Of a DNA stretch of 64,000 bases, positions 1 through 64,000 are shown piece by piece (the first letter of the stretch is position 1; every line of letters starts with the position of its first letter). The translations under genes and the position numbers were made by a program. The DNA is from Thalassotalea psychrophila (lineage in GTDB: Bacteria > Pseudomonadota > Gammaproteobacteria > Enterobacterales > Alteromonadaceae): contig NZ_CP134145.1 of NCBI RefSeq assembly GCF_031583595.1, positions 3,534,001-3,598,000 of the forward strand, in the 5' to 3' direction. The notes under the pieces are model-generated. The model was not told where the DNA came from. It did no database searches and saw nothing but the letters and a program-made list of their open reading frames with translations.

Positions 1-1
1 T

Positions 2-1261
2 AAAGCGCTTGGTATTTTAGGTATCTACGCCTTCTTCGTTTATGTAACACCTGTATTAGGTGGTTGGATGGCCGATAATGTATGGGGCCAACGTAAATCT
101 ATTATCGTTGGTGGCTTACTAATGATGGTAGGTCAATTTTCCCTAGGTATGCCGCATAGCTTTATTCCTGGTATGGAAGAGACTTTCTTATGGATCGGTC
201 TTATATTCCTTATTTTGGGTAATGGTTTCTTCAAACCAAACATTTCAACTATGGTTGGTGATTTATATGAAGAAGGTGACAAGCGTCGTGATGCTGCTTT
301 CACAATCTTCTATATGGGTATCAACTTAGGTTCAATTTTAGGTTACTTAGTAGTAGGTACTATTGGTGAAAAAATTAATTACCAATACGGTTTCTTAGTA
401 GCTGGTTTTGGTATGTTACTAGGTGTGCTTTTACAACTTGCACTTTCGAACAAATATTTAGGCAATATTGGTGTAGAACCATCAGCTAAACAACTTAAAG
501 GCGAGTCTGCTGCTTCAAACGCACCATTAACGTCTGAAGAGCGTGACCGTGTTAAAGTTATTTTAATCATGTCATTCTTTACTATTATTTTCTGGTTAGG
601 TTTTGAGCAAGCTGCAGGTTCAATGAACCTTTTCGCTAAATACAGAACTGACTTAGTATTTTTCGGTTGGGAAATGCCAGCCTCATGGTTACAAACGGTA
701 AACCCTATTTTCGTAATTATCTTAGCGCCAATATTTGCTGCTATGTGGTTGAAGATGGGCGCTGCTGAGCCAAACTCTCCGAAGAAATTTGCTATGGGGA
801 TGTTTTTCTTAGGCCTTGGTTTTATTTCAATGGTAATGGCCGCGTTACAAATTGGCGATTCAGAGACTGTTAAAGCTCACGTTATTTGGCTAGTACTTGC
901 CTACTTGTTCCATACTATGGGTGAATTATGTTTATCGCCAATTGGTCTTTCAATGGTAACTAAACTTGCTCCTCTGAAATACACATCATTACTTATGGGT
1001 ATGTGGTTCTTCTTCTCTGGTGTTGGTAACTATTTAGCTGCATGGGTTGGCCAAATGGTTGGTGAAACAGGTCCTCTACAAGCCTTCTCTGGTGTTGCAA
1101 TTATGGCATTCCTTGCTGGTATTTGCTTATGGTTACTAAGCGACAGGCTTGTTGACTGGATGCATGGCGCTGAAGATTCTCACCCTCAAAATATGGATGA
1201 GAAACTTGCAGAAGAGATTGCTGTTACTGGTACTCATGAAGGTATTTCTGAGAAGCATTAA
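2..1261 (+). CDS. POT-family proton-dependent oligopeptide transporter (5' end outside window)
   Basis: Inner-membrane proton/peptide symporter of the POT/PTR2 family, importing di- and tripeptides. The reading frame is open from base 2 with no start codon before the first internal ATG at 68, so the gene begins upstream of the window. The stretch GGWMADNVWGQRKSI is the PTR2 signature between early helices, and FFKPNISTMVGDLY is the second family motif. About 420 residues are visible with many hydrophobic segments, ending in a short charged cytoplasmic tail. A strong intrinsic terminator follows 60 bases after the stop. Substrate specificity cannot be read from sequence. Confidence 0.93.
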   Translation, partial: KALGILGIYAFFVYVTPVLGGWMADNVWGQRKSIIVGGLLMMVGQFSLGMPHSFIPGMEETFLWIGLIFLILGNGFFKPNISTMVGDLYEEGDKRRDAAFTIFYMGINLGSILGYLVVGTIGEKINYQYGFLVAGFGMLLGVLLQLALSNKYLGNIGVEPSAKQLKGESAASNAPLTSEERDRVKVILIMSFFTIIFWLGFEQAAGSMNLFAKYRTDLVFFGWEMPASWLQTVNPIFVIILAPIFAAMWLKMGAAEPNSPKKFAMGMFFLGLGFISMVMAALQIGDSETVKAHVIWLVLAYLFHTMGELCLSPIGLSMVTKLAPLKYTSLLMGMWFFFSGVGNYLAAWVGQMVGETGPLQAFSGVAIMAFLAGICLWLLSDRLVDWMHGAEDSHPQNMDEKLAEEIAVTGTHEGISEKH

Positions 1262-1271
1262 ATAGACTCAA

Positions 1272-1297
1272 GTCGTCCCGTACTTGTTACGGGATCT
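1272..1297 (+). other. Structured 3'-UTR motif, copy 1
   Basis: Between the POT stop codon and its terminator. It folds as CCCGTA (1277-1282), loop CTTGT, TACGGG (1288-1293) and is followed by ATCT. A closely related motif follows etfA at 8687-8711. Function unknown. Confidence 0.4.
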
Positions 1298-1320
1298 GGA
1301 CTATTAATAGTTTAATTCAA

Positions 1321-1348
1321 AACGGAAGCTGGTCTTCCGTTTTTTTTT
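1321..1348 (+). terminator. Rho-independent terminator of the POT transporter gene
   Basis: AACGGAAG (1321-1328), loop CTGGT, CTTCCGTT (1334-1341), continuing into an uninterrupted T run to 1348. Confidence 0.9.
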
Positions 1349-1647
1349 GCCTAATGTTTAGCGTTTATTTGCTATACCACGATGACACCAATGCTATCGA
1401 ACACTCATGGCAAGATGTACCGTTTATACTCCTTATTAAGGTTTGTTCTGTTTCAAAGTTTACATTTCGCTACAGCCTAACTACGACAAGATGCAATTGT
1501 TCAGTTGATATGAATATAGGAGCAATAAAGAACGCAAGGCGTAGTAGCTAAATTAACCCTGTACAGCGTAAATAACGTTATATAACAATGACAGTTCAAG
1601 CAAATGCAATAACAAAGGAGGTATAGGTTAATATGGAGTGCTTAAAC
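1349..1647. other. Intergenic stretch with no convincing gene
   Basis: About 300 bases between the POT terminator and the 3' end of pgpA. A 65-codon plus frame (1354-1551) lacks a ribosome binding site and resembles no family I know. No tRNA, hairpin terminator or repeat was seen. Confidence 0.6.
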
Positions 1648-2121
1648 TTAAAAGATTAAATGCATCAACACACAAGCCAGAATGCCTGCGATAATGTCGT
1701 CTAGCATGATGCCAAAGCCGCCGCCGACTTTTTTGTCTGCAATAGATATTGGCCAAGGTTTGGCGATATCGAGAATACGAAAGAAGATAAAGCCTACAAT
1801 TATTGTTTGCCAAGTAGCAGGAACAGCTATCATGGTAATGAAGAAACCGGCGATTTCATCCCATACAATTGCACCATGATCGTGTACGCCAGCGTCTTTT
1901 GATGCTTTGTCACAGATCCAAATCCCTACGATTGAAATAAAAACAGTTATTGCGATAAATACGTTTAAAGAAAGTTGTGAGCATAATAGGTACAAGGGAA
2001 TAGCAGCTAGTGTACCCATAGTACCAGGGGCTTTTGGGCTTAAGCCGCTACCAAAACCTAACGCTAAAAAATGCACAGGATCTTTTATATTAAATAATTC
2101 ACTGGCGCTTTTTTTAGTCAT
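1648..2121 (-). CDS. pgpA: Phosphatidylglycerophosphatase A
   Basis: Membrane phosphatase that removes the phosphate from phosphatidylglycerophosphate to give phosphatidylglycerol. The 157-residue length fits the family. The N-terminal half has FLALGFGSGLSPKAPGTMG, the PgpA signature, and later WDEIAGFF and the acidic C-terminal stretch MLDDIIAGILACV, with hydrophobic helices between. It is the last gene of ribH-nusB-thiL-pgpA, a standard gammaproteobacterial order, 45 bases after thiL. No clear terminator follows. Confidence 0.95.
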   Translation of the reverse strand: MTKKSASELFNIKDPVHFLALGFGSGLSPKAPGTMGTLAAIPLYLLCSQLSLNVFIAITVFISIVGIWICDKASKDAGVHDHGAIVWDEIAGFFITMIAVPATWQTIIVGFIFFRILDIAKPWPISIADKKVGGGFGIMLDDIIAGILACVLMHLIF

Positions 2122-2166
2122 TATTTGCTCGGTTAGTATTATCGGTTAGTATTTTTGCTCAGCGTT

Positions 2167-3135
2167 TTAAGCTTTCACTGAAAAATGTTCAAAGCCTACT
2201 TTTTTAACCACAAATGGTTTCTTCTTATAAGTAAGATTAATTTCTTCAGAGGTATTTAATTGCCCTATACAATTAAACGCAACATTAGCATGGGCCATAG
2301 CTGTTTCTATACCGACTTTGTTCGTTGCCGGTACTGAGAAAATTAATTGGTAATCGTCGCCTGAGGTTAATGCCATATTTATTGCATCTTCAGCACTTAA
2401 ATTATCAGTCAGTGCTTTTGATAAAGGAATATCTTCAACATTTATAGCAACACCTAGTGTAGATGCTCGGCAGATATGGCCTAAATCGGCTAACAGGCCA
2501 TCAGAAACATCGATTGCAGAAGTAGCAAACTCTCTGATCATTTGCCCAACCAGCACTTGTGGTTGTGGATAATCGAGCTTCGCTTTTACTCTAGCAAAAT
2601 CAGTTTCATTTAATTTAATTTGACCATTAATCGCAGCGAGTGCTAGACCAGCATCACCGAAATCACCGGTAACAAACAAGTAATCGCCATTTTGTGCACC
2701 ATTTCGACAAAGTGCTTTATCTTCAGGTACTAAACCTTGCGCGGTAATGGTTATACTTAATGGCCCTTGTGTGGTATCACCACCAATAAGTTGCACGTTG
2801 AAGTATTCGGTTAACTCAAACATACCAGCAGTAAATTCACGCAACCACTCTTCATCAACTTCAGGTAAGGTTATAGCAACGGAGATCCAAGCAGGTTCAG
2901 CCCCCATAGCAGCAATGTCACTTAAGTTTACCGCTACCGCTTTATGCCCAACTGCACGTGCAGGGGTATTTAAAGGAAAATGAACACCGGCAACTAAGGT
3001 GTCGGTGGTAACAGCGATAAGTTTATTATCGTTTGCTCGAATAAGTGCACAATCGTCACCTATTCCCATAGCTACATCTTTACGGCTCACAGGCTGAGCA
3101 GTAAAGAACTCTTTGATCAGTTCAAATTCTTTCAA
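2167..3135 (-). CDS. thiL: Thiamine-monophosphate kinase
   Basis: Cytoplasmic ATP-dependent kinase that converts thiamine phosphate to thiamine diphosphate, the last step of cofactor synthesis. The N-terminus MKEFELIKEFF leads into GIGDDCAL, and then VTTDTLVAGVHFP, NLSDIAAMGA and GGDTTQGPLSI, which together form the AIRS/PurM-type nucleotide and Mg binding motifs. SAIDVSDGLLADLGH and LTSGDDYQLIFS are the C-terminal family motifs. The 322 residues are normal length. It starts only 3 bases after the nusB stop, so translation is probably coupled. Confidence 0.96.
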   Translation of the reverse strand: MKEFELIKEFFTAQPVSRKDVAMGIGDDCALIRANDNKLIAVTTDTLVAGVHFPLNTPARAVGHKAVAVNLSDIAAMGAEPAWISVAITLPEVDEEWLREFTAGMFELTEYFNVQLIGGDTTQGPLSITITAQGLVPEDKALCRNGAQNGDYLFVTGDFGDAGLALAAINGQIKLNETDFARVKAKLDYPQPQVLVGQMIREFATSAIDVSDGLLADLGHICRASTLGVAINVEDIPLSKALTDNLSAEDAINMALTSGDDYQLIFSVPATNKVGIETAMAHANVAFNCIGQLNTSEEINLTYKKKPFVVKKVGFEHFSVKA

Positions 3136-3138
3136 GTG

Positions 3139-3555
3139 TTATTCTTCTGGACGAAATGTTTTAACGACTTTATCAAGTACGCCATTTACAAATTTGTGAC
3201 TATCGTCAGTTGCAAATGCTTTTGCAAGTTCAATAGCTTCGTTAATAACGACTTTATAAGGAACTTCTTTACAATCACGAAGTTCAAAAACACCAACTCG
3301 TAGAATAGCTTTTTCAATTTGATCGACGTCTTCAAGAGGACGATCAACTAATGGTCGAATAGCGTCATCAATTTCACCTACGTGAGTAGCAACACCACGT
3401 AATAATTGTGAAAAATATGCTGCCTCAAAACGGCGTTTAGCGTTATCTGCAATAAAATTTGCTTCTATTTCACTAATATCGTTTTGTGATAATTGCCATG
3501 AATAAATTGCTTGTACAGCAATTTCACGGGCTTTTCTTCTAGGAGTTGGTTTCAC
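3139..3555 (-). CDS. nusB: Transcription antitermination factor NusB
   Basis: All-helical RNA-binding protein that with NusE/S10 binds boxA RNA and supports rRNA antitermination. The 138 residues open with the family pattern PRRKAREIAVQAIYSWQLS and end with FVNGVLDKVVK, the conserved C-terminal helix. It lies 12 bases after ribH and 3 bases before thiL in a single minus-strand operon. Nothing unusual was seen. Confidence 0.97.
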   Translation of the reverse strand: MKPTPRRKAREIAVQAIYSWQLSQNDISEIEANFIADNAKRRFEAAYFSQLLRGVATHVGEIDDAIRPLVDRPLEDVDQIEKAILRVGVFELRDCKEVPYKVVINEAIELAKAFATDDSHKFVNGVLDKVVKTFRPEE

Positions 3556-3567
3556 TAAGCTTTCCGC

Positions 3568-4032
3568 CTATAGTTGATCTAAAACGTTAACCATTTCTAA
3601 GGCACTTAAAGCTGCTTCTGCACCTTTATTACCCGCTTTGGTACCAGAACGTTCGATCGCTTGTTCAATTGAATCTACTGTAATAACACCAAATGCAACT
3701 GGGATATCAAATTCCATCGCAACTTGTGCTAAACCTTTGTTACATTCGCCAGCAACAAAATCAAAGTGTGGTGTGCCACCACGAATTACTGCGCCAATAG
3801 CAATAACTGCGTCATAACCGCCTTTAGCAGCAATACGTTTTGCTGCAACAGGTAACTCATATGCACCAGGAACACGAACAATAGTAATATCTGCATCCGC
3901 AACATTACCGTGACGTTTAAGTGCGTCAACTGCACCTTCTAATAAGCTTTCTACTACGAAGCTGTTAAAACGTGAAACAACAATGGCAAACTTTTTGCCA
4001 GACGCTACAAATGAGCCTTCAATTACATTCAT
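3568..4032 (-). CDS. ribH: 6,7-dimethyl-8-ribityllumazine synthase
   Basis: Penultimate enzyme of riboflavin synthesis, condensing 3,4-dihydroxy-2-butanone 4-phosphate with the ribitylamino-uracil; members assemble into 60-mers or smaller oligomers. The 154 residues carry [12 protein letters not shown], the [15 protein letters not shown] region, [17 protein letters not shown] (with the catalytic His of the HFD motif) and [13 protein letters not shown]. It is the first gene of the ribH-nusB-thiL-pgpA operon. I saw no FMN riboswitch in the short leader. Confidence 0.97.
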
Positions 4033-4098
4033 TTTTATTAACCTGTTTAAAAAATTGGCGCAATTCTAACAAAGATCAAATTAATAAGGTACTTATTA

Positions 4099-4126
4099 AT
4101 TGTATAATAAGGTTGTTTTAGTTCAA
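4099..4126 (-). promoter_or_regulatory. Likely sigma-70 promoter of the ribH operon
   Basis: On the minus strand, TTGAAC (4126-4121), a 16-base spacer and TACAAT (4104-4099), about 67 bases before the ribH start. Assigned by resemblance to the consensus. Confidence 0.5.
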
Positions 4127-4158
4127 CTTTCACTCTATTAACATAACTTTTTATTAGT

Positions 4159-4186
4159 TTGCGACAAGTTTTGACTTTGATACAAT
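4159..4186 (+). promoter_or_regulatory. Likely sigma-70 promoter of the small membrane protein gene
   Basis: TTGCGA (4159-4164), a 16-base spacer and TACAAT (4181-4186), 31 bases before the ATG at 4217. Divergent from the ribH promoter. Confidence 0.5.
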
Positions 4187-4216
4187 AGTTGTCTCATTTA
4201 TTTTAGACGATAGACC

Positions 4217-4525
4217 ATGAAATTCTATTTTTCTTCAAATCAATTTCCACAACTGCAAACATTTGATTTTCGCAGTCGCCAACAAATTATTAATTTAGCT
4301 ACGGCCAAGTTGTCGCCTTTAGCCAAATTTGTATTAAACCTATTGAAAATGGCAATTTTAATACCACCATTCTTTATGCTGGCTAATGTCGAGTCATGGT
4401 ACTTTTTAGTACCTTTGGTCTTTGTTTTGGTAGGTTATTATATTGTGCTTAGGCCGCTATCATTACTATTTATTGATAAGCATTTAGACAAAGCTATTGG
4501 TCAATTTGAAAGCGAGAATAGCTAG
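4217..4525 (+). CDS. Small two-helix inner-membrane protein of unknown function
   Basis: The 102-residue product has a polar, Gln-rich N-terminus, then two hydrophobic segments at about residues 45-60 and 63-80, and ends in a short acidic tail. It has no signal peptide, cysteine pair or catalytic motif. The character fits short conserved membrane proteins of Alteromonadales, but I cannot assign a role. It has its own putative promoter, divergent from the ribH operon. Confidence 0.75.
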   Translation: MKFYFSSNQFPQLQTFDFRSRQQIINLATAKLSPLAKFVLNLLKMAILIPPFFMLANVESWYFLVPLVFVLVGYYIVLRPLSLLFIDKHLDKAIGQFESENS

Positions 4526-4610
4526 TTTCAATACAGTAAAATATGTAGGAGTTTTTAATGTCAAACAGGGCGTTTACATTAAATTTGACCTCGACAATTC
4601 AAAGCCGGAT

Positions 4611-4733
4611 TTACTTTTGACTGCGATATAGTGCATACAGGGCTTTAAACTCTTCATCTTCCTGACGATTAATTTTGCCGGTAATTATTTTATCGGCTAA
4701 TTCATTAATTCTTTTTATATTATGTTCTGACAT
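4611..4733 (-). CDS. Possible 40-residue helical microprotein
   Basis: A short minus-strand frame with ATG at 4733 and stop at 4611. It is preceded by AAGAAG about 6 bases upstream, a usable ribosome binding site. The product begins MSEHNIKRINELADKIITG and ends EEFKALYALYRSQK. It is highly charged, with two predicted helices separated by GKINRQ. The layout INELA...E..L...Y loosely resembles the small DUF896/YnzC helical hairpin proteins, but that similarity is from memory and weak. It may be a real gene missed because of its size, or chance. Confidence 0.4.
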   Translation of the reverse strand: MSEHNIKRINELADKIITGKINRQEDEEFKALYALYRSQK

Positions 4734-4990
4734 AGATAACTTCTTTATTTTTATTATTAATTGCTTACCCGTTATTTATAGCAAGTTTTTAACAATTAAA
4801 AAGCACTACTGTGTATCGAAATTGTAACAATGAGAAATAGTAAATTTAATGCTTAGTCGCTAACAAAAGAAAATGAAGTATTAAAATAAGAGAGCGGACA
4901 ATGAGATGAAAATCCCTCTTTCATCACATATATGCGTTCTACGCTACATTGTTAATATGTGAAAGAGGAGTTATGGTATTTTTCATAAAC
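4734..4990. other. Intergenic region with a long inverted repeat
   Basis: No gene seen. It contains CCTCTTTCA (4915-4923) and the complementary TGAAAGAGG (4960-4968); the pairing extends loosely inward through the ACATAT/ATATGT bases. There is no T run, so it is not an obvious terminator. Confidence 0.45.
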
Positions 4991-5015
4991 AAAAAAAGCG
5001 CCGCAGGCGCTTTTT
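4991..5015 (-). terminator. Terminator of the ETF-ubiquinone oxidoreductase gene
   Basis: GCGCC (4998-5002), loop GCA, GGCGC (5006-5010), flanked by A7 and T5. Read on the minus strand it gives a GC stem followed by seven U. It could work in both directions. Confidence 0.88.
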
Positions 5016-5033
5016 ATATGTAAATATGTTGAA

Positions 5034-6683
5034 TTACATATTCGGGTAATTCGGTCCACCGGTGCCTTCTGGTGTAACCCAAGTAATGTTTTGGCTTGGG
5101 TCTTTAATATCACAAGTTTTACAGTGGATACAGTTTTGTGAGTTGATCACGAACTTCTTCTCACCTGCTTCATCTTCTTCTATTTCGTAAACACCTGCTG
5201 GACAATAACGTTGTGCAGGCTCTGCGAACTTAGCTAAGTTTACTGAAATTGGAATATTCATATCAGCAAGCTTTAAGTGGCAAGGCTGCTCTTCTTCGTG
5301 GTTAGTATTTGATAAGAATACCGAGCTCAATTTATCAAAACTAAGTACACCATCTGGCTTAGCGTAATTAATTACAGCACATTCTGAAGCAAGTTTTAAT
5401 GATTCATGATCATAGCTGTTATCAGAAAAGTTAAATGGCAATTTACCGCCAAAGAAGTTTTGATCTAAGGTATTGTAAGCACCACCTAAGAACGTACCTA
5501 GCTTATGCATTACTGCACCAAAGTTACGAGTATTGTATAACTCATCATATAACCATGATGCTTTAAAGTTGTCAGTGTAAGCAGTTAAATCATTACCACC
5601 TTCATCACCGCCAGCAATAGCATTAAAAATAGTTTCACCGGCTAACATGCCTGACTTCATTGCAGTGTGGTTACCTTTGATTTTGGCAAAGTTAATCGTA
5701 CCAGCATCACAACCAACCAAAACAGCACCAGGCATAGTCATTTTAGGTAGTGAGTTAAAGCCACCTTTAGCAATAGCTCGGGCACCGTAAGATACACGTT
5801 TACCACCTTTAAGGTATTGTGAAAATTTTGGGTGATGCTTTAATTTTTGAAATTCATCAAACGGGCTTAAATGCGGGTTTGAATAATTTAAATCAATGAT
5901 TAAACCAACAAATACTTGGTTGTTTTCAGCGTGATATAAATAACCACCACCTGTTGTATCACCTTCAAGTGGCCAACCAGCAGTATGAACAACTAAACCT
6001 TCTTGATGAAGTTCTGGGTCAATATCCCAAATTTCTTTAAAACCAATACCGTAGTGTTGTGGTTGTTTATCAGCATCTAAGTTGAACTTGCTTATTAGCT
6101 CTTTACCTAAATGACCACGACAACCTTCAGCAAACACTGTGTATTTAGCACGTAACTCCATGCCTGGCATGTATGAATCTTTCTGGTTACCTTCAGCATC
6201 CAAGCCCATGTCGCCAGTGATAATGCCGGCAACTTTACCGTCTTCATAAATCACGTCTTGCGCAGGGAAACCAGGGAATATCTCAACGCCCATGCCTTCT
6301 GCTTGTTCTGCTAACCATCGACAAACATTACCCATAGAAACAATGTAGTTGCCATCGTTATGCATAGTCTTAGGAACAGCGAAACCAGGTAATTTAATAC
6401 CTTTCTCGCTACTATTTAATAAATAAATGTCATCGCCGTTAACTGGCGTATTAAGTGGCGCACCGCGTTCTTTCCAATCAGGAAAAAGCTCATTCATCGA
6501 ACGAGGCTCAAGTACCGCACCAGAAAGAATGTGAGCACCAACTTCAGAGCCTTTCTCAACAACACAAACCATTAACTCTTGGTCTTTTTCTTGTGCCATT
6601 TGCATTAATTTACATGCTGTAGATAAACCAGATGGGCCTGCACCCACGATTACAACATCAAATTCCATCGATTCACGTTCCAC
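5034..6683 (-). CDS. Electron transfer flavoprotein-ubiquinone oxidoreductase
   Basis: Membrane-associated FAD and 4Fe-4S enzyme that passes electrons from reduced ETF to ubiquinone, linking acyl-CoA dehydrogenases to respiration. The 549 residues start with the FAD-binding fold FDVVIVGAGPSGLSTA. The C-terminal domain has RYCPAGVYEI and NCIHCKTCDIKDP, which supply the cluster cysteines, and ends PEGTGGPNYPNM as in the family. The GTG start at 6683 is chosen because AAGGGGAA lies 6 bases upstream and the first residues MERESMEFD are typical. It is divergent from etfBA, its redox partner. Confidence 0.97.
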   Translation of the reverse strand: MERESMEFDVVIVGAGPSGLSTACKLMQMAQEKDQELMVCVVEKGSEVGAHILSGAVLEPRSMNELFPDWKERGAPLNTPVNGDDIYLLNSSEKGIKLPGFAVPKTMHNDGNYIVSMGNVCRWLAEQAEGMGVEIFPGFPAQDVIYEDGKVAGIITGDMGLDAEGNQKDSYMPGMELRAKYTVFAEGCRGHLGKELISKFNLDADKQPQHYGIGFKEIWDIDPELHQEGLVVHTAGWPLEGDTTGGGYLYHAENNQVFVGLIIDLNYSNPHLSPFDEFQKLKHHPKFSQYLKGGKRVSYGARAIAKGGFNSLPKMTMPGAVLVGCDAGTINFAKIKGNHTAMKSGMLAGETIFNAIAGGDEGGNDLTAYTDNFKASWLYDELYNTRNFGAVMHKLGTFLGGAYNTLDQNFFGGKLPFNFSDNSYDHESLKLASECAVINYAKPDGVLSFDKLSSVFLSNTNHEEEQPCHLKLADMNIPISVNLAKFAEPAQRYCPAGVYEIEEDEAGEKKFVINSQNCIHCKTCDIKDPSQNITWVTPEGTGGPNYPNM

Positions 6684-6881
6684 GCGATTCCCCTTATTAC
6701 TTATATTTTGTTTCTAAAATTTTTAATACGCTATTTATAGCATTTAATGAACACCAAACCTATGCAAATTAGGTAATAATGTTGCCAAAAAGCACTTTTT
6801 ATGTAAGTTAACATTGACGTTTTGTAATGCAGTGAGTAATCTTTTGCACCATCAAAGATATTAATTTTGAGTAATAACTTA

Positions 6882-6893
6882 AAACATCCGTTT
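6882..6893. promoter_or_regulatory. PsrA-like box 1
   Basis: AAAC-ATCC-GTTT. It matches the AAAC-N4-GTTT core of PsrA operators, known to control fatty-acid degradation and ETF genes in gammaproteobacteria. Position between the two divergent ETF units supports it. Confidence 0.45.
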
Positions 6894-6903
6894 AAATAAT
6901 TTA

Positions 6904-6915
6904 AAACACTTGTTT
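6904..6915. promoter_or_regulatory. PsrA-like box 2
   Basis: AAAC-ACTT-GTTT, within the longer palindromic AAAACACTTGTTTT. Its centre is 22 bases, about two helical turns, from box 1. Confidence 0.48.
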
Positions 6916-6995
6916 TAATTTTACCATTATTATTTTAATATAAATACAATACAACAAGATTTAACTACCATTAATTGGTAATAACAGAGGTCACT

Positions 6996-7745
6996 ATGAA
7001 AGTACTTGTTCCTATCAAGCGCGTAATTGACTATAACGTCAAGGTTCGTGTTAAGCCTGATAATTCAAACGTTGATTTAACCAACGTTAAAATGGCAATC
7101 AACCCATTCTGTGAAATTGCAGTTGAAGAAGCCGTTCGTTTAAAAGAAGCAGGCATTGCAACTGAAATTGTTGCTGTATCTATTGGTGACAAATCTTGCC
7201 AAGAACAATTACGTACTGCATTAGCATTAGGTGCTGATCGTGCGATTCAAATTGATACAGACCAAAATCTAGATTCAATTAACGTTGCTAAACTTTTACA
7301 AAAAGTTGTTGAAGAAGAGCAGCCACAACTTGTTTTACTTGGTAAGCAAGCAATTGACTCAGACAATAACCAAACTGGCCAAATGTTAGGTGCTCTAACT
7401 GGTATGCCACAAGGTACATTTGCATCAATCGTTAAAGTTGATGGCGATAACGTTAACGTTACTCGTGAAGTAGATGGCGGCTTACAAACTGTTGCTCTTA
7501 CCCTTCCAGCTATCGTTACTACCGATTTACGTTTGAACGAGCCACGTTATGCATCTCTTCCTAACATTATGAAAGCTAAACGTAAGCCTCTAGATGTTAA
7601 AACAGCTGCTGATTTCGGTATCGATTTAAGCCCTCGTACTACGTTGGTTAAAGTTACTCCTCCTGCAGAGCGTCAAGCTGGCATAATTGTTGAGTCAATC
7701 GAAGAGTTAGTAGAAAAATTAAAAAATGAAGCGAAGGTGATCTAA
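6996..7745 (+). CDS. etfB: Electron transfer flavoprotein subunit beta
   Basis: Small ETF subunit, which binds AMP and helps carry electrons from acyl-CoA dehydrogenases to ETF-QO. The product is 249 residues. It begins [20 protein letters not shown] and carries [16 protein letters not shown], the family motif [17 protein letters not shown] and the C-terminal IMKAKRKPL. The ATG at 6996 is chosen over the in-frame TTG at 6975 because CAGAGG sits 5 bases ahead and the protein then matches the usual start. The stop overlaps the etfA ATG by one base. Confidence 0.97.
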
Positions 7746-8671
7746 TGTCTATTTTAGTAATTGCAGAACATGACAATGCAAGCCTTAAGGCTGACACATT
7801 AAAAACTGTTGCAGCTGCTGCTGCAATTGGTGGTGATATTCACGTACTAGTTGCTGGTGCTAACTGTGGCGTTGCTGCAGAAGAAGCGGCTAAAGCTGCT
7901 GGCGTTAGCAAAGTGCTAGTTGCTGATAACGCTGCATACGAAAATCAACTTGCTGAAAACGTAAGTTTATTAATCACAGAATTAGCTGGTGATTACAGCC
8001 ACATTTTAGCAAATGCTTCAACAACTGGTAAAAACTTTATGCCACGTGTTGCTGCTCTTTTAGATGTTGCGCAAATATCTGAAATCATTGCTGTAGAAAG
8101 TGCCGATACATTTGTTCGTCCTATCTATGCTGGTAACGCTATTGCAACTGTACAATCTTTAGATGCAACTAAAGTTATCACTGTTCGCTCTACAGGTTTT
8201 GATGCAGTAGAAGCTACAGGCTCTGCTGAAGTTGTTGCGTTAAGCAATGTTACAGATGCTGGCACTTCAAGTTATGTAGGTGCCGAGCTTACTGTTTCTG
8301 AACGCCCTGACTTAGGTGCTGCTAGCGTAGTTATCTCTGGTGGTCGCGGTATGCAAAACGGAGAGAACTTCCAACTTCTTGACGGCATTGCCGACAAACT
8401 TGGCGCAGCAATTGGTGCTTCACGTGCTGCTGTTGATGCTGGTTTCGTTCCTAACGACATGCAAGTTGGTCAAACAGGTAAAATAGTTGCTCCAGACCTA
8501 TACATTGCTGTAGGTATTTCAGGTGCAATTCAGCATTTAGCTGGTATGAAAGACTCTAAGGTTATTGTTGCAATCAACAAAGATCCTGAAGCGCCTATCT
8601 TCCAAGTTGCTGATTACGGTTTAGTTGCAGACTTATTCGATGCTCTTCCAGAGTTAGAAAGCGCTTTATAA
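7745..8671 (+). CDS. etfA: Electron transfer flavoprotein subunit alpha
   Basis: Large ETF subunit; it holds the FAD. The 308 residues begin [10 protein letters not shown]. The C-terminal FAD domain has [31 protein letters not shown], the [16 protein letters not shown] pattern and [12 protein letters not shown], followed by [16 protein letters not shown]. It is translationally coupled to etfB through TAATG. Regulation is probably shared through the two PsrA-like boxes upstream of etfB. Confidence 0.97.
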
Positions 8672-8686
8672 TATCGATGCATTAGC

Positions 8687-8711
8687 GTCGTTCCGTTGAT
8701 GAACGGGATCT
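8687..8711 (+). other. Structured 3'-UTR motif, copy 2
   Basis: Follows etfA and precedes its terminator. CCGTT (8693-8697), loop GATG, AACGG (8702-8706), then GATCT. It shares GTCGT-CCGT and ACGGGATCT with 1272-1297. Confidence 0.4.
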
Positions 8712-8725
8712 ATTATTATTCTTAG

Positions 8726-8752
8726 AAAGCTTGCCAATTGGCAGGCTTTTTT
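8726..8752 (+). terminator. Rho-independent terminator of etfBA
   Basis: AAAGCTTGCC (8726-8735), loop AATT, GGCAGGCTTT (8740-8749), one G-T pair, followed by T to 8752. Confidence 0.9.
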
Positions 8753-8791
8753 GTTTCCAAGATGTGTTGTTTCCAAGATGTGTTGTTTCCA
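8751..8791. repeat. Short tandem repeat, 16-base unit, about 2.5 copies
   Basis: TTGTTTCCAAGATGTG at 8751-8766 and 8767-8782, then a partial TTGTTTCCA at 8783-8791. It begins in the tail of the etfA terminator. Confidence 0.85.
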
Positions 8792-8895
8792 TGCTCGTTA
8801 TAAACTGCAGGAGGTCCTTGATGTCGCTTATGATCCTCTAGGATGACGTAGTTAATTGTTTCAAAATTTGTTCTAATACTGCGATCTAAATACTA

Positions 8896-8901
8896 TATAA
8901 T
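8896..8901 (+). promoter_or_regulatory. Probable -10 element of yciH
   Basis: A perfect TATAAT, 29 bases before the yciH ATG. No good -35 is visible at the right spacing. Confidence 0.4.
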
Positions 8902-8929
8902 ACTTATACTTTATTTTTGGAATGTCACA

Positions 8930-9265
8930 ATGTCATCACTACAAGATCAATTATCTAACCTTGTTTATTCAACCGATGGTGGTCGAGTAAAAGAAGAAAA
9001 GCCAGAAATGGATGTTACTCCATCAGATGGTTTTGCTCATGTGCGCCGAGAAACCAAAGGCCGTAAAGGTAAAGGTGTAGTGACGATAACTGGTTTAGGG
9101 TTGGAAGCTAAAGCGTTAAAAGTGTTAGCTAAAAAGCTTAAGCAAACCTGTGGTACGGGTGGTACTGTTGTTGGTGAAGTAATTGAGATTCAAGGTGATA
9201 AGCGGGATGTTATTAAAAGCGTTTTAGAAAAAAACGGCTTTAAAGTTAAATTTATTGGTGGTTAA
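8930..9265 (+). CDS. yciH: SUI1/eIF1-family translation factor YciH
   Basis: Small cytoplasmic SUI1-domain protein related to eukaryotic eIF1; in bacteria it is thought to influence start-site fidelity or stress translation. The 111 residues have a flexible N-terminus (about 1-40) and a SUI1 domain from residue 45 with KGVVTITGLG, LKKTLKQ-like LAKKLKQTCGTGGTV and GDKRDVIKSVLEKNGFKVKF. The stop codon overlaps the stop of the convergent downstream gene (shared bases 9263-9264). Confidence 0.93.
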   Translation: MSSLQDQLSNLVYSTDGGRVKEEKPEMDVTPSDGFAHVRRETKGRKGKGVVTITGLGLEAKALKVLAKKLKQTCGTGGTVVGEVIEIQGDKRDVIKSVLEKNGFKVKFIGG

Positions 9266-10152
9266 TGGATTTTAAATTTTCCCATTACCGGAAAATGATC
9301 GGAAGGCCAACGCTTATACCAAGTATCTTTAATGACCGTGGTTGGCTCAATAGTTTTAATGTATTGATTGGCAAAAATATAATCTAATCGTTTGTAACCG
9401 ACGCCAGTAAAATCATGAAAAGTAAAGCCTTGCTTATCTACACTGGTTTCTCGCCATGTATCAGCCAATGTCTGTTCTTTGCTCGGTTTTGTGAGTAATG
9501 CCAAGCCTTTAAAATTTGGTAATGCATTAAAATCACCAATAATAAATACCGGCATATTTACAGCTGAACCACCAATCTTCTCAAGTAACAATTTAGCTGC
9601 TTTTTGATGAAACTTTTGACTATATCCCCAATGGCTGTTGTATATAACCATCGACCTTTGGGTGTATTTGTCTAGTAACTTTGCCCAACTAAAGTTTCGT
9701 AAATGTTTATTGCCCCAATGTGAACTTCCTGGAATTTGTGGAGTGTCTGAGTACCATTCAGTATCGGAGGCAAGCAACTCAAACCTTTTATGATTAATAA
9801 ATATTGGGCTGGCCTCACCACTACCATCTTTATTTCGGCCTCTGCCGATATCAATGTACTGAGGGTGTAATGTAAGCAAGTACTCTCTTTGTTCGATTTT
9901 CATTTCCTGAAAACCGATAATATCCGGTTGATGTTTGTGCAGTACGTTATCAACCAAGTGCCTTCTTAGTATCCAATTATTAGGAAATTTATCGTTAGGA
10001 ACACGGATATTAAAAGACATAATTCGAAAAGTGTTCTGATCATCAGTTTGATGTGCAAATTTAGGATCTGCGCAGCCCAAATTAAGAGTTAAAAACACTA
10101 GTAGTGCAATTGAAATCAAAAATAACTTTGCTAACTTATAGAAAACGAACAC
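9262..10152 (-). CDS. Exported endonuclease/exonuclease/phosphatase-family protein
   Basis: Member of the EEP fold, metal-dependent phosphodiesterases acting on nucleic acids, inositol phosphates or lipids. The 296 residues start with a hydrophobic export signal (about 5-25) ending in LNLGC, possibly a lipoprotein site although Asn at -3 is atypical. The EEP core shows IMSFNIRVPND, DIIGFQEMK with the metal-binding Glu, VIYNSHWGYS, FIIGDFNALPN and the terminal catalytic SDHFPVMGKF. It is convergent with yciH, with overlapping stop codons. The substrate is unknown. Confidence 0.85.
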   Translation of the reverse strand: MFVFYKLAKLFLISIALLVFLTLNLGCADPKFAHQTDDQNTFRIMSFNIRVPNDKFPNNWILRRHLVDNVLHKHQPDIIGFQEMKIEQREYLLTLHPQYIDIGRGRNKDGSGEASPIFINHKRFELLASDTEWYSDTPQIPGSSHWGNKHLRNFSWAKLLDKYTQRSMVIYNSHWGYSQKFHQKAAKLLLEKIGGSAVNMPVFIIGDFNALPNFKGLALLTKPSKEQTLADTWRETSVDKQGFTFHDFTGVGYKRLDYIFANQYIKTIEPTTVIKDTWYKRWPSDHFPVMGKFKIH

Positions 10153-10190
10153 TTTATTATTTCACCGGCCTAATCGGTTTGAATGAAAAT

Positions 10191-10226
10191 CATTGTATGA
10201 ATTACTAATATGTAATTCATACAATG
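10191..10226. terminator. Perfect 15-bp inverted repeat, terminator-like
   Basis: CATTGTATGAATTAC (10191-10205), loop TAATAT, GTAATTCATACAATG (10212-10226). It lies directly after the FAH-family gene and before the EEP gene, both minus strand. There is no T tract, so it may instead be an mRNA 3'-end stabiliser or operator. Confidence 0.55.
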
Positions 10227-10229
10227 ACT

Positions 10230-10847
10230 CTATACTGCATGCCAAGATTTAGCCAACAAAGTTTCCGTTCCGTTGATTACCTTTCCTTTAAAATGAGAGC
10301 CTTTTCTAACTTCACCTACGCCTTTAGGTGTGCCTGTCATAACCACATCTCCATCTTCTAGATCCATAAAGGTTTTCAGTTCTTTTAAGATTTCATTCGG
10401 CTTATACATCATCAGCGACACTCCACCTTGCTGTACTAATTCGCTATCAATAGTTAATTCTAGATACAAATTATCATCAATAGAATCTATGGCAACAAAG
10501 TCACTCAATACTGCAGCGCCATTAAATGATTTAGCACGTTCCCAAGGTAAGCCTTTAGCTTTAAGTTTTGACTGCAAACCTCGTTTGGTTAAATCAAGGC
10601 CAAAACCTACAGCAACAAATTCACCACCTTTAACTAAGAAACATAGCTCACCTTCATAGTGTAACTGTTCTTGATGAAAGGAATGCAACTCTGTTGATAT
10701 TGCTGAATTAGGCTTATTGAATACCACCATATTGTCGGGTACTTCATTGCCTAACTCATGAATATGATCAACATAGTTTCTGCCAATACACACTACTTTG
10801 GATGGGCTTATTTCTTTGTTTGCAAAGTTAATGTTCTTCACGTTCAA
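10230..10847 (-). CDS. Fumarylacetoacetate hydrolase-family protein (YcgM-like)
   Basis: Short FAH-domain protein, a group that contains acylpyruvases, oxaloacetate decarboxylases and oxo-acid isomerases. The 205 residues have VVCIGRNYVDHIHELGNE, the metal-binding HYEGELCFLV motif and DVVMTGTPKGVGEV near the end. It is the last gene of the 3-hydroxyanthranilate operon, 54 bases after the ACMS decarboxylase start-to-end gap. Family members in this context may tautomerise or decarboxylate the 2-oxo acid intermediates; that is inference. Confidence 0.85.
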   Translation of the reverse strand: MNVKNINFANKEISPSKVVCIGRNYVDHIHELGNEVPDNMVVFNKPNSAISTELHSFHQEQLHYEGELCFLVKGGEFVAVGFGLDLTKRGLQSKLKAKGLPWERAKSFNGAAVLSDFVAIDSIDDNLYLELTIDSELVQQGGVSLMMYKPNEILKELKTFMDLEDGDVVMTGTPKGVGEVRKGSHFKGKVINGTETLLAKSWHAV

Positions 10848-10901
10848 CCTTAATATTTAATCTAAAACTTCTATTATCAATTCTATAGCAATTTACAAAG
10901 C

Positions 10902-11894
10902 TTATAAATTAAAGAATGAAGCAGCATTAGCTCCGAGGATCTTTTGCTTAGAGGTTTCAGATAGCATTTTATTTTCGCGTACTAACGTCCCCACGCGTTG
11001 TTCACCTAATGGAAATGGTGAATCAGAGCCAAGCATTACTCGATCATCACCCATAACATTCGTTAATAGTTGCAATGAATCATCACTGAATACGGCAGAA
11101 TCTACAGAAAAACGATCACAATAAGATGATGGCAAGTTAGGACAATCTTCGCGAACAATATCGCGATGTTTCCAAGCATTATCTACTCGACCAATTTGAA
11201 ATGCGAAACTTCCGCCACCATGTGCAAAACATAGTTTTAAATCTTTTGAAATTCGCTCAAATGCCCCCGACAAAATTAATGATAAAATTGATAATTGAGT
11301 TTCAGCCGGCATTGCAACTAACCATTGCAACATGTACTTAGGCATACGGTCACCACCAAGCATGTCCCAAGGGTGTACTAGTACAGGAATATTTTCACTG
11401 GCACAATGCTGTAAAAATGTTACGAGACCTTCGTTATCAAGGTTTTTATCGCCAACATGATTACCAATTTGTACACCAACATGACCATTTTTAACGGCGC
11501 GACTAACTTCTTCACAAGATTTATCGATATCTTGTAAAGGCACTTGTGCTAGCGCTTTCAAACGATTGTTGTCATGGCTACAAATGTCTAACGCTAAATC
11601 ATTAAATATTTTTGCACATTCATGGGCATGTTTTGCTTGTTTAGCATAAGAAAACAAAATTGGTGTGGCACTCATTATTTGAATATCAACATTATCTCGA
11701 TCCATCTCGGCTAATCGTACGGCCGGATCCCAACACGCTTCATAAACAGGGCGAAAATCTTTACCACCTTGCATTAACATTGCTTTACCTGGTGTGGTAT
11801 GTCTCATTGATGGCCATTCGCCGCCGCCAAATTTTTCAGCTAAATCAGGCCATTGCTTTGGCAAAAAGTGGGTGTGCATATCTACTACTGGCAT
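10902..11894 (-). CDS. nbaD: 2-amino-3-carboxymuconate-6-semialdehyde decarboxylase (ACMSD)
   Basis: Zinc amidohydrolase-superfamily decarboxylase. It converts the unstable ring-cleavage product of 3-hydroxyanthranilate to 2-aminomuconate semialdehyde, which prevents spontaneous quinolinate formation. The product is 330 residues. VDMHTHFLP gives the metal ligands H7 and H9, [11 protein letters not shown] a further His, CFAHGGGSF the catalytic-region His, and [12 protein letters not shown] the metal-binding Asp. The ATG at 11894 is chosen over an in-frame TTG 18 bases upstream because AAAGGAA precedes it. It follows the dioxygenase gene, the enzyme that supplies its substrate. Confidence 0.94.
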
Positions 11895-11985
11895 GATATT
11901 TCCTTTATTCAATTTTTATCGAGTCAATTATTTTTATCGAGATAGTTATGTTATCGGGTCAATATTGACTGTTTTTCTATGTTAT

Positions 11986-12531
<546 letters not shown>

Positions 12532-12566
12532 CTAAATTCAAATATTGTCACTAATGTTTTGTTTTT

Positions 12567-13004
12567 TTAAAGCGGTTTGTAAGCAACAACTTTTATTTCT
12601 ATTAACAAATGTGGGTGCGGTAATTGATGCACAGCGACTGTTGTTCTAGCAGGTCCTGATTCATTAAAATACTCACTGTATACTTGGTTATAACCAGCAA
12701 AATCATTCATATTTACCAAGTAACTACTGACTTCAACCACGTTAGATAAATCTGCGCCAGCGGCTTTTAAAATTTCGCCAATGTTGTCAATTACGGCTCT
12801 CGTTTGTGCCTTTATCGATAAATTTGTCGCGCCCATTTCATCAACTTCAACACCGACAAAACTATTGTCAGGTAAGCGTGAACTCGTGCCCGAAACGTAA
12901 ATAAAATCACCCGCACGTTTATAATGCGGAAACTTACCGCGAGGTTTGGCTTTACCAGCAATTACCTGGCTGTCTGCCGCATTGTTTATATTTGTTGTAG
13001 TCAT
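12567..13004 (-). CDS. nbaF: 2-aminomuconate deaminase, RidA/YjgF family
   Basis: Removes ammonia from 2-aminomuconate to give 4-oxalocrotonate. The 145 residues have the RidA-type features [45 protein letters not shown] and [11 protein letters not shown]. The extended N-terminus with [16 protein letters not shown] is what I associate with the 2-aminomuconate deaminase branch, not generic RidA. Position in the operon between the dioxygenase and decarboxylase genes supports the call. Confidence 0.88.
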
Positions 13005-13050
13005 CTTTTTAACCTTAAAATTCGTAAGCTATTACCTTCGCAACTGTAAA

Positions 13051-13836
13051 TTAGGCAACAGTAAATTCAGCAATCCCTAATTTTTCACAATGCAATTTAA
13101 CGTGCAGACCTTGCTTAATTGGTTGTGCCGCAGTTGCAGCACCTGCTAATACAATTGAGCCTGCGGGTAACACTTTTCCGGCTTCACCAGCAACACGTGC
13201 AGCCGCAGCTAATGAGCGATATGGATTACCTAAAATGGCAGCGCTCGAGCCTATTTCAATAGCTTCGCCATCAAACTCCATCACCATGCCTAAATTAGAT
13301 AAATCACCGCCCGCCTGTTGCCATGCACCTATGGTGAAACCAGAAGATGAACAGTTGTCAGCAACCACATCTTCTAGGGAAAATTTAAAATTGTCATAAC
13401 GCGAATCAATTATTTCTAATGCTGGTGCAACAGCTTCAACAGCAGCCATCACTTCTGTAAGTGTTAAGTTGCCGCTTAATGGTTTTTTCAATAAAAAAGC
13501 AATTTCAGGTTCAACTCTGGCGTGAATGAATTTACTGAATTCAACTTCACCACCTTCTTCAATAAACATTTCATCAGTTAGTGGTCCCCAAATTAGGTCA
13601 TCAACTCCCATTTGGATCATTTTTGCGCGACTGGTAAAGCCCATTTTGATACCAACTTGCTTTTCACCGCGATCAAGACGACGCTGTAATGATTCATCTT
13701 GTACTTGGTACGCTTCAATAAGTGACAAGTGATGACCTTGGCTTGATAACTGAGCAATAGCAGTAGCATTAAATGCAGCATCATCAACCTGCTTAGCTAA
13801 GCTTGATATTTTTGTGTCAAAGGTTACGTCATTCAT
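13051..13836 (-). CDS. dmpH: 4-oxalocrotonate decarboxylase
   Basis: Mg-dependent decarboxylase that turns 2-oxo-3-hexenedioate into 2-hydroxypenta-2,4-dienoate, normally complexed with the hydratase. The 261 residues carry GIKMGFTSRAKMIQMGVDD, HARVEPEIAFLL with metal-binding Glu residues, ALEIIDSRYDNFKFSLEDVV and SIVLAGAATAAQPI. The IQMGVDD and SRYDNFKFS signatures separate it from the paralogous hydratase at 15922-16749. It begins 2 bases after the aldolase stop. Confidence 0.92.
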   Translation of the reverse strand: MNDVTFDTKISSLAKQVDDAAFNATAIAQLSSQGHHLSLIEAYQVQDESLQRRLDRGEKQVGIKMGFTSRAKMIQMGVDDLIWGPLTDEMFIEEGGEVEFSKFIHARVEPEIAFLLKKPLSGNLTLTEVMAAVEAVAPALEIIDSRYDNFKFSLEDVVADNCSSSGFTIGAWQQAGGDLSNLGMVMEFDGEAIEIGSSAAILGNPYRSLAAAARVAGEAGKVLPAGSIVLAGAATAAQPIKQGLHVKLHCEKLGIAEFTVA

Positions 13837-13838
13837 AG

Positions 13839-14918
13839 TTATGCTCTCTGCTTAATTTGGTTTGCTTGCTGTTTTTTCTGCTTAAGTAAATCTAATGCAA
13901 CATCAACGATCATATCTTCCTGGCCACCGACCATTTTGCGGTTGCCAAGCTCTACTAGTATTTCTCGAGTATCTAAGCCGTATGTTTTAGCCGCATGTTC
14001 AGCGTGGCGTAAGAAGCTTGAATACACTCCTGCATAACCAAGTGATAATGTTTCTCTGTCCACTTGCACAGGTCTATCTTGTAATGGACGAACTAACTCA
14101 TCGGCAGCATCCATTAAGGTATAAAGATCAGTTCCATGGTCCCAACCAAGGCGAGCTGCAGCGGCAATGAATACTTCTAAAGGAGCATTACCCGCCCCAG
14201 CTCCCATACCTGCAAGTGAGGCATCAATACGAGTAACACCGTGTTGAGCGGCAACAATAGAATTTGCCACACCTAGTGATAAGTTATGATGCGCATGAAT
14301 ACCAAGTTCGGTTTCAGGCTTTAATACAGCTTTGTAAGCTTTGGCGCGAGCAGCAATATCATCCATATTCATTGCACCACCAGAGTCGGTAATGTAAACG
14401 CATTGAGCACCGTATGATTCCATCAATTTGGCTTGTTGTGCTAATGCTTCAGGTTCACTCATATGAGACATCATTAAGAAACCACATGTATCCATACCAA
14501 GTTCTCTGGCGTATTCAATATGCTGTTTAGCAACATCAGCTTCAGTACAATGCGTTGCTACTCTTACTGAACGAACACCACTGTCCCAAGCCCATTTCAA
14601 ATCTTCTTTAACTGCAATACCGGGTAAAATTAAGGTAGTTAATTTGGTGTTTTCAATTACATCATTAACCGCTTCAATCCACTCTTTGTCGGTATGTGCA
14701 CCAAAGCCGTAGTTAAAACTAGAACCGCCTAAACCGTCACCGTGAGCAACTTCAATTGCATCAACACCAGCTTTATCGATAGCTTTAGCAATTGCTTGCA
14801 CATGATCAATTGAGTACTTATGACGAATAGCATGCATGCCATCGCGTAATGTTACGTCTTGAATGTATAATTTTTTCGCATCTGCGTTCTCAGTTAAATG
14901 AGCAGTAGAGTTAGTCAT
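13839..14918 (-). CDS. dmpG: 4-hydroxy-2-oxovalerate aldolase
   Basis: Class II metal aldolase that cleaves 4-hydroxy-2-oxopentanoate to pyruvate and acetaldehyde. The 359 residues begin with the DRE-TIM pattern [17 protein letters not shown], then [20 protein letters not shown] and the metal ligands [16 protein letters not shown]. The C-terminal domain, which includes [16 protein letters not shown], contacts the dehydrogenase. It is adjacent to the acylating acetaldehyde dehydrogenase (9-base gap); in this family the two proteins form a channeling complex. Confidence 0.96.
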
Positions 14919-14927
14919 AATAAATCC

Positions 14928-15920
14928 TTAAGCAGGTACGCTAATTGTTTGGCTATTGATAAACTTACACTCGGCAATGCGCTCAGCCGTGCCTTGTGCC
15001 GCTGAGGTCATAATGTCTAAATTGCCAGCGTAAGCAGGAAGGTAATGTGCAGCGCCTTCAACTTCTAAAAATACCGATGATTTAAGGCCAGAAAAGTCGC
15101 CATAACCAGGTATATGCAGAGGTGCATTTTTTTCAAAACGCTCAAACTGCACTTGCTGCTTTAAACGATAGCCAGGAACATAAGATTGTACTTTAGCGAC
15201 CATGCTCTCAACCGCCCCTTGAATATCGGCTTCTGTGGTACCGGCATCTTCAGGTAACTCACTCAAAACCAAAACCGTGTCACGCATCATCATTGGTGGC
15301 TCAGCCGGATTCATGATGATAATTGCTTTACCTTTTGCAGCACCGCCTACTTGTTCAATAGCACGAGAGGTTGTTTGGGTGAATTCATCAATGTTTGCTC
15401 GTGTACCTGGACCGGCCGATTTTGATGAAATTGACGCGACAATTTCAGCGTAATGTACTTTGGCAAGTTCACTAATGGCTGCAACCATTGGGATAGTCGC
15501 TTGACCACCACAAGTCACCATATTCACATTACCTTGTTCAAGGTTGGCTTCAATGTTTACCACCGGCACTGTGTACGGGCCAATAGCTGCAGGCGTTAAA
15601 TCGATAACTTGCTTGTTATGTTGTTGCAGTATTTCATTATGATGTTTATGTGCATTCGCCGATGTTGCATCAAACACTATTTTAATGTCTGCAAATTCAG
15701 CCAAGTTGACTAAGCCATTAATGCCTTCATGAGTTGTAGCTACCCCTAAACGTTTTGCTCTGGCTAAACCATCTGAGTCGGGGTCAATACCAACCATAGC
15801 GGCCATTTCTAAATTTTTAGACGTACGTAGTATTTTGATCATTAGATCAGTACCAATATTACCTGAGCCTATAATGGCTACTTTAACTTTGCTATTTGCG
15901 CTTTCATTTGAATTGGTCAT
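14928..15920 (-). CDS. mhpF: Acetaldehyde dehydrogenase (acetylating)
   Basis: Converts acetaldehyde, NAD and CoA to acetyl-CoA; partner of the adjacent aldolase. The 330 residues start with a Rossmann motif [19 protein letters not shown], followed by [25 protein letters not shown] with the catalytic Cys, and [14 protein letters not shown]. The ATG at 15920 is preferred over an upstream in-frame start at 15959 because it gives the standard N-terminus and has GAGGAAA upstream. It starts 1 base after the hydratase stop. Confidence 0.96.
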
Positions 15921-15921
15921 T

Positions 15922-16749
15922 CTAGTTTTCCTCACTTTGGCTAGCAGCAAAGGCAACACGTACAGAGCCTAAACCTGAAATGCGAGTATCAATCACATCA
16001 CCTGGTGCTACTTGTACCATTGGGCCTAAGGCGCCAGTTAAAATAATGTCGCCAGCTTTTAATGGTGTGCCATTTTCAACAAACGTTTTCGCCAGCCATA
16101 CCGCTGCATTTAATGGATTACCTAAACAAGCTTGACCAGCACCGGTAGACACTTGCTCACCGCGACGTTCCATAACCATGCCGCATAAACGTAAATCTAA
16201 ATCAGATAAAGCAACGGGTTTGCTACCTAAAACAAATAACCCTGATGATGCGTTATCAGCAATAGTGTCAACAATATTGATATTCCACTCAGCAATACGG
16301 CTGCCTACAATTTCAATTGCAGGTAAGGCATAAGCGGTAGCGTTAATAATGTCGACTATTGTTGGGTTAACAACATCAATATCGTTTTTTAAAACAAGGG
16401 CTATTTCGGCTTCAACTTTTGGTTGCAACACAGCATCTATCGCAACGGTTTCACCATCACCAATAAACATGTCGGCGTAAAGCACACCAAAGTCAGGTTG
16501 ATCAACGCCTAATTGGCTCTGTACCGATTTAGAGGTTAAGCCTGCTTTTACACCAACTGTGCGACGCCCTGCTTGCTGCCAGTGCTGAGTATTAATTTGT
16601 TGTACGGCATAAGCTGACTCTAAGCATTTATCTGCTAATAAATCGCGAACTGGTGCACAAGGTATGCCGCTTTCATGAGCCTTACGAATTGACTCTGCCG
16701 CGTTAATAACGTTTTCGTCTTGGCTTAATTTTGTAATGTTTGATGTCAT
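15922..16749 (-). CDS. dmpE: 2-oxopent-4-enoate hydratase
   Basis: Hydrates 2-hydroxypenta-2,4-dienoate to 4-hydroxy-2-oxopentanoate. The 275 residues contain [42 protein letters not shown] with metal-binding acidic residues, [10 protein letters not shown] and [26 protein letters not shown] and DFGVLYADM are typical of MhpD/XylJ and not of the decarboxylase paralog. The ATG at 16749 is chosen over 16767 because AGGAAA lies in front of it. Confidence 0.93.
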
Positions 16750-16813
16750 TGTAATTTCCTGGCTCATTAAATTTTTAGTAAACAGTAGTATTCAGTTTTA
16801 AGGGTTAGCAGTA

Positions 16814-18292
16814 TTAAAGCTTGATACAAATATTGGTTGGTTCAGAATAAAAATTAAGAGAATGAACCCCACCCTCACGGCCAACGCCTGATAATTTCAT
16901 CCCGCCAAATGGTGTTCTCAAATCTCGTAAGTACCAAGAATTGACCCAACAAATACCGACATCCATTTGACCTGCCACGCGGTGAGCGCGCTGTAAATTA
17001 GTTGTCCAAACGGTTGCAGCCAGACCGTAGTCACTATCGTTGGCCATTGCTATCGCTTCGTCTTCATCATCAAATGGAGTGATATGACAAACTGGACCAA
17101 AAACTTCTTCTTTCACAATTTTGCTCTGCTCAGACAATCCGGTAAAAATTGTTGGTTGTACAAAGGCACCGTTATCACGAGCATCACCAAAACTTGGTGC
17201 GCCGCCACCGGTAATGACAGTCGCACCGTCATCAATAGCACTTTGGTAATAGGCAAGAACTTTGTCACGATGCTTGTGTGAGATCACCGGGCCCATGTCG
17301 GTGCTTTCATCTAAAGGCCAGCCGATATTAAGTGCTTCGGCTTTCACTTTTAGCGCATCAACAAACTTGTCAAAAATAGAGCGATGAACATATAAGCGTT
17401 CTGTACATAAACAAACTTGACCACCATTGGTAAATACCGAGCGGGCCGTGCCAGCTACGGCTTCATCAAAGTCACAGTCATCAAAAATAATGCCGGCATT
17501 TTTACCGCCAAGTTCAAATGACAATGCTTTTACACCATCAGCAGAAGCTTTCATAATTGCTGAGCCAGTGCTTGACTCACCTGTAAAGGTAATTGCATCA
17601 ACACCTTTATGGGTCGTTAAAAATTCGCCTGCAGATTTATGACCAAAACCATGAACCAGATTAAACACACCTTTTGGAATTCCTGCGTCATGCATTACTT
17701 CGGCGAGTAGTGTTGCTGTTGCCGGTGTTTCTTCAGAGGGTTTTGCGATAATAACGTTACCTGCAGCCATAGCCGGAGCAAGTTTCCAGGTCATTAACAA
17801 AAGCGGTAAATTCCAAGGGGCAATTACGGCAACTACGCCAAGCGGTTTATTTACTGCATAATTCAATGCACCTTTACCGTCAGGTGTGTCTGTGTGAAAA
17901 CATTCCGATGATTGTGATTTGACCATGTCGGCAAAAATTTTAAAATTTGCTGCGCCGCGAGGAATATCAATAGTACGGGCCTGAAAAAATGATTTACCGG
18001 TATCAGCCATTTCTGCAGTAACAAACTCATCAAAGCGAGCATCTATTCCGTCGGCTACTTTATGTAATAATTTACAACGCTGTTCTAGTGATAATTTGCC
18101 CCACTCTCCATGCAATGCAGATTGAGCTGCGATTACAGCTTGGTCAACCATTTGCTGATTTGCTTCTGCGACTTGATTAATAATAGTGCCATCAACAGGG
18201 TTCACGTTATCAAATAGCATATCGCTGCTAACAAACTCGCCGCCAATGTAATTTTTTAAAACAGAACCTGCATGAGGTATAGTGTTGTTCAT
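16814..18292 (-). CDS. 2-aminomuconate 6-semialdehyde / 2-hydroxymuconate semialdehyde dehydrogenase
   Basis: NAD-dependent aldehyde dehydrogenase, first gene of the lower-pathway operon. The 492 residues have VIAPWNLPLLLMTWKLAPA (oxyanion Asn), AITFTGESSTG (cofactor site), the general-base SFELGGKNAGIIFDDCD, catalytic Cys in NGGQVCLCTERLYV, and EVFGPVCHITPF. The final MKLSGVGREGGVHSLNFYSE is common to the hydroxymuconic/aminomuconic semialdehyde group. In this context the substrate is most likely 2-aminomuconate semialdehyde (the NbaE/AmnC role). Confidence 0.88.
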   Translation of the reverse strand: MNNTIPHAGSVLKNYIGGEFVSSDMLFDNVNPVDGTIINQVAEANQQMVDQAVIAAQSALHGEWGKLSLEQRCKLLHKVADGIDARFDEFVTAEMADTGKSFFQARTIDIPRGAANFKIFADMVKSQSSECFHTDTPDGKGALNYAVNKPLGVVAVIAPWNLPLLLMTWKLAPAMAAGNVIIAKPSEETPATATLLAEVMHDAGIPKGVFNLVHGFGHKSAGEFLTTHKGVDAITFTGESSTGSAIMKASADGVKALSFELGGKNAGIIFDDCDFDEAVAGTARSVFTNGGQVCLCTERLYVHRSIFDKFVDALKVKAEALNIGWPLDESTDMGPVISHKHRDKVLAYYQSAIDDGATVITGGGAPSFGDARDNGAFVQPTIFTGLSEQSKIVKEEVFGPVCHITPFDDEDEAIAMANDSDYGLAATVWTTNLQRAHRVAGQMDVGICWVNSWYLRDLRTPFGGMKLSGVGREGGVHSLNFYSEPTNICIKL

Positions 18293-18662
18293 AAGTAATG
18301 CTCTTTCTGGGCAGTATTTTTCAATACCCCTACTTTATTAAACCAAGCCATAATATAAAAATAATATTTAACACCTTAGCTATAACAAAAAAGTTATTGC
18401 CAAGAGGTTTTATTCACATTGAAAATTGTACTTTGCTGTGGTCGAATAGCATCAACACAAACCTTTAAAGAAAAATTTCAGCCTAGCTATAATTAATCTT
18501 GCATGACTTGTGTTTATTGACTTGAAGAAATTTAGAACAGTTTTATCGTAATTAAATTTGCCAACGTATTAGGCAATGTAAAGTCTAATAGTGACGCGTT
18601 TTGAGCGGCTAAAAAGGAAATTTTCAAAATGAGAGATTTTAACAATCATCAAAAATATTGGC
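18293..18662. other. Divergent intergenic region of the lower-pathway operon and MFS gene
   Basis: About 370 AT-rich bases with no gene that I can support. It should carry the minus-strand operon promoter, but no GTATAC operator or strong -35/-10 pair was found on that side. Confidence 0.5.
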
Positions 18663-18691
18663 TTGACAGTTGCCATGTATACAATTAGGTT
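18663..18691 (+). promoter_or_regulatory. Promoter of the MFS transporter gene
   Basis: TTGACA (18663-18668), a 17-base spacer and TAGGTT (18686-18691). The GntR-type palindrome lies inside the spacer, as expected for a repressor. Confidence 0.5.
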
Positions 18692-18702
18692 TGTTCGTAT
18701 AC
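18674..18702. promoter_or_regulatory. Putative GntR operator ahead of the MFS gene
   Basis: CATGTATACAAT (18674-18685), with the palindrome TGTATACA at 18676-18683 and a second GTATAC at 18697-18702. The centres are 20 bases apart. The 12-mer is identical to the one before the FAH operon at 31150-31161. Confidence 0.55.
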
Positions 18703-18722
18703 TAAATGTAAATGAGGTTATT

Positions 18723-20039
18723 ATGTCGAACGAATTGGTTAAAGCACCACTAACATCTGAAATGGATACAACAATGAAAACAAATAAAATATTTTATGGT
18801 TGGTGGATTGTGATAGGTACAATTATCGGGCTGTCGCTTGGATATAGCGTAATTGCTATGTCTTTTGGTACTTTTATCAAAGCGTTTGAAACAAGCTTCG
18901 GCTGGACCCGAGGGCAAATATCATTTGGTCCTACGATTATTGGTATTACGGCTATCGTGTTTTTCCCCTATGTCGGTCGAATGATAGATAAACATGGCGT
19001 TAAAAAAATATTGGTGCCTTCCACTTTCTTATTTGCCCTCACCATAGCGTCAATGTCACTACTTACTCCGTCAATTTGGCATTTATACGCTATGTGTGTT
19101 GTTATCCCATTATTAGGCGCTGGTACAGCTCCGTTAACCTATTCAAAATTATTAGTTAGCTGGTTTAATAAAAAGCGAGGCCTTGCTTTAGGTATTGGTT
19201 TAGCGGGTGTTGGGCTAGGTACTACGATGGTACCATTAATTGCTTCTTACTTTATGGAGCACTATACCTGGCGTGAAGCGTACCTTGCCATTGGCGTACT
19301 TATCTTAGTTATTGCCTTACCTATTAGTAAGTTTATTTTTAAAGATAAACCCAGTGATATTGGTTTATGTCCAGACGGATCAACTGATGCTCCTAGTGCA
19401 CAACAAACTTCTTTCTCAAAACCAAATACACAATTAGTCGGTTACACCACGAAAGAAGCAATTAAGCAAAAAACCTTCTGGTTGATGTTTACTTCATTTT
19501 TAATTACCGGTCTTTGTACTTCAACGGTCTTGGTACATTTAATTCCGATGATGACTGACCGCGGCATGAGTATCAAAGAAGCGATCGGCACTTTTGCTTA
19601 TTTAGGTATGTCGATTGTTGGTGGCCGATTACTCGCTGGCTATTTAATGGATAAGTTCTTTGCCCCTTATGTGGTTATCGCCTTTATGTTTGGTCCTGTC
19701 ATCGGTCTTGCTTTATTTGCCATGGGCGCGTCTGGTTTTGAAGCCGCTATTTGTACAGCATTAATTGGTATTGCCATTGGCGCTGAATTTGATGTGATGG
19801 CGTACTTTACTAGTAAGTACTTTGGTCAACGCTCATTTGGTGAAGTCTACGGTTATAGTTATTCAGGCTTTAAACTTGGCGCAAGTATCGGTCCTTTAAT
19901 CATGGGCTTAACTTTTGATGCGGTAGGGCGTTATACCGAAGTTTTATGGGCAATGTCAGCAATTATGATTCTCTGTTGTGTCTGTATACTGATGATGGGT
20001 AAGTACCCTGAGTTGCCAATTCGTAAAAGCGAAAGCTAA
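18723..20039 (+). CDS. MFS transporter, monocarboxylate/OFA-like
   Basis: Twelve-helix major facilitator, probably a proton-coupled importer of an organic acid. The 438 residues begin with a short polar leader, then FYGWWIVIGTIIGL, the start of helix 1 in the OFA/monocarboxylate-type subfamily. FPYVGRMIDKHGVKKIL is the MFS motif A loop and SWFNKKRGLALGIGLAG the second-half-loop pattern. The ATG at 18723 (GAGG upstream) replaces an in-frame TTG at 18663 that lies in the promoter. A GntR operator overlaps the promoter, so the substrate is probably the inducer or precursor of the adjacent pathway. Confidence 0.88.
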   Translation: MSNELVKAPLTSEMDTTMKTNKIFYGWWIVIGTIIGLSLGYSVIAMSFGTFIKAFETSFGWTRGQISFGPTIIGITAIVFFPYVGRMIDKHGVKKILVPSTFLFALTIASMSLLTPSIWHLYAMCVVIPLLGAGTAPLTYSKLLVSWFNKKRGLALGIGLAGVGLGTTMVPLIASYFMEHYTWREAYLAIGVLILVIALPISKFIFKDKPSDIGLCPDGSTDAPSAQQTSFSKPNTQLVGYTTKEAIKQKTFWLMFTSFLITGLCTSTVLVHLIPMMTDRGMSIKEAIGTFAYLGMSIVGGRLLAGYLMDKFFAPYVVIAFMFGPVIGLALFAMGASGFEAAICTALIGIAIGAEFDVMAYFTSKYFGQRSFGEVYGYSYSGFKLGASIGPLIMGLTFDAVGRYTEVLWAMSAIMILCCVCILMMGKYPELPIRKSES

Positions 20040-20108
20040 TGGTTCTACCTTTCTAGTCCTAGTAACTCCCTAGAGTCTGCAGTAGCTTTAATCAGTGCTG
20101 CGGGTTCG

Positions 20109-20141
20109 CCTTCTTTCAGTGTATACAATACAGAAAGAAGG
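20109..20141. promoter_or_regulatory. GntR-type operator inside a 9-bp inverted repeat
   Basis: TGTATACA at 20120-20127, bracketed by CCTTCTTTC (20109-20117) and GAAAGAAGG (20133-20141). It lies 50 bases before the aspartate-dehydrogenase-like start. Confidence 0.5.
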
Positions 20142-20190
20142 AATACAAAAACAAGCAACGTTTAAAATAACACATATTGAAGATTTAATT

Positions 20191-21003
20191 ATGAAAAACA
20201 CGTTAAAAGTAGGTATTGCTGGCTTTGGTACTATTGGCCAAGTTGTCGGCCAGGCACTAGATGATGGTATGGAAGGTTTAGAGCTAACCGCAATTACATC
20301 AGGTAATCTGGATAAAGCCAAACAGAACCTTAAAAGTTTTAAAAAAACAGTCACCGTTGTTGCGGCACAAGACTTAGCTAATATCGTTGATGTTGTTGTT
20401 GAATGTGCACCTACATCAGCTTTTATGAGTGTTGCCGAACCAACGTTAAAACAGGGAAAAATCTTAGTAACTGTAAGCGGAGCAGCTATATTGCAAAACC
20501 CTAACATTGTTGATGTTGCTAAAAATAGCGGCGGACAAATCATTCTAGCTACCGGTGCCCTTTTGGGTTTAGATGCAGTTCGAGCTGCAGCTGAAAGCAC
20601 TATCCATTCAGTAACTATGGTTACTCGTAAGCCACCAACATCTTTAACTAAAGCAAAGTACATTGTCGAGAACAACATCGATATATCGAATTTAACTGAG
20701 CCATTGCAAGTCTTTAAAGGTAGTGCTCGTGAAGGCGCCGAAAAATTCCCATCAAACGTCAACGTAGCTGCAGCACTTGGATTAGCCGGCGTGGGCGCGG
20801 ATAAAACTCAATTAGAAATTTGGGCAGATCCGACTAAAACCAGAAATACCCATTACATCAATGTTGATGCCGATAGCGCAAGCTTTGCATTAACCATTGA
20901 GAATGTGCCAACCATTGAAAATCCGGGAACGGGTCGAATTACAGCATTAAGTGTAATAACCGCCCTGCGTTCAATTACTACACCACTTCGAGTTGGCAGC
21001 TAG
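20191..21003 (+). CDS. L-aspartate dehydrogenase-like oxidoreductase
   Basis: NAD(P)-dependent amino acid dehydrogenase of the NadX/AspDH family. The 270 residues have a Rossmann motif KVGIAGFGTIGQVVGQAL at the N-terminus, a middle GALLGLDAVRAA segment, and a C-terminal aspartate dehydrogenase domain with KFPSNVNVAAALGLAG, WADPTKTRNTHYI (the catalytic-region His) and IENPGTGRITALS. The ATG at 20191 is taken, not the upstream frame opening at 20095, which runs through the operator. NadX usually makes iminoaspartate for NAD synthesis. Here it sits in an aromatic catabolic cluster, so another amino or imino acid substrate is plausible. Confidence 0.85.
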   Translation: MKNTLKVGIAGFGTIGQVVGQALDDGMEGLELTAITSGNLDKAKQNLKSFKKTVTVVAAQDLANIVDVVVECAPTSAFMSVAEPTLKQGKILVTVSGAAILQNPNIVDVAKNSGGQIILATGALLGLDAVRAAAESTIHSVTMVTRKPPTSLTKAKYIVENNIDISNLTEPLQVFKGSAREGAEKFPSNVNVAAALGLAGVGADKTQLEIWADPTKTRNTHYINVDADSASFALTIENVPTIENPGTGRITALSVITALRSITTPLRVGS

Positions 21004-21044
21004 AAAGAATAGAAAAATTCAATTTACAAATTTAGGAAAATATT

Positions 21045-21488
21045 ATGAGTAAGAAAGTAATCAAATTAAAACATTTAGCCATGGCATCGGCCGATCCTGA
21101 TGCAAGCAGAGATTTCTTTGTAAACGTTATGGGCTGGTCTGTTGCCGGTGTTGTAGCTAGTCGTAATGCTAATGGTTATTACGTAACTGACGGCAATGTA
21201 AACTTGGCTATTTTAAATTTTAAAAATGGACCTGCTGCCGGAAAAGAATTTCCTCAAGGCTATGTTGGCCTGCACCATATTGGTTTTCAATGTGAAGATA
21301 TTGAAGCCATGGTCGGTGAGTTTCAAGAAAATGGTTACCAACCACGTCACGATGTAAATTTAGCTCAAGGATTAGGTAAAAATCCTGCTAAAGATAATGC
21401 TGAATATAAAATGAATGGACCAGAAAACATCATGGTTGATATTTCTGAGCGTGGCTGGGTAGGCACAGAAACCTATAAAACATTATAG
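21045..21488 (+). CDS. VOC-superfamily (glyoxalase/dioxygenase fold) protein
   Basis: Single vicinal-oxygen-chelate domain of 147 residues. LKHLAMASADPDASRDFFVN is the first beta-alpha unit with a candidate metal His; GYVGLHHIGFQCEDIEAMV supplies two His in the second half; and NIMVDISERGW ends the fold with Asp where the usual Glu ligand would be. It could be a lyase, isomerase or extradiol-type dioxygenase. AGGAAA precedes the ATG. It is in line with the aspartate-dehydrogenase gene (41-base gap) and probably cotranscribed. Confidence 0.8.
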   Translation: MSKKVIKLKHLAMASADPDASRDFFVNVMGWSVAGVVASRNANGYYVTDGNVNLAILNFKNGPAAGKEFPQGYVGLHHIGFQCEDIEAMVGEFQENGYQPRHDVNLAQGLGKNPAKDNAEYKMNGPENIMVDISERGWVGTETYKTL

Positions 21489-21522
21489 ACATAAGGCTTA
21501 AGATAAATAGGTGATATTGGCG

Positions 21523-22260
21523 ATGATGGCAAATGAGGTGAGTCTGTTTATAATCGCTATTTTCACCTCCACTCTGGCCGGAATTTGTGCCATGGGTGGT
21601 GGCATGATCTTAGTATTAATATTACCGTTTTTTGTGCCTGCAACTGCAATTATCCCTATTCATGGTATTACCCAATTTGCCAGTAACAGTTCAAGATTAG
21701 CGTTTTGCTTTAAACATGTATATTGGCCTTTTGTTGGTCAGTTCATCATAGGAGCATTAGTAGGCACCGCACTGTTCAGTACATTTTTAATTAATATTTC
21801 CAGCCAAAATTTACCATTATTTATTTCAGTGTATTTATTATTAACGCTTTGGTTAAAACCCATTGAAAGATTATTTAGTAAATTTGAAAGCTTTTATATT
21901 GTTGGTGCAATTCAAGCTGGACTTGGGTTATTAGTAGGTGCTCCGGGGCCAATAACCGTTACTTTATTGTATAAAAAGCTTACTGAAAAAGAGCAAATTA
22001 TCGCTACCGCTTCATTGTTAATGGGTATTACCAACTTAAATAAAGTTTTAGTGTACAGCGTGATCGGTTTTCAATTTTTAGAGTACTGGCAATTGATTTT
22101 AGCCTCGGTTGTTGGTGCTACATTCGGTTCAATACTGGGTAATTATTTACGCAACAAAATACCAAATCAACATTTTATGGTGTTATTAAAGTTTATATTA
22201 ACTAGTTTGGCCTTATGTACTTGCGTTCGTACACTGCAATTACCCCATACCTTAAATTAA
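21523..22260 (+). CDS. TauE/SafE-family membrane permease, copy 1
   Basis: Polytopic exporter of the TauE/SafE (DUF81) family, which moves sulfite, organosulfonates or other small anions. The 245 residues have about eight hydrophobic segments; the N-terminal half has AGICAMGGGMILVLILPF and HGITQFASNSSRLAF, the second half LLVGAPGPITVTLLYK. The ATG at 21523 is chosen because AGGTGA lies 8 bases upstream; a GTG at 21511 is the alternative. A second member is at 31508-32332. Confidence 0.85.
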   Translation: MMANEVSLFIIAIFTSTLAGICAMGGGMILVLILPFFVPATAIIPIHGITQFASNSSRLAFCFKHVYWPFVGQFIIGALVGTALFSTFLINISSQNLPLFISVYLLLTLWLKPIERLFSKFESFYIVGAIQAGLGLLVGAPGPITVTLLYKKLTEKEQIIATASLLMGITNLNKVLVYSVIGFQFLEYWQLILASVVGATFGSILGNYLRNKIPNQHFMVLLKFILTSLALCTCVRTLQLPHTLN

Positions 22261-22294
22261 TCATGTTTTTACAACTAACACTCCAGGAAAAACT

Positions 22295-22612
22295 ATGCCT
22301 AAAATCACTTTTATCCAACGAAATGGCGATAAGAAAACTGTAACTGCAGAAAACGGTTTAAGCCTTATGGTTGCCGCTGTTGAAAATAATATCCAAGGTA
22401 TTCCCGCTATTTGCAATGGTTGTTGTAGTTGTGGCACTTGTTTAATTTCGGTTGATGGAACTTACATAGATAAATTATCCACTAAGTATTTTGGTGAGGA
22501 ACAAGTGCTATCAAAACTAAAAAACTCTAATAAAAATTCACGTTTAGCATGTCAAATAATTGTCACTGATAAACTCCATGATATGAAGGTTAAAGTTAGT
22601 GAAAAACTTTAA
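22295..22612 (+). CDS. 2Fe-2S ferredoxin, putidaredoxin/adrenodoxin type
   Basis: Small soluble electron carrier of 105 residues. The cluster ligands are C40, C46, C49 and C86, in CNGCCSCGTC and RLACQI; the C-x5-C-x2-C spacing with the fourth Cys 37 residues later is the adrenodoxin/putidaredoxin pattern, not the plant type. Two additional cysteines, C43 and C44, lie inside the loop. Such ferredoxins usually serve a P450 or ring-hydroxylating oxygenase, but none is encoded in the window. CAGGAAA precedes the ATG. Confidence 0.9.
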   Translation: MPKITFIQRNGDKKTVTAENGLSLMVAAVENNIQGIPAICNGCCSCGTCLISVDGTYIDKLSTKYFGEEQVLSKLKNSNKNSRLACQIIVTDKLHDMKVKVSEKL

Positions 22613-22773
22613 CTTCATCACATTATAATATCCATACACAAACTCATATAACAAGGCAATAATTCACGATAACCAGTACTGTTCACACCTGATTTGCATC
22701 AATTTATTAACAATTCCTCAAGATATAGTAATAGCAAGTCCGTTAAGTTTTTTCCCACTCAGTGAGAACAAAC

Positions 22774-22791
22774 TTAATGGAATTGGTATAA
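22774..22791. repeat. Dispersed 18-mer, copy 1
   Basis: TTAATGGAATTGGTATAA, 30 bases before the second dioxygenase gene. Near-identical copies are at 52031-52048 and, inverted, 61841-61858. Confidence 0.5.
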
Positions 22792-22821
22792 GATAACACT
22801 AACAAAACAGAGGAAGCTATT

Positions 22822-23358
22822 ATGGCTATGCCAAAAGCATTAAACGTGCAAAAGTGGATTAACGACAATCAACACTTATTAAAACGCCCTCCGGTAAATA
22901 ATGAATTAATTTTCAAAGATGCCGATATGATGGTGATGATGGTAGGCGGGCCTAATGAGCGCTTAGATTATCATTGTAATCCTGTTGAAGAATTATTTTA
23001 TCAACTCAAAGGGAATTGTTATTTAAATTCATTCGATGAGGGCGGCAAGCCGTGTGAAATTCATATAAAAGAAGGCGAAATGCTGATGTTACCCGCAGGT
23101 GTATTGCATTCTCCACAGCGACCAGAGCCCGACAGCATTTGTTTAGTTGTAGAGCCGGCAAGACCTGAGGGACAATTAGATAAGCTGCAATGGCACTGTG
23201 GAAATTGTTATGAAATGGTCTATCAAATTGAAGCTGAAATATTGTCTATTGTTGAAGACTTGCCCAAAGCCTATGAAGCTTTTCACAACAATATGGATGC
23301 AAGAACGTGTAAAAATTGTGGCACTATTCATCCAGGCAAAGAAAAACTAACTAATTAG
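22822..23358 (+). CDS. nbaC: 3-hydroxyanthranilate 3,4-dioxygenase, copy 2
   Basis: Second 178-residue cupin dioxygenase. Iron ligands H51 and E57 lie in NERLDYHCNPVEELFYQ and H96 in VLHSPQRPEP; the substrate-site Arg residues and VVEPARPEG Glu are also kept, and CGNC and CKNC form the C-terminal metal site. Nothing indicates loss of activity. It lacks the N-terminal seven residues of copy 1 and differs at many other positions, so it is an old paralog or a separate acquisition. GAGGAAG precedes the ATG. It ends the plus-strand gene run that starts with the MFS gene. Confidence 0.93.
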   Translation: MAMPKALNVQKWINDNQHLLKRPPVNNELIFKDADMMVMMVGGPNERLDYHCNPVEELFYQLKGNCYLNSFDEGGKPCEIHIKEGEMLMLPAGVLHSPQRPEPDSICLVVEPARPEGQLDKLQWHCGNCYEMVYQIEAEILSIVEDLPKAYEAFHNNMDARTCKNCGTIHPGKEKLTN

Positions 23359-23385
23359 CAGATAATTAATGGGCTTGGTATAACA

Positions 23386-23418
23386 CCTCATATTATCCTT
23401 TTAGTGGATAATATGAGG
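23386..23418. terminator. Perfect 13-bp hairpin between convergent genes
   Basis: CCTCATATTATCC (23386-23398), loop TTTTAGT, GGATAATATGAGG (23406-23418). It probably ends both the second dioxygenase gene and the Fe-S membrane protein gene. There is no long T run. Confidence 0.6.
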
Positions 23419-23425
23419 CCTTAGA

Positions 23426-24484
23426 CTATATATTGCTTACTTTAATTGCATATTCCGGACGCGTACTCCAACTTCTTTTCTGTCTGTTTAGGTTTCGAAA
23501 CAGCATAAACCAAACAAAGAACAACGCACTCGCCAATTTAAGCACAATAGGAAACCAACCTGGTAAAGTATCAGATAGATTGATTAGTACTCCATCATCA
23601 GGGTATAGGCCCATACCGACAAGAGAGGGCAAACGATACCAGTAATAACAAATTACAGCTGACGTTGCGAAAACCTTATTCACATCACGAATCGCTGCTG
23701 GAGCAAGTAGCTTTCTTAGTAACAGGTATATGGCAAGAGATATAAGCCCAGCGCCTAGTGGCAATGCATATGCAGTGACCACCTGCCAAAAACCAACCTC
23801 TACGTAATCAGGAACATGATACCAGCCCCAGATATAACCGACAAAACCACCAGTCATCACTAAACCTGATAATTTTTCCATAGATACATTTCGAGTTATT
23901 GCTGCCGACATTTGCCTGGTTGAGTCAGGGCAAATAGACGTGCATTTTTCACAAGTTGTACAGTGCGCATTATCAGTGGTAAAAGCTGGTGTACTGCCAT
24001 AAAGGCGCTCCACGGAATGTATTGGACAAAGCGAGGCACACCAGCCACTTCGCCATTGATATTTATATCCCATAACAATGGCAATAGCTGTAGCGATTAA
24101 TAGCATTACGGCAGTGGAAGGACCGCTAGTGTTGAGTAACAAATGTCTAAGCGGGACAATTAATATTAACGCAACAACGCCAGCAGAAAACAGTTTACCT
24201 GTGTTGTGAATACTTATTTTTTTCTGCTGAGAAAGCCCTAGCTTAGTTAGCAGCAATGCCGAGGATGACATTGGGCATATATTGCGCCATACCCCAGGAA
24301 TAATAACCACAATTGCTGGTGCTATAGGAATTAATAAATTCCAAAAAAGTAAAATACCAAGATCTGGTTTAAATAAAAGTAAACTGACAATGATGACACC
24401 AATTAGCCACAAAATAGTTTGTACTATTTTCCATGCTAGGCTTGGCATTGATAACTTTAGTACAGAAACTTTTGCAAATGACAT
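23426..24484 (-). CDS. Polytopic membrane protein with 4Fe-4S ferredoxin domain
   Basis: The 352 residues hold about nine hydrophobic segments and a central cysteine-rich loop. NICPMSSSA and WCASLCPIHSVE resemble the Fer4_5 type motifs of NapH/NosR/FixG-like proteins, and CTTCEKCTSICPDS can ligate a 4Fe-4S cluster. It probably moves electrons across or along the membrane, possibly to the neighbouring 2Fe-2S ferredoxin; that link is inference. The ATG at 24484 has GGAGAG 5 bases upstream and is preferred to the TTG at 24496. It is convergent with the second dioxygenase gene. Confidence 0.75.
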   Translation of the reverse strand: MSFAKVSVLKLSMPSLAWKIVQTILWLIGVIIVSLLLFKPDLGILLFWNLLIPIAPAIVVIIPGVWRNICPMSSSALLLTKLGLSQQKKISIHNTGKLFSAGVVALILIVPLRHLLLNTSGPSTAVMLLIATAIAIVMGYKYQWRSGWCASLCPIHSVERLYGSTPAFTTDNAHCTTCEKCTSICPDSTRQMSAAITRNVSMEKLSGLVMTGGFVGYIWGWYHVPDYVEVGFWQVVTAYALPLGAGLISLAIYLLLRKLLAPAAIRDVNKVFATSAVICYYWYRLPSLVGMGLYPDDGVLINLSDTLPGWFPIVLKLASALFFVWFMLFRNLNRQKRSWSTRPEYAIKVSNI

Positions 24485-24706
24485 GCTGCTCTCCAATAAT
24501 ATTTTTATTCTGCTAACTAAATAAATAGTTATTGGTTTAAAACATATCAGTGATGATTAGCTTGCTCTTACGTATTATTAACAAACTGTGAGTTATTTTA
24601 AAATACGTCAGACTTTTTAATATTACGTTGGATAATGCTCGCGATAAGCCCTTAAATATATGAGTGATAAAAGTTAGCTTTTGCGCTCAAACTTAAAGTT
24701 GCATAT

Positions 24707-25393
24707 CTATTTTTGTCTCATCAAATAGTCTAATGTGCCCATACTAGTATTAGAAATATGATTTTTCATCGCATTAAAAGCCATTTCTTTTTGGCTTTTA
24801 CTTATGGCTTCAACGAGATCTTCATGTTCGAGAAATGATGCTTCGAGACGATTACGTTTTTCAAATAACCAAGGTTGACGATACAAACTAAGCCGTTTTC
24901 GTAACGTACTAATGGTTTCTAGCAAGGTTATATTGCGAGAGCCTTGATGAATAGCGTGATGAATTTGGTTATTTAAGTTGGCAAATTCATCAACACTTTC
25001 AGATTCTACAGCTTGTTTAGACTGCTCATGCAAACGCAGTAATTGTTTTCGCTCAACCATAGTCATACGTTCTGCACTAAGGCCTGCACACAATGCTTCC
25101 AATTCAGCCAAGGCTTCATACATATCGGCCAGTTGATCGATATCTAACTCAATAACAGCAACACCTTTATGAGGCTTACTTTCCACTAAACCATTGGTGT
25201 GCAATAAACGAAAAGCTTCACGTATAGGCGTTCGAGATGCACCGTATTGATCAGCTATGTCTTGCTCTTCGAGCTTTTGTCCTGGTTTTAATTCACCAGA
25301 TATAATTGCGCTAGAAAGTTGATTATAAATTTTATCGGAAATGGTTAAACTGGCCATAGAACATACTGAGTTATTAGGAAGAGTTAATAACAT
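24707..25393 (-). CDS. GntR-family regulator, FCD (FadR) type
   Basis: DNA-binding repressor or activator with a winged-helix N-terminus, about residues 15-80 (KIYNQLSSAIISGELKPGQK, then SRTPIREAFRLLHTNGLV as recognition region). The C-terminal FCD ligand domain carries ALAELEALCAG, NNQIHHAIHQGSRN and MKNHI, which supply its metal-binding His. The 228-residue form starts at 25393; an ATG at 25357 is equally possible, and neither has a good ribosome site. Its leader holds a 50-bp structured repeat and a TGTGTACA palindrome, so it probably autoregulates. Proposed controller of the MFS, aspartate-dehydrogenase and FAH operons. Confidence 0.88.
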   Translation of the reverse strand: MLLTLPNNSVCSMASLTISDKIYNQLSSAIISGELKPGQKLEEQDIADQYGASRTPIREAFRLLHTNGLVESKPHKGVAVIELDIDQLADMYEALAELEALCAGLSAERMTMVERKQLLRLHEQSKQAVESESVDEFANLNNQIHHAIHQGSRNITLLETISTLRKRLSLYRQPWLFEKRNRLEASFLEHEDLVEAISKSQKEMAFNAMKNHISNTSMGTLDYLMRQK

Positions 25394-25420
25394 AGTACGT
25401 TAAAGCAGATAACTTGCAAA

Positions 25421-25470
25421 GTTACAAATCTATTGCCATCCTTGGCGATTTGCATTCCTTCATCCCTGAA
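25421..25470. repeat. Structured repeat, short form, in the gntR leader
   Basis: A 50-base copy that differs at three positions from the short copy at 55201-55250, with the next seven bases GTAAAAA also shared. It retains the outer CAAATC/GATTTG stem and an inner GCCA/TGGC stem. Confidence 0.8.
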
Positions 25471-25493
25471 GTAAAAATACAAGCGCTACACAT

Positions 25494-25501
25494 TGTGTAC
25501 A
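25494..25501. promoter_or_regulatory. Putative GntR operator ahead of gntR
   Basis: TGTGTACA, one base from the TGTATACA found at three other promoters of this block. It fits autoregulation. Confidence 0.4.
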
Positions 25502-25591
25502 ACGTTTGTTACTAGGGAGGTTTAAACTAAATCGTTAGGATGAGTTTAGTAACCTGATCTTGGGATAATGAGTGTTTATTCTGAGTTCAGG

Positions 25592-27079
25592 TTAAGCATC
25601 CAAATTCATACAAAAGACTTTTGTATGGGTCATTTCTTTTATTGCAAATTTAACGCCTTCTCTACCCATGCTGCCGCGTTTTGCACCGCCAAATGGCATA
25701 GCATCTAAACGGTAGTCACTGGAGTCATTTACCATAACCCCTGCAACATCAAGCTCACGAGATACTTTCATTGCAGTATTAATGTTTGCAGTAAATACTG
25801 CGCCATGAATTGAGAATTCAACATTATTGGCTAGTTCAATGGTTTCATCTAAATCGCTAAATGGAAATAAGCTTACCACTGGGCCAAAGGCTTCTTGGCA
25901 AATCAAATTTTCACTTTGTGCAACATTATCTAATGCCGTTGGGTAATAACATGCGCCATCACGTTTGCCGCCTACTAACAAATTAGCACCTTTATTAACT
26001 GCGCTATTTACCCAGTTTTCGATACGTTTGGCTTCAGTTTCGTTGATCATAGGTCCAATGTCATTGCCATCAATTAACTGATCGCCAACTTTCAACTGCG
26101 CGGTTTGTTCAATAAATTTCGCTTTGAACTGCTGATAGATGCCCTGTTCAATGTAAATACGTTGTACACCAATACAGTTTTGGCCAACGGCCCAATATGA
26201 ACCTGATACACAAGACTCTACAGCTTTATCAATGTTACTGTCATTCATCACAATCACCGGTGAATTAGCGCCAAGCTCCATCGCTAGCTTTTTAATGCCG
26301 GCATTTTTGGCAATAATTTCACCCGATGCTTCACCACCAGTGTAAGTCACCATTGCTACATCTTTGCTAGAAACCAACTGCTCAGCAAAGTCTCTGGCAT
26401 AACCGGTAAGTACGTTCACTTGCCCTGCTGGTAAGCCACTTTCAATTAACACTTCTACCAGCTTAATTGCCGATAAAGGAGCTTGTTGAGATGGCTTTAA
26501 AATAACTGAATTACCTGCCGCAAGTGCTGGCCCTAATTTATGGGCAGCAAGATTTAACGGGTCATTAAATGGCGTGATAGCGACAATAACCCCAAGTGGC
26601 ATGTGCTCATAAAAACCTATACGGTTTTCGCCACCGGTAAAACTATCAAACTTCACCGTTTCACCAGTTAATCGAGTTGCTTCTTCAGCCGATAAATTAA
26701 GCGTATTAGCACAACGAGTAACCTCTTTTCGAGCTGCAACAATTGACTTACCAGTTTCAAGCGCTATTGTTTGCGCAAACTCTTCAAGCCTGGCCAACAC
26801 CTTTTGCGCTGCGCCTTTTAAAATATCTGCACGTTGATGACTTGGTTGATATTGATTACGTTTAAAAGCTTGTCTGGCACTTTGTATTGCTTGGTCAACA
26901 TGGTCATTATTCGCACACGACACTTCACTAATAATGCTGTTATCAAATGAATTAATAATGGACATTGTTTGCTTAGCGCCAATCCAATCACCATTAATTA
27001 AAATAGTGTTATTGCTGTTTTGCTCACTGTCGCTAGATACTGTCAGGCTATCGTTAAGTTTAGTCGCTAATGCTGGCAT
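25592..27079 (-). CDS. NAD(P)-dependent aldehyde dehydrogenase
   Basis: Aldehyde dehydrogenase superfamily, 495 residues. IVAITPFNDPLNLAAHKLGPA gives the oxyanion Asn, VTYTGGEASGE the cofactor site, LAMELGANSPVIVMND the general base and VGQNCIGVQRIYIE the catalytic Cys; the end reads MPFGGAKRGSMGREGVKFA. The motif around the Cys groups it with lactaldehyde/phosphonoacetaldehyde-type enzymes, but the substrate is unknown. It starts 1 base after the ThDP enzyme stop, so it probably oxidises the aldehyde that enzyme releases. Confidence 0.88.
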   Translation of the reverse strand: MPALATKLNDSLTVSSDSEQNSNNTILINGDWIGAKQTMSIINSFDNSIISEVSCANNDHVDQAIQSARQAFKRNQYQPSHQRADILKGAAQKVLARLEEFAQTIALETGKSIVAARKEVTRCANTLNLSAEEATRLTGETVKFDSFTGGENRIGFYEHMPLGVIVAITPFNDPLNLAAHKLGPALAAGNSVILKPSQQAPLSAIKLVEVLIESGLPAGQVNVLTGYARDFAEQLVSSKDVAMVTYTGGEASGEIIAKNAGIKKLAMELGANSPVIVMNDSNIDKAVESCVSGSYWAVGQNCIGVQRIYIEQGIYQQFKAKFIEQTAQLKVGDQLIDGNDIGPMINETEAKRIENWVNSAVNKGANLLVGGKRDGACYYPTALDNVAQSENLICQEAFGPVVSLFPFSDLDETIELANNVEFSIHGAVFTANINTAMKVSRELDVAGVMVNDSSDYRLDAMPFGGAKRGSMGREGVKFAIKEMTHTKVFCMNLDA

Positions 27080-27080
27080 T

Positions 27081-28706
27081 TTATGGTTTATCCTTTCTAA
27101 GTACTAAGTCGTCATATTCACGAGAATTTAATATCGCTTCGACAATTACCGGGCCATCTGCAGCAAAAGCTTGTTCAAGCGCCGCATCAAATTCACTTGG
27201 ATCGAACGCTTTAATAACTGGTACGCCAAAGATGTTATCGCCACCAATAGTTCCGCGTTCTCGAATAGGAGTACCGTAAATTGGGTTACTTTTCTTTTCT
27301 TGCTTAATACGAATAAGCGCCAAATCGTTATCAGTAAACAATACAAATACGATTTTAAGTTTTTCTCTTACCGCTACGGCTAACTCGCCAGCAGTCATTA
27401 AAAAACCGCCATCGCCAACCACCGCACATACACTGGTATTAGGGTTGGTTATTTTAGCAGTAATGGCTGATGGAATTGCGAACCCCATAGCAGACCAACC
27501 ATTGGTCATTATTTGTAAACCTGGCTTTGGTGTTGGCCACTTTTGTCCAATTAAGTGGATGTGAGCGCCAACATCACAGGTCATGATGCCATCTTCAGGC
27601 AACTTTTCACGTAATATATCTAAGGCAGAACATGGGCCAAAAGCACCATTATGAGAAGTCATTTGCGCAAACATATCTGCTTTACGTATTGCGACAGCAG
27701 GTAAGTCCCATGACTTTTCAGCAAACTTAGTTTTAACAAGTTGCTCAACTGAATGTTTAATGTCGCCGATCACATCACAGGCTAAGGTATATTCAGAAGT
27801 GTCCAGATCGGTAGCAACAATATCAATACTTACCAACGGAACATTTGGGATCCAATCTTCATAGTTAAATTCAATCTCATCATAGCCAATACTTAAAACT
27901 AAATCGGCTTGTTGATGAGTTTGTCCAACTACGTCACTTAATGCATGAAATAATACGCCGGCGTAGCATGGGTGATTTTCTGGGATCATACCTTTTGCCA
28001 TTGGATTAAGAACCACGGGTACTTTATTTTGTTCAGCAAACTTAAGTATTTGCGTTTGAACATCACTAGTAACTGCTCGCATTCCTAAAGCGATAACCGG
28101 CATAGTTGCATTAGCAAACAATGTTTTCATTTGCTCAATAATGTTTTTATCCGCTTTTGGTTGTGCCTTAATTTTATAAGGCGCGATATTTTGTTCTTTA
28201 CTAACTTGACCACCCATACCTGCAGGTAAACCAATATGAACAGGACCTGGTACATCTGATAGTGCAACTTGTGCCGCATCAAAAATAATCTCTCGGACTT
28301 TATCCGCTTCTAAGCGCGTAGTTTTTTTAGTTAATGGAGCAAATAGTGCTTGATGATCAATATTCATTTGTACAATGCGGTTGCGTTTATCGCTAGCCAT
28401 TTCATCAGTTAGGGCGATCATTGGAGAGCGATCTAAATATGCACTACCAACCCCTGTTGCTAAATTGGTTGCGCCAGGACCAAAAGTGCCAAAACAAACC
28501 CCTGGTACACCAGTAATGCGACCATAGACATCCGCCATAAATCCAGCGCCACCTTCATGTGTCGCCAAAACAAAGTCAATACCATCGGTAGTGCGCATTG
28601 CTTCCATATAATCGACCCAACCACCGCTTGGAACACCAAATACGTGCTTAACGCCTAAGTCAATTAATGCATCGACCACTTGTTGTGCTACTGTTTTATT
28701 ACTCAT
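27081..28706 (-). CDS. Thiamine diphosphate-dependent enzyme, acetolactate synthase/2-oxo acid decarboxylase-like
   Basis: ThDP enzyme of about 542 residues with three domains: an N-terminal Pyr domain (HVFGVPSGGWVDYM, and the activating Glu in ATHEGGAGFMADVYGR), a central domain, and a C-terminal PP domain with the ThDP/Mg site from GDGGFLMTAGELAV to LFTDND. It resembles acetolactate synthase-like proteins and could instead be a decarboxylase of the benzoylformate type. The next gene is an aldehyde dehydrogenase, which favours decarboxylation of a 2-oxo acid to an aldehyde. The ATG at 28706 is chosen from three close in-frame starts. Confidence 0.82.
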   Translation of the reverse strand: MSNKTVAQQVVDALIDLGVKHVFGVPSGGWVDYMEAMRTTDGIDFVLATHEGGAGFMADVYGRITGVPGVCFGTFGPGATNLATGVGSAYLDRSPMIALTDEMASDKRNRIVQMNIDHQALFAPLTKKTTRLEADKVREIIFDAAQVALSDVPGPVHIGLPAGMGGQVSKEQNIAPYKIKAQPKADKNIIEQMKTLFANATMPVIALGMRAVTSDVQTQILKFAEQNKVPVVLNPMAKGMIPENHPCYAGVLFHALSDVVGQTHQQADLVLSIGYDEIEFNYEDWIPNVPLVSIDIVATDLDTSEYTLACDVIGDIKHSVEQLVKTKFAEKSWDLPAVAIRKADMFAQMTSHNGAFGPCSALDILREKLPEDGIMTCDVGAHIHLIGQKWPTPKPGLQIMTNGWSAMGFAIPSAITAKITNPNTSVCAVVGDGGFLMTAGELAVAVREKLKIVFVLFTDNDLALIRIKQEKKSNPIYGTPIRERGTIGGDNIFGVPVIKAFDPSEFDAALEQAFAADGPVIVEAILNSREYDDLVLRKDKP

Positions 28707-28787
28707 CATAAACACCAAATTAAATATTTTTTATAACTACCAAATGCAGTTAATTAAGGGTTAAAGCAGTTATGCTAACTGTACTTA

Positions 28788-29615
28788 TTAACCCGCCTTT
28801 ACATAGCCAGAAGCATTACTGTGGGCTGAATTACTACTAGGATTTAATCCGGCCATTTGTAAGAAACTTAAAACACTATCGTTAAATTCTTGTGCTCGTT
28901 CATAAAATGCCGAATGACCACAATTATCAAATTCAACAATGAATGAATTAGCTATCTGCTCTTGTACTAAGCGCACCGCATCTATCGGGAATAAGATATC
29001 GTCTTGCCCGCTGATAAACATAACAGGAATACCAAGGTTTGCTAGTTCTTGAGGAGGTATTTTATCAGGTGCATAGTCCCCAACTAAGTTAGATTTATCG
29101 GTAGCGTTAAAGCTGTTAATTTGCTGATAAAGTACCGTACCTGCTTGGTTTTCATTACGGTAGGCTTCGCCTAACACGCGTTCGAGCTGAGTTAAATCTT
29201 TGGTATTTAATCGAGCTTGATCCATTATTTTGGCAACATCATCTGACTCGACTAAGCCATGTAATGAATCGGCTATCACTAAGCCAGCAACCCTTTCTGG
29301 GTATTTGTTAGCAAAGTTAATTGCTGTGCCACCACCCATTGATTGGCCAACAAGAGCAGCTTTGTCAATGTTTAGGTGATCAAGTAGTGCTAACAAATCA
29401 CTGACAAAGCCAGCTCTTCCGAGTTTGTCATTATCTGTTGAAGAGCCAAAACCACGATGATCAAAGGTAATAACTTTATACGCTTTCGCTAATACTGCTA
29501 CTTGCTGATACCAAGTTACATGATTGCCACCAAGACCATGCGCTAAAACTACAGCCTCGCCTTCTCCATGCACTTCATAATAAAATTGATTCGAATTAAT
29601 TTCTAATATCGACAT
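28788..29615 (-). CDS. Alpha/beta hydrolase, meta-cleavage-product-hydrolase-like
   Basis: Alpha/beta-fold hydrolase of 275 residues. VVLAHGLGGNHVTW forms the oxyanion loop, ALVGQSMGGGTAINF the nucleophile elbow with catalytic Ser, ISGQDDILFPIDA supplies the acid, and FDNCGHSAFYERAQEF the catalytic His. The order after a VOC dioxygenase gene suggests hydrolysis of a ring-cleavage product or of an enol-lactone. AGGAAT precedes the ATG. The C-terminal tail is Ser/Asn rich. Confidence 0.85.
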   Translation of the reverse strand: MSILEINSNQFYYEVHGEGEAVVLAHGLGGNHVTWYQQVAVLAKAYKVITFDHRGFGSSTDNDKLGRAGFVSDLLALLDHLNIDKAALVGQSMGGGTAINFANKYPERVAGLVIADSLHGLVESDDVAKIMDQARLNTKDLTQLERVLGEAYRNENQAGTVLYQQINSFNATDKSNLVGDYAPDKIPPQELANLGIPVMFISGQDDILFPIDAVRLVQEQIANSFIVEFDNCGHSAFYERAQEFNDSVLSFLQMAGLNPSSNSAHSNASGYVKAG

Positions 29616-29641
29616 AATTATTCCTAACCTTATAGATTATT

Positions 29642-30175
29642 TTAATCTTTTTTCAAAATAGCGGTAATTCTAGCCGGAGGCTCAACCACAAAGTCTTTTA
29701 AATGCCACTGGTCAAATGTTTCTAAAACATCACTTTTCCACACAGAGGCTTCATATGGTGCATCTTCAGTTATCTGTAACATGTCTGAATAAAACTCAAC
29801 ATTGTTACCATCCGGGTCTTTAAATACGATGAATGTATTATCTCCAGGACCATGACGTCCTACACCACGATCAATCTCAATTCCACGTTCAATCAACATT
29901 GCCGTTATACGTTTAATCTCAGTTAGCGACTCTACTTGATAAGAAAAATGCTCCACTCGATTATGTTCAGGATCTAATTTACCAATTTGATCCGCAGGTA
30001 ATTGTAATAGAGCCATATCATGGTGATCGCTGCTTGAGCGCATAAACACCATTTTGTCATCTATCCAATCTGATATTTCTAGGCCTACAACGTCTTGATA
30101 AAATTTCACTGAAGCTTGAATGTCGTCAACTTTTAAGACTAAATGTCCTAATTTTAATGGTTGTGGTTTATACAT
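29642..30175 (-). CDS. Extradiol-dioxygenase-like VOC protein
   Basis: One VOC domain, 177 residues. LGHLVLKVDDIQASVKFYQD begins the first module with a candidate metal His, HNRVEHFSYQVESL gives the second His and DPDGNNVEFYSDM the Glu, an intact 2-His-1-Glu facial triad as in extradiol dioxygenases. RHGPGDNTFIVFKDPDG is common in catechol 2,3-dioxygenase-like proteins. GGGAG precedes the ATG. It is the second gene of the FAH operon. A lyase or isomerase function cannot be excluded. Confidence 0.82.
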   Translation of the reverse strand: MYKPQPLKLGHLVLKVDDIQASVKFYQDVVGLEISDWIDDKMVFMRSSSDHHDMALLQLPADQIGKLDPEHNRVEHFSYQVESLTEIKRITAMLIERGIEIDRGVGRHGPGDNTFIVFKDPDGNNVEFYSDMLQITEDAPYEASVWKSDVLETFDQWHLKDFVVEPPARITAILKKD

Positions 30176-30186
30176 AGTTTACTCCC

Positions 30187-31119
30187 TTAAAATTCTTCGG
30201 CTTTAACTGTATTAATTATTTCACCTACACCTTCAGCTGATGCTCGTAATACATCGCCAGGTTTTAAGAACAAACCAATGCCTTTGCCAACACCTGCTGG
30301 AGTACCTGTCATAATCACATCACCAGGTTGTAACGTAAGAATGCTAGATAAATACTGAATTTGCTCGAATGCATCCCAAATTAATTCACTAGTGTTACCA
30401 TCTTGCATTTGTTTATCATTTAGGTATAACGCCAATTTAACTTTATGCGGATCGGCTATTGCACTTTTAGGTACAAATACTGGCCCCATAGGGCAAAATG
30501 TATCCCAACTTTTGCCGCGAAACCAATCGTGTTTAAATGGATAGTCTGTACGATGATTCAGGTCTCTGGCGGAGATATCGTTTACCACGGTATAACCAGC
30601 AATGTAATCAAGTGCATCTTCTGCTTTAACTCTACGTGCAGTTTTGCCAATAACCACACCCAGCTCAACTTCCCAATCAAGCTTTTTAGTTTCTGGAGGC
30701 AAAATTACATATTTATTAGTACCAATAACACTGCTAGTGGCTTTCATAAATACATAAGGAGAGCTATCTGGTTTGGCGGCTAAAATGGTATTCATTTCAG
30801 CAGCGTGTTCATGATAATTAGATGCTGTGCCAAAAATTGTGGTTGGCTTAAATGGTGCTAATACTTGGTAATCACCACTAATGGTCGTTAGACTTGCTAC
30901 CTGCAAAGCAGCAGCTTGGGCAAACACATCTACTTCAGCATTTATTTGTTGCCATTGCGATAAAGCTAGGGTGACATCTGCTGTCCAAGACGGTACTTGA
31001 GCGTTATTTGGATAAACAGCGCGGTAGGCTGTTTTAAGATCGTAATATTTTTGTTCAAAGACAATGGCTGTTCTAATTACATCGCCTTGCTGATAAGTAG
31101 CTAAACCGTAATTTGTCAT
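30187..31119 (-). CDS. Fumarylacetoacetate hydrolase-family enzyme
   Basis: FAH-domain protein, 310 residues, with an N-terminal accessory domain (about 1-95) and a C-terminal catalytic domain. FGTASNYHEHAAEM, LDWEVELGVVIGKTAR with metal-binding Glu residues, GYTVVNDISARDLNHR and DVIMTGTPAGVGKG are family motifs. Family members isomerise, hydrate or hydrolyse 2-oxo acids such as 2-hydroxyhepta-2,4-diene-1,7-dioate. It is the first gene of a five-gene operon, with a GntR-type operator 30 bases upstream. Confidence 0.9.
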   Translation of the reverse strand: MTNYGLATYQQGDVIRTAIVFEQKYYDLKTAYRAVYPNNAQVPSWTADVTLALSQWQQINAEVDVFAQAAALQVASLTTISGDYQVLAPFKPTTIFGTASNYHEHAAEMNTILAAKPDSSPYVFMKATSSVIGTNKYVILPPETKKLDWEVELGVVIGKTARRVKAEDALDYIAGYTVVNDISARDLNHRTDYPFKHDWFRGKSWDTFCPMGPVFVPKSAIADPHKVKLALYLNDKQMQDGNTSELIWDAFEQIQYLSSILTLQPGDVIMTGTPAGVGKGIGLFLKPGDVLRASAEGVGEIINTVKAEEF

Positions 31120-31149
31120 TGCTACACTCCATTAATTGGTTGTTAAATT

Positions 31150-31161
31150 CATGTATACAAT
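31150..31161. promoter_or_regulatory. Putative GntR operator ahead of the FAH operon
   Basis: CATGTATACAAT, with TGTATACA at 31152-31159. It is the same 12-mer as at 18674-18685. Confidence 0.55.
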
Positions 31162-31351
31162 GTGCTGTTTTTTGCTATAAATATCGACTAAATTTTTTCA
31201 TGTCACGTATAACATTTTTATTATAACTAGGCGTCCACCTCTATTTTTTGCGATATATCTGTGTAAAATTAATACCTAATAGTTTTATTTGAATTACAGG
31301 AGTTATCGGGGATAACGCTTTGAAGAGTGATATAGTTCATCGCAGTAAAAC

Positions 31352-31369
31352 GTCCTAATAAATTAGGAC
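31352..31369. repeat. 8-bp inverted repeat
   Basis: GTCCTAAT, AA, ATTAGGAC. It lies in the 390-base gap upstream of the FAH operon, which otherwise holds the operator and the TauE terminator and no gene. Confidence 0.45.
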
Positions 31370-31403
31370 CAACCATACTTATTAGCTGTTGAGATGCCTT
31401 TGG

Positions 31404-31445
31404 TAAAAAAAGGCAACAGCACCACGAAAGGGAATGCTGTTGCCT
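31404..31445 (-). terminator. Rho-independent terminator of the second TauE/SafE gene
   Basis: AGGCAACAGCA (31411-31421) and TGCTGTTGCCT (31435-31445), with A7 at 31404-31410 giving a U run on the minus strand. Confidence 0.88.
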
Positions 31446-31507
31446 GAAACAAAAAGGTTTCTAAAGGGACTAAAAAAATTATTAATTTACCAAATGAACA
31501 TAAAGCA

Positions 31508-32332
31508 TTAAGCACCCAATGTACGATAGATCATTCGGCAGGCGACAATGAACAAGAAGCCACCAAATAAAGTGCTCAAATGACGCTTATCTAGGCTGTG
31601 AGCTATTTTAGCGCCTATTGGTGCTGCCCATACGGTTACCGGTGAAATAAGTGCAAAACCTATAAGGTTTACATAACCAAAACTACCTGGTGGTAAACGC
31701 GGATCGCTATAACCTGACACAATAAAACCTATGGTACCCGGTATGCTAATTAATAAGCCAATAAGTGCTGCTGTGCCCACCGCTCGATGAATTGGTTGAT
31801 TCATCAAAGTTAGTACCGGCACACTTAACGTACCACCACCGATGCCCATCATGCTCGATAAGCCTCCTATAACAACGGGAGTCGCTGGGGCGACAATGCC
31901 GCGAGGTACATCTTGACTGATAATAATGTTATCTAAAGGTAGTGCCATTTTGATAGCAACAATTAATGCCACTACACCAAATATTGCCGAAAGCACTTGG
32001 CTATCAACATAGCTTGCCGCCATAGCGCCAATTAATGAACCAATAAAAACTGCAGGGCCCCAGACTTTAATTAAATTAAAATCTACTGCCCCTTTGGCAT
32101 GGTGTGCTCTTGATGAAGAAATAGAGGTTAAAATAATACATGCTAATGATGTTGCAACCGCAATGTGCATTCTTATTGCGCTGTCTACTCCGTAAAAACC
32201 TAAAGCAGTGTCAAGCACAGGGACAATAACAATACCGCCACCAACTCCTAACAGTCCGGCTAAGATTCCGCCGACAACACCAGTTACTAACATCATTGCT
32301 ACAAAAGGCAATATTTCAATCAACATATCCAT
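31508..32332 (-). CDS. TauE/SafE-family membrane permease, copy 2
   Basis: Polytopic anion exporter, 274 residues with about eight hydrophobic segments. GVVGGILAGLLGVGGGIVIVP and GGLSSMMGIGGGTLSVP are the duplicated family motifs, one in each half. It has its own terminator, so it is separate from the FAH operon, and it is divergent from the nitroreductase gene. A perfect GTTATAAC palindrome lies in the shared upstream region. The substrate is unknown; sulfite and organosulfonates are the best known for the family. Confidence 0.9.
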   Translation of the reverse strand: MDMLIEILPFVAMMLVTGVVGGILAGLLGVGGGIVIVPVLDTALGFYGVDSAIRMHIAVATSLACIILTSISSSRAHHAKGAVDFNLIKVWGPAVFIGSLIGAMAASYVDSQVLSAIFGVVALIVAIKMALPLDNIIISQDVPRGIVAPATPVVIGGLSSMMGIGGGTLSVPVLTLMNQPIHRAVGTAALIGLLISIPGTIGFIVSGYSDPRLPPGSFGYVNLIGFALISPVTVWAAPIGAKIAHSLDKRHLSTLFGGFLFIVACRMIYRTLGA

Positions 32333-32439
32333 AAATCTCTACCTTCACTTCAAGTGAATACTTTAATAAAACTTGTAGCCAGTATACCCAAGCACCACTA
32401 TGCATACAACGCTATAATATCGAGCTCTGATATATTCAT

Positions 32440-32453
32440 TTAGTTATAACTAA
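32440..32453. promoter_or_regulatory. Palindrome between TauE-2 and the nitroreductase gene
   Basis: TTAGTTATAACTAA, a perfect 14-base palindrome. GTTATAAC recurs before the LysR gene, so this is a candidate LysR site. Confidence 0.4.
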
Positions 32454-32531
32454 GGGGTTATATTTTAATTTAAAAATGATCATAAAAAGTCGATGATAAG
32501 GTAATAATTGGAAACAGATAAGATTGAAACT

Positions 32532-33203
32532 ATGAATAAGCCACAATTTACCGAGCAACAGTTGCAAGCTATCGCAAGTGCACAACTTAAAGCAGATGAG
32601 CTTAAAGTTAATAGCCCAGTTCTTAATGATAATGCCCTAGATTTAATTATAAGAGAAGCTAGGAGTCATAACGGTTGGTTAGATAAGCCGGTAAGTGATG
32701 ACTTACTTAAACAACTTTATGACATTGTAAAAATGGGTTCAACGAGCATGAACACTTGCCCTGCTCGCTTTATATTCATTCGCACTGATGAAGCCAAAAA
32801 ACGTTTAAAAAAATGCCTCGCACCGCTAAATGTCGACAAGGTGTTAAGTGCTCCGGTTACCGTTATTATTGGTCACGACATGGAGTTTTATAAGCATATG
32901 CCAAAGTTATTTGCCCATAACCCTGGAGCACAAGCTTTGTTTGAAAACAACCCTACCATGATTTCCTCTACGGCTTTTCGTAATGGTACTTTGCAAGGTG
33001 GCTACCTGATGATAGCTGCACGCGCACTTGGCTTAGATATTGGCCCTATGTCTGGTTTTAATAATCAAGCAGCAGACGATGAGTTTTTCAGTGGAACTAG
33101 CATTAAAAGTAACTTTTTATGTAGTTTAGGCTATGGCGACACCAAGAAAATATTTCAGCGCTTACCTAGGTTTGAGTTTGATGAAGTGTGTACGCTTTTG
33201 TAA
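32532..33203 (+). CDS. Nitroreductase-family protein, RutE/HadB-like
   Basis: FMN-dependent NAD(P)H oxidoreductase. About 224 residues with EARSHNGWLDKPVSDDLL, MGSTSMNTCPARFIFIRT (FMN site), APVTVIIGHDMEFY, TAFRNGTLQGGYLMIAAR and ALGLDIGPMSGFNNQ. These match RutE, malonic semialdehyde reductase, very well, but paralogs reduce other substrates. No other rut genes are near. The ATG at 32532 is used; a TTG at 32508 has an AAGG six bases upstream and may be the true start. It is followed by the LysR gene on the same strand. Confidence 0.85.
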   Translation: MNKPQFTEQQLQAIASAQLKADELKVNSPVLNDNALDLIIREARSHNGWLDKPVSDDLLKQLYDIVKMGSTSMNTCPARFIFIRTDEAKKRLKKCLAPLNVDKVLSAPVTVIIGHDMEFYKHMPKLFAHNPGAQALFENNPTMISSTAFRNGTLQGGYLMIAARALGLDIGPMSGFNNQAADDEFFSGTSIKSNFLCSLGYGDTKKIFQRLPRFEFDEVCTLL

Positions 33204-33210
33204 CTAAAAC

Positions 33211-33220
33211 GGTTATAACC
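33211..33220. promoter_or_regulatory. Palindrome ahead of the LysR gene
   Basis: GGTTATAACC, a 10-base palindrome with the same GTTATAAC core as 32443-32450. Candidate autoregulatory site. Confidence 0.4.
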
Positions 33221-33296
33221 AGTTTGTTATAGAATTTAACTCTGTTATATTAAAGAGATTGTTATTGAGCAGTAACTTGCCAACAAAGGAAATTTA

Positions 33297-34259
33297 ATGA
33301 ACCCAAATATGCTAGAGCGCCACTTAGTATCGCGCTTAAAATTTAAATATTTACAATTGTTGGTAACCGTTGGTGAGCAGCGCAATATTTTTAAAGCTTC
33401 ACAAATCCATAACATGGCTCAACCAGCTGCGACTAAAATTATTCGTGATATCGAGTCTGCTCTTAATATTGAATTATTTGACCGATCTTCTCGTGGGGTA
33501 ACGCCAACACTTTACGGTGAAGTATTAATTAAGCATGCTAAATTAATTCTTTCTCAGGTTAAACACGCTAGTGAAGAGTTATCATCATTACAAGGCGGAC
33601 TAACAGGTCGTGTTACTGTTGGTAGTTTATTAGCCGCTAGTGCTACTTTATTACCAAATGCTATTGCTAGGCTTAAAAAAAATCGTCCTAATGTTTCTGT
33701 ATCTTTAAGAGAAGGAACCGGTGATCGATTAATTAAGTCATTAAAAATAGATGATTTAGATATTATGGTTGGTCGTATCCCAGAGGTTCCTGACCAAGAC
33801 GGTTTAACCAATGAAGTGCTTTATCATGAACCCGTAGTAATTGTTGCCCGTGCTGATCATCCTTTGCAGAGCAGAAAAAACTTAACCTTGCATGATTTGG
33901 TTGATCAACAATGGATATTGCCACCAAGAGAGACCATGTTAAGAAGCGAGATTGACGGTGCTTTTCACCGAGAAGGTTTAGATGTACCAGTGAATCCGGT
34001 AGAGTCAGTCTCGATTTTAACGAATCGCACGTTATTAAAAAATACCGACATGATCACCGCATTACCATTGCAAGTTGTATTAACCTATGAAGAAATTGGC
34101 TTAATGAAACGCTTGGATATTCCATTAATTATTGAACCAGGCCCAATAGGTGTAACATTACGAGCTCAACGCCAGTTACCACCAGCAGCACAATACTTAT
34201 TAGAAGCGTTGCGTGAAGAAGCTGAAAAGCTTACCAGTCGCTACAAAGAGATCTTTTAA
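33297..34259 (+). CDS. LysR-family transcriptional regulator
   Basis: 320 residues. The N-terminal helix-turn-helix runs from about residue 15 to 75 (FKYLQLLVTVGEQRNIFKAS, then QPAATKIIRDIESAL and LFDRSSRGVTPT). The rest is a periplasmic-binding-like effector domain (GRVTVGSLLAASATLLP onwards). The pattern LVTVGEQRN-KAS resembles the GbpR/PcaQ branch, whose ligands are often sugars or aromatic acids. AAAGGA precedes the ATG. GTTATAAC palindromes upstream suggest control of itself, the nitroreductase and TauE-2. Confidence 0.92.
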   Translation: MNPNMLERHLVSRLKFKYLQLLVTVGEQRNIFKASQIHNMAQPAATKIIRDIESALNIELFDRSSRGVTPTLYGEVLIKHAKLILSQVKHASEELSSLQGGLTGRVTVGSLLAASATLLPNAIARLKKNRPNVSVSLREGTGDRLIKSLKIDDLDIMVGRIPEVPDQDGLTNEVLYHEPVVIVARADHPLQSRKNLTLHDLVDQQWILPPRETMLRSEIDGAFHREGLDVPVNPVESVSILTNRTLLKNTDMITALPLQVVLTYEEIGLMKRLDIPLIIEPGPIGVTLRAQRQLPPAAQYLLEALREEAEKLTSRYKEIF

Positions 34260-34277
34260 AACCTTCTATCGCCCCAT

Positions 34278-34304
34278 AAACCAACATTTATTGTTGGTTT
34301 TTTT
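34278..34304 (+). terminator. Rho-independent terminator of the LysR gene
   Basis: AAACCAACA (34278-34286), a short AT loop, TGTTGGTTT (34292-34300), then T to 34304. Confidence 0.88.
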
Positions 34305-34418
34305 GGCCATGGATGGCCTATATGACAAAAATGCACTAATACAGTGATGTATGTAGTTAGAGCAATGTAGGGAATATTTGCCGAGGAGCAATTTTTTGTT
34401 TTTGATTCAAGGATGATA

Positions 34419-34519
34419 CAAGGATGATTCAATGCAAATCACCATGGACCGTTCTTAGGCATCCCTGCCTTCACGGCATATACAACTTCCATGTTGAAAA
34501 CGGTTATAGATTTGCAAAC
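34419..34519. repeat. Structured repeat, long form, inverted and diverged
   Basis: Reads on the minus strand like the 102-base unit at 54997-55098. Outer stem GCAAATC (34434-34440)/GATTTGC (34509-34515); second stem ACCGTT (34448-34453)/AACGGT (34499-34504); hairpins AGGCA/TGCCT (34457-34470) and CAAC/GTTG (34483-34496). Stem bases differ from the 55-kb copies yet still pair. It lies in a 365-base gap without a gene. Confidence 0.75.
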
Positions 34520-34525
34520 AAATCT

Positions 34526-34568
34526 GTTATAACAATAAATGAGTTATAGCACACCAATCTGTTATAAG
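34526..34568. promoter_or_regulatory. Two GTTATAA motifs ahead of the exported protein gene
   Basis: GTTATAAC (34526-34533) and GTTATAAG (34561-34568), the same core as near the LysR gene. The role is uncertain. Confidence 0.25.
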
Positions 34569-34623
34569 ACTTAACCTATAGTATCTGGCAATATCTAAGT
34601 AATTAACTGATTAAGGTATTACT

Positions 34624-35166
34624 ATGAAACCATTAAAGCATTTACCTATTATTTTATTTTCGTTTGTTTGTGCGGCTAATGCACAGGCAACTGATAGCTC
34701 AACTTTAGAAGCCATAAATTGGAATCTAAGTTTTAGTGAGGTCAAGCAAAGCCATAAAACTAAACCTGATGATGAAATACCAACGCGTATCACCTATGAA
34801 AGCCATTTATTTAATATCGAATTTCATAAAGAATATCTGTTTAATGACGATGGCGTATTGGTTAATATTCTGTATTACAAGGGTTTTACAGCAGAGGCTA
34901 CTGATTGTGTTAGTGCCTACAACGAAGTAAAAGCTGAAGTTGAGAAGCAATATGGCGATGCAAAGGTAGTTACTAATAACAGTGTAGACTTAAGTACAGT
35001 AAACGCTGAACACCTTTGTCAGTTAACCTCAAAAGGTGACTACAAGCTAAATAGTGAATGGACAAATGATAACGCCAACATCAGCTTCGTTTTAGATGCC
35101 TGGAAAGGTCAAGCGTATATGGGGCTTTCTTATAAACCGCTAGCAGTTCAGCACCCACAAAAATAA
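34624..35166 (+). CDS. Exported protein of unknown function
   Basis: 180 residues with a signal peptide, cleavage probably after ANAQA (about residue 22). The mature part is a mixed alpha/beta domain with two cysteines (in TDCVSAYNEV and EHLCQLTS) likely to form a disulfide in the periplasm, and a C-terminal segment NISFVLDAWKGQAYMGLSY. I do not recognise the family. AAGG precedes the ATG. It stands alone between the LysR gene and another exported-protein gene. Confidence 0.75.
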   Translation: MKPLKHLPIILFSFVCAANAQATDSSTLEAINWNLSFSEVKQSHKTKPDDEIPTRITYESHLFNIEFHKEYLFNDDGVLVNILYYKGFTAEATDCVSAYNEVKAEVEKQYGDAKVVTNNSVDLSTVNAEHLCQLTSKGDYKLNSEWTNDNANISFVLDAWKGQAYMGLSYKPLAVQHPQK

Positions 35167-35265
35167 AATCTAAACTTTTTCTCTATTAGCCGCGACTAAT
35201 AAGTTATCGAACTCTGAAATTGCAATTAGCAATTAGATAACCATAACTATTACGAGAGGCTAACT

Positions 35266-35841
35266 ATGACTTTTAAAACAATACTCACATATAAACGCAC
35301 GCTAACTTGTGCAGCCATTTCATCTTGCTTATTAATTAGTGCCGCTTTTGCCACCCAGCAGAATGATACTAATTCAGGCTACAGCATTACTTTGATGAAA
35401 AATTGCAACGTAGTGGCCAATTACCCAATGAATACTGCTCAAATTGAAGCTTACCAAGATCTACAAGCAGAAGAGAAAAAAATGACCTCATTAGAATTAC
35501 CTATTCAGTCATTTGAGCAAGAATTAAAAGAATATACTGAGCAAATTGAAAAGTTAACTGCATTAGCGATTCAAGAGAGTGAAGACAGTTTATACATTGA
35601 TAAAAATTACTTGAAGCAACAAGAAATAGTGGTCGCCAAGTTAGATGCATTAATGGATGAACACCAACATGAATTTGACGCGCTGGGTGAGCAAGGCAAT
35701 GCAATTGGTGAGGTAGCTGATAAATTTACCGATACCATCGATGCCAGTTTTGATAATATCGATTACAACCAAATGCGAATTGACTACCCTGGTAAAACAG
35801 ATTCAAATTATCAATGTGAAACTGATATTAGTAATATTTAA
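35266..35841 (+). CDS. Exported coiled-coil protein of unknown function
   Basis: 191 residues. A 30-residue signal peptide ends at ISAAFA. Residues about 60-160 are rich in Glu, Gln, Leu and Lys (LQAEEKKMTSLELP, FEQELKEYTEQIEKLTAL) and should form helices or a coiled coil. The mature protein has two Cys, in MKNCNVVANY and NYQCETD. No family recognised; it is acidic overall. GAGAGG precedes the ATG. It has a separate start region from the preceding exported protein but the same direction. Confidence 0.75.
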   Translation: MTFKTILTYKRTLTCAAISSCLLISAAFATQQNDTNSGYSITLMKNCNVVANYPMNTAQIEAYQDLQAEEKKMTSLELPIQSFEQELKEYTEQIEKLTALAIQESEDSLYIDKNYLKQQEIVVAKLDALMDEHQHEFDALGEQGNAIGEVADKFTDTIDASFDNIDYNQMRIDYPGKTDSNYQCETDISNI

Positions 35842-35851
35842 TTTTCAATAG

Positions 35852-35892
35852 TTAAAGGTAGGATTACAGCAACAACTCCTGCCTTTAATTTC
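35852..35892 (+). terminator. Terminator-like hairpin after the coiled-coil protein gene
   Basis: TTAAAGGTAGGA (35852-35863) pairs with TCCTGCCTTTAA (35877-35888), one G-T pair, followed by TTT. Confidence 0.7.
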
Positions 35893-35973
35893 CTATACAT
35901 ATCCTAGAGATTTAAACTCAATAACCATTCTACAGAAATAAAAGAACCGACGTTTTAACTGACATCTCTATAA

Positions 35974-36336
35974 TTAATTAAAATCTCTCGAATTTGTCCA
36001 TTGCATAAATTGATTAATTAACGCATCAGATTCTTCAATACACTGTTGAATAATGATGATTTTACATTCATCGCTAAATTCTCCCCTACTTAACACCTCG
36101 TTAGCTTTTACGAAAACATCATTTAGATAGGGATTACCTAAAACAAAAATCATACCTTTAATGTTGTGTACCCTATTCCTTAAATTGCTAATATTTTGCT
36201 CTTTAATCGATTGTTTAATGCTTAAAATATCAACTTCAATTGTAGCTTTAACTAATTTGAATAATACATTAATTTCATTTTCATCATTAAAACAAATATC
36301 TCGTATTACATCTAAACAAAAGGGATATTGCTGCAT
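35974..36336 (-). CDS. Stand-alone histidine phosphotransfer (Hpt) protein
   Basis: 120-residue, mostly helical protein with the Hpt motif RVHNIKGM; H57 is the likely phosphorylated His (pattern H-x-x-K-G). Hpt proteins shuttle phosphate between receiver domains. The ATG at 36336 directly follows the TAA of the degenerate-EAL regulator, so the two are translated together. The natural partners are that receiver and those at 38110-39318 and in the hybrid kinase. Divergence from canonical Hpt proteins is high, so the call rests on the motif and context. Confidence 0.8.
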   Translation of the reverse strand: MQQYPFCLDVIRDICFNDENEINVLFKLVKATIEVDILSIKQSIKEQNISNLRNRVHNIKGMIFVLGNPYLNDVFVKANEVLSRGEFSDECKIIIIQQCIEESDALINQFMQWTNSRDFN

Positions 36337-37572
36337 TTAGATTTTTCTCATTAAATCATTTTCTAAAAATAATCTGGCGTTATTTTTTAAAAATATTTCT
36401 ATTGAGTCTAAATCTAAAGGCTTAGAATATTTAAAACCTTGATAATAATTTACCTTGTACGCAGATAACTTTTCTTCAATAAGTTGGTTTTCTACACCTT
36501 CAACTACAATCTCCAAATTTAGCTTGTTTGCTATTTGTGTTATTGACCTTAATATGGTCGCATGTTGTTGATTTTCACTGATATCTTTTATATAGCTTCT
36601 GTCTATTTTTATTTGGTTTGCAAGAGTATTTTCTAATAGTGACAGTGATGAATATCCGCGACCAAAATTATTAAGCGAAATACAAACACCATGCACCCTT
36701 AAACGTGATAGTTTTGCTAATACATCAGTAGAGCTATCTATTGGGGAGTTCTCTGTTATTTCTAATGTAATAAATTTCGGTGGTACTCTAAATAGGTCTA
36801 ATGCGGCGAGGAATGCAATATCAAAATCTGTTTCTTCCAAAGTTTCTGTCGAAATATTAATGGCTAACTTTATATCGTGTTTCTCTAAATGCAATGTGTG
36901 AAAATGCTCTAAACATTGCTGTATGATTTTCCAATCCAATTCATTGGTTCTTGCCATTTGTTTGATTAAATCGAGAAACGAAATAGGTGACAACACACCA
37001 TATAATGAATGTGGAAGTCTTGCTAACACCTCTAGAGCCACAATTTTTTTTGACTGAGCATCGAAAATGGGCTGGTAATATGGGATAAAATCATTCTCAA
37101 CCAATGCACTCGTTATATCATGCCTATTCAAAAATATATGAGGCGATGAATCTTTTTTAGGACTTTGCTGAAAAGTTTTTATTTTATCCAAAATTAATAA
37201 TTTGGATATATCTGATGGTTTTGCGGGTTTAGGCAAGATAGTTAATATTTTTAAATCGATTGAATTTGCAAAATTGATAACTGATTTCTGATCTTCAAAA
37301 TTGGATGAGCTATATAGGACTATTTCAGTATCTGTGTGGATATTATTAGCCGCTTTATATTTACACAAAAAGTCTATTCCATCTGATCTTTCCATCAGCA
37401 AATCTAAAATGATGTAATCAATTTTATGTTCAAAATTTTCGATTACCTCTATCCCCGTTAAACCATTATCTGCAATCAGTACGTTAAATTTTAACTTTAT
37501 TAAAATGTTTTTGAGTATATGTTGATGAACCTGTTGATCTTCAATAATTAGAACAGTTTTTTTGTTTTTCAT
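36337..37572 (-). CDS. Response regulator with degenerate EAL domain
   Basis: 411 residues. The receiver domain (about 1-125) keeps IIED, phospho-acceptor D57 in YIILDLLM, and the Lys in LPKPAK. The EAL domain (about 155-405) keeps ALEVLARL, LEITEN, QIKIDRSYI and VVEGVEN. The central DDFG metal motif is changed to N301-N302-F-G, from codons AAT AAT at 36667-36672, and EAL reads EVL. Loss of both Asp should abolish Mg-dependent c-di-GMP hydrolysis, so the domain probably binds c-di-GMP or a partner instead. Cotranscribed with the Hpt gene. Confidence 0.88.
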   Translation of the reverse strand: MKNKKTVLIIEDQQVHQHILKNILIKLKFNVLIADNGLTGIEVIENFEHKIDYIILDLLMERSDGIDFLCKYKAANNIHTDTEIVLYSSSNFEDQKSVINFANSIDLKILTILPKPAKPSDISKLLILDKIKTFQQSPKKDSSPHIFLNRHDITSALVENDFIPYYQPIFDAQSKKIVALEVLARLPHSLYGVLSPISFLDLIKQMARTNELDWKIIQQCLEHFHTLHLEKHDIKLAINISTETLEETDFDIAFLAALDLFRVPPKFITLEITENSPIDSSTDVLAKLSRLRVHGVCISLNNFGRGYSSLSLLENTLANQIKIDRSYIKDISENQQHATILRSITQIANKLNLEIVVEGVENQLIEEKLSAYKVNYYQGFKYSKPLDLDSIEIFLKNNARLFLENDLMRKI

Positions 37573-38109
37573 ATATAAAGTTAAGTCTAATTATAGTTAA
37601 GAGTTCGTTTAAGTCGCTTTAGCTTTTATGAATCTCAAACAAAGGCTACAAGTCAGTACATGCATGACTTTCTTAGCTATAAAAATTACCTTAATTCCCT
37701 TTTTTAATTTTTTTATTTAAATGTGTCATCCCATAAATGGGGATTAATTGCCGAATCAGGTTTAATCGAACTTTTATATTATTTATAATTTTTTTTATTT
37801 TTGTCTGTTGCAAAATACCAACTTGTCAACAAGACCCTATGCAAATTTTCAATAAAACCTTTATATAGAGAGTTATTTAGCTTGGATGCACTCATGACTA
37901 TTGATTCAATAATTATTCATAATAAACCAGTTTATAAGTGAGTTCTGTTCGCTATCGAACAGAACCTAAACTTTAATTAAGCGATAATTAAAAACCGTGC
38001 TCAAAAACAACAAGATAGTGTTGCTATAGAAGATAGGTTAAGAAATATTTCTCCTCATTGAAGAATTCAAGTATAGGCATCTGAGTTGTGTTATTTATAA
38101 GTAGATAAA
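37573..38109. other. Divergent intergenic region of the EAL regulators
   Basis: About 540 bases. It contains a 15-codon frame (37894-37941, MTIDSIIIHNKPVYK) immediately followed by a perfect hairpin GTTCTGTTCG (37942-37951)/CGAACAGAAC (37956-37965), and a smaller CCCA/TGGG hairpin near 37730. No larger gene seen. Confidence 0.45.
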
Positions 38110-39318
38110 GTGAAACATTGCAATATATTAATAATTGAAGATGACGTTTTTCAACGCAATTTATTGCATCGACATTTAGCTAAATTAACCGAATGCAAAA
38201 TTCAACTTAGTAGCGATGGTGCAGAGGCATTGTGCTTATTAAAAGACTCTGACCACGAGGTTGTTTTTTGTGATCTAAATCTACCAAGTATCGATGGTGT
38301 TGAATTAGTTCGTTATATCGCACAAAAAAAAACCACTGCGAGTCTAGTTCTGATGAGTTCTGAAGCCAGTGAAATTATCTGTTCGGTGAAAACAATGTCC
38401 GAGAATTATGGCTTTAAAAATGTTCAGATATTAGAAAAACCTATGAATCTCACATCTATTTCTGCTGTTTTAAATGACATAAAAAATGATTTGCGAATTA
38501 GTGATAACCACAGTAACCGCCAGTTCGTTTTTAGTGAGAATGAACTTAAGGCTGCATTCGCGGATGAGCAATTAGTCGCCTATTTTCAACCTCAAATAAA
38601 TGCTGAATCAAGAAGAGTCGTCAGTGCAGAGGCATTAGTACGCTGGCACCACCCTGAATATGGACTTTTAGCACCTCAGGTATTCTTAGAGCAGATAATC
38701 AAAAATAACTTATCCTCTAAACTCACATATCTAATTACCGAATTTGCTATTAAAGAATGCAAAAAATGGCATGATAAAGGTCATTTAATTTCTATTTCAA
38801 TTAATGTTATGCCATCTGACTTGATGATTTTATCCTTCCCCGATCATATCTTTAAATTATTGGAAAATAATAAGCTCGCCCCACATTACCTAACCTTGGA
38901 AGTAACTGAATCTGAGGTTACCAATGATTTGGCTAAATATTTAGATACCTTAAGCCGATTACGACTGAAAGGTGTAAACACAGCGATAGATGATTTTGGC
39001 ACAGGAAACTCATCATTAATGCAATTGATCACAAGTCCATTTTCAGAATTAAAAATTGATAAAAGTTTTATCCATAAAATGTTTGAGGATAAAAAGCATA
39101 TGATCGCCGTAAAAGCGTCTATTTCCCTGGCCAAAGAGCTCAAGTTAAAGGTAGTTGCAGAGGGCATAGAAGAAAACAGGCACGCAGAACTTTTGAGGGG
39201 TCTGGGCTGTGATATATTGCAGGGCTATTTATTTTCACCTCCCTTACCTAATAATCAGTTTTGCCAGTTTATCAAAAACCAGCCACGTCAATTTAATTCA
39301 GAAAAAAGAGTAAATTAA
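38110..39318 (+). CDS. Response regulator with intact EAL c-di-GMP phosphodiesterase domain
   Basis: 402 residues. The receiver domain has ILIIEDDVF, acceptor D55 in VVFCDLNLP and the Lys in LEKPMN. The EAL domain (about 145-395) is complete: SAEALVRWHH, SINVMP, LEVTES, AIDDFGTGNSSL with D294 and D295, LKIDKSFI, VVAEGIE and CDILQGYLF. It should hydrolyse c-di-GMP to pGpG. The start is a GTG at 38110 with a weak ribosome site. Its stop is 5 bases before the hybrid kinase ATG, so the kinase is the likely phosphate source. Confidence 0.92.
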   Translation: MKHCNILIIEDDVFQRNLLHRHLAKLTECKIQLSSDGAEALCLLKDSDHEVVFCDLNLPSIDGVELVRYIAQKKTTASLVLMSSEASEIICSVKTMSENYGFKNVQILEKPMNLTSISAVLNDIKNDLRISDNHSNRQFVFSENELKAAFADEQLVAYFQPQINAESRRVVSAEALVRWHHPEYGLLAPQVFLEQIIKNNLSSKLTYLITEFAIKECKKWHDKGHLISISINVMPSDLMILSFPDHIFKLLENNKLAPHYLTLEVTESEVTNDLAKYLDTLSRLRLKGVNTAIDDFGTGNSSLMQLITSPFSELKIDKSFIHKMFEDKKHMIAVKASISLAKELKLKVVAEGIEENRHAELLRGLGCDILQGYLFSPPLPNNQFCQFIKNQPRQFNSEKRVN

Positions 39319-39323
39319 ATTTA

Positions 39324-42300
39324 ATGCATCCTTTTAAAAATAGCATCCAATCCAAACTTTTAGTTAAAATTCATCACTTAATTTTCATTGCCGTTGCATC
39401 TTTCATGATAGTAAAACCTCTATCTGCGGCAGTTCCCATTGAGGCCGAACGGGTTATCATTCAGTTGAAATGGTCCCACCAATTTCAATTTGCAGGCTAT
39501 TATGCAGCAATAGAAAAAGGCTTTTACACCGAAGAAAATTTGAATGTTGTACTCAAAGAGTTGGATACTGAGAAAGGATTTATTGCCCCCGTACTTTCAG
39601 GTGAAGCTCACTATGGCGTTGCTGATGCAGGCCTGTTATTAAACAGGTTAAGTGGCGAGCCTGTAGTACTGCTTAGGCAGATATTTCAGTACTCGCCCAG
39701 AGTGCTAACTACCCTAGCTGATTCGGGAATTACTAGCCCTTATGATCTAAAGGGCAAACTTATCATGAGAGGTGAAGATACTGGCGATCATTCTATACAT
39801 CTTATGTTACAGGATTCAATAGGAAAAATTGATCAATCCAATCTAGCGCCAAGCTATGATTTAAGCGCTTTTAAAAACGGTAATACAGATGCGCTTGAAA
39901 GTTATTCAACAACTCAGTTATTTGATTTAAGGCAAGCTGGATATAAAATAAATGCGATTGAGCCGAGAGATTTTGACATTAATTTGTATGGCGATAATTT
40001 ATTTACGACTGAAAGTGAAATCAAAGAACACCCGAGCAGAGTCGATGCTATGATCCGTGCCACTACTAAAGGTTGGCAATATGCACTAAAACACCCAGAT
40101 GAAATTATTCAGCTGATCCGAGAAAAATATAAACCAAACCTGAGCCAGTCAAGGCTAGAGTTTGAAGCTCAAAAGACGGCACAGTTGATCATGCCCGATA
40201 AAATTCCACTTGGCAGCATAGTTCCTCGCCGTTTTACCGATATTGCCGATACCTATCGTCGAGCCGGATTAATTAACAGCAGTGACTGGGGAGACTTTAT
40301 CTACCAGCAGCAAGTAGGGAATTCCCGGTTCGAATCTCAGTTTTTCCAGGGGCTTAATAAAAAACAACAATACTGGCTAGCTGAGCACCCGGTATTACGG
40401 GTGGGTTATACCTCCGATTTTGCCCCTTATGTTTTTCAGATCAAAGGTAAAGCCACGGGTTATTCTATAGACTATATCAAGTTATTGGCTCAGCGCCTTG
40501 GGATAAAATTAGAATTTGTCTATGACTCATTCACAGAACTATTGAACAAGGCAAAGAACCGAGAATTGGATCTGATCCCCTCAGCTTTAAACTTCCCTAA
40601 AGAAAGAGAAACGTTTTTAAACTTCACCCAAGGTTATAAAGACTCAGGGAGTGTTATTGTAACGCGTAACGATACCCTACCGGTAAACAGCGCACAGGAT
40701 TTGATTGGACGCACGGTAGCTCTAGTAAAAGGAAACGCAAGTTCTGCACTGTTCAAAAAGAACTTTCCAAGAATAAAAATAATCACTGTAGATGATTATG
40801 AAGAAGCACTAAAGCTTGTTGCTTTTGGCCAGGTAGACGCAACTACAAGCGCGCGAACAATATTTATCAATTTACGACGCAAGTTAATGCTTAATAACCT
40901 TAAGGTAGCAACTGAACTTGTAACACCGGAAAAAGAAGACTCCAAGATCCGCTTGGCAGTACGCAAAGATTGGCCTCTGTTAGTTGCCATTTTAGAAAAA
41001 GCGATGGATGACCTTTCTGATGATGAGCTGAAAGTGATTGAAGATCGTTGGCTTATGCCTGTAAAAGCCAAAATAATAGTTAATAAAAAGAACGCTGTGC
41101 AACAGAACTTATTATTGCAACCACAAAACTTACTGCTGGCAATTTTGGCCTTCCTTGTGTTTCTCGCCATAATATTCGTATTATTTCGCAGGCTTAACCG
41201 TAAAAATAAAAGTCGACTCACTGATCAATTGCCATCACCAGAGATTAACCGAAGTTTAGTTACGCTTGTAAATGGAATACTCATTGCTGTTGCAATAATA
41301 CTAGCTTGGTGGGCATTAGAGAATATTGAAGATAAAGTAAAACAAAATATGCAAGGTTCTTTACTGGCTGTCCTTAATACAAGTCAAGAGGCATTGAAAC
41401 TGTGGAGCAGCGAACAAAAAAGGCAACTAAAGAGTCATGCAGTCCACACAGAGGTAATAACCGAAACAAAGCAGCAACTTAAAAACTACCAACAAGGTTT
41501 TGAGCTTAAGAATACCGATGAGTTAAAGGAGTTGAGAACTCTCTTTGGTGATTTACAAGAAAGGGGGGATCGATTGGGATTTTTTATCATTGCTCCGGAC
41601 GGTACAAATATATTTTCAATGCGTGATGCTAATTTAGGCGCGGTCAATCTCATAAAAAAACAGCGTCCAGATTTATTACGCAGGGCATTTAATGGCGAGG
41701 CAGTTATGGTTCCGCCTATTCAATCAGACGTCCCGATAGCAGGCGTTTCAGCTATTGCCGGCAGTGTGATGCCACCAACAATGTTTTTTATGGTTCCTGT
41801 TAGCGACTTGCAAGGTAATGTGATGGCGGTTCTAGCAGAACGCTTTAATCCACACGGCACCTTCTCTAGTCTATTTCAGCTGGGTCAAATAGGAAAAACT
41901 GGCGAAACCTACTCTTTTAACCGGCATGGACAAATGTTGTCTGACAGCCGTTTTTATGGCGATTTAGTAACTACAGAACTCTTACAAACGACAAATAAAA
42001 GCATTTTATCCATACAACTGCGTGATCCCGGTGTAAATTTGGTCGCCGGTTATAAATCCAATATCAGCAAAGATAAGCAAGATCTAACCCGAATGGCGAA
42101 GAGTGCTATTGCAGGAAACTCTGACCTGGATATTCACGGTTATCGTGACTACCGCGGTGTTCCAGTAATTGGTGCTTGGTCATGGGATGAGTCGCTGGGA
42201 CTGGGGATAGCAGTCGAGATTGATTTGGATGAGGCGATGGAAGCCTATTATAGTGCTAGGACCGTAGTACTAATGACATTAATAATTACCGTTGTCACTG

Positions 42301-44780
42301 CAGTTTTTTCAAGTCTGCTGATCATGTTGTTAACAAGCCGCAGTAGCCGGCAATTACTGGCGGCTCAAGCTCAACTTGAACGAAGAGTTGAACAACGGAC
42401 AAATGATCTGCAGCTAAGTGAAGCTCGATTACAGATGGTGATCGATAATGTTCCTGGGCCGGTCTTTTTCAAAGACGAACAGGGCCGTCACCAGATGGTC
42501 AACACTCAGTTTGAACAAGCGACCGGGATCAATCGTGAATTTGCGCTGGGTAAGACTGATTCGCAATTGTTTCCGCCTGCCGTGGCCAATGAGATAATTG
42601 AAACCGATAAATTAGTAATTTCGGCAGGTAAAACTATCCAGTTTGAAGAACAGATTCCAAATAAAACAGGAAGATTACACGACTACCTCACCACCAAGGT
42701 ACCTATAACTTCAGCAACTAACCAAGGGTTGGTTGGCGTAGCGCTAGATATCACCGAGCGTAAACAGGCTGAATTAAAGTTAAAACAAGTTTTATTGGAC
42801 TTTAACGAACAACGTTATGTATTAGATCAACACGCTATTGTTGGAGTTACTGATCTTAGCGGAACTATCACCTATGCCAATCAAAAATTTGCCGATATCA
42901 GTGGCTATCAGGTAGATGAGTTAATCGGAAAAAATCATAACATGCTTAATTCAGGTATACATTGTCACAAATTTTGGCAAGACATGTACCGCACAGTCAA
43001 AGCCGGTGGCGTCTGGAACAATGAAATTTGCAACAGAGCAAAAGATGGGAAAATTTATTGGGTTGAAACCACTATTGCCGCGTTTAAAGCCGAAGATGGT
43101 AAGCCGACAGCCTACATCGCGATTAGAACTGACATCAGCGCAAGAAAACGCTATGAGGAAAAAATGCAACGGGCAATAGCACATGCTGAAGCTGCAAATA
43201 TTGCTAAAAGCGAATTTGTCGCCAGCATGAGTCATGAAATCCGAACGCCAATGAACGGTGTGTTAGGAATGCTGGACTTATTGTCTACCAGTGCTTTATC
43301 AAACGAGCAACAACATCACGTAAAGATCGCTCAAAACAGTGGGCAAACATTGCTAACCTTGATCAATGACATCTTAGATTTCTCAAAGGTTGAGGCGGGT
43401 AAACTTGAACTTGAAGAACTCGATTTCAACTTGCCAGATCTATTAGAAGATATTAAGCAAACATTAGCATTTCGTGCTGAAGAAAAAGGGCTTACATTGC
43501 TGCTTGATGTCAAAGGCGTAGAGCATAACATGGTCAAAGGTGATCCAAGTCGATTACGTCAAATAATTTTAAATTTGGTTAGTAATGCTATTAAATTTAC
43601 CGATGTCGGTAAAATAATAATTGATGCCAAGTTGAAACCACTCAATGCGGAGAACTTACTGTTTGAGTGCACCATAACTGATACAGGAATTGGTATCCCG
43701 AAAGAAGCTATTGATGGTTTATTTGACTCTTTTACACAGGTAGATGCATCCACAACCCGTAAATTTGGTGGTACAGGGCTAGGATTAACTATTTGCAAAA
43801 AGCTTTGTTATTTGATGCGTGGAGATATAAGCGTCAATAGTGAGCTGGGCGAAGGTAGCAGTTTCAAGTTCAACTTGCTGTTTAAACTCGTTGAGCTTAA
43901 AAATACTCCTAAGCTTTCAAACCTACAAGACGTTATTCCGGATACATTGCCCGTCTGGCCCACAAAAGCTAGGCTGCTGTTAGTAGAAGATAATCAGGTA
44001 AATCAGATGGTATTAAAAGCTATGTTAAAACGCCTAGGGCTTAGTTGTGATATTGCCGGCAATGGCCTAGAAGCAATTGCCAGTCTTCAAAAAACGCCAC
44101 CTGATGCACCGTATACGTTAGTTTTTATGGATTGCCAAATGCCAGAACTAGATGGTTACCAGACTACTCTTCAGATACGAACAGCTGTTGCAGGCGAGCT
44201 ATATTCTACAGTGCCAATTATTGCTATGACAGCAAATGCAATGCAGGGGGATAAAGAAAAATGTCTTACTGCAGGTATGGATGATTACTTGGCAAAACCT
44301 TTGAAACCGCAAAGTCTACTCGCAGCGTTAAGAAAGTGGTTGTTTCTATCTCAAAGTCTGAAAAGTACAGGAGATGAATCAAAACTAACTGCGGAAACAA
44401 ATGATAATTTAACTACTAGGCTATTTTTGGCAGAGAATCTATTGGAGTCATGTGGTAATGATCAACAAATGGCCGTTGAACTTCTTGAAGTATTTATGCT
44501 GCACTCAACTATTGATAAAGATGCATTGATACTGGCTTATAATAATGGAGATAATAGTGAAGTAGCAAAACTCGCACATAAAATTAAAGGCAGTATCTCA
44601 TATGTGGCTGCAAAAACTTTAAGCGAACAAGCTGGAACTATCGAATTAATGGCCGCATCAAATAATACAATTAGGATAGCTGAAATTATGGGGGCATTCA
44701 TTGATGGACTTAATGTATTGCATGCTGAGGCTGATGCCTGGTTTGATGCTTGTCAGTGTGAATATATAGACAGCAAATAA
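39324..44780 (+). CDS. Hybrid sensor histidine kinase with two periplasmic binding-protein domains
   Basis: 1818 residues. In order: signal/TM (about 15-35); NMT1/THI5-like binding domain (about 45-330, VIIQLKWSHQFQFAGYYAA); SBP_bac_3 domain (about 355-590, LRVGYTSDFAPYVFQIKG); TM (600-620); TM (646-666); periplasmic sensor loop, probably Cache-like (670-975); TM (978-1003); two PAS domains (1035-1155, 1160-1280); HisKA with H1304 in SMSHEIRTPMNG; HATPase with LNLVSNAIKFTD, DTGIGIP and GGTGLGLT; receiver with D1603; Hpt with H1752 in LAHKIKGS. A complete phosphorelay in one inner-membrane protein, acting on the adjacent response regulators. The ligand is unknown; NMT1 domains often bind pyrimidine or small amine/acid compounds. 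Confidence 0.92.
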   Translation: MHPFKNSIQSKLLVKIHHLIFIAVASFMIVKPLSAAVPIEAERVIIQLKWSHQFQFAGYYAAIEKGFYTEENLNVVLKELDTEKGFIAPVLSGEAHYGVADAGLLLNRLSGEPVVLLRQIFQYSPRVLTTLADSGITSPYDLKGKLIMRGEDTGDHSIHLMLQDSIGKIDQSNLAPSYDLSAFKNGNTDALESYSTTQLFDLRQAGYKINAIEPRDFDINLYGDNLFTTESEIKEHPSRVDAMIRATTKGWQYALKHPDEIIQLIREKYKPNLSQSRLEFEAQKTAQLIMPDKIPLGSIVPRRFTDIADTYRRAGLINSSDWGDFIYQQQVGNSRFESQFFQGLNKKQQYWLAEHPVLRVGYTSDFAPYVFQIKGKATGYSIDYIKLLAQRLGIKLEFVYDSFTELLNKAKNRELDLIPSALNFPKERETFLNFTQGYKDSGSVIVTRNDTLPVNSAQDLIGRTVALVKGNASSALFKKNFPRIKIITVDDYEEALKLVAFGQVDATTSARTIFINLRRKLMLNNLKVATELVTPEKEDSKIRLAVRKDWPLLVAILEKAMDDLSDDELKVIEDRWLMPVKAKIIVNKKNAVQQNLLLQPQNLLLAILAFLVFLAIIFVLFRRLNRKNKSRLTDQLPSPEINRSLVTLVNGILIAVAIILAWWALENIEDKVKQNMQGSLLAVLNTSQEALKLWSSEQKRQLKSHAVHTEVITETKQQLKNYQQGFELKNTDELKELRTLFGDLQERGDRLGFFIIAPDGTNIFSMRDANLGAVNLIKKQRPDLLRRAFNGEAVMVPPIQSDVPIAGVSAIAGSVMPPTMFFMVPVSDLQGNVMAVLAERFNPHGTFSSLFQLGQIGKTGETYSFNRHGQMLSDSRFYGDLVTTELLQTTNKSILSIQLRDPGVNLVAGYKSNISKDKQDLTRMAKSAIAGNSDLDIHGYRDYRGVPVIGAWSWDESLGLGIAVEIDLDEAMEAYYSARTVVLMTLIITVVTAVFSSLLIMLLTSRSSRQLLAAQAQLERRVEQRTNDLQLSEARLQMVIDNVPGPVFFKDEQGRHQMVNTQFEQATGINREFALGKTDSQLFPPAVANEIIETDKLVISAGKTIQFEEQIPNKTGRLHDYLTTKVPITSATNQGLVGVALDITERKQAELKLKQVLLDFNEQRYVLDQHAIVGVTDLSGTITYANQKFADISGYQVDELIGKNHNMLNSGIHCHKFWQDMYRTVKAGGVWNNEICNRAKDGKIYWVETTIAAFKAEDGKPTAYIAIRTDISARKRYEEKMQRAIAHAEAANIAKSEFVASMSHEIRTPMNGVLGMLDLLSTSALSNEQQHHVKIAQNSGQTLLTLINDILDFSKVEAGKLELEELDFNLPDLLEDIKQTLAFRAEEKGLTLLLDVKGVEHNMVKGDPSRLRQIILNLVSNAIKFTDVGKIIIDAKLKPLNAENLLFECTITDTGIGIPKEAIDGLFDSFTQVDASTTRKFGGTGLGLTICKKLCYLMRGDISVNSELGEGSSFKFNLLFKLVELKNTPKLSNLQDVIPDTLPVWPTKARLLLVEDNQVNQMVLKAMLKRLGLSCDIAGNGLEAIASLQKTPPDAPYTLVFMDCQMPELDGYQTTLQIRTAVAGELYSTVPIIAMTANAMQGDKEKCLTAGMDDYLAKPLKPQSLLAALRKWLFLSQSLKSTGDESKLTAETNDNLTTRLFLAENLLESCGNDQQMAVELLEVFMLHSTIDKDALILAYNNGDNSEVAKLAHKIKGSISYVAAKTLSEQAGTIELMAASNNTIRIAEIMGAFIDGLNVLHAEADAWFDACQCEYIDSK

Positions 44781-44782
44781 AC

Positions 44783-44817
44783 AACAATGCCAAATATTTG
44801 GATTATTTGGCATTGTT
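44783..44817. terminator. Bidirectional hairpin after the hybrid kinase
   Basis: AACAATGCCAAATA (44783-44796) and TATTTGGCATTGTT (44804-44817), a perfect 14-base stem. The right arm is also the last codons of the convergent Crp/Fnr gene. Confidence 0.75.
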
Positions 44818-45537
44818 TAATAAAAGTATTCTAGATGGGTCATTAAAAACTAGGTTAACATCTTCTAGCCTGCCACTTAAACCGTTCAGGTCATTTAAAT
44901 TTATGCTCCCCCGGGAGCTTGTAATTAAGTTTTCCTGTTCTAACTCTTTTAACACTCGGTTTACGCTGGGACGGGCAATACCGCTTAGATCACTTAATTG
45001 TTGTTGGGTAATATTTATTTTAGGGTGCACCCCCTTTATTTGAGTACTCTGAGCGGCTAACTCCAACAAATAATAGATGATCCGAATATCTTTTTTATAC
45101 AGAGGAATTTTTTTTATCTGAAAAAATTTAGGCGAATTAAAACTGGCAATATGAAATAACCAACGGTGGGTTTGGTCGGTTTCATTGCAAAGTAATTGTA
45201 TTTTCTTCTTCGGGAAAAACAATATTTCTCCGGATTCGATTTCACCTAAGTGAAGAGGGATCTCAGGATGATTATACATAAATAACGCCCCGAGCCAGCT
45301 TTGAGCGCCAAACACTGCACAATTTAATGGTTTAAAATCTAGTGATGTTATACATAAATATGATAACCCAGTGTGTATATAGTAGACCCCTCGAAAATAG
45401 GGATTGTTAATCGATGCCTCAGTATTTGGCAAGCCCTTAACAGGAATTGCAATTGATAGCAGTTTTTGCTTAAATTCATCGTCTAGTTTACATGGCCAAT
45501 TTATATCTGCAGCCGTAATCTCGGTACTTATCATCAC
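44803..45537 (-). CDS. Crp/Fnr-family transcriptional regulator
   Basis: 244 residues: an N-terminal cyclic-nucleotide-binding-like beta barrel (about 20-150) and a C-terminal helix-turn-helix (ITQQQLSDLSGIARPSVNRV). It lacks the N-terminal cysteine cluster of Fnr and the canonical cAMP-binding Arg/Ser pattern, so the effector is unknown. Its 3' end overlaps the terminator shared with the hybrid kinase. The two genes are convergent, so it need not belong to that signalling module. Confidence 0.85.
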   Translation of the reverse strand: MMISTEITAADINWPCKLDDEFKQKLLSIAIPVKGLPNTEASINNPYFRGVYYIHTGLSYLCITSLDFKPLNCAVFGAQSWLGALFMYNHPEIPLHLGEIESGEILFFPKKKIQLLCNETDQTHRWLFHIASFNSPKFFQIKKIPLYKKDIRIIYYLLELAAQSTQIKGVHPKINITQQQLSDLSGIARPSVNRVLKELEQENLITSSRGSINLNDLNGLSGRLEDVNLVFNDPSRILLLNNAK

Positions 45538-45729
45538 TTATTATCCTATAGAGCAGAATCTATTATTTCACGTTATTAAAACGGGCAATAACTAACAATT
45601 ATATATCAATGCAAAAGAGAGTAAAAATATAACTGAAAATATTATTAAAGACAAAGTAAGAAGCGGTTTAAAAAACTACAATTAATAGTAGCGTTTAAAA
45701 TAGACATTAAAATCAGACTAGACCGACTT

Positions 45730-47184
45730 TTATAAGCAAGTATCAGTATTGTTCATAGCTAAAATATTACCTAGCTCAATAATCGCCTTTAATCTTTTTC
45801 CAACCGTTGGGTGATTAAAACTAAGCCGGATATAGTTACGATAATAATTTGAAATTGAAAATAAGTTACCTGGTGTGATCACGATATCTTGCTTAATCGC
45901 TTCATTATAAAGTTTTTCAGTATCTATATTTTTATCAAGCTCAACCCATAAAGCAATGCCCCCTAGTGGAACAGTAAAGCGAATATCTTTAGGCCAGTGC
46001 TTTTGTAATGCTGAAACTAGCTGATTTCTCTGATGCTCTAATACAGTGGTAAAGAAATCCAAATGTCTTCGGTAATTACCGGAGCTGATAAAAGTCGCAA
46101 TCCCTTGTTGCTGGGTTTGGCAACTGGCTAATTGGCTGATCAGTTTCAGCCGAACAACATTATTCTGCCAACGGCCTGCTGCGATCCAACCAATTCGTAA
46201 ATCACGTGAAAGTGACTTAGAAAATGAACTGCATAAAATCACTCTATTGTAGGTATCCAACGATTTTAATGGCGCCACCACTTTACTAAAAGATAGCTCG
46301 CCATATATATCATCTTCAATAATTGCAAAATCATATTGATTGGCGAAGTTAACCAGTTGTTGTCTTGCCGTGCCAGGCATTTCTGCCCCGGAGGGTGTCG
46401 CAAAAGTAGGGGTAACAATACAAGCTTTAATTTTCCAGTTCACTAATGCTTTTTCTAGTTCTAAAAGGTCTAAACCAAATTCAGCGGAAGCTGATATTTC
46501 AATAACATTAAGCTTTAATTGCTCAAGTAATTGTAATACACCATAAAATGCAGGGCTTTCAACTGCTACATTATCACCTGGCTTGCAGGTAACTAACAGA
46601 GCAAGAAATAATGAATGTTGACAACCGGAAGTGATACAAAAATCATCATGATGAAGGTTCAAGTTTCGAAGCCTATAGCGCTCTGATATCTGTATGCGAA
46701 GCGATTCTTGCCCTAATGGAGCATCATAGTACATGGTTGCATTATGACTAGTATTTCTTAAAGCCCTACCAATATGACGATTCAACTCAATTAAGTGGCT
46801 AGACATACTTTGTTCTGTTGATTTGGGTAAAATATCAAACGCGGCACTACGCAGCATAATGTCATAGAAAATGGATGGTACGGCAACTTCAGTGGGGGTT
46901 AATTTAGGGTAAAGCTGTTCAGGAAGAAGATTCTTCGGCTTATCCTGACAGACAAAATACCCTACTTTAGCTTTCGCCTCTATAATCCCTCTCATTTCTA
47001 ATTCTATTAAAGCACGTATAGCTGTATTTTTAGAAACGTTATGCTCAAAAGATAACACTCTAATCGATGGCAGTTTATCTCCTGCTAACCACATTTGTTG
47101 CTTAATCTTACTTTCAATGTAGGCAACTAAACTTTGGAATAAATGCTCTTTCATTTCTAATACCAACGACGAATCTGTACCCAT
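45730..47184 (-). CDS. MocR-family regulator (GntR helix-turn-helix fused to aminotransferase-like domain)
   Basis: 484 residues. The winged helix at about 10-80 (KLPSIRVLSFEHNVSKNTAI) is followed by a fold-type I aminotransferase-like domain: YDAPLGQESLRIQIS, FCITSGCQHSLFL, NVAVESPAFYGVL, IIEDDIYGELSF and the PLP Lys in CSSFSKSLSRDLRIGW. Such regulators use PLP adducts as ligands. It is divergent from ccoG; the gap holds repeated GTCAY motifs that could be its direct-repeat operator. Confidence 0.9.
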   Translation of the reverse strand: MGTDSSLVLEMKEHLFQSLVAYIESKIKQQMWLAGDKLPSIRVLSFEHNVSKNTAIRALIELEMRGIIEAKAKVGYFVCQDKPKNLLPEQLYPKLTPTEVAVPSIFYDIMLRSAAFDILPKSTEQSMSSHLIELNRHIGRALRNTSHNATMYYDAPLGQESLRIQISERYRLRNLNLHHDDFCITSGCQHSLFLALLVTCKPGDNVAVESPAFYGVLQLLEQLKLNVIEISASAEFGLDLLELEKALVNWKIKACIVTPTFATPSGAEMPGTARQQLVNFANQYDFAIIEDDIYGELSFSKVVAPLKSLDTYNRVILCSSFSKSLSRDLRIGWIAAGRWQNNVVRLKLISQLASCQTQQQGIATFISSGNYRRHLDFFTTVLEHQRNQLVSALQKHWPKDIRFTVPLGGIALWVELDKNIDTEKLYNEAIKQDIVITPGNLFSISNYYRNYIRLSFNHPTVGKRLKAIIELGNILAMNNTDTCL

Positions 47185-47200
47185 TGTAATTTATTTTATT

Positions 47201-47268
47201 GTCACTGTCCCGTCACGCTTCGAAAATTTAAAATAGCCGTCATAACTCCCATAGGTAAGTGCGTCATA
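47201..47268. promoter_or_regulatory. Direct GTCAC/GTCATA repeats between mocR-type gene and ccoG
   Basis: GTCAC at 47201-47205 and 47212-47216 (11 bases apart), CGTCATA at 47238-47244 and 47262-47268 (24 apart). MocR operators are typically direct repeats; the assignment is inference. Confidence 0.35.
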
Positions 47269-47313
47269 GCGACAGCATATTTATTGGGGATCATTAATGT
47301 GAGGCAATTAATC

Positions 47314-48675
47314 ATGCAAAAAATAGCACCCAACTCAAGTTCAGTAATATTTCAAACCAGTAATATTGATAATAAAGTCTACGTAAAGGAACAAAAAGGC
47401 TTCTATCAGCTTATTAGACGAACTTTAGGTTGGTTGTTAACCGTTTTGTTTATTGCTTTGCCATTTATTCAATATAAGGGCCAACAGGCAATATTATTTG
47501 ATCTTGAAGTGCAAAGTCTGAACTTGTTTTCTATGGTGCTTTATCCACAAGATATGTTTATTTTTGTATTGATTTTACTTTTCTCTGCCTTTGCACTTTT
47601 TTTTGTTTCAAATAAGTATGGTCGTATTTGGTGCGGCTATACATGCCCACAAACCATTTGGAGCATGATGTATTTGTGGGTAGAACACAGGGTTGAAGGA
47701 AATCGACAACAAAGAATCAAGTTAGACAAAATGCCAGCCACACTGAGGAAGGTGGCGATTAAACTATTAAAACACAGCATTTGGTTTTTGATAGCCGTTA
47801 TTACTGCCACTGTATTTATGTCTTATTTTGTGCCAGCTCGAGACATATATTTTGACTTAGTAACCTTTAATATTTCGAATTTGGTGTTTCTGTGGATCGT
47901 ATTTTTTACATTGTGTACTTATATTAATGCTGGCTGGATCAGAGAAAAAATGTGCGAACATATGTGCCCATACTCACGTTTTCAATCGGTAATGTTTAGC
48001 AGTAGTACAAAAGTTGTTGAGTATGATACAACCCGGGGCGAGAGACGTGGACCAAGAAAAATCACCAGCAAAAAACCTAATAATTTAGGTGATTGTGTTG
48101 ACTGTAATTTATGTGTACAAGTGTGTCCTGTTGGCATTGATATTCGTGAAGGCTTGCAATACGAATGCATCAGTTGTGGTTTGTGTATAGATGCATGCGA
48201 CCAAACTATGGATAAGTTTTCATATCCTAGAGGGTTAATTAAATACAGTGCTAGTATCTCAATTGATAATAAGCAACCGATAAAGTATAGCTATGCATTT
48301 ATCTTATTAACCATTTCAGCTTTATTTATTTTTTGGTTAAGTCAGCGCAGCCAATTTGAGGTTTCAGTAGTAAAAGACAGAAATGTTTTATATCGAGAAG
48401 TTGATGATAGGATGATTGAAAATACCTTTCAAATAAAAATATTTAACAAAAGTAAGACTAATGCAGAATTTGAAATACAACTGATTGGTTTAGACAACTT
48501 CACCATAAAAGGCGGTAAATATGTTTCTGTTGGTGCGCAAGAAAGAACTGTTGCTATGGTGTCTGTTTTGTCGCCAAAAGAGTACGACAAAAAATTTACT
48601 AGCTTTGAATTCAACCTCGAAGATCTTACTGATAAAAATTTAATTACAGCGAAAACTACCTTTCACGCCCCGTAA
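47314..48675 (+). CDS. ccoG: Cytochrome c oxidase accessory protein CcoG
   Basis: Inner-membrane Fe-S protein (FixG/CcoG) needed for copper delivery to cbb3 oxidase, probably as a cupric reductase. 453 residues: N-terminal helices, YGRIWCGYTCPQTIW, MCEHMCPYSRFQSVMFS, two 4Fe-4S motifs CVDCNLCVQVCPVGIDI and CISCGLCIDACDQTMDK, and a periplasmic Ig-like C-terminal domain from about residue 350. The ATG at 47314 has GAGG 9 bases upstream and is preferred to the TTG at 47284. Unusually, no cco structural genes are adjacent. Confidence 0.94.
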   Translation: MQKIAPNSSSVIFQTSNIDNKVYVKEQKGFYQLIRRTLGWLLTVLFIALPFIQYKGQQAILFDLEVQSLNLFSMVLYPQDMFIFVLILLFSAFALFFVSNKYGRIWCGYTCPQTIWSMMYLWVEHRVEGNRQQRIKLDKMPATLRKVAIKLLKHSIWFLIAVITATVFMSYFVPARDIYFDLVTFNISNLVFLWIVFFTLCTYINAGWIREKMCEHMCPYSRFQSVMFSSSTKVVEYDTTRGERRGPRKITSKKPNNLGDCVDCNLCVQVCPVGIDIREGLQYECISCGLCIDACDQTMDKFSYPRGLIKYSASISIDNKQPIKYSYAFILLTISALFIFWLSQRSQFEVSVVKDRNVLYREVDDRMIENTFQIKIFNKSKTNAEFEIQLIGLDNFTIKGGKYVSVGAQERTVAMVSVLSPKEYDKKFTSFEFNLEDLTDKNLITAKTTFHAP

Positions 48676-48695
48676 GTTGGACGTTATATGCAGCT

Positions 48696-48734
48696 AAAGT
48701 TTGGTCTAATAACAAACTTATTTGACCAAACTTT
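48696..48734. terminator. Hairpin after ccoG
   Basis: AAAGTTTGGTC (48696-48706) and GACCAAACTTT (48724-48734), an 11-base perfect stem with further GCTAAAG/CTTTAGC pairing possible outside. It separates two convergent genes. Confidence 0.7.
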
Positions 48735-48767
48735 CTTTAGCATACTAGAGCAAGCTTTTTAAGCTTA

Positions 48768-49196
48768 TTATTTTATCTGTGAAAGCAAATCCGCCATCGA
48801 CTGTGGCCCTTCAACAATAGTGCTAGAGTAACTGTCAGCAAATTCATTCAGCTTTAACGTATAGTTATAGCCTATTGGTAATCCGCGTTTTTTACCTGCT
48901 GCTTCCATCGCTTGTTCAACTTTATAATTAAACGGCGGGCTGATACTAACAAAGTCATAGCTGTCACCTGAAATTTTACGGTACCACTTCATTGGTGGCT
49001 CGTTAATTTCTTCGAATACTTCTTCCCACTCTTTCATGTATTTAATAAATTCTACATGCTTGCCCGGGTGTATTTTCCAAATGGTGATGGTATAAATTGC
49101 GCTCGGATCTGCTACTGCTTGAGCTTGGTAGCTATTAGATAGAGTAATTGTAATTATTAGGATTAGACTAATCAGTAAACTTTTTAGCGATAACAT
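48768..49196 (-). CDS. Small exported protein, dimeric alpha-beta barrel-like
   Basis: 142 residues with a signal peptide ending near YQAQA. The mature part, IYTITIWKIHPGKHVEFIKY, looks like the first strand and helix of a ferredoxin-like alpha-beta barrel as in NIPSNAP or Dabb proteins. No catalytic motif can be named. It follows the TonB receptor gene on the same strand, separated by a terminator-like hairpin, so cotranscription is uncertain. Confidence 0.7.
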   Translation of the reverse strand: MLSLKSLLISLILIITITLSNSYQAQAVADPSAIYTITIWKIHPGKHVEFIKYMKEWEEVFEEINEPPMKWYRKISGDSYDFVSISPPFNYKVEQAMEAAGKKRGLPIGYNYTLKLNEFADSYSSTIVEGPQSMADLLSQIK

Positions 49197-49240
49197 AATT
49201 TGTGTCCTATTTTATAAAATGGTGAGCGTACGTTGCAAAT

Positions 49241-49275
49241 AACAAAGCCCCAACAACCTCCGTTATTAGGGCTTC
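49241..49275 (-). terminator. Terminator of the TonB receptor gene
   Basis: On the minus strand GAAGCCC, an 18-base loop region, GGGGCTTTGTT. The six-pair AAGCCC/GGGCTT stem is clear; the loop is long. Confidence 0.55.
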
Positions 49276-49298
49276 AAAACGGTATAACAGTGTAGTTA

Positions 49299-51644
49299 CT
49301 AGAAGTTATATCCGAACGTTACACCAACAGTACGAGGCGCTTTGTATGAGTTATACACGGTATCATCCATTGCCGCATAAACTGTTGTAGAGGCAATATT
49401 TAGCTCATCAGTAAGGTTTTTAGCCCAAACTTGCACTGACCAAGTATCTTCCCAGCTGCGTAACATAAATACTGCATCAACATTACTTTCTGAGTCGACT
49501 TGAGTAAGCGGGTCGTTTGAGTTATCGAAGAAGTACTCATCTTGGTACTGGTAGCTAACACTGATACTTGCTTCAGCAAACTCACCCATGCCCCACTCAT
49601 ATACTGCATTTAAGCTAAAGGTGTTTTCTGGTGCGCGGCGCATTTTATTGCCTTTCAAGTTTTCACCGTCAACTTCAAAGTCTTCGGTAAATTCTGAATC
49701 AAGAAATCCATAGCTGCCTTTTAATGTTAATCCTTCTGTAACTAATGCAACTACTTCTAGTTCTAAACCGCTTACTTCACCCGTACCGTTAAATACTTGC
49801 AAATTATCTGGTGTTGTTGGACCTGTTTCTACCCAAACAGTTGTTTGAATGTCGGTATACTCAGTAAAGAATAACGCACCGTTTACTTGTAATCTGTCAG
49901 AAAAACTTCTTGTTTTAAAGCCAGTTTCGTAGTTCCAAGCCGTTTCAGGGTTAAAGGCTATAACAGCTTCTTCCGCTTTTTCCATACCTTCGCCGTTAAA
50001 GCCACCAGCTTTATAGCCTTTAGCTACTGATGCGTATAAAAATGTATCGTCGGTTGCTTGATAATCAAGGCTGAAACTTGGAGTCCACTCTTCCCATGAA
50101 TCATCAGTTTCAAAAGCGTATTCGTCAAATACCCAGTTACCATCAATATCTATGTGATGACCACAACAGTTATCAAAGCGTTTACCACCAGCAGTACCAG
50201 AGAAATCTTTCTCATCACGAGACCAACGTAAACCAGCAGTTGCAGACAATTTATCGGTTATTTCATAACTTGCTTGACCGAAAACAGCATAGCTTGTGGT
50301 GTCATTTACCGTAGTGTTGTATATATTACCGGTTGTTGTACCCCATTGAGTATCAAACCAATAATCTACAGACTCATTACGATCAATGTCTTCAGTCATA
50401 TAGAAAACACCGACTAACCAACCTAAAGGACCATCACTAACGTCGGCTAAACGAAACTCTTGTGAGAATTGCTCAGACTCTTCTGCTTTTAAAGATAACC
50501 ATTCATCATCTGGTTGAATTAATGCTAGGTCTTCTTGATTTTCAACTGTGTTGTCTTCACATGGAAAAACATCTCCAGTGCTCCAATCACCACACCACTC
50601 AAACTTTTGGGTTGAGTCAACTAAACCTGCTGCTGCATTTTCATAAATGCTGTAATCATTATCACGGTACGCGGTAATTGAGGTTAAATGTCCAATGCCA
50701 GTTGTCCAATCAACTTGTACTGCAAATGTTGTGCTATCTGATTCTTCATCATTATCAACACTGCTTAAATCTTCTCGTTCATCTTCACTGATAAACGCTT
50801 CATTACGACCTGCACTGTAGCCAATATGTTTAATTTTAGGAACGCCTTCGGCACTACTTGATGCGGCAGTTACAAGGATCTCTAAATCATCACTGGCAGT
50901 ATATAATAACTGACCACGAACAGAGGTACTTTCAGCAACATCGGCATCGTTACCTGTATAGGTATTTTTACCGTAACCGTCACGTGTTTTAGATACTACA
51001 GAAATTTTACCGGCAACGCTGTCAGATATAGCGCCAGTAATATACCCTTTCGCTTCCATTAATCCATAATCACCAGCGGTAACTTCAGCGCTACCTTCCA
51101 TATCACCATCTACAGGACGTTTAGTGATAAAGTTAACGGCGCCACCTACTACGTTTTTACCGTAAAGCGTACCTTGAGGACCACGAAGTACTTCTACACT
51201 TTGTAAGTCGTATAAATCCATTACCGCGCTAGTACCGCGAGAAATATATACACCATCAATATACATACCGATTGCAGCGGCAGCACCGGCACTTTCAATA
51301 TCACTACCAATACCACGCATAAATAACTCTGGCTCAGCCGAGTTATAGGCATTCATTTGAAAACCAGGCACCCGGCTTGAAATATCTTCTAAACCATTAA
51401 TGCGTTCTTCTTTAATTTGATCTGCGCCAAATGCAGACACTGCAATTGGCGTTGTTTGTAAACTTTCAACTTTATGACGAGCAGTAACGGTTACATGCTC
51501 AATCGCTAACTCATCTTCTTCAACGTTTTCTGTAGTTGCTTCTTCTGCAAAAGCTGACAGGTTAGTTAAACCTATTGCAAGAGCTACACTCATTGCTATT
51601 GGATTACGCATGGCTTTAACCTTTGAAATGTGTTGCATACTCAT
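49299..51644 (-). CDS. TonB-dependent outer-membrane receptor
   Basis: 781 residues. A signal peptide ends near LSAFAEEA; AIEHVTVTARHK is the TonB-box region; the plug domain (about 60-170) includes RVPGFQMNAYNSAEPELFMR, GMYIDGVYISRGTSAVMDLY and EVLRGPQGTLYGKNVVGGAV; the 22-strand barrel ends in GVTFGYNF with the terminal Phe. It resembles the sphingomonad/Alteromonadales 'iron complex or substrate' receptors with an EVLRGPQGTLYGKN plug. The cargo is unknown; neighbours in amino acid catabolism leave an aromatic compound or a siderophore open. GGAGAG precedes the ATG. Confidence 0.95.
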   Translation of the reverse strand: MSMQHISKVKAMRNPIAMSVALAIGLTNLSAFAEEATTENVEEDELAIEHVTVTARHKVESLQTTPIAVSAFGADQIKEERINGLEDISSRVPGFQMNAYNSAEPELFMRGIGSDIESAGAAAAIGMYIDGVYISRGTSAVMDLYDLQSVEVLRGPQGTLYGKNVVGGAVNFITKRPVDGDMEGSAEVTAGDYGLMEAKGYITGAISDSVAGKISVVSKTRDGYGKNTYTGNDADVAESTSVRGQLLYTASDDLEILVTAASSSAEGVPKIKHIGYSAGRNEAFISEDEREDLSSVDNDEESDSTTFAVQVDWTTGIGHLTSITAYRDNDYSIYENAAAGLVDSTQKFEWCGDWSTGDVFPCEDNTVENQEDLALIQPDDEWLSLKAEESEQFSQEFRLADVSDGPLGWLVGVFYMTEDIDRNESVDYWFDTQWGTTTGNIYNTTVNDTTSYAVFGQASYEITDKLSATAGLRWSRDEKDFSGTAGGKRFDNCCGHHIDIDGNWVFDEYAFETDDSWEEWTPSFSLDYQATDDTFLYASVAKGYKAGGFNGEGMEKAEEAVIAFNPETAWNYETGFKTRSFSDRLQVNGALFFTEYTDIQTTVWVETGPTTPDNLQVFNGTGEVSGLELEVVALVTEGLTLKGSYGFLDSEFTEDFEVDGENLKGNKMRRAPENTFSLNAVYEWGMGEFAEASISVSYQYQDEYFFDNSNDPLTQVDSESNVDAVFMLRSWEDTWSVQVWAKNLTDELNIASTTVYAAMDDTVYNSYKAPRTVGVTFGYNF

Positions 51645-52115
51645 CTTGTTCTCTCCACCCTTGCTTGAGGGAATTATCTTTTATAATTTTTCTGAATGAA
51701 TTTATTTTATTAATGAGTTGTTATTATGTTTTTACTCATCTGTAACCACACTAAAGGAGTCAAGCATATAATAAAAATAATTTATTGCGGGTTTGATATA
51801 TACTTTTATATATATCACTTAATAATCAAAAACTGTTATCAAGATAAATATTTCTCTTAAATTTCAATCAATTAAATTCAGTAAAAAATAAATAACTCGA
51901 AGATTATCAAAATTATAAATTCTGGAGTTGTTGGAATTTTATTATTAATAACTCATGTTAATATTTTACTTAAAATTTCGAAACAATTTTATTGTAATTT
52001 ACAATGATAGATTTCTAATTTTTGTAATAATTAATGGAATTGGTATTAAAAGACAAAAAGGCAGTCGAACGACCACCTCTGAATTAAATTATGGTTAGTC
52101 ATATAATTCGTATAG
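51645..52115. other. Intergenic region upstream of the TonB receptor
   Basis: About 470 very AT-rich bases without a gene. It includes the AT-rich inverted repeat GATATATA (51795-51802)/TATATATC (51809-51816) and the dispersed 18-mer at 52031-52048. Confidence 0.5.
52031..52048. repeat. Dispersed 18-mer, copy 2
   Basis: TTAATGGAATTGGTATTA, one base different from 22774-22791. Confidence 0.5.
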
Positions 52116-53486
52116 CTATAAACCGATAAGTAATACAGCTAGAACGCCAATTGGAATGATATATCTTACCAGCCCTAACCAAGGTTTAAATAATACAGAT
52201 GATTGCTGAGAAAACTCAGTTTCTACTACCTTCTTCTTCATCACCCAACCACAGAATAATACAATCAATAGCGCATTGAATGGGATCATAATATTAGCGA
52301 CTGAGTAATCCATTAAATCAAACAACGTTTTGCCACTAAAAAAGTCGATAAACCCTAATGGTTTAAAATCAGCTAATAGGTTAAATGACAGTGCTGCGCC
52401 TAAACCTAATACTGCACTGGCAGAGCCTGCTATTAATGTTGCTTTGGTTCTAGTTAATTGGTATTTATCCGTTATAAATCGTACCAAACATTCCAGCATT
52501 GATAATGCAGTGGTCAGTGCGGCACCAGCTAATAAAAAGAAAAACAACAATCCAACCCATTGCCCACCAGGTAATTGCCCAAAAGCAATAGGTAGAGTTT
52601 CAAAAATAAGCCCAGGGCCACTTGCCGGGGCTAAGTCAAATGCAAATACAAATGGGAATATTGCAAGCCCGGCTAAAAGAGCAACTAACGTATCGGCAAA
52701 AGCGACGGTAAGTACCGATTTTGGAATAGAAATATCTTTTGATAGATAACCACCATATGCCATAACACTACCAGCGCCAACACCTAGTGAGAAAAACGCT
52801 TGTCCCATTGCCGCCAATACCACATCAGCATTTATTTTTGATAAATCAGGGGAAAACAAATAAGCAAAGCCTTTTGCAAAATCACCGGCTATAGCTGCAT
52901 AGATAACTAAAAAGATTAATATAATAAATAACATGGGCATCAATAGTTTAACGCTTTTTTCTAGGCCATCTTTCAATCCCTTTGAAATAATAAACATAGT
53001 AAAGGCAATAAAACCTAAAAATAATGCAATGCTTTGCGGGGCCGAGCCGGCAACAGATTGAAAGTATTGTTTTGAGCCAACATTATCAATACCTTCAAAG
53101 CGATTAAGTAATGACTGCCAGGTGTAATCAACGGTCCAACCGGCAACTACGCAATAATAAGACAAAGCAATAAACGGGATCAACAAACTTAACCAGCCAA
53201 TCAACTGCCAATATTTACTGGCAGAATTTTTCTCGCGTAAGTCTTCAACTGTAGAAAAAGGATCTTTACCACCTTGCCTACCAATCATTAACTCCGCAAC
53301 CATAATTGGCCCGGCAAAACACAATAAGGTTAATACGTAAATCAGTACGAAAGCCGCGCCACCATTGGTGCCTACCACGTAAGGAAAACGCCAAATATTC
53401 CCTAAACCAACGGCTATACCAATAGTTGCTAAAAGAAAGCTTGATTTTGATGACCAAGTCACCGCTTTTGTGGCTACTGTATTCAT
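52116..53486 (-). CDS. Sodium-dependent amino acid transporter, NSS (LeuT) family
   Basis: Inner-membrane Na+ symporter with a LeuT fold, 456 residues, about 11-12 helices. ATIGIAVGLGNIWRFPYVVG is the unwound helix 1 that binds sodium and substrate; AFVLIYVLTLLCFAGPIMVAE, SLGVGAGSVMAYGGYL (helix 6 region) and AGAALTTALSMLE follow. It lies 44 bases after kynureninase, in the same direction. Import of tryptophan or kynurenine is therefore likely, by inference from context and from TnaT-type transporters of this family. Confidence 0.92.
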   Translation of the reverse strand: MNTVATKAVTWSSKSSFLLATIGIAVGLGNIWRFPYVVGTNGGAAFVLIYVLTLLCFAGPIMVAELMIGRQGGKDPFSTVEDLREKNSASKYWQLIGWLSLLIPFIALSYYCVVAGWTVDYTWQSLLNRFEGIDNVGSKQYFQSVAGSAPQSIALFLGFIAFTMFIISKGLKDGLEKSVKLLMPMLFIILIFLVIYAAIAGDFAKGFAYLFSPDLSKINADVVLAAMGQAFFSLGVGAGSVMAYGGYLSKDISIPKSVLTVAFADTLVALLAGLAIFPFVFAFDLAPASGPGLIFETLPIAFGQLPGGQWVGLLFFFLLAGAALTTALSMLECLVRFITDKYQLTRTKATLIAGSASAVLGLGAALSFNLLADFKPLGFIDFFSGKTLFDLMDYSVANIMIPFNALLIVLFCGWVMKKKVVETEFSQQSSVLFKPWLGLVRYIIPIGVLAVLLIGL

Positions 53487-53530
53487 TTATTACCTCGTTA
53501 TTTTATTAATTTTAAAGATAATTATGACTA

Positions 53531-54775
53531 TTAGGTCACTGCATGCTTTTGATTATATACAGCTTCTTGCCATGTGCCTTGCTGCATAATGTCCTTCAAC
53601 TTAGCAACAGCATCCCAAACATCAACAAAACGAAGGTATAGTGGTGTTAAGCCAAACCTTAAGGTATCAGGTGCTCTAAAGTCGCCCATTACACCTTGCG
53701 CAATTAAACATTGCATAATGGCGTAACCATTTTCATGGCTCATGGCTACTTGACTACCACGACGAGCTCTTTCTGTAGGCGTGATCAATTCAAAATTAAA
53801 CTCCGCGCACTCCTGCTCAATTAACCGCATGAATAAATCAGATAAATTTAACGATTTATTACGAATTTCATTAACATCGGCTCGAGAGGCAATATCAATA
53901 CCAATTTCAGATACTGCTAGGCTTAAAATACCCTGAGTACCTGAAAGCATTTGATTGATATTACTAGCTGGACGGTAATCTCGCTCAAAGGCAAATGGGG
54001 CATCATGTGAATACCAACCCGTTAATGGTTGTAAGGCTTTACCCTGATGACGTTTTGCACAAAATACAAAAGCAGGGCTACCAGGGCCACCGTTGTAATA
54101 TTTGTAAGTACAACCAATAGCGAAATCAACATTACAAGCGTTAAGATCAATAGGTAAAGCGCCGCCACTATGGCATAAATCCCACACCGAAATAGCACCG
54201 CATTCCTGGGTTTTTTCAGTGATTGATTTCATATCGAGTAATCGGCCAGACTTGTAATGTACTTGTGTTAAACAAACCACTGCAACGTTATCATCAATAG
54301 CATCTAAAATGCCTTGTTCAGTTTCGGCAAAAACAATTTCATGTTGATTACCAAGTAATTTTACTAAGCCTTGCGCAGTATAATTATCTGTTGGAAAGTT
54401 AGACCCTTCCATGACAATCTTTTTGCGTTCAGGGTTAAGAGTTAACGCTGCAGCAAGAACTTTAAAAACATTAATACCAGTAGCATCGGTAACAACAACT
54501 TCGCCAACATCAGCGCCTATGGTTGTAGCTAACTTGTCACCAATCGATTGGCTTAAGTTGAACCAGCCATGAATATTCCAGCTTTTAATCAAGCTAGCGC
54601 CCCATTGGTCCAACATAACTTGTTCTACTTTTGCCATTGCTTTTTTTGGCATCGCGCCTAATGAATTACCACACATATAAATGTCGTTCGCAGGTAAATT
54701 AAATTCATTACGAAAATCAGCCAATACGTCTTGGCTATCTAATTGAATACAATCTTCTCTAGTAATTTTTTGCAT
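53531..54775 (-). CDS. kynU: Kynureninase
   Basis: PLP enzyme that cleaves kynurenine to anthranilate and alanine, or 3-hydroxykynurenine to 3-hydroxyanthranilate and alanine. The 414 residues show YMCGNSLGAMPKKA, VVTDATGINVFKVLAAAL, CLTQVHYKSGRLLDM, VWDLCHSGGALPIDL and the PLP Lys K225 in CTYKYYNGGPGSPAFVF. It would feed the operon at 10.2-18.3 kb only if it acts on the 3-hydroxy form; no kynurenine 3-monooxygenase, tryptophan dioxygenase or formamidase is in the window. Confidence 0.96.
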   Translation of the reverse strand: MQKITREDCIQLDSQDVLADFRNEFNLPANDIYMCGNSLGAMPKKAMAKVEQVMLDQWGASLIKSWNIHGWFNLSQSIGDKLATTIGADVGEVVVTDATGINVFKVLAAALTLNPERKKIVMEGSNFPTDNYTAQGLVKLLGNQHEIVFAETEQGILDAIDDNVAVVCLTQVHYKSGRLLDMKSITEKTQECGAISVWDLCHSGGALPIDLNACNVDFAIGCTYKYYNGGPGSPAFVFCAKRHQGKALQPLTGWYSHDAPFAFERDYRPASNINQMLSGTQGILSLAVSEIGIDIASRADVNEIRNKSLNLSDLFMRLIEQECAEFNFELITPTERARRGSQVAMSHENGYAIMQCLIAQGVMGDFRAPDTLRFGLTPLYLRFVDVWDAVAKLKDIMQQGTWQEAVYNQKHAVT

Positions 54776-54996
54776 GTTTGTCTCACAGCTTAAAGATACG
54801 ATGGTAATGCATATGACTACCTTATCTGCCTTTGTTACAGGCAGGATACCTAAATATGGTTGTTATTAAAATCATCTTATCGGCATTTGCAATAACTTAA
54901 AAATAATATTACACCTCAAAGCTATATTTAATTGATTATAGCTAGAGCATTTTCTAAAAGTTAAATAAGTAAATTTTAACCCCTTTAACCCATAAA
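54776..54996. other. Region upstream of kynU
   Basis: No gene. It should hold the kynU promoter, but no strong -35/-10 pair, TyrR box or sigma-54 site was recognised. Confidence 0.45.
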
Positions 54997-55250
54997 GTTA
55001 CAAATCTACTGCCGTTTTCAACATGGAAGTTGTATATGACGTGGTCACATGGATGTGAAAGAACGGCCCATGGCGATTTGCATTCCTTCATCCGTGAAGT
55101 TACAAATCTACTGCTGTTTTCAACATGGAAGTTGTATATGCAATGGTCACATGGATGTGAAAGAACGGCCCATGGCGATTTGCATTCCTTCATCCGTGAA
55201 GTTACAAATCTACTGCCATCCATGGCGATTTGCATTCCTTCATCCGTGAA
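54997..55250. repeat. Tandem array of structured repeats: 102 + 102 + 50 bases
   Basis: Copy 1 (54997-55098) and copy 2 (55099-55200) differ at four positions. Copy 3 (55201-55250) lacks the central 52 bases. In copy 1: CAAATC (55001-55006)/GATTTG (55075-55080), GCCGTT (55011-55016)/AACGGC (55062-55067), hairpins CAAC/GTTG (55019-55032) and TCACAT/ATGTGA (55045-55058), which together form a cloverleaf-like fold. Copy 3 keeps the outer stem and GCCAT/ATGGC. Related copies are at 25421-25470 and 34419-34519. Confidence 0.92.
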
Positions 55251-55252
55251 GT

Positions 55253-55280
55253 AAAAAGCCCCAGATAGATAATCTGAGGC
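55253..55280 (-). terminator. Terminator of the LVIVD-repeat protein gene
   Basis: On the minus strand GCCTCAGAT, loop TATCT, ATCTGGGGC, then five U. Nine pairs including one G-U. It abuts the repeat array. Confidence 0.85.
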
Positions 55281-55303
55281 TTATGTGTAAGATCCTGAAT
55301 CTA

Positions 55304-55343
55304 GTTCAGGAAGACATCGGTTCGTTCAGGAAGACATCAATAT
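55304..55343. repeat. Short 20-base tandem repeat
   Basis: GTTCAGGAAGACATC at 55304-55318 and 55324-55338, period 20, with a partial third start GTTCAG. A TCCTGAA/TTCAGGA inverted repeat overlaps its left edge. Confidence 0.7.
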
Positions 55344-55359
55344 GTTCAGCTAACAGGTG

Positions 55360-57132
55360 CTATTCAGCTTTTTTTCTTGCTGGCCAAGGTGTTGTTGGCG
55401 CTTTAAAGCTAGGCTCACCTAGTACAGGACTAGAAAGTACATAAATGCCGTGATTGGTAAATAACCAAAATAAGTTTCTATCGTATTCAATATATACACT
55501 GTGAGATAAATTACCACGAGCATATTCAACAACACGTTCAGTGTTAAACGGCGGAACAAAATAAGCGGTGATCTCAGGATTTTTTAAATCACTCACATCA
55601 AATACTTGTAAACCTGCGTTATAAAAGTTGAATGGCAATATATTATCTTTTGGCTCGCCTGGTTGAGTGTAATAACCGGTTCGTTTGGGACCAAAGCTAC
55701 CACGGCGTTGACAAAAATCAGCAAACTTGGCATCCGCAGGTGGTTTAGGACGAGGTAAAACACCAATTTTAACCGGCTTAGTAGGATTGCTTACATCAAT
55801 CATGTGAACGTCTTTGTACGGTTCCCAACAGTCTTCATTTAATGGATAACCACTGAAATATACAATACCTGTTTTTTCCACTTGCGAAACATCAATGAAG
55901 TCACCTTCAGTGCCAGCAACACTAGGAGCAAAGTTCATATGACTAACTACTTTCAAGTTTTTACTGTCAGTAATATCAACCACATAAAAACCTAAACCGC
56001 CCATTGCTGCATAACCATATTTACCGCCGTCTTCTACGGGAGTAGGAATAAATAGAGACATACGTGCTCCCATCCATGAAGTACGATTTCCGGCTCGCGG
56101 GTTTTCTTTAAATGCAGCTTCATGCACAGGATCAAAGGCAATTTGTCCAGGCACTGTTAACTGATCTAAAAATTTAGGGTTAGCAGGATCTGACATATCC
56201 CACGACTGATAGCCGGCAGAATATAAGTCATTTGGATATTCGGTTAATGAGTAGCTTGCATCAGGCGCTGCGGCTACGTACATGGTATCGCCACCAAAGT
56301 AAGCAGGAATATCACGAACACCTGAGCCCTGTTGCTGACCATAAGGTGCATCAGGGTGCTCTACATCTGTTGTACGCTCGGCAAGAAGTTTCCAATCTTT
56401 AGGGAGTGGTCCGTTCATTTCATAAACCTTAAAACCTTTTAAATGGTTAGACTTACGAATGGCTTCAACTTTATCTGGCTGGGTACGTTTGTTTTTCAGC
56501 AAACCAAAACGGCGCACTTCAAATGATTGTACCATGACATATTTGCCCAGTTTCTCATTAAACTGTATCGATGCAGCGCCAAACATATCGGTTTCATCAT
56601 ATGGGTTTTGGTCAACATCATCAGCACCGTTTGCTCCCCATGTATGACCACGGGTTAACAGTAACTTGGCGTCTTTCGGATTAGTAATATCGAATATTTT
56701 TAAATCTCGGCGTACATATTGATAAAGGTAACGGCGACCATCAAAGTCAACGATATTCTGCCAGGTATGAAATGGTTCAACCGTAATTGGGTAATATGCT
56801 TCAATGGTCATATTTTTAATGTATTGCTCGGTATCCCAGTAATCTAGGATCCCGTCAAAAGGCTTTCTATCATGACTATCTCGAGTTGCTACAGGATGAG
56901 TAAACTCGCCAGTTTTTTTATTTACACCGTAACTGCCTTTAATTGGATCTACAGGCGTTTTATCTACACTTAAACTATCTGATTGAGCTACCCATTTATC
57001 TTTAATATTAATATCTTTGGGGTTAGATTTTTCAGCACAAGCGACATTTGTTAATGCAAGAGCAAGCGCGATACTAGAGGCCAAAAGTGGCTTGATCGAC
57101 TTGGTGAAAGTAGAAATATTTTTAATCGTCAT
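55360..57132 (-). CDS. Exported LVIVD-repeat beta-propeller-like protein
   Basis: 590 residues. A signal sequence ends at LTNVACAEKSN; the Cys suggests a lipoprotein though Asn at -3 is atypical. The mature part contains repeated blocks of LVIVD type such as LKIFDITNPKDAKLL, SWDMSDPANPKFLDQL, FYVVDITDSKNLKVVSHM, VHMIDVSNPTKPVKIGV and LQVFDVSDLKNPEITAYF, expected to form a propeller in the periplasm or on the outer membrane. Function unknown. It is flanked by kynU and the TyrR-type regulator. Confidence 0.88.
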   Translation of the reverse strand: MTIKNISTFTKSIKPLLASSIALALALTNVACAEKSNPKDINIKDKWVAQSDSLSVDKTPVDPIKGSYGVNKKTGEFTHPVATRDSHDRKPFDGILDYWDTEQYIKNMTIEAYYPITVEPFHTWQNIVDFDGRRYLYQYVRRDLKIFDITNPKDAKLLLTRGHTWGANGADDVDQNPYDETDMFGAASIQFNEKLGKYVMVQSFEVRRFGLLKNKRTQPDKVEAIRKSNHLKGFKVYEMNGPLPKDWKLLAERTTDVEHPDAPYGQQQGSGVRDIPAYFGGDTMYVAAAPDASYSLTEYPNDLYSAGYQSWDMSDPANPKFLDQLTVPGQIAFDPVHEAAFKENPRAGNRTSWMGARMSLFIPTPVEDGGKYGYAAMGGLGFYVVDITDSKNLKVVSHMNFAPSVAGTEGDFIDVSQVEKTGIVYFSGYPLNEDCWEPYKDVHMIDVSNPTKPVKIGVLPRPKPPADAKFADFCQRRGSFGPKRTGYYTQPGEPKDNILPFNFYNAGLQVFDVSDLKNPEITAYFVPPFNTERVVEYARGNLSHSVYIEYDRNLFWLFTNHGIYVLSSPVLGEPSFKAPTTPWPARKKAE

Positions 57133-57290
57133 AATTCCTCTCAGGTAAATAAAGGCTTAAGTACATTTATTTATCATGGTATTTATTTAGAGCTTGCATC
57201 GATTCTAAGCAAGTTAAACATAACAAGATAATAACAATATACAGATCAGATATAATCAAAAAGTTATACCTGTTCCTGTTAATCTATCTG

Positions 57291-58811
57291 TTACTTAATT
57301 TTATACTGCCTTAGCTTCATCGCAATTTTGTTATGTGATACCTGTAAGCGATCTGCTAATTTACGTGTTGATGGGTATAATGGATACAGTGTACTAAGCA
57401 ACTCTTGCTCAAATTTTTGTTGAGCCGCCTGCCAACTTTGCATTGCATTATCTTTAAAGTTTAATTCATCAGTTTGATTTTCTGTTTGCTCATCAAATAC
57501 TATATCTTGTTCTTCAATAATATTGGTTTCAGCTAAGGCAGCAACTCTGAACAATACATTTTGTAATTGTCTTACATTACCTGGCCATGAATAAGCGCAA
57601 ACCTTTTCTAAAGCACTAGTGCTTAGATGAATGCTTGCTTGATTCACTTGCTTAGCGGCATTGCTAATAAAATGCTCCACTAGCAAAGGAATATCTTCGC
57701 TGCGTTGATGTAATGCAGGCAAGTCTAAGTTCAACACATTCAAACGGTAATATAAATCTTCTCTAAAGTCTTTTGTTCTTACCTGTTCAGCTAGATTTTG
57801 ATGGGTCGCACTGATGACCCTAATATTCACTTTTCGATCTTTTATACCGCCAACTCTGCGTATTTTGAAATCTTGCAAAAATCGTAATAACTTTGCTTGC
57901 AAGTACACTGGCATTTCAGCAATTTCATCAAGGAAAACACTGCCACCGTTTGCAAGCTCAAACAAACCCGGCTTACCTGCACTTTGTGCCCCAGTAAATG
58001 CTCCCGGCGCGTAGCCAAATAGTTCAGACTCTAATAAGTGTTCAGGTAAAGCAGCACAGTTTATTGCTAGAAATGGTTTGCTCGAACGATTACCGTTATC
58101 GTGTAATGCTTTGGCGAGCAACTCTTTACCTGTTCCTGTTTCACCAGTAATTAATACCGGCAAATCTAAGCTGGCAAAGCGCTTAGTTTGGTTTTTAATT
58201 TGCTTAATTGTCTCACTGTTGCCAATAATTGAATCAAACCCACCATCTTGACCTTGCTGGTACTGTGAAAGGTGGCGGCCGACATTCGCTAAGCTACGCA
58301 GCACGATAACAGCACCATTAATCGCTTGCTCAGATTTGACCGGTGTAATATCTGCATAATACTGCTGATTTGCAAACGTGACTTCTTGAGTAGTCGATTG
58401 CCCTGATAAGTAAATTCGTAGTTTTTCTTTAATGTAACGATTAAGAGGCTCACCAATTAGCTGTTCGGAGCTGATATCAAGGGCTGTAGAAACAGCCTTA
58501 TTAACCATTAAGATCATGCCATTTTTATCAATATCAATTATTGGCTCTGGAATGTTGGCGAGCAGCACCTCTAATTGCTGTGACTTTCGCTCACCCGGAA
58601 GTAACTCTATTTGACGAATGGCTTTTAAACCGGATATTTTGATCAGCTCAGGCTCAATAACAGCGAGCGGGATGTGAGTGTCTTTTAATTGCACGTACGT
58701 ATGGTATTGGCTAACTTCCATTGCCAACAAGTCCCAATTCTGGGCTGCAAACACAGCAAGAATTTCTTGAGCAATGCCAACTCTATCTAAAGACGCAATC
58801 TCTATTCTCAT
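57291..58811 (-). CDS. tyrR: TyrR-type sigma-54-associated regulator
   Basis: Aromatic amino acid-responsive regulator, 506 residues: N-terminal ACT domain (MRIEIASLDRVGIAQEILAV), PAS domain (about 80-185), AAA+ ATPase with Walker A GETGTGKE, GYAPGAFTGAQ, FLDEIAEM and the arginine-finger region, and a C-terminal Fis-type helix-turn-helix (TRKLADRLQVSHNKIAMKL). GAFTGA, absent from E. coli TyrR, indicates that it can activate sigma-54 polymerase as PhhR does. The ATG at 58811 is chosen because it matches the TyrR N-terminus. It is divergent from methionine gamma-lyase, with TyrR boxes between. Confidence 0.92.
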   Translation of the reverse strand: MRIEIASLDRVGIAQEILAVFAAQNWDLLAMEVSQYHTYVQLKDTHIPLAVIEPELIKISGLKAIRQIELLPGERKSQQLEVLLANIPEPIIDIDKNGMILMVNKAVSTALDISSEQLIGEPLNRYIKEKLRIYLSGQSTTQEVTFANQQYYADITPVKSEQAINGAVIVLRSLANVGRHLSQYQQGQDGGFDSIIGNSETIKQIKNQTKRFASLDLPVLITGETGTGKELLAKALHDNGNRSSKPFLAINCAALPEHLLESELFGYAPGAFTGAQSAGKPGLFELANGGSVFLDEIAEMPVYLQAKLLRFLQDFKIRRVGGIKDRKVNIRVISATHQNLAEQVRTKDFREDLYYRLNVLNLDLPALHQRSEDIPLLVEHFISNAAKQVNQASIHLSTSALEKVCAYSWPGNVRQLQNVLFRVAALAETNIIEEQDIVFDEQTENQTDELNFKDNAMQSWQAAQQKFEQELLSTLYPLYPSTRKLADRLQVSHNKIAMKLRQYKIK

Positions 58812-58850
58812 AATGCCAACCAAAGGATCACCGTAACAAATTAATTACAC

Positions 58851-58868
58851 TGTAACTTAATTATTACA
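58851..58868. promoter_or_regulatory. TyrR box 1
   Basis: TGTAACTTAATTATTACA, against the TyrR consensus TGTAAA-N6-TTTACA; 10 of 12 defined positions match. It lies 40 bases from the tyrR ATG. Confidence 0.55.
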
Positions 58869-58929
58869 AGCTGTAAATCACGCTGCTATTAAGGCTTATG
58901 TGACAAAAGCAATTTTTACTCCTCTGACA

Positions 58930-58947
58930 TGTACTAAAATTATTACA
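58930..58947. promoter_or_regulatory. TyrR box 2
   Basis: TGTACTAAAATTATTACA. Same 18-base architecture as box 1, centre 79 bases away. Confidence 0.5.
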
Positions 58948-59011
58948 AAAATAGATATATAAACCTCTATGCAAATCATAACTACTTGATTTTATTAAAA
59001 TAAATAAACAC

Positions 59012-59025
59012 GGCAAGAAATTTGC
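59012..59025 (+). promoter_or_regulatory. Sigma-54 promoter of methionine gamma-lyase
   Basis: GG (59012-59013), 10 bases, GC (59024-59025) in CGGCAAGAAATTTGCA; close to the -24/-12 consensus. It lies 69 bases before the ATG. Confidence 0.65.
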
Positions 59026-59093
59026 ATCCTTATAAATAATAAAAAAAAGCAATATCTTTAGTTGCTAGTCAACCTCATAACTCAGAGAAAACG

Positions 59094-60311
59094 ATGAAAA
59101 AACAATCACATATAGATACACAAGCAATTCACGCCGGCCGCATTAACGATGAGCAATTTGGCTCTTTAGCTACCCCTCTTTACCAAACATCTACTTTTAT
59201 TTTTGAAAATGCTGAACAAGGCTCTAGTCGATTTGCTGGTGAACAAGATGGTTTTATTTATACAAGGTTAGGAAATCCTACTACTCGTCAATTTGAACAA
59301 CGTGTAGCCGCGCTAGAGGGTATGGAAGATGCTGCCGCAACCGCTACAGGAATGGGCGCAGTTTCAGCCGCTTTATTGGCAAATTTAAGTGCGGGTGATC
59401 ATCTTATCTCGTCCAAAGCCGTTTACGGATGTAGTTATGCGCTAATGGCACATCAATTAACCCGCTTTGGTATTGAAGTAACGTTTGTTGATATGTGTGA
59501 CGAAAACGAGATTGTTAATGCAATTAAACCAAATACCAAGGTGTTGTTTTTGGAAACACCCATTAACCCCAACTTAGTGGTATTAGATATTGAAATGATT
59601 GGTCGAGTAGCAAAGCAACATAACTTGCTTTCTATTGTCGACAACACGTTTTTAACGCCTATATTACAGCGACCAATTGAGTTTGGTATTGATATTGTTA
59701 TTCATAGTGCCACTAAGTATTTAAATGGTCATGGTGATGTAGTTGCCGGTATCGTATGTGGTACTAAAGAAATGATTGAACATATCAAACTTACAGTGCT
59801 TAAAGATATTGGTGCAACTATTAGCCCACATGATGCTTGGTTAATTCTTCGAGGTTTAAAAACGCTACCCATTAGAATGGAAAGACATTGTAAAAGCGCA
59901 CAACAAGTGGCTGAGTTCTTAGAGCTGCATCCTATGGTGAAATGCGTTTATTACCCTGGACTTAAAAGCCATAGCGGTCATAAATATATTGGTAAGCAAA
60001 TGAGTGCAGCTGGTGGTGTTATTGCTTTTGAAATTGAAGGAAATTTAGCCGAAGGTGCTCAGTTTATTAATCAGATGCAACTGTTTTCAATTGCCGTGAG
60101 CTTAGGGGATGCCGAGTCTTTAATTCAACATCCTGCATCGATGACGCACTCGCCTTATAGCCCCGAAGAACGTTTAGATGCTGGCATAAGCGATAATTTG
60201 ATCCGGATTTCGGTTGGTTTAGAAAACCCTGAAGACATTATCAATGATTTAAATAACTCATTAACCATGCTAAAAAATAGCAAACTTGAGAATGTAGTTA
60301 ACTTTAGTTAG
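59094..60311 (+). CDS. megL: Methionine gamma-lyase
   Basis: PLP enzyme that splits methionine to methanethiol, ammonia and 2-oxobutyrate. The 405 residues have HAGRINDEQFGSLATPLYQT, the PLP-phosphate YTRLGNPT, GMGAVSAALLANL, C113 in VYGCSYALMAH (the Cys characteristic of methionine gamma-lyases over cystathionine enzymes), VDNTFLTPILQRP and PLP Lys K208 in HSATKYLNGHGD. A sigma-54 promoter and TyrR boxes precede it, so expression probably responds to aromatic amino acids through the divergent regulator. Confidence 0.92.
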   Translation: MKKQSHIDTQAIHAGRINDEQFGSLATPLYQTSTFIFENAEQGSSRFAGEQDGFIYTRLGNPTTRQFEQRVAALEGMEDAAATATGMGAVSAALLANLSAGDHLISSKAVYGCSYALMAHQLTRFGIEVTFVDMCDENEIVNAIKPNTKVLFLETPINPNLVVLDIEMIGRVAKQHNLLSIVDNTFLTPILQRPIEFGIDIVIHSATKYLNGHGDVVAGIVCGTKEMIEHIKLTVLKDIGATISPHDAWLILRGLKTLPIRMERHCKSAQQVAEFLELHPMVKCVYYPGLKSHSGHKYIGKQMSAAGGVIAFEIEGNLAEGAQFINQMQLFSIAVSLGDAESLIQHPASMTHSPYSPEERLDAGISDNLIRISVGLENPEDIINDLNNSLTMLKNSKLENVVNFS

Positions 60312-60331
60312 GCAATCTATCCAAACTAAAA

Positions 60332-61180
60332 TTAAAGTTTGAGCTTATAAGTATCAGGTAACTTAAATTCTTTGTCCTGCTTTGTGTCAGGACAAGGGAT
60401 TTTTAAATACACCGCGCACAGCTGTAAGTCTTTTCCCGTAGATCTACTCTCTTCTTCTCCATGCAATCTATCGCCGACAATAGGTAAACCTATACTGGCT
60501 AAGTGAATTCTAATTTGATGTTTACGGCCTGTTTCTATAGCAATTTTCACCAGCGAGCGATCACTAATGGCATCATAGTTTAAGCACGTAACATGGCTAA
60601 TAGCGCTTTTGTCGTCAACGTCTGTATTTATCGTTTGCGGTTGAGCAAGTAATGATTGATTGCCATGCACAATGGCTTGATAGGTTTTTTTAGTACTTCG
60701 TTGTTCGAATGCTTTAGTTAAATCTCGAACTGCAGATTTAGTATGAGCAATAATAATTAAACCTGATGTGGCTCGGTCTAAACGATGCACAATGAATGCA
60801 GGGCGTTGCGGTTGGAGATGAGTTTCAGTGAAGCGATTAATGGTAGTATGGTCGCTCCATTTTGACCCCTGACAAAGCATGCCATAAGGTTTATACCACA
60901 CACTGTATGTATGTTGGTCAGCGATCAATATTGCATCATCAACCTCTTGGTTTAAGACCATTGGGTTGTAATACATATGAACAATGTCGCCAGCTTTTAA
61001 GGATTTTTTAGCCCTACGTAAGCGACTTGTTGTCTTACCCCTTTGTAACCATATACAGCCTTTTTGCAATGCTTGTTTTACTTGTTGTTTTGGCAAACGA
61101 GCAGTACTTGCTAATAACTCTACAATAGAATCATTAGGGTCAGAAATGGTTAGGTGAAACTCTTGAGCGTTATTTGTCAT
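60332..61180 (-). CDS. RluA-family RNA pseudouridine synthase
   Basis: 282 residues. A degenerate N-terminal S4-like domain (about 1-75) is followed by the synthase domain with KPYGMLCQGSKW, the catalytic motif HRLDRATSGLIIIAHT (Asp is the nucleophile), KKTYQAIVHG, TGRKHQIRIHLASIG and GDRLHG. The target RNA site cannot be inferred; TruC/RluA-type tRNA or rRNA positions are possible. The ATG at 61180 is used rather than a TTG at 61192. It is convergent with methionine gamma-lyase, with a 20-base gap and only a weak hairpin. Confidence 0.9.
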   Translation of the reverse strand: MTNNAQEFHLTISDPNDSIVELLASTARLPKQQVKQALQKGCIWLQRGKTTSRLRRAKKSLKAGDIVHMYYNPMVLNQEVDDAILIADQHTYSVWYKPYGMLCQGSKWSDHTTINRFTETHLQPQRPAFIVHRLDRATSGLIIIAHTKSAVRDLTKAFEQRSTKKTYQAIVHGNQSLLAQPQTINTDVDDKSAISHVTCLNYDAISDRSLVKIAIETGRKHQIRIHLASIGLPIVGDRLHGEEESRSTGKDLQLCAVYLKIPCPDTKQDKEFKLPDTYKLKL

Positions 61181-61227
61181 CAAGTTATGCAATTACTAGA
61201 CTTATTATGTGGGAACTTTAGTATATT

Positions 61228-61824
61228 TTACCGCTTAAACCAACGTTTGAATTTATCTTTACGTTGATACAGTAAAATAAATAGCATAATAAAATATATG
61301 CTCGGCTCAATAATTTCTGACTTTACCGACCAATAAAAATGAATACACACCAAGGAAACTAACAGATAGTTATAGTTATGTAGTGCTTGCCATTTCTTGC
61401 CCATTTTTTTTCGGATTTTGCTCCAAGATGTCACGGCTAATAAGAGTATAATCGCATAGGCTAACATACCAATGGTAATGTAAGGACGATCGATAACCTC
61501 ACCAATAAATAAACTAAAATCAAATTGTAATTCAAAAAATAAAAAATTAAGCATATGCAAGCAGGCATAAAAGAATGCATAAAGACCTAGTAGACGTCTA
61601 ACATTTATTAGCCAGCCTTGTTTAAAATACTTAGCTACTGGCGATACTAATAAAGTGATCAATAATATGTTTAATGCACTAATACCAGTAAAGTGGATAA
61701 TTTCTTCAACTGGATCACTGCCTAGCTGGTCTACGATGGCAAGGTAATACATTACTACCGCCGGTATAAATGCAGCAAAGTGGATGATTGTTTTTAACAA
61801 TAATATTTTAACGAAATTTCGCAT
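61228..61824 (-). CDS. msrQ: MsrQ, heme-binding membrane subunit of the MsrPQ system
   Basis: Six-helix b-type cytochrome that passes electrons from quinol or flavin to MsrP. 198 residues with the ferric-reductase-like core FTGISALNILLITLLVSPVAK, RRLLGLYAFFYACLHMLNF (heme His), and WQALHNYNYLLVSLVCIHFYW (two His). The ATG at 61824 is preferred to an upstream TTG at 61839. It is 30 bases after msrP and cotranscribed. Confidence 0.94.
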   Translation of the reverse strand: MRNFVKILLLKTIIHFAAFIPAVVMYYLAIVDQLGSDPVEEIIHFTGISALNILLITLLVSPVAKYFKQGWLINVRRLLGLYAFFYACLHMLNFLFFELQFDFSLFIGEVIDRPYITIGMLAYAIILLLAVTSWSKIRKKMGKKWQALHNYNYLLVSLVCIHFYWSVKSEIIEPSIYFIMLFILLYQRKDKFKRWFKR

Positions 61825-61840
61825 TCGAGTTGGTCTCAAG

Positions 61841-61858
61841 TTATACTAATTCCATTAA
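61841..61858. repeat. Dispersed 18-mer, copy 3, inverted
   Basis: TTATACTAATTCCATTAA, the complement of TTAATGGAATTAGTATAA. It fills the msrP-msrQ gap and overlaps the msrP stop. Confidence 0.5.
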
Positions 61859-62853
61859 TAATGCTTTCCAAGGTTCATCCCCTTATACAAGTCTGCAACT
61901 TCTTCACCATAACCATTGAACATTTGTGTTTCAATACGGTTACGGGCGAACAAACCACCGCTAGTGATCCTACGTTCACTTGCTTGTGACCACCTAGGAT
62001 GATCAACTTCAGGATTTACATTGGCATAAAATCCGTACTCATTCGGCGCTAGTTTATTCCAGGTCGTTTTCGGCATTCTCTCAACAAGTTTAATTTCTAC
62101 AATAGACTTAATGCTTTTAAAACCATATTTCCACGGCGTAACTAAGCGAATTGGTGCGCCATTTTGTGCGGGCAATGTTTTGCCATAAAGACCAACAGAT
62201 AAAAGCGTTAAATCATTCATCGCTTCATCTATTCGCAACCCTTCTACGTAAGGGTATTTAATTCCACCGCCTAAATATCGATTTGACTGCCCAGGCATTT
62301 GTTCAGGATCGTGTAGAGTTTTAAAAGCAACATATTTGGCTTTTGAATTAGGCTGTGCTTTTTTAATAACATCGGCTAAACGAAAGCCTAACCAAGGTAT
62401 TACCATTGACCAAGCCTCAACACAGCGCAGTCGGTAAATCCGTTCTTCAATGGCAAATCTAGAGAATAATTCGTTGTAATCTAAAGTAAATGGTTTATCT
62501 ACTTCGCCAGTTATTTTTAACTGCCAAGGATCAACCTTAAAATTTTGTGCAAGCTCTGCTGGTTGATCTTTTTTAGCACCAAATTCATAGAAATTATTAT
62601 GAGAAATTACCTTTTTCTCAGGGGTAAGCTTATCTGGAATATCGGAGTATTGAGATTTTTTAAAATTTAACGCTTTAGTTTTAAAGGCTGAGGGACTTTC
62701 TGCCCAAGCTATTTTGGGCATACTACCAGCAACTAGTGCCGACGCTCCTACAAAACCCAATTGCTTAAGCACTTTACGTCGATCTTTATATATCGCTTCA
62801 TCAGTTACCTGACTTTCTAATAATGCACTTTTATTTTTTGATTTTATTAACAT
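61855..62853 (-). CDS. msrP: MsrP, periplasmic methionine sulfoxide reductase catalytic subunit
   Basis: Molybdopterin enzyme that repairs oxidised periplasmic proteins. 332 residues with a Tat signal ([20 protein letters not shown]), [25 protein letters not shown] with the molybdenum Cys, and the cofactor segment [15 protein letters not shown]. The ATG at 62853 gives the usual MLIK start; the upstream opening to 62895 is not conserved in the family. It is the first gene of msrPQ. Confidence 0.95.
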
Positions 62854-62936
62854 AGCTTGCCCAATTTCCAAGTCCATTCTTAGCATAACAGACATAGGAT
62901 TTAGAAGAATACTTTCAAGTTTTTTCCTTTGATAGC

Positions 62937-62965
62937 AAAAAGGCCGAGCAATGCTCGACCTTTTT
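62937..62965 (-). terminator. Terminator of the glutaredoxin-like gene
   Basis: CGAGC (62946-62950) and GCTCG (62953-62957 region) with GG/CC and A5/T5 flanks. On the minus strand it ends in a U run; it may be bidirectional. Confidence 0.8.
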
Positions 62966-62988
62966 AAATCTATTACAGCGCTATTTGA

Positions 62989-63348
62989 TTATGCAGCGAC
63001 TTGGTCAAGGTATGACGAGATAGTTTTAGACTCATACATCCACTCACTGCTACCATCTTCTTTATCAATGCGTAAACAAGGTACTGTACGCTTTCCACCG
63101 TTGCCGACTAACTCATCTAAATGATTGTCTTTTTTAATGTCACGCAATTCAATATTTAAACTATTACGTTTAATGTTGCGACGAACTTTCACACAAAATG
63201 GGCACGCGTTTAATTGATATAGACTGAAATTTTCAGTTTGTTGATCAACCGTTTGTTGTGCTGCTGCTTCGCGTTTCATCGCTTTTGGTGAAAATATAAA
63301 ATTTATCAACAAAATGATACGGCCAATAATAAATCGTAATAAAGCCAT
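62989..63348 (-). CDS. Membrane-anchored glutaredoxin-like protein
   Basis: 119 residues. An N-terminal hydrophobic segment (about 4-20, LLRFIIGRIILLINFIF) probably anchors it, then a linker and a thioredoxin-fold domain with the CPFC active site in LNACPFCVKVRR, the cis-Pro TVPCLRI and ESKTISSYLDQ. Likely a thiol-disulfide oxidoreductase or glutathione-dependent reductase on the cytoplasmic side. It lies upstream of msrP on the same strand, separated by a terminator. Confidence 0.9.
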   Translation of the reverse strand: MALLRFIIGRIILLINFIFSPKAMKREAAAQQTVDQQTENFSLYQLNACPFCVKVRRNIKRNSLNIELRDIKKDNHLDELVGNGGKRTVPCLRIDKEDGSSEWMYESKTISSYLDQVAA

Positions 63349-63446
63349 GGTGTTCCTTAAATAAAATTAAAAAAATGACCTGATGAACTATTCATCAGAT
63401 TATATTTGTATTGTAAATATGTTGGTTTAGAAGTTTCTAGGTTTCG

Positions 63447-63998
63447 TTACCACATTAAATCATCTGGAATTTGATAATCGGCGTACGGGTCATCTTCATC
63501 TATGTCATCAACGTCTACTTTTTCATTACTCAGTAGAATGACATTTTCATCTAACGTGGCAATTTTTTCGGCGGTTTCATTGGTAACTACATAAGTGACT
63601 CCACTTAATGCACAAATGGCTAAACGGCCATTGATTAATGCTTTTTGTGTGGTGTCGTTTATATAAAGTTTTTTCACTTTGCCATTATCGGTATAGTTGT
63701 ATTCAACCTCACCGTTAATGCCTTTTATATTATGATGCTCTAGAATTTGTAAAACTCTTTGTTGTAACTCTTTTTCAGCTAACTGTTGTTTTTTCTGCGC
63801 ATTTAGCTCATTGTCTTTTGCTGTTTTTTCAGCTTTCGATTTCGCTAAGTCCTGCTTTACTTGCTCTTGTAATGTGGCTTCAATAGCCACACCGCTGCGC
63901 TTTTGTTTATTCTTTTTACGTTTGTCACTATTCGCTTGGCGAGTTTTTTGTTTAGTCGTTAAACCCGCTTTTAGTAACTGATCTTGTAATGATGACAT
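63447..63998 (-). CDS. DUF2058-family (YaiL-like) nucleoprotein
   Basis: 183 residues. The N-terminus MSSLQDQLLKAGLTTKQKTR is a strong DUF2058 signature and is followed by a Lys/Arg-rich stretch (about 20-40), a long charged helix (about 45-90) and a compact C-terminal domain ending in an acidic tail, DVDDIDEDDPYADY. The family is described as nucleic-acid-associated; its function is unclear. The full gene is inside the window, with its ATG at 63998. Confidence 0.9.
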   Translation of the reverse strand: MSSLQDQLLKAGLTTKQKTRQANSDKRKKNKQKRSGVAIEATLQEQVKQDLAKSKAEKTAKDNELNAQKKQQLAEKELQQRVLQILEHHNIKGINGEVEYNYTDNGKVKKLYINDTTQKALINGRLAICALSGVTYVVTNETAEKIATLDENVILLSNEKVDVDDIDEDDPYADYQIPDDLMW

Positions 63999-64000
63999 CA

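Follow-up and report, generated by a model that had tools for sequence, protein, structure and literature searches.

Clusters of REPINs form by insertion into or beside other REPINs, according to the available part of one study (PMC3116915), and the recognition of REPs is described in the accessible text of another (PMC8266576). GTAG repeats occur in some Shewanella, as stated in the available portion of PMC3733652, and the accessible part of PMC6006769 reports that a subclass of TnpA-Y1, prevalent in both Chromatiales and Alteromonadales, is without REPs. Group IIC introns, for their part, insert after intrinsic terminators (PMC4424553, in its available text, citing Robart 2007). Concerning Thalassotalea, the accessible sections of a genome paper mention repeats for CRISPR only (PMC7564069), and our literature searches, which covered few subscription papers, found no published description of the repeat family presented here.

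The window is a stretch of 64,000 nt of the 4.8-Mb single-contig genome of Thalassotalea psychrophila (G000, C1:3534001-3598000); G004, G006, G008, G010, G011 and G013 are codes of related Thalassotalea genomes. The feature at 34.4 kb is probably one copy of a modular and non-autonomous mobile element made up of hairpins, which nests in itself, is linked to terminators and has relatives in several other genera of the order.

Hairpin units in the window

The stretch 34419-34517 is an inverted copy of two long copies located at 54998-55096 and 55100-55198, to which it is 81% and 79% alike. The latter two reach 109.8 and 103.3 bits with model R1, which was built from 15 long G000 copies, the window copy being one of them (its score is given in Table 1). 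The model also finds two short units free of the module M described below, at 25422-25459 and 55202-55239. No Rfam family matched at gathering score within the window.

Table 1. Terminator, units and modules located in the window (positions from its first nucleotide)
Feature	Positions	Strand	Basis or remark
Host intrinsic terminator of a LysR-type gene (hairpin and T-tract)	34280..34304	+	sequence; the repeat composite begins right 3'
Opening unit of the composite, of the second type: small hairpin GGCCATGGATGGCC and big hairpin CAAAAATGC(A)..GGA..GCAATTTTTTG	34305..34398	+	
Module X (49 nt), reversed, in the big-hairpin apex of the second unit type (TGCA^GGAGC)	34336..34384	-	
H0 region of the 34.4-kb unit: small GGA hairpin, in part duplicated	34405..34431	+	
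Long copy of the unit	34428..34517	+	model R1, 108.4 bits; pair counts
Module M (arm A and arm B), in the outer-hairpin apex after CATGG	34448..34501	+	M-free short units elsewhere
Tandem array: two long copies and one short copy	54998..55252	-	minus-strand start follows a terminator
Short unit without module M, behind an imperfect terminator-like hairpin	25419..25472	-	near-identical left flank on a G004 copy

In the basic unit of about 50 nt, a small hairpin whose apex reads GGA (H0) is followed by a big bulged hairpin (S1). Among the 146 matches listed, 27 are short (38 nt), 100 are long (83-97 nt), 8 measure about 139 nt and 11 have other lengths. The long form is the short form with a second hairpin pair, module M with its arms A and B, located exactly in the S1 apical loop (CATGG^ATGG). 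With the second type of arm B nothing is lost at the joint (GCCATGG-M-ATGGC) and with the first type AT is missing; in the form of about 139 nt, module X lies inside arm A at CATCC^ATG; some G004 copies carry a related hairpin pair in the H0 apex; and M read backwards has the layout of the basic unit (all by eye). In other genera, M is found alone or as tandems of 50-53 nt.

In the long copy at 34.4 kb, the outer stem (34433-34440/34509-34516) encloses a closing ACC (34441-34443) paired with GGT (34502-34504), then arm A (34449-34476) and arm B (34483-34496). Units of the second type start after a terminator T-tract in 10 of the 13 loci showing that start (by eye), and their X-free copies (L206, L217, L208, L209, L212 and L213) read TGCA(T)GGAGC. 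The terminator that precedes the 55-kb array has its hairpin at 55258-55281 and its T-tract at 55253-55257; the one of the short unit at 25 kb was found by a looser terminator script and missed by a stricter one. A 93-aa open frame (54954-55235) spans the tandem array; it results from reading through the repeat and is very unlikely to be a gene.

Pairing and covariation in the long copies

An earlier note on this DNA had reported that one hairpin of the window copy is rewritten on both sides in comparison to the 55-kb copies, and another one is identical. The quoted letters are indeed present, AGGCA/TGCCT (34457-34461/34466-34470) against CACAT/ATGTG at 55 kb, and the hairpin CAACTTCCATGTTG (34483-34496) is common to the window and 55-kb copies. 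The inner stem ACCGTT/AACGGT, proposed there as a conserved pairing with a compensatory change, has to be replaced: across the copies, CCGT 34449-34452 pairs instead with the middle ACGG 34473-34476, and the altered T34504 pairs with A34441, within the closing helix.

This pairing was drawn from a structural alignment of the 15 long G000 copies, all checked exact against the genome. It forms a cloverleaf with an outer stem (columns 6-13/82-90), a closing GCC/GGC (14-16/75-77), arm A (22-25/46-49 and 30-34/39-43) and arm B (56-60/65-69). In these 15 copies 92.8% of its cells are paired, against at most 34.9% for slid versions used as control, and 11 of its 25 pairs are changed on both sides. 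Most helices of the structure in the note are common with the cloverleaf, and it also reaches 90.3% of paired cells, above its shuffles. Its inner stem has 82.2% of cells paired, and the sole two-sided change in this stem is the outermost pair (columns 21-77), which is broken in 6 of the 15 copies, whereas the cloverleaf pair 14-77 is broken in none. Unconstrained RNAalifold closes 14-16 with 75-77, without the inner stem of the note, and omits the outer part of arm A. We have therefore rejected this stem on the basis of pair counts, RNAalifold and covariation ranks, although the window copy folded singly as RNA favours it, in both its minimum-energy and centroid structures. The stem is intact in the first 55-kb copy (L006), where the outer part of arm A has a single mismatch, and in the second (L011) both the stem and the outer part of arm A are broken. 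The single-copy fold is moderately better than shuffles (z of -2.35 as DNA and -1.83 as RNA). In 15 module sequences from ten genomes of four genera, 93.3% of the arm-A cells are paired (slid versions, at most 40.7%), and 8 of the 10 pairs of this arm are changed on both sides.

Covariation was tested in an R-scape-like manner (APC-corrected G statistic, substitutions re-placed on the tree) with 88 distinct sequences, from 89 copies of 83-97 nt and at least 45 bits. With all 88, two of the four pairs at E=0 join unpaired columns (53-71 and 53-72), whose scores reach those of paired columns; this is an effect of module swapping, since there are two types of arm B. Since this swapping confounds a single tree, the test on all 88 was discarded, and a main subset of 28 copies with one outer-stem and arm-B type was used, together with arm A alone. 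In the 28 copies, all of ranks 2-10 among the 3240 column pairs, and so 9 of the top 10, belong to the cloverleaf (hypergeometric 1.2e-19, if pairs were independent); rank 1, columns 30-41 at E=0, does not. The inner stem of the note ranks only 161-2691 of 3240. A test of the kind suggested in the note puts structure pairs in most of the top ranks of this subset, but most single pairs miss E<0.05: no structure pair alone reaches it in the 28 copies, and two do so for arm A alone in the 88 copies (32-41 and 24-47), both of them structure pairs.

The covariation is real across many copies and follows the cloverleaf; the stems remain paired, although they are frequently exchanged as a whole. Indeed, the identity of the outer stems is nearly uncorrelated with that of the inner modules (r = 0.088, 0.237 and -0.023 in three genomes), and in the best pairs inner modules up to 98% identical are carried by outer stems less than 50% identical. 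The same stem alleles are found at many sites and in other species. As stems change block-wise and outer and inner modules reassort, cassette exchange explains much of the covariation without RNA selection. The paired base changes at 34.4 kb are real, yet alone they are no proof of an RNA under selection. The earlier note was right that pairing is kept; selection on RNA does not follow from it, since the stem variants are largely reassorting block alleles in an apparently mobile element.

Paired changes may also be produced without selection for pairing by mutational quasipalindrome correction, through template switching in hairpins. The switch of whole stems as blocks (CACAT/ATGTG to AGGCA/TGCCT) is what such a process would give, and the non-pairing columns 30 and 41 covary as strongly as paired ones. 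However, the recurrence of stem alleles across sites and species points to module exchange or copying, and template switching leaves the insertion behind terminators unexplained. We consider this origin unlikely.

Placement behind terminators and occupancy of the sites

To count terminators, the 146 matches listed were merged into 118 arrays. A terminator T-tract is located just before the unit in 60 of the 118, in comparison to 70 of 3202 control positions (2.2%) and to 2 of 118 on the opposite side, and in 41 of the 60 terminator-linked arrays its end is at exactly 13 nt from the start of the model match. In G000, 112 sites fit a half-unit pattern when up to 3 mismatches are allowed, and none fits the same pattern read backwards, as a control; among the first 30 of these 112 sites, 19 are behind a terminator (control 37/2476) and 11 behind another unit (10 by script, 1 by eye). 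For the other genera, 26 of 30 loci were counted, after removal of L248, which is from the own genome, and of three loci close to contig ends (L268, L274 and L277): 9 are in contact with a terminator at their H0 side and 4 have one on the far side (control 88/1542). Such contact was observed at 9 of 10 loci in genera g36, g60 and g2 taken together, at 0 of 11 in g26 and at 0 of 5 in five other genera. A replication-strand bias was considered and dropped, because its sign is inconsistent (20/32, 29/39 and 6/23 arrays co-directional, with the origin assumed at coordinate 1).

In genus g26 (L249, L253, L255 and others), the module is embedded in a nested palindrome of larger size, GTGCAGAT...ATCTGCAC, which in several loci encloses CCAAAACATGGATGTTTTGG; no terminator was found on the H0 side of this palindrome. 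Double-hairpin units adjoin apparent 5S rRNA sequence at L096 and L109 (G014) and at L276 (G026), and units lie near apparent tRNA gene 3' ends at L049 (G002), L050 (G008) and L025 (G000:3280894), with tRNA-end-like letters repeated between units at L050 (all by eye).

The model gives 66 matches in G000, 94 in G004 and 38 in G010. With a model of the module (R2), which rests on 15 module rows from four genera, three of them differing by one letter each from the locus, matches were found in 39 of 247 genomes of the order and 15 of 88 genera. There was no match in the other 208 genomes, nor in 45 of 59 in another search, with queries mainly from Thalassotalea. A 22-nt pattern scan of a wider contig collection, possibly without the own and near genomes, yielded 7 stretches from distant groups, which we took as chance.

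At the window site, no unit can be recognised behind the terminator of G010, G008 and G006, and in G004 the unit is a different one (by eye). Orthologous regions were usable for 7 of 10 other G000 sites, and at each of these 7 at least one relative is without the long copy (by eye; 20 of 52 matches were used, and three from G011 were not the same place). Thus, by eye, G010 carries a short unit where G000 has a long one (G000:1519803); at G000:3737973, G004 carries two units, with G010 and G006 empty; G010, G006 and G008 are empty at G000:3227403; at G000:63428, G010 is empty and the G004 unit is on the opposite strand of a terminator; and at G000:980103 G010 retains only an H0-like piece. Such empty or different states at the same sites are the mark of a mobile element.

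CsrA sites carry GGA in loops, as do these units, and a structured RNA under selection, such as a 3' UTR or a sponge of the CsrB kind, would make the covariation a product of its function; the two-sided changes in the cloverleaf and in arm A are of the kind that it would leave. The units nevertheless follow terminators and their presence varies among species, the loops of the modules occur in either orientation (GGA as well as TCC on one strand), and the window is without Rfam match at gathering score. Since the units sit 3' of terminators, copies just downstream should be little transcribed. A selected RNA is, in our opinion, very improbable.

The mobile element is the reading that we prefer. 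Its members appear to nest in each other, M in the S1 loop and X in arm A or in another unit type, a direction that we infer from the sequences, gain and loss of M being indistinguishable at any single site. Units would land immediately 3' of intrinsic-terminator T-tracts or behind another unit, in line with an occupancy that varies between the species compared; M would then enter the S1 apical loop, and X would enter either the arm-A apex or that of a different unit type. During movement each stem may be recognised as folded, probably single-stranded, DNA, and both arms may be copied or exchanged together, so that pairing persists; the compensatory changes at 34.4 kb would be such stem variants. 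Landing at terminators could serve as a safe haven that spares genes. More tentatively, this could be a class of hairpin-targeting mobile DNA which recognises folded DNA both outside itself (terminators) and inside itself (its own apical loops), grows by recursive self-insertion into cloverleaf-like structures and is served by an undescribed enzyme or by a domesticated Y1 protein devoid of HUH. With terminators as landing place and mutual nesting at fixed joints in a family of very small elements, the mechanism is directly testable. That strong two-sided covariation can arise by modular exchange in mobile DNA is a warning for covariation-based RNA discovery.

Candidate enzymes and comparison with known systems

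In the genome sequences, we found no mobilising enzyme, target-site duplication or transposition intermediate. An autonomous parent transposon was also considered, and at the 30 half-unit sites inspected, out of 112, neither such a parent nor a gene-bearing element was seen.

In G000 a single Y1 gene was found, which is RAYT-like and adjoins galU (L038:1144-1869 = G000:C1:1399231-1399956, minus strand, 242 aa). Its product passes Pfam Y1_Tnp (36.9 bits, cut-off 23) and stays below NCBIfam REP_Tyr_transpos (44.7 bits, cut-off 80). Orthologues 59.5-84% identical are present in G004, G010, G006 and G011. The HUH motif is replaced by HIQ in G000, G010, G006 and G011 and by QIQ in G004, the Tyr region being kept; more distant galU-linked members have QIH, QVH or RIL, and most other aligned Y1 proteins have HUH. 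The gene is under purifying selection (G000-G010, dN 0.085 and dS 0.919, dN/dS about 0.09; G006-G011, 0.027 and 0.241), and we propose it as a candidate domesticated transposase.

If this Y1 protein reads hairpins as single-stranded DNA, as a RAYT would, the units could be REP/REPIN-like elements moved by it. Its selective constraint is compatible with this idea, as are the units at its 3' end, a cut-short one in G000 and two matches in G004; the unit beside the gene, however, sits behind the galU terminator, which already accounts for the adjacency. The five genomes with orthologues (G000, G004, G010, G006, G011) have more matches than the other ten (U=49, p=0.002), a comparison confounded by kinship to G000, the source of the model. 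Similarly, Y1 homologues (E<1e-20) are found in 12 of 39 genomes with module matches versus 18 of 208 without (Fisher p=0.0005, kinship uncorrected, hand count), but 27 of the 39 are without such a homologue, and G013 has 14 unit matches and no Y1 hit. S1 is bulged like E. coli REPs, in the available description of the latter (PMC8266576), yet no GTAG or CGTC tag was seen before the hairpins, and HUH is lost, including in G004, the genome with most matches. Mobilisation by this protein seems doubtful to us.

A reverse transcriptase could also retro-mobilise the units in trans, in the manner of group IIC introns; this would fit the kind of target, and RVT_1 matches exist in G000 and G010. However, PF00078 was found in just 4 of the 15 genomes of the genus and not in the repeat-bearing G004, G006, G011 and G013, and the units are only about 50-140 nt long, with no Rfam match in the window. 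As several repeat-bearing genomes are without RVT_1, this mobiliser was rejected, and we regard such a route as highly improbable.

With REP, REPIN and BIME sequences, the Thalassotalea units share small extragenic hairpins in many copies, paired hairpins, tandem arrays and a bulged stem, and some of their hosts have a RAYT-like Y1 gene. The many extragenic copies lie behind terminators or other units. Unlike REPs, they are without GTAG or CGTC tag and start with a T-tract followed by ACTTCA, ATTCA, GCTCA and others (by inspection); they also differ by their position directly after T-tracts and by modules nested in apical loops at fixed joints. Whereas a RAYT has HUH and Tyr, the galU-linked Y1 is without HUH and is absent from many repeat-bearing genomes. 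For the nesting, insertion of REPINs into REPINs, as given in the available text of PMC3116915, is the nearest precedent found.

Insertion behind intrinsic terminators is common to our units and group IIC introns, with a mixed picture for the module in other genera, but the Thalassotalea units (50-140 nt) have neither a reverse transcriptase frame nor, in the window, an Rfam match, and the RT gene is missing in several hosts. Like MITEs they are short, non-autonomous, interspersed and palindromic; they differ in being modular and self-nesting, and the sites read showed neither a target-site duplication nor a parent transposon whose ends match. Finally, CsrB/RsmZ-type RNAs also consist of rows of hairpins with GGA in the loop, whereas the Thalassotalea units are dispersed DNA behind terminators, with loops both ways.
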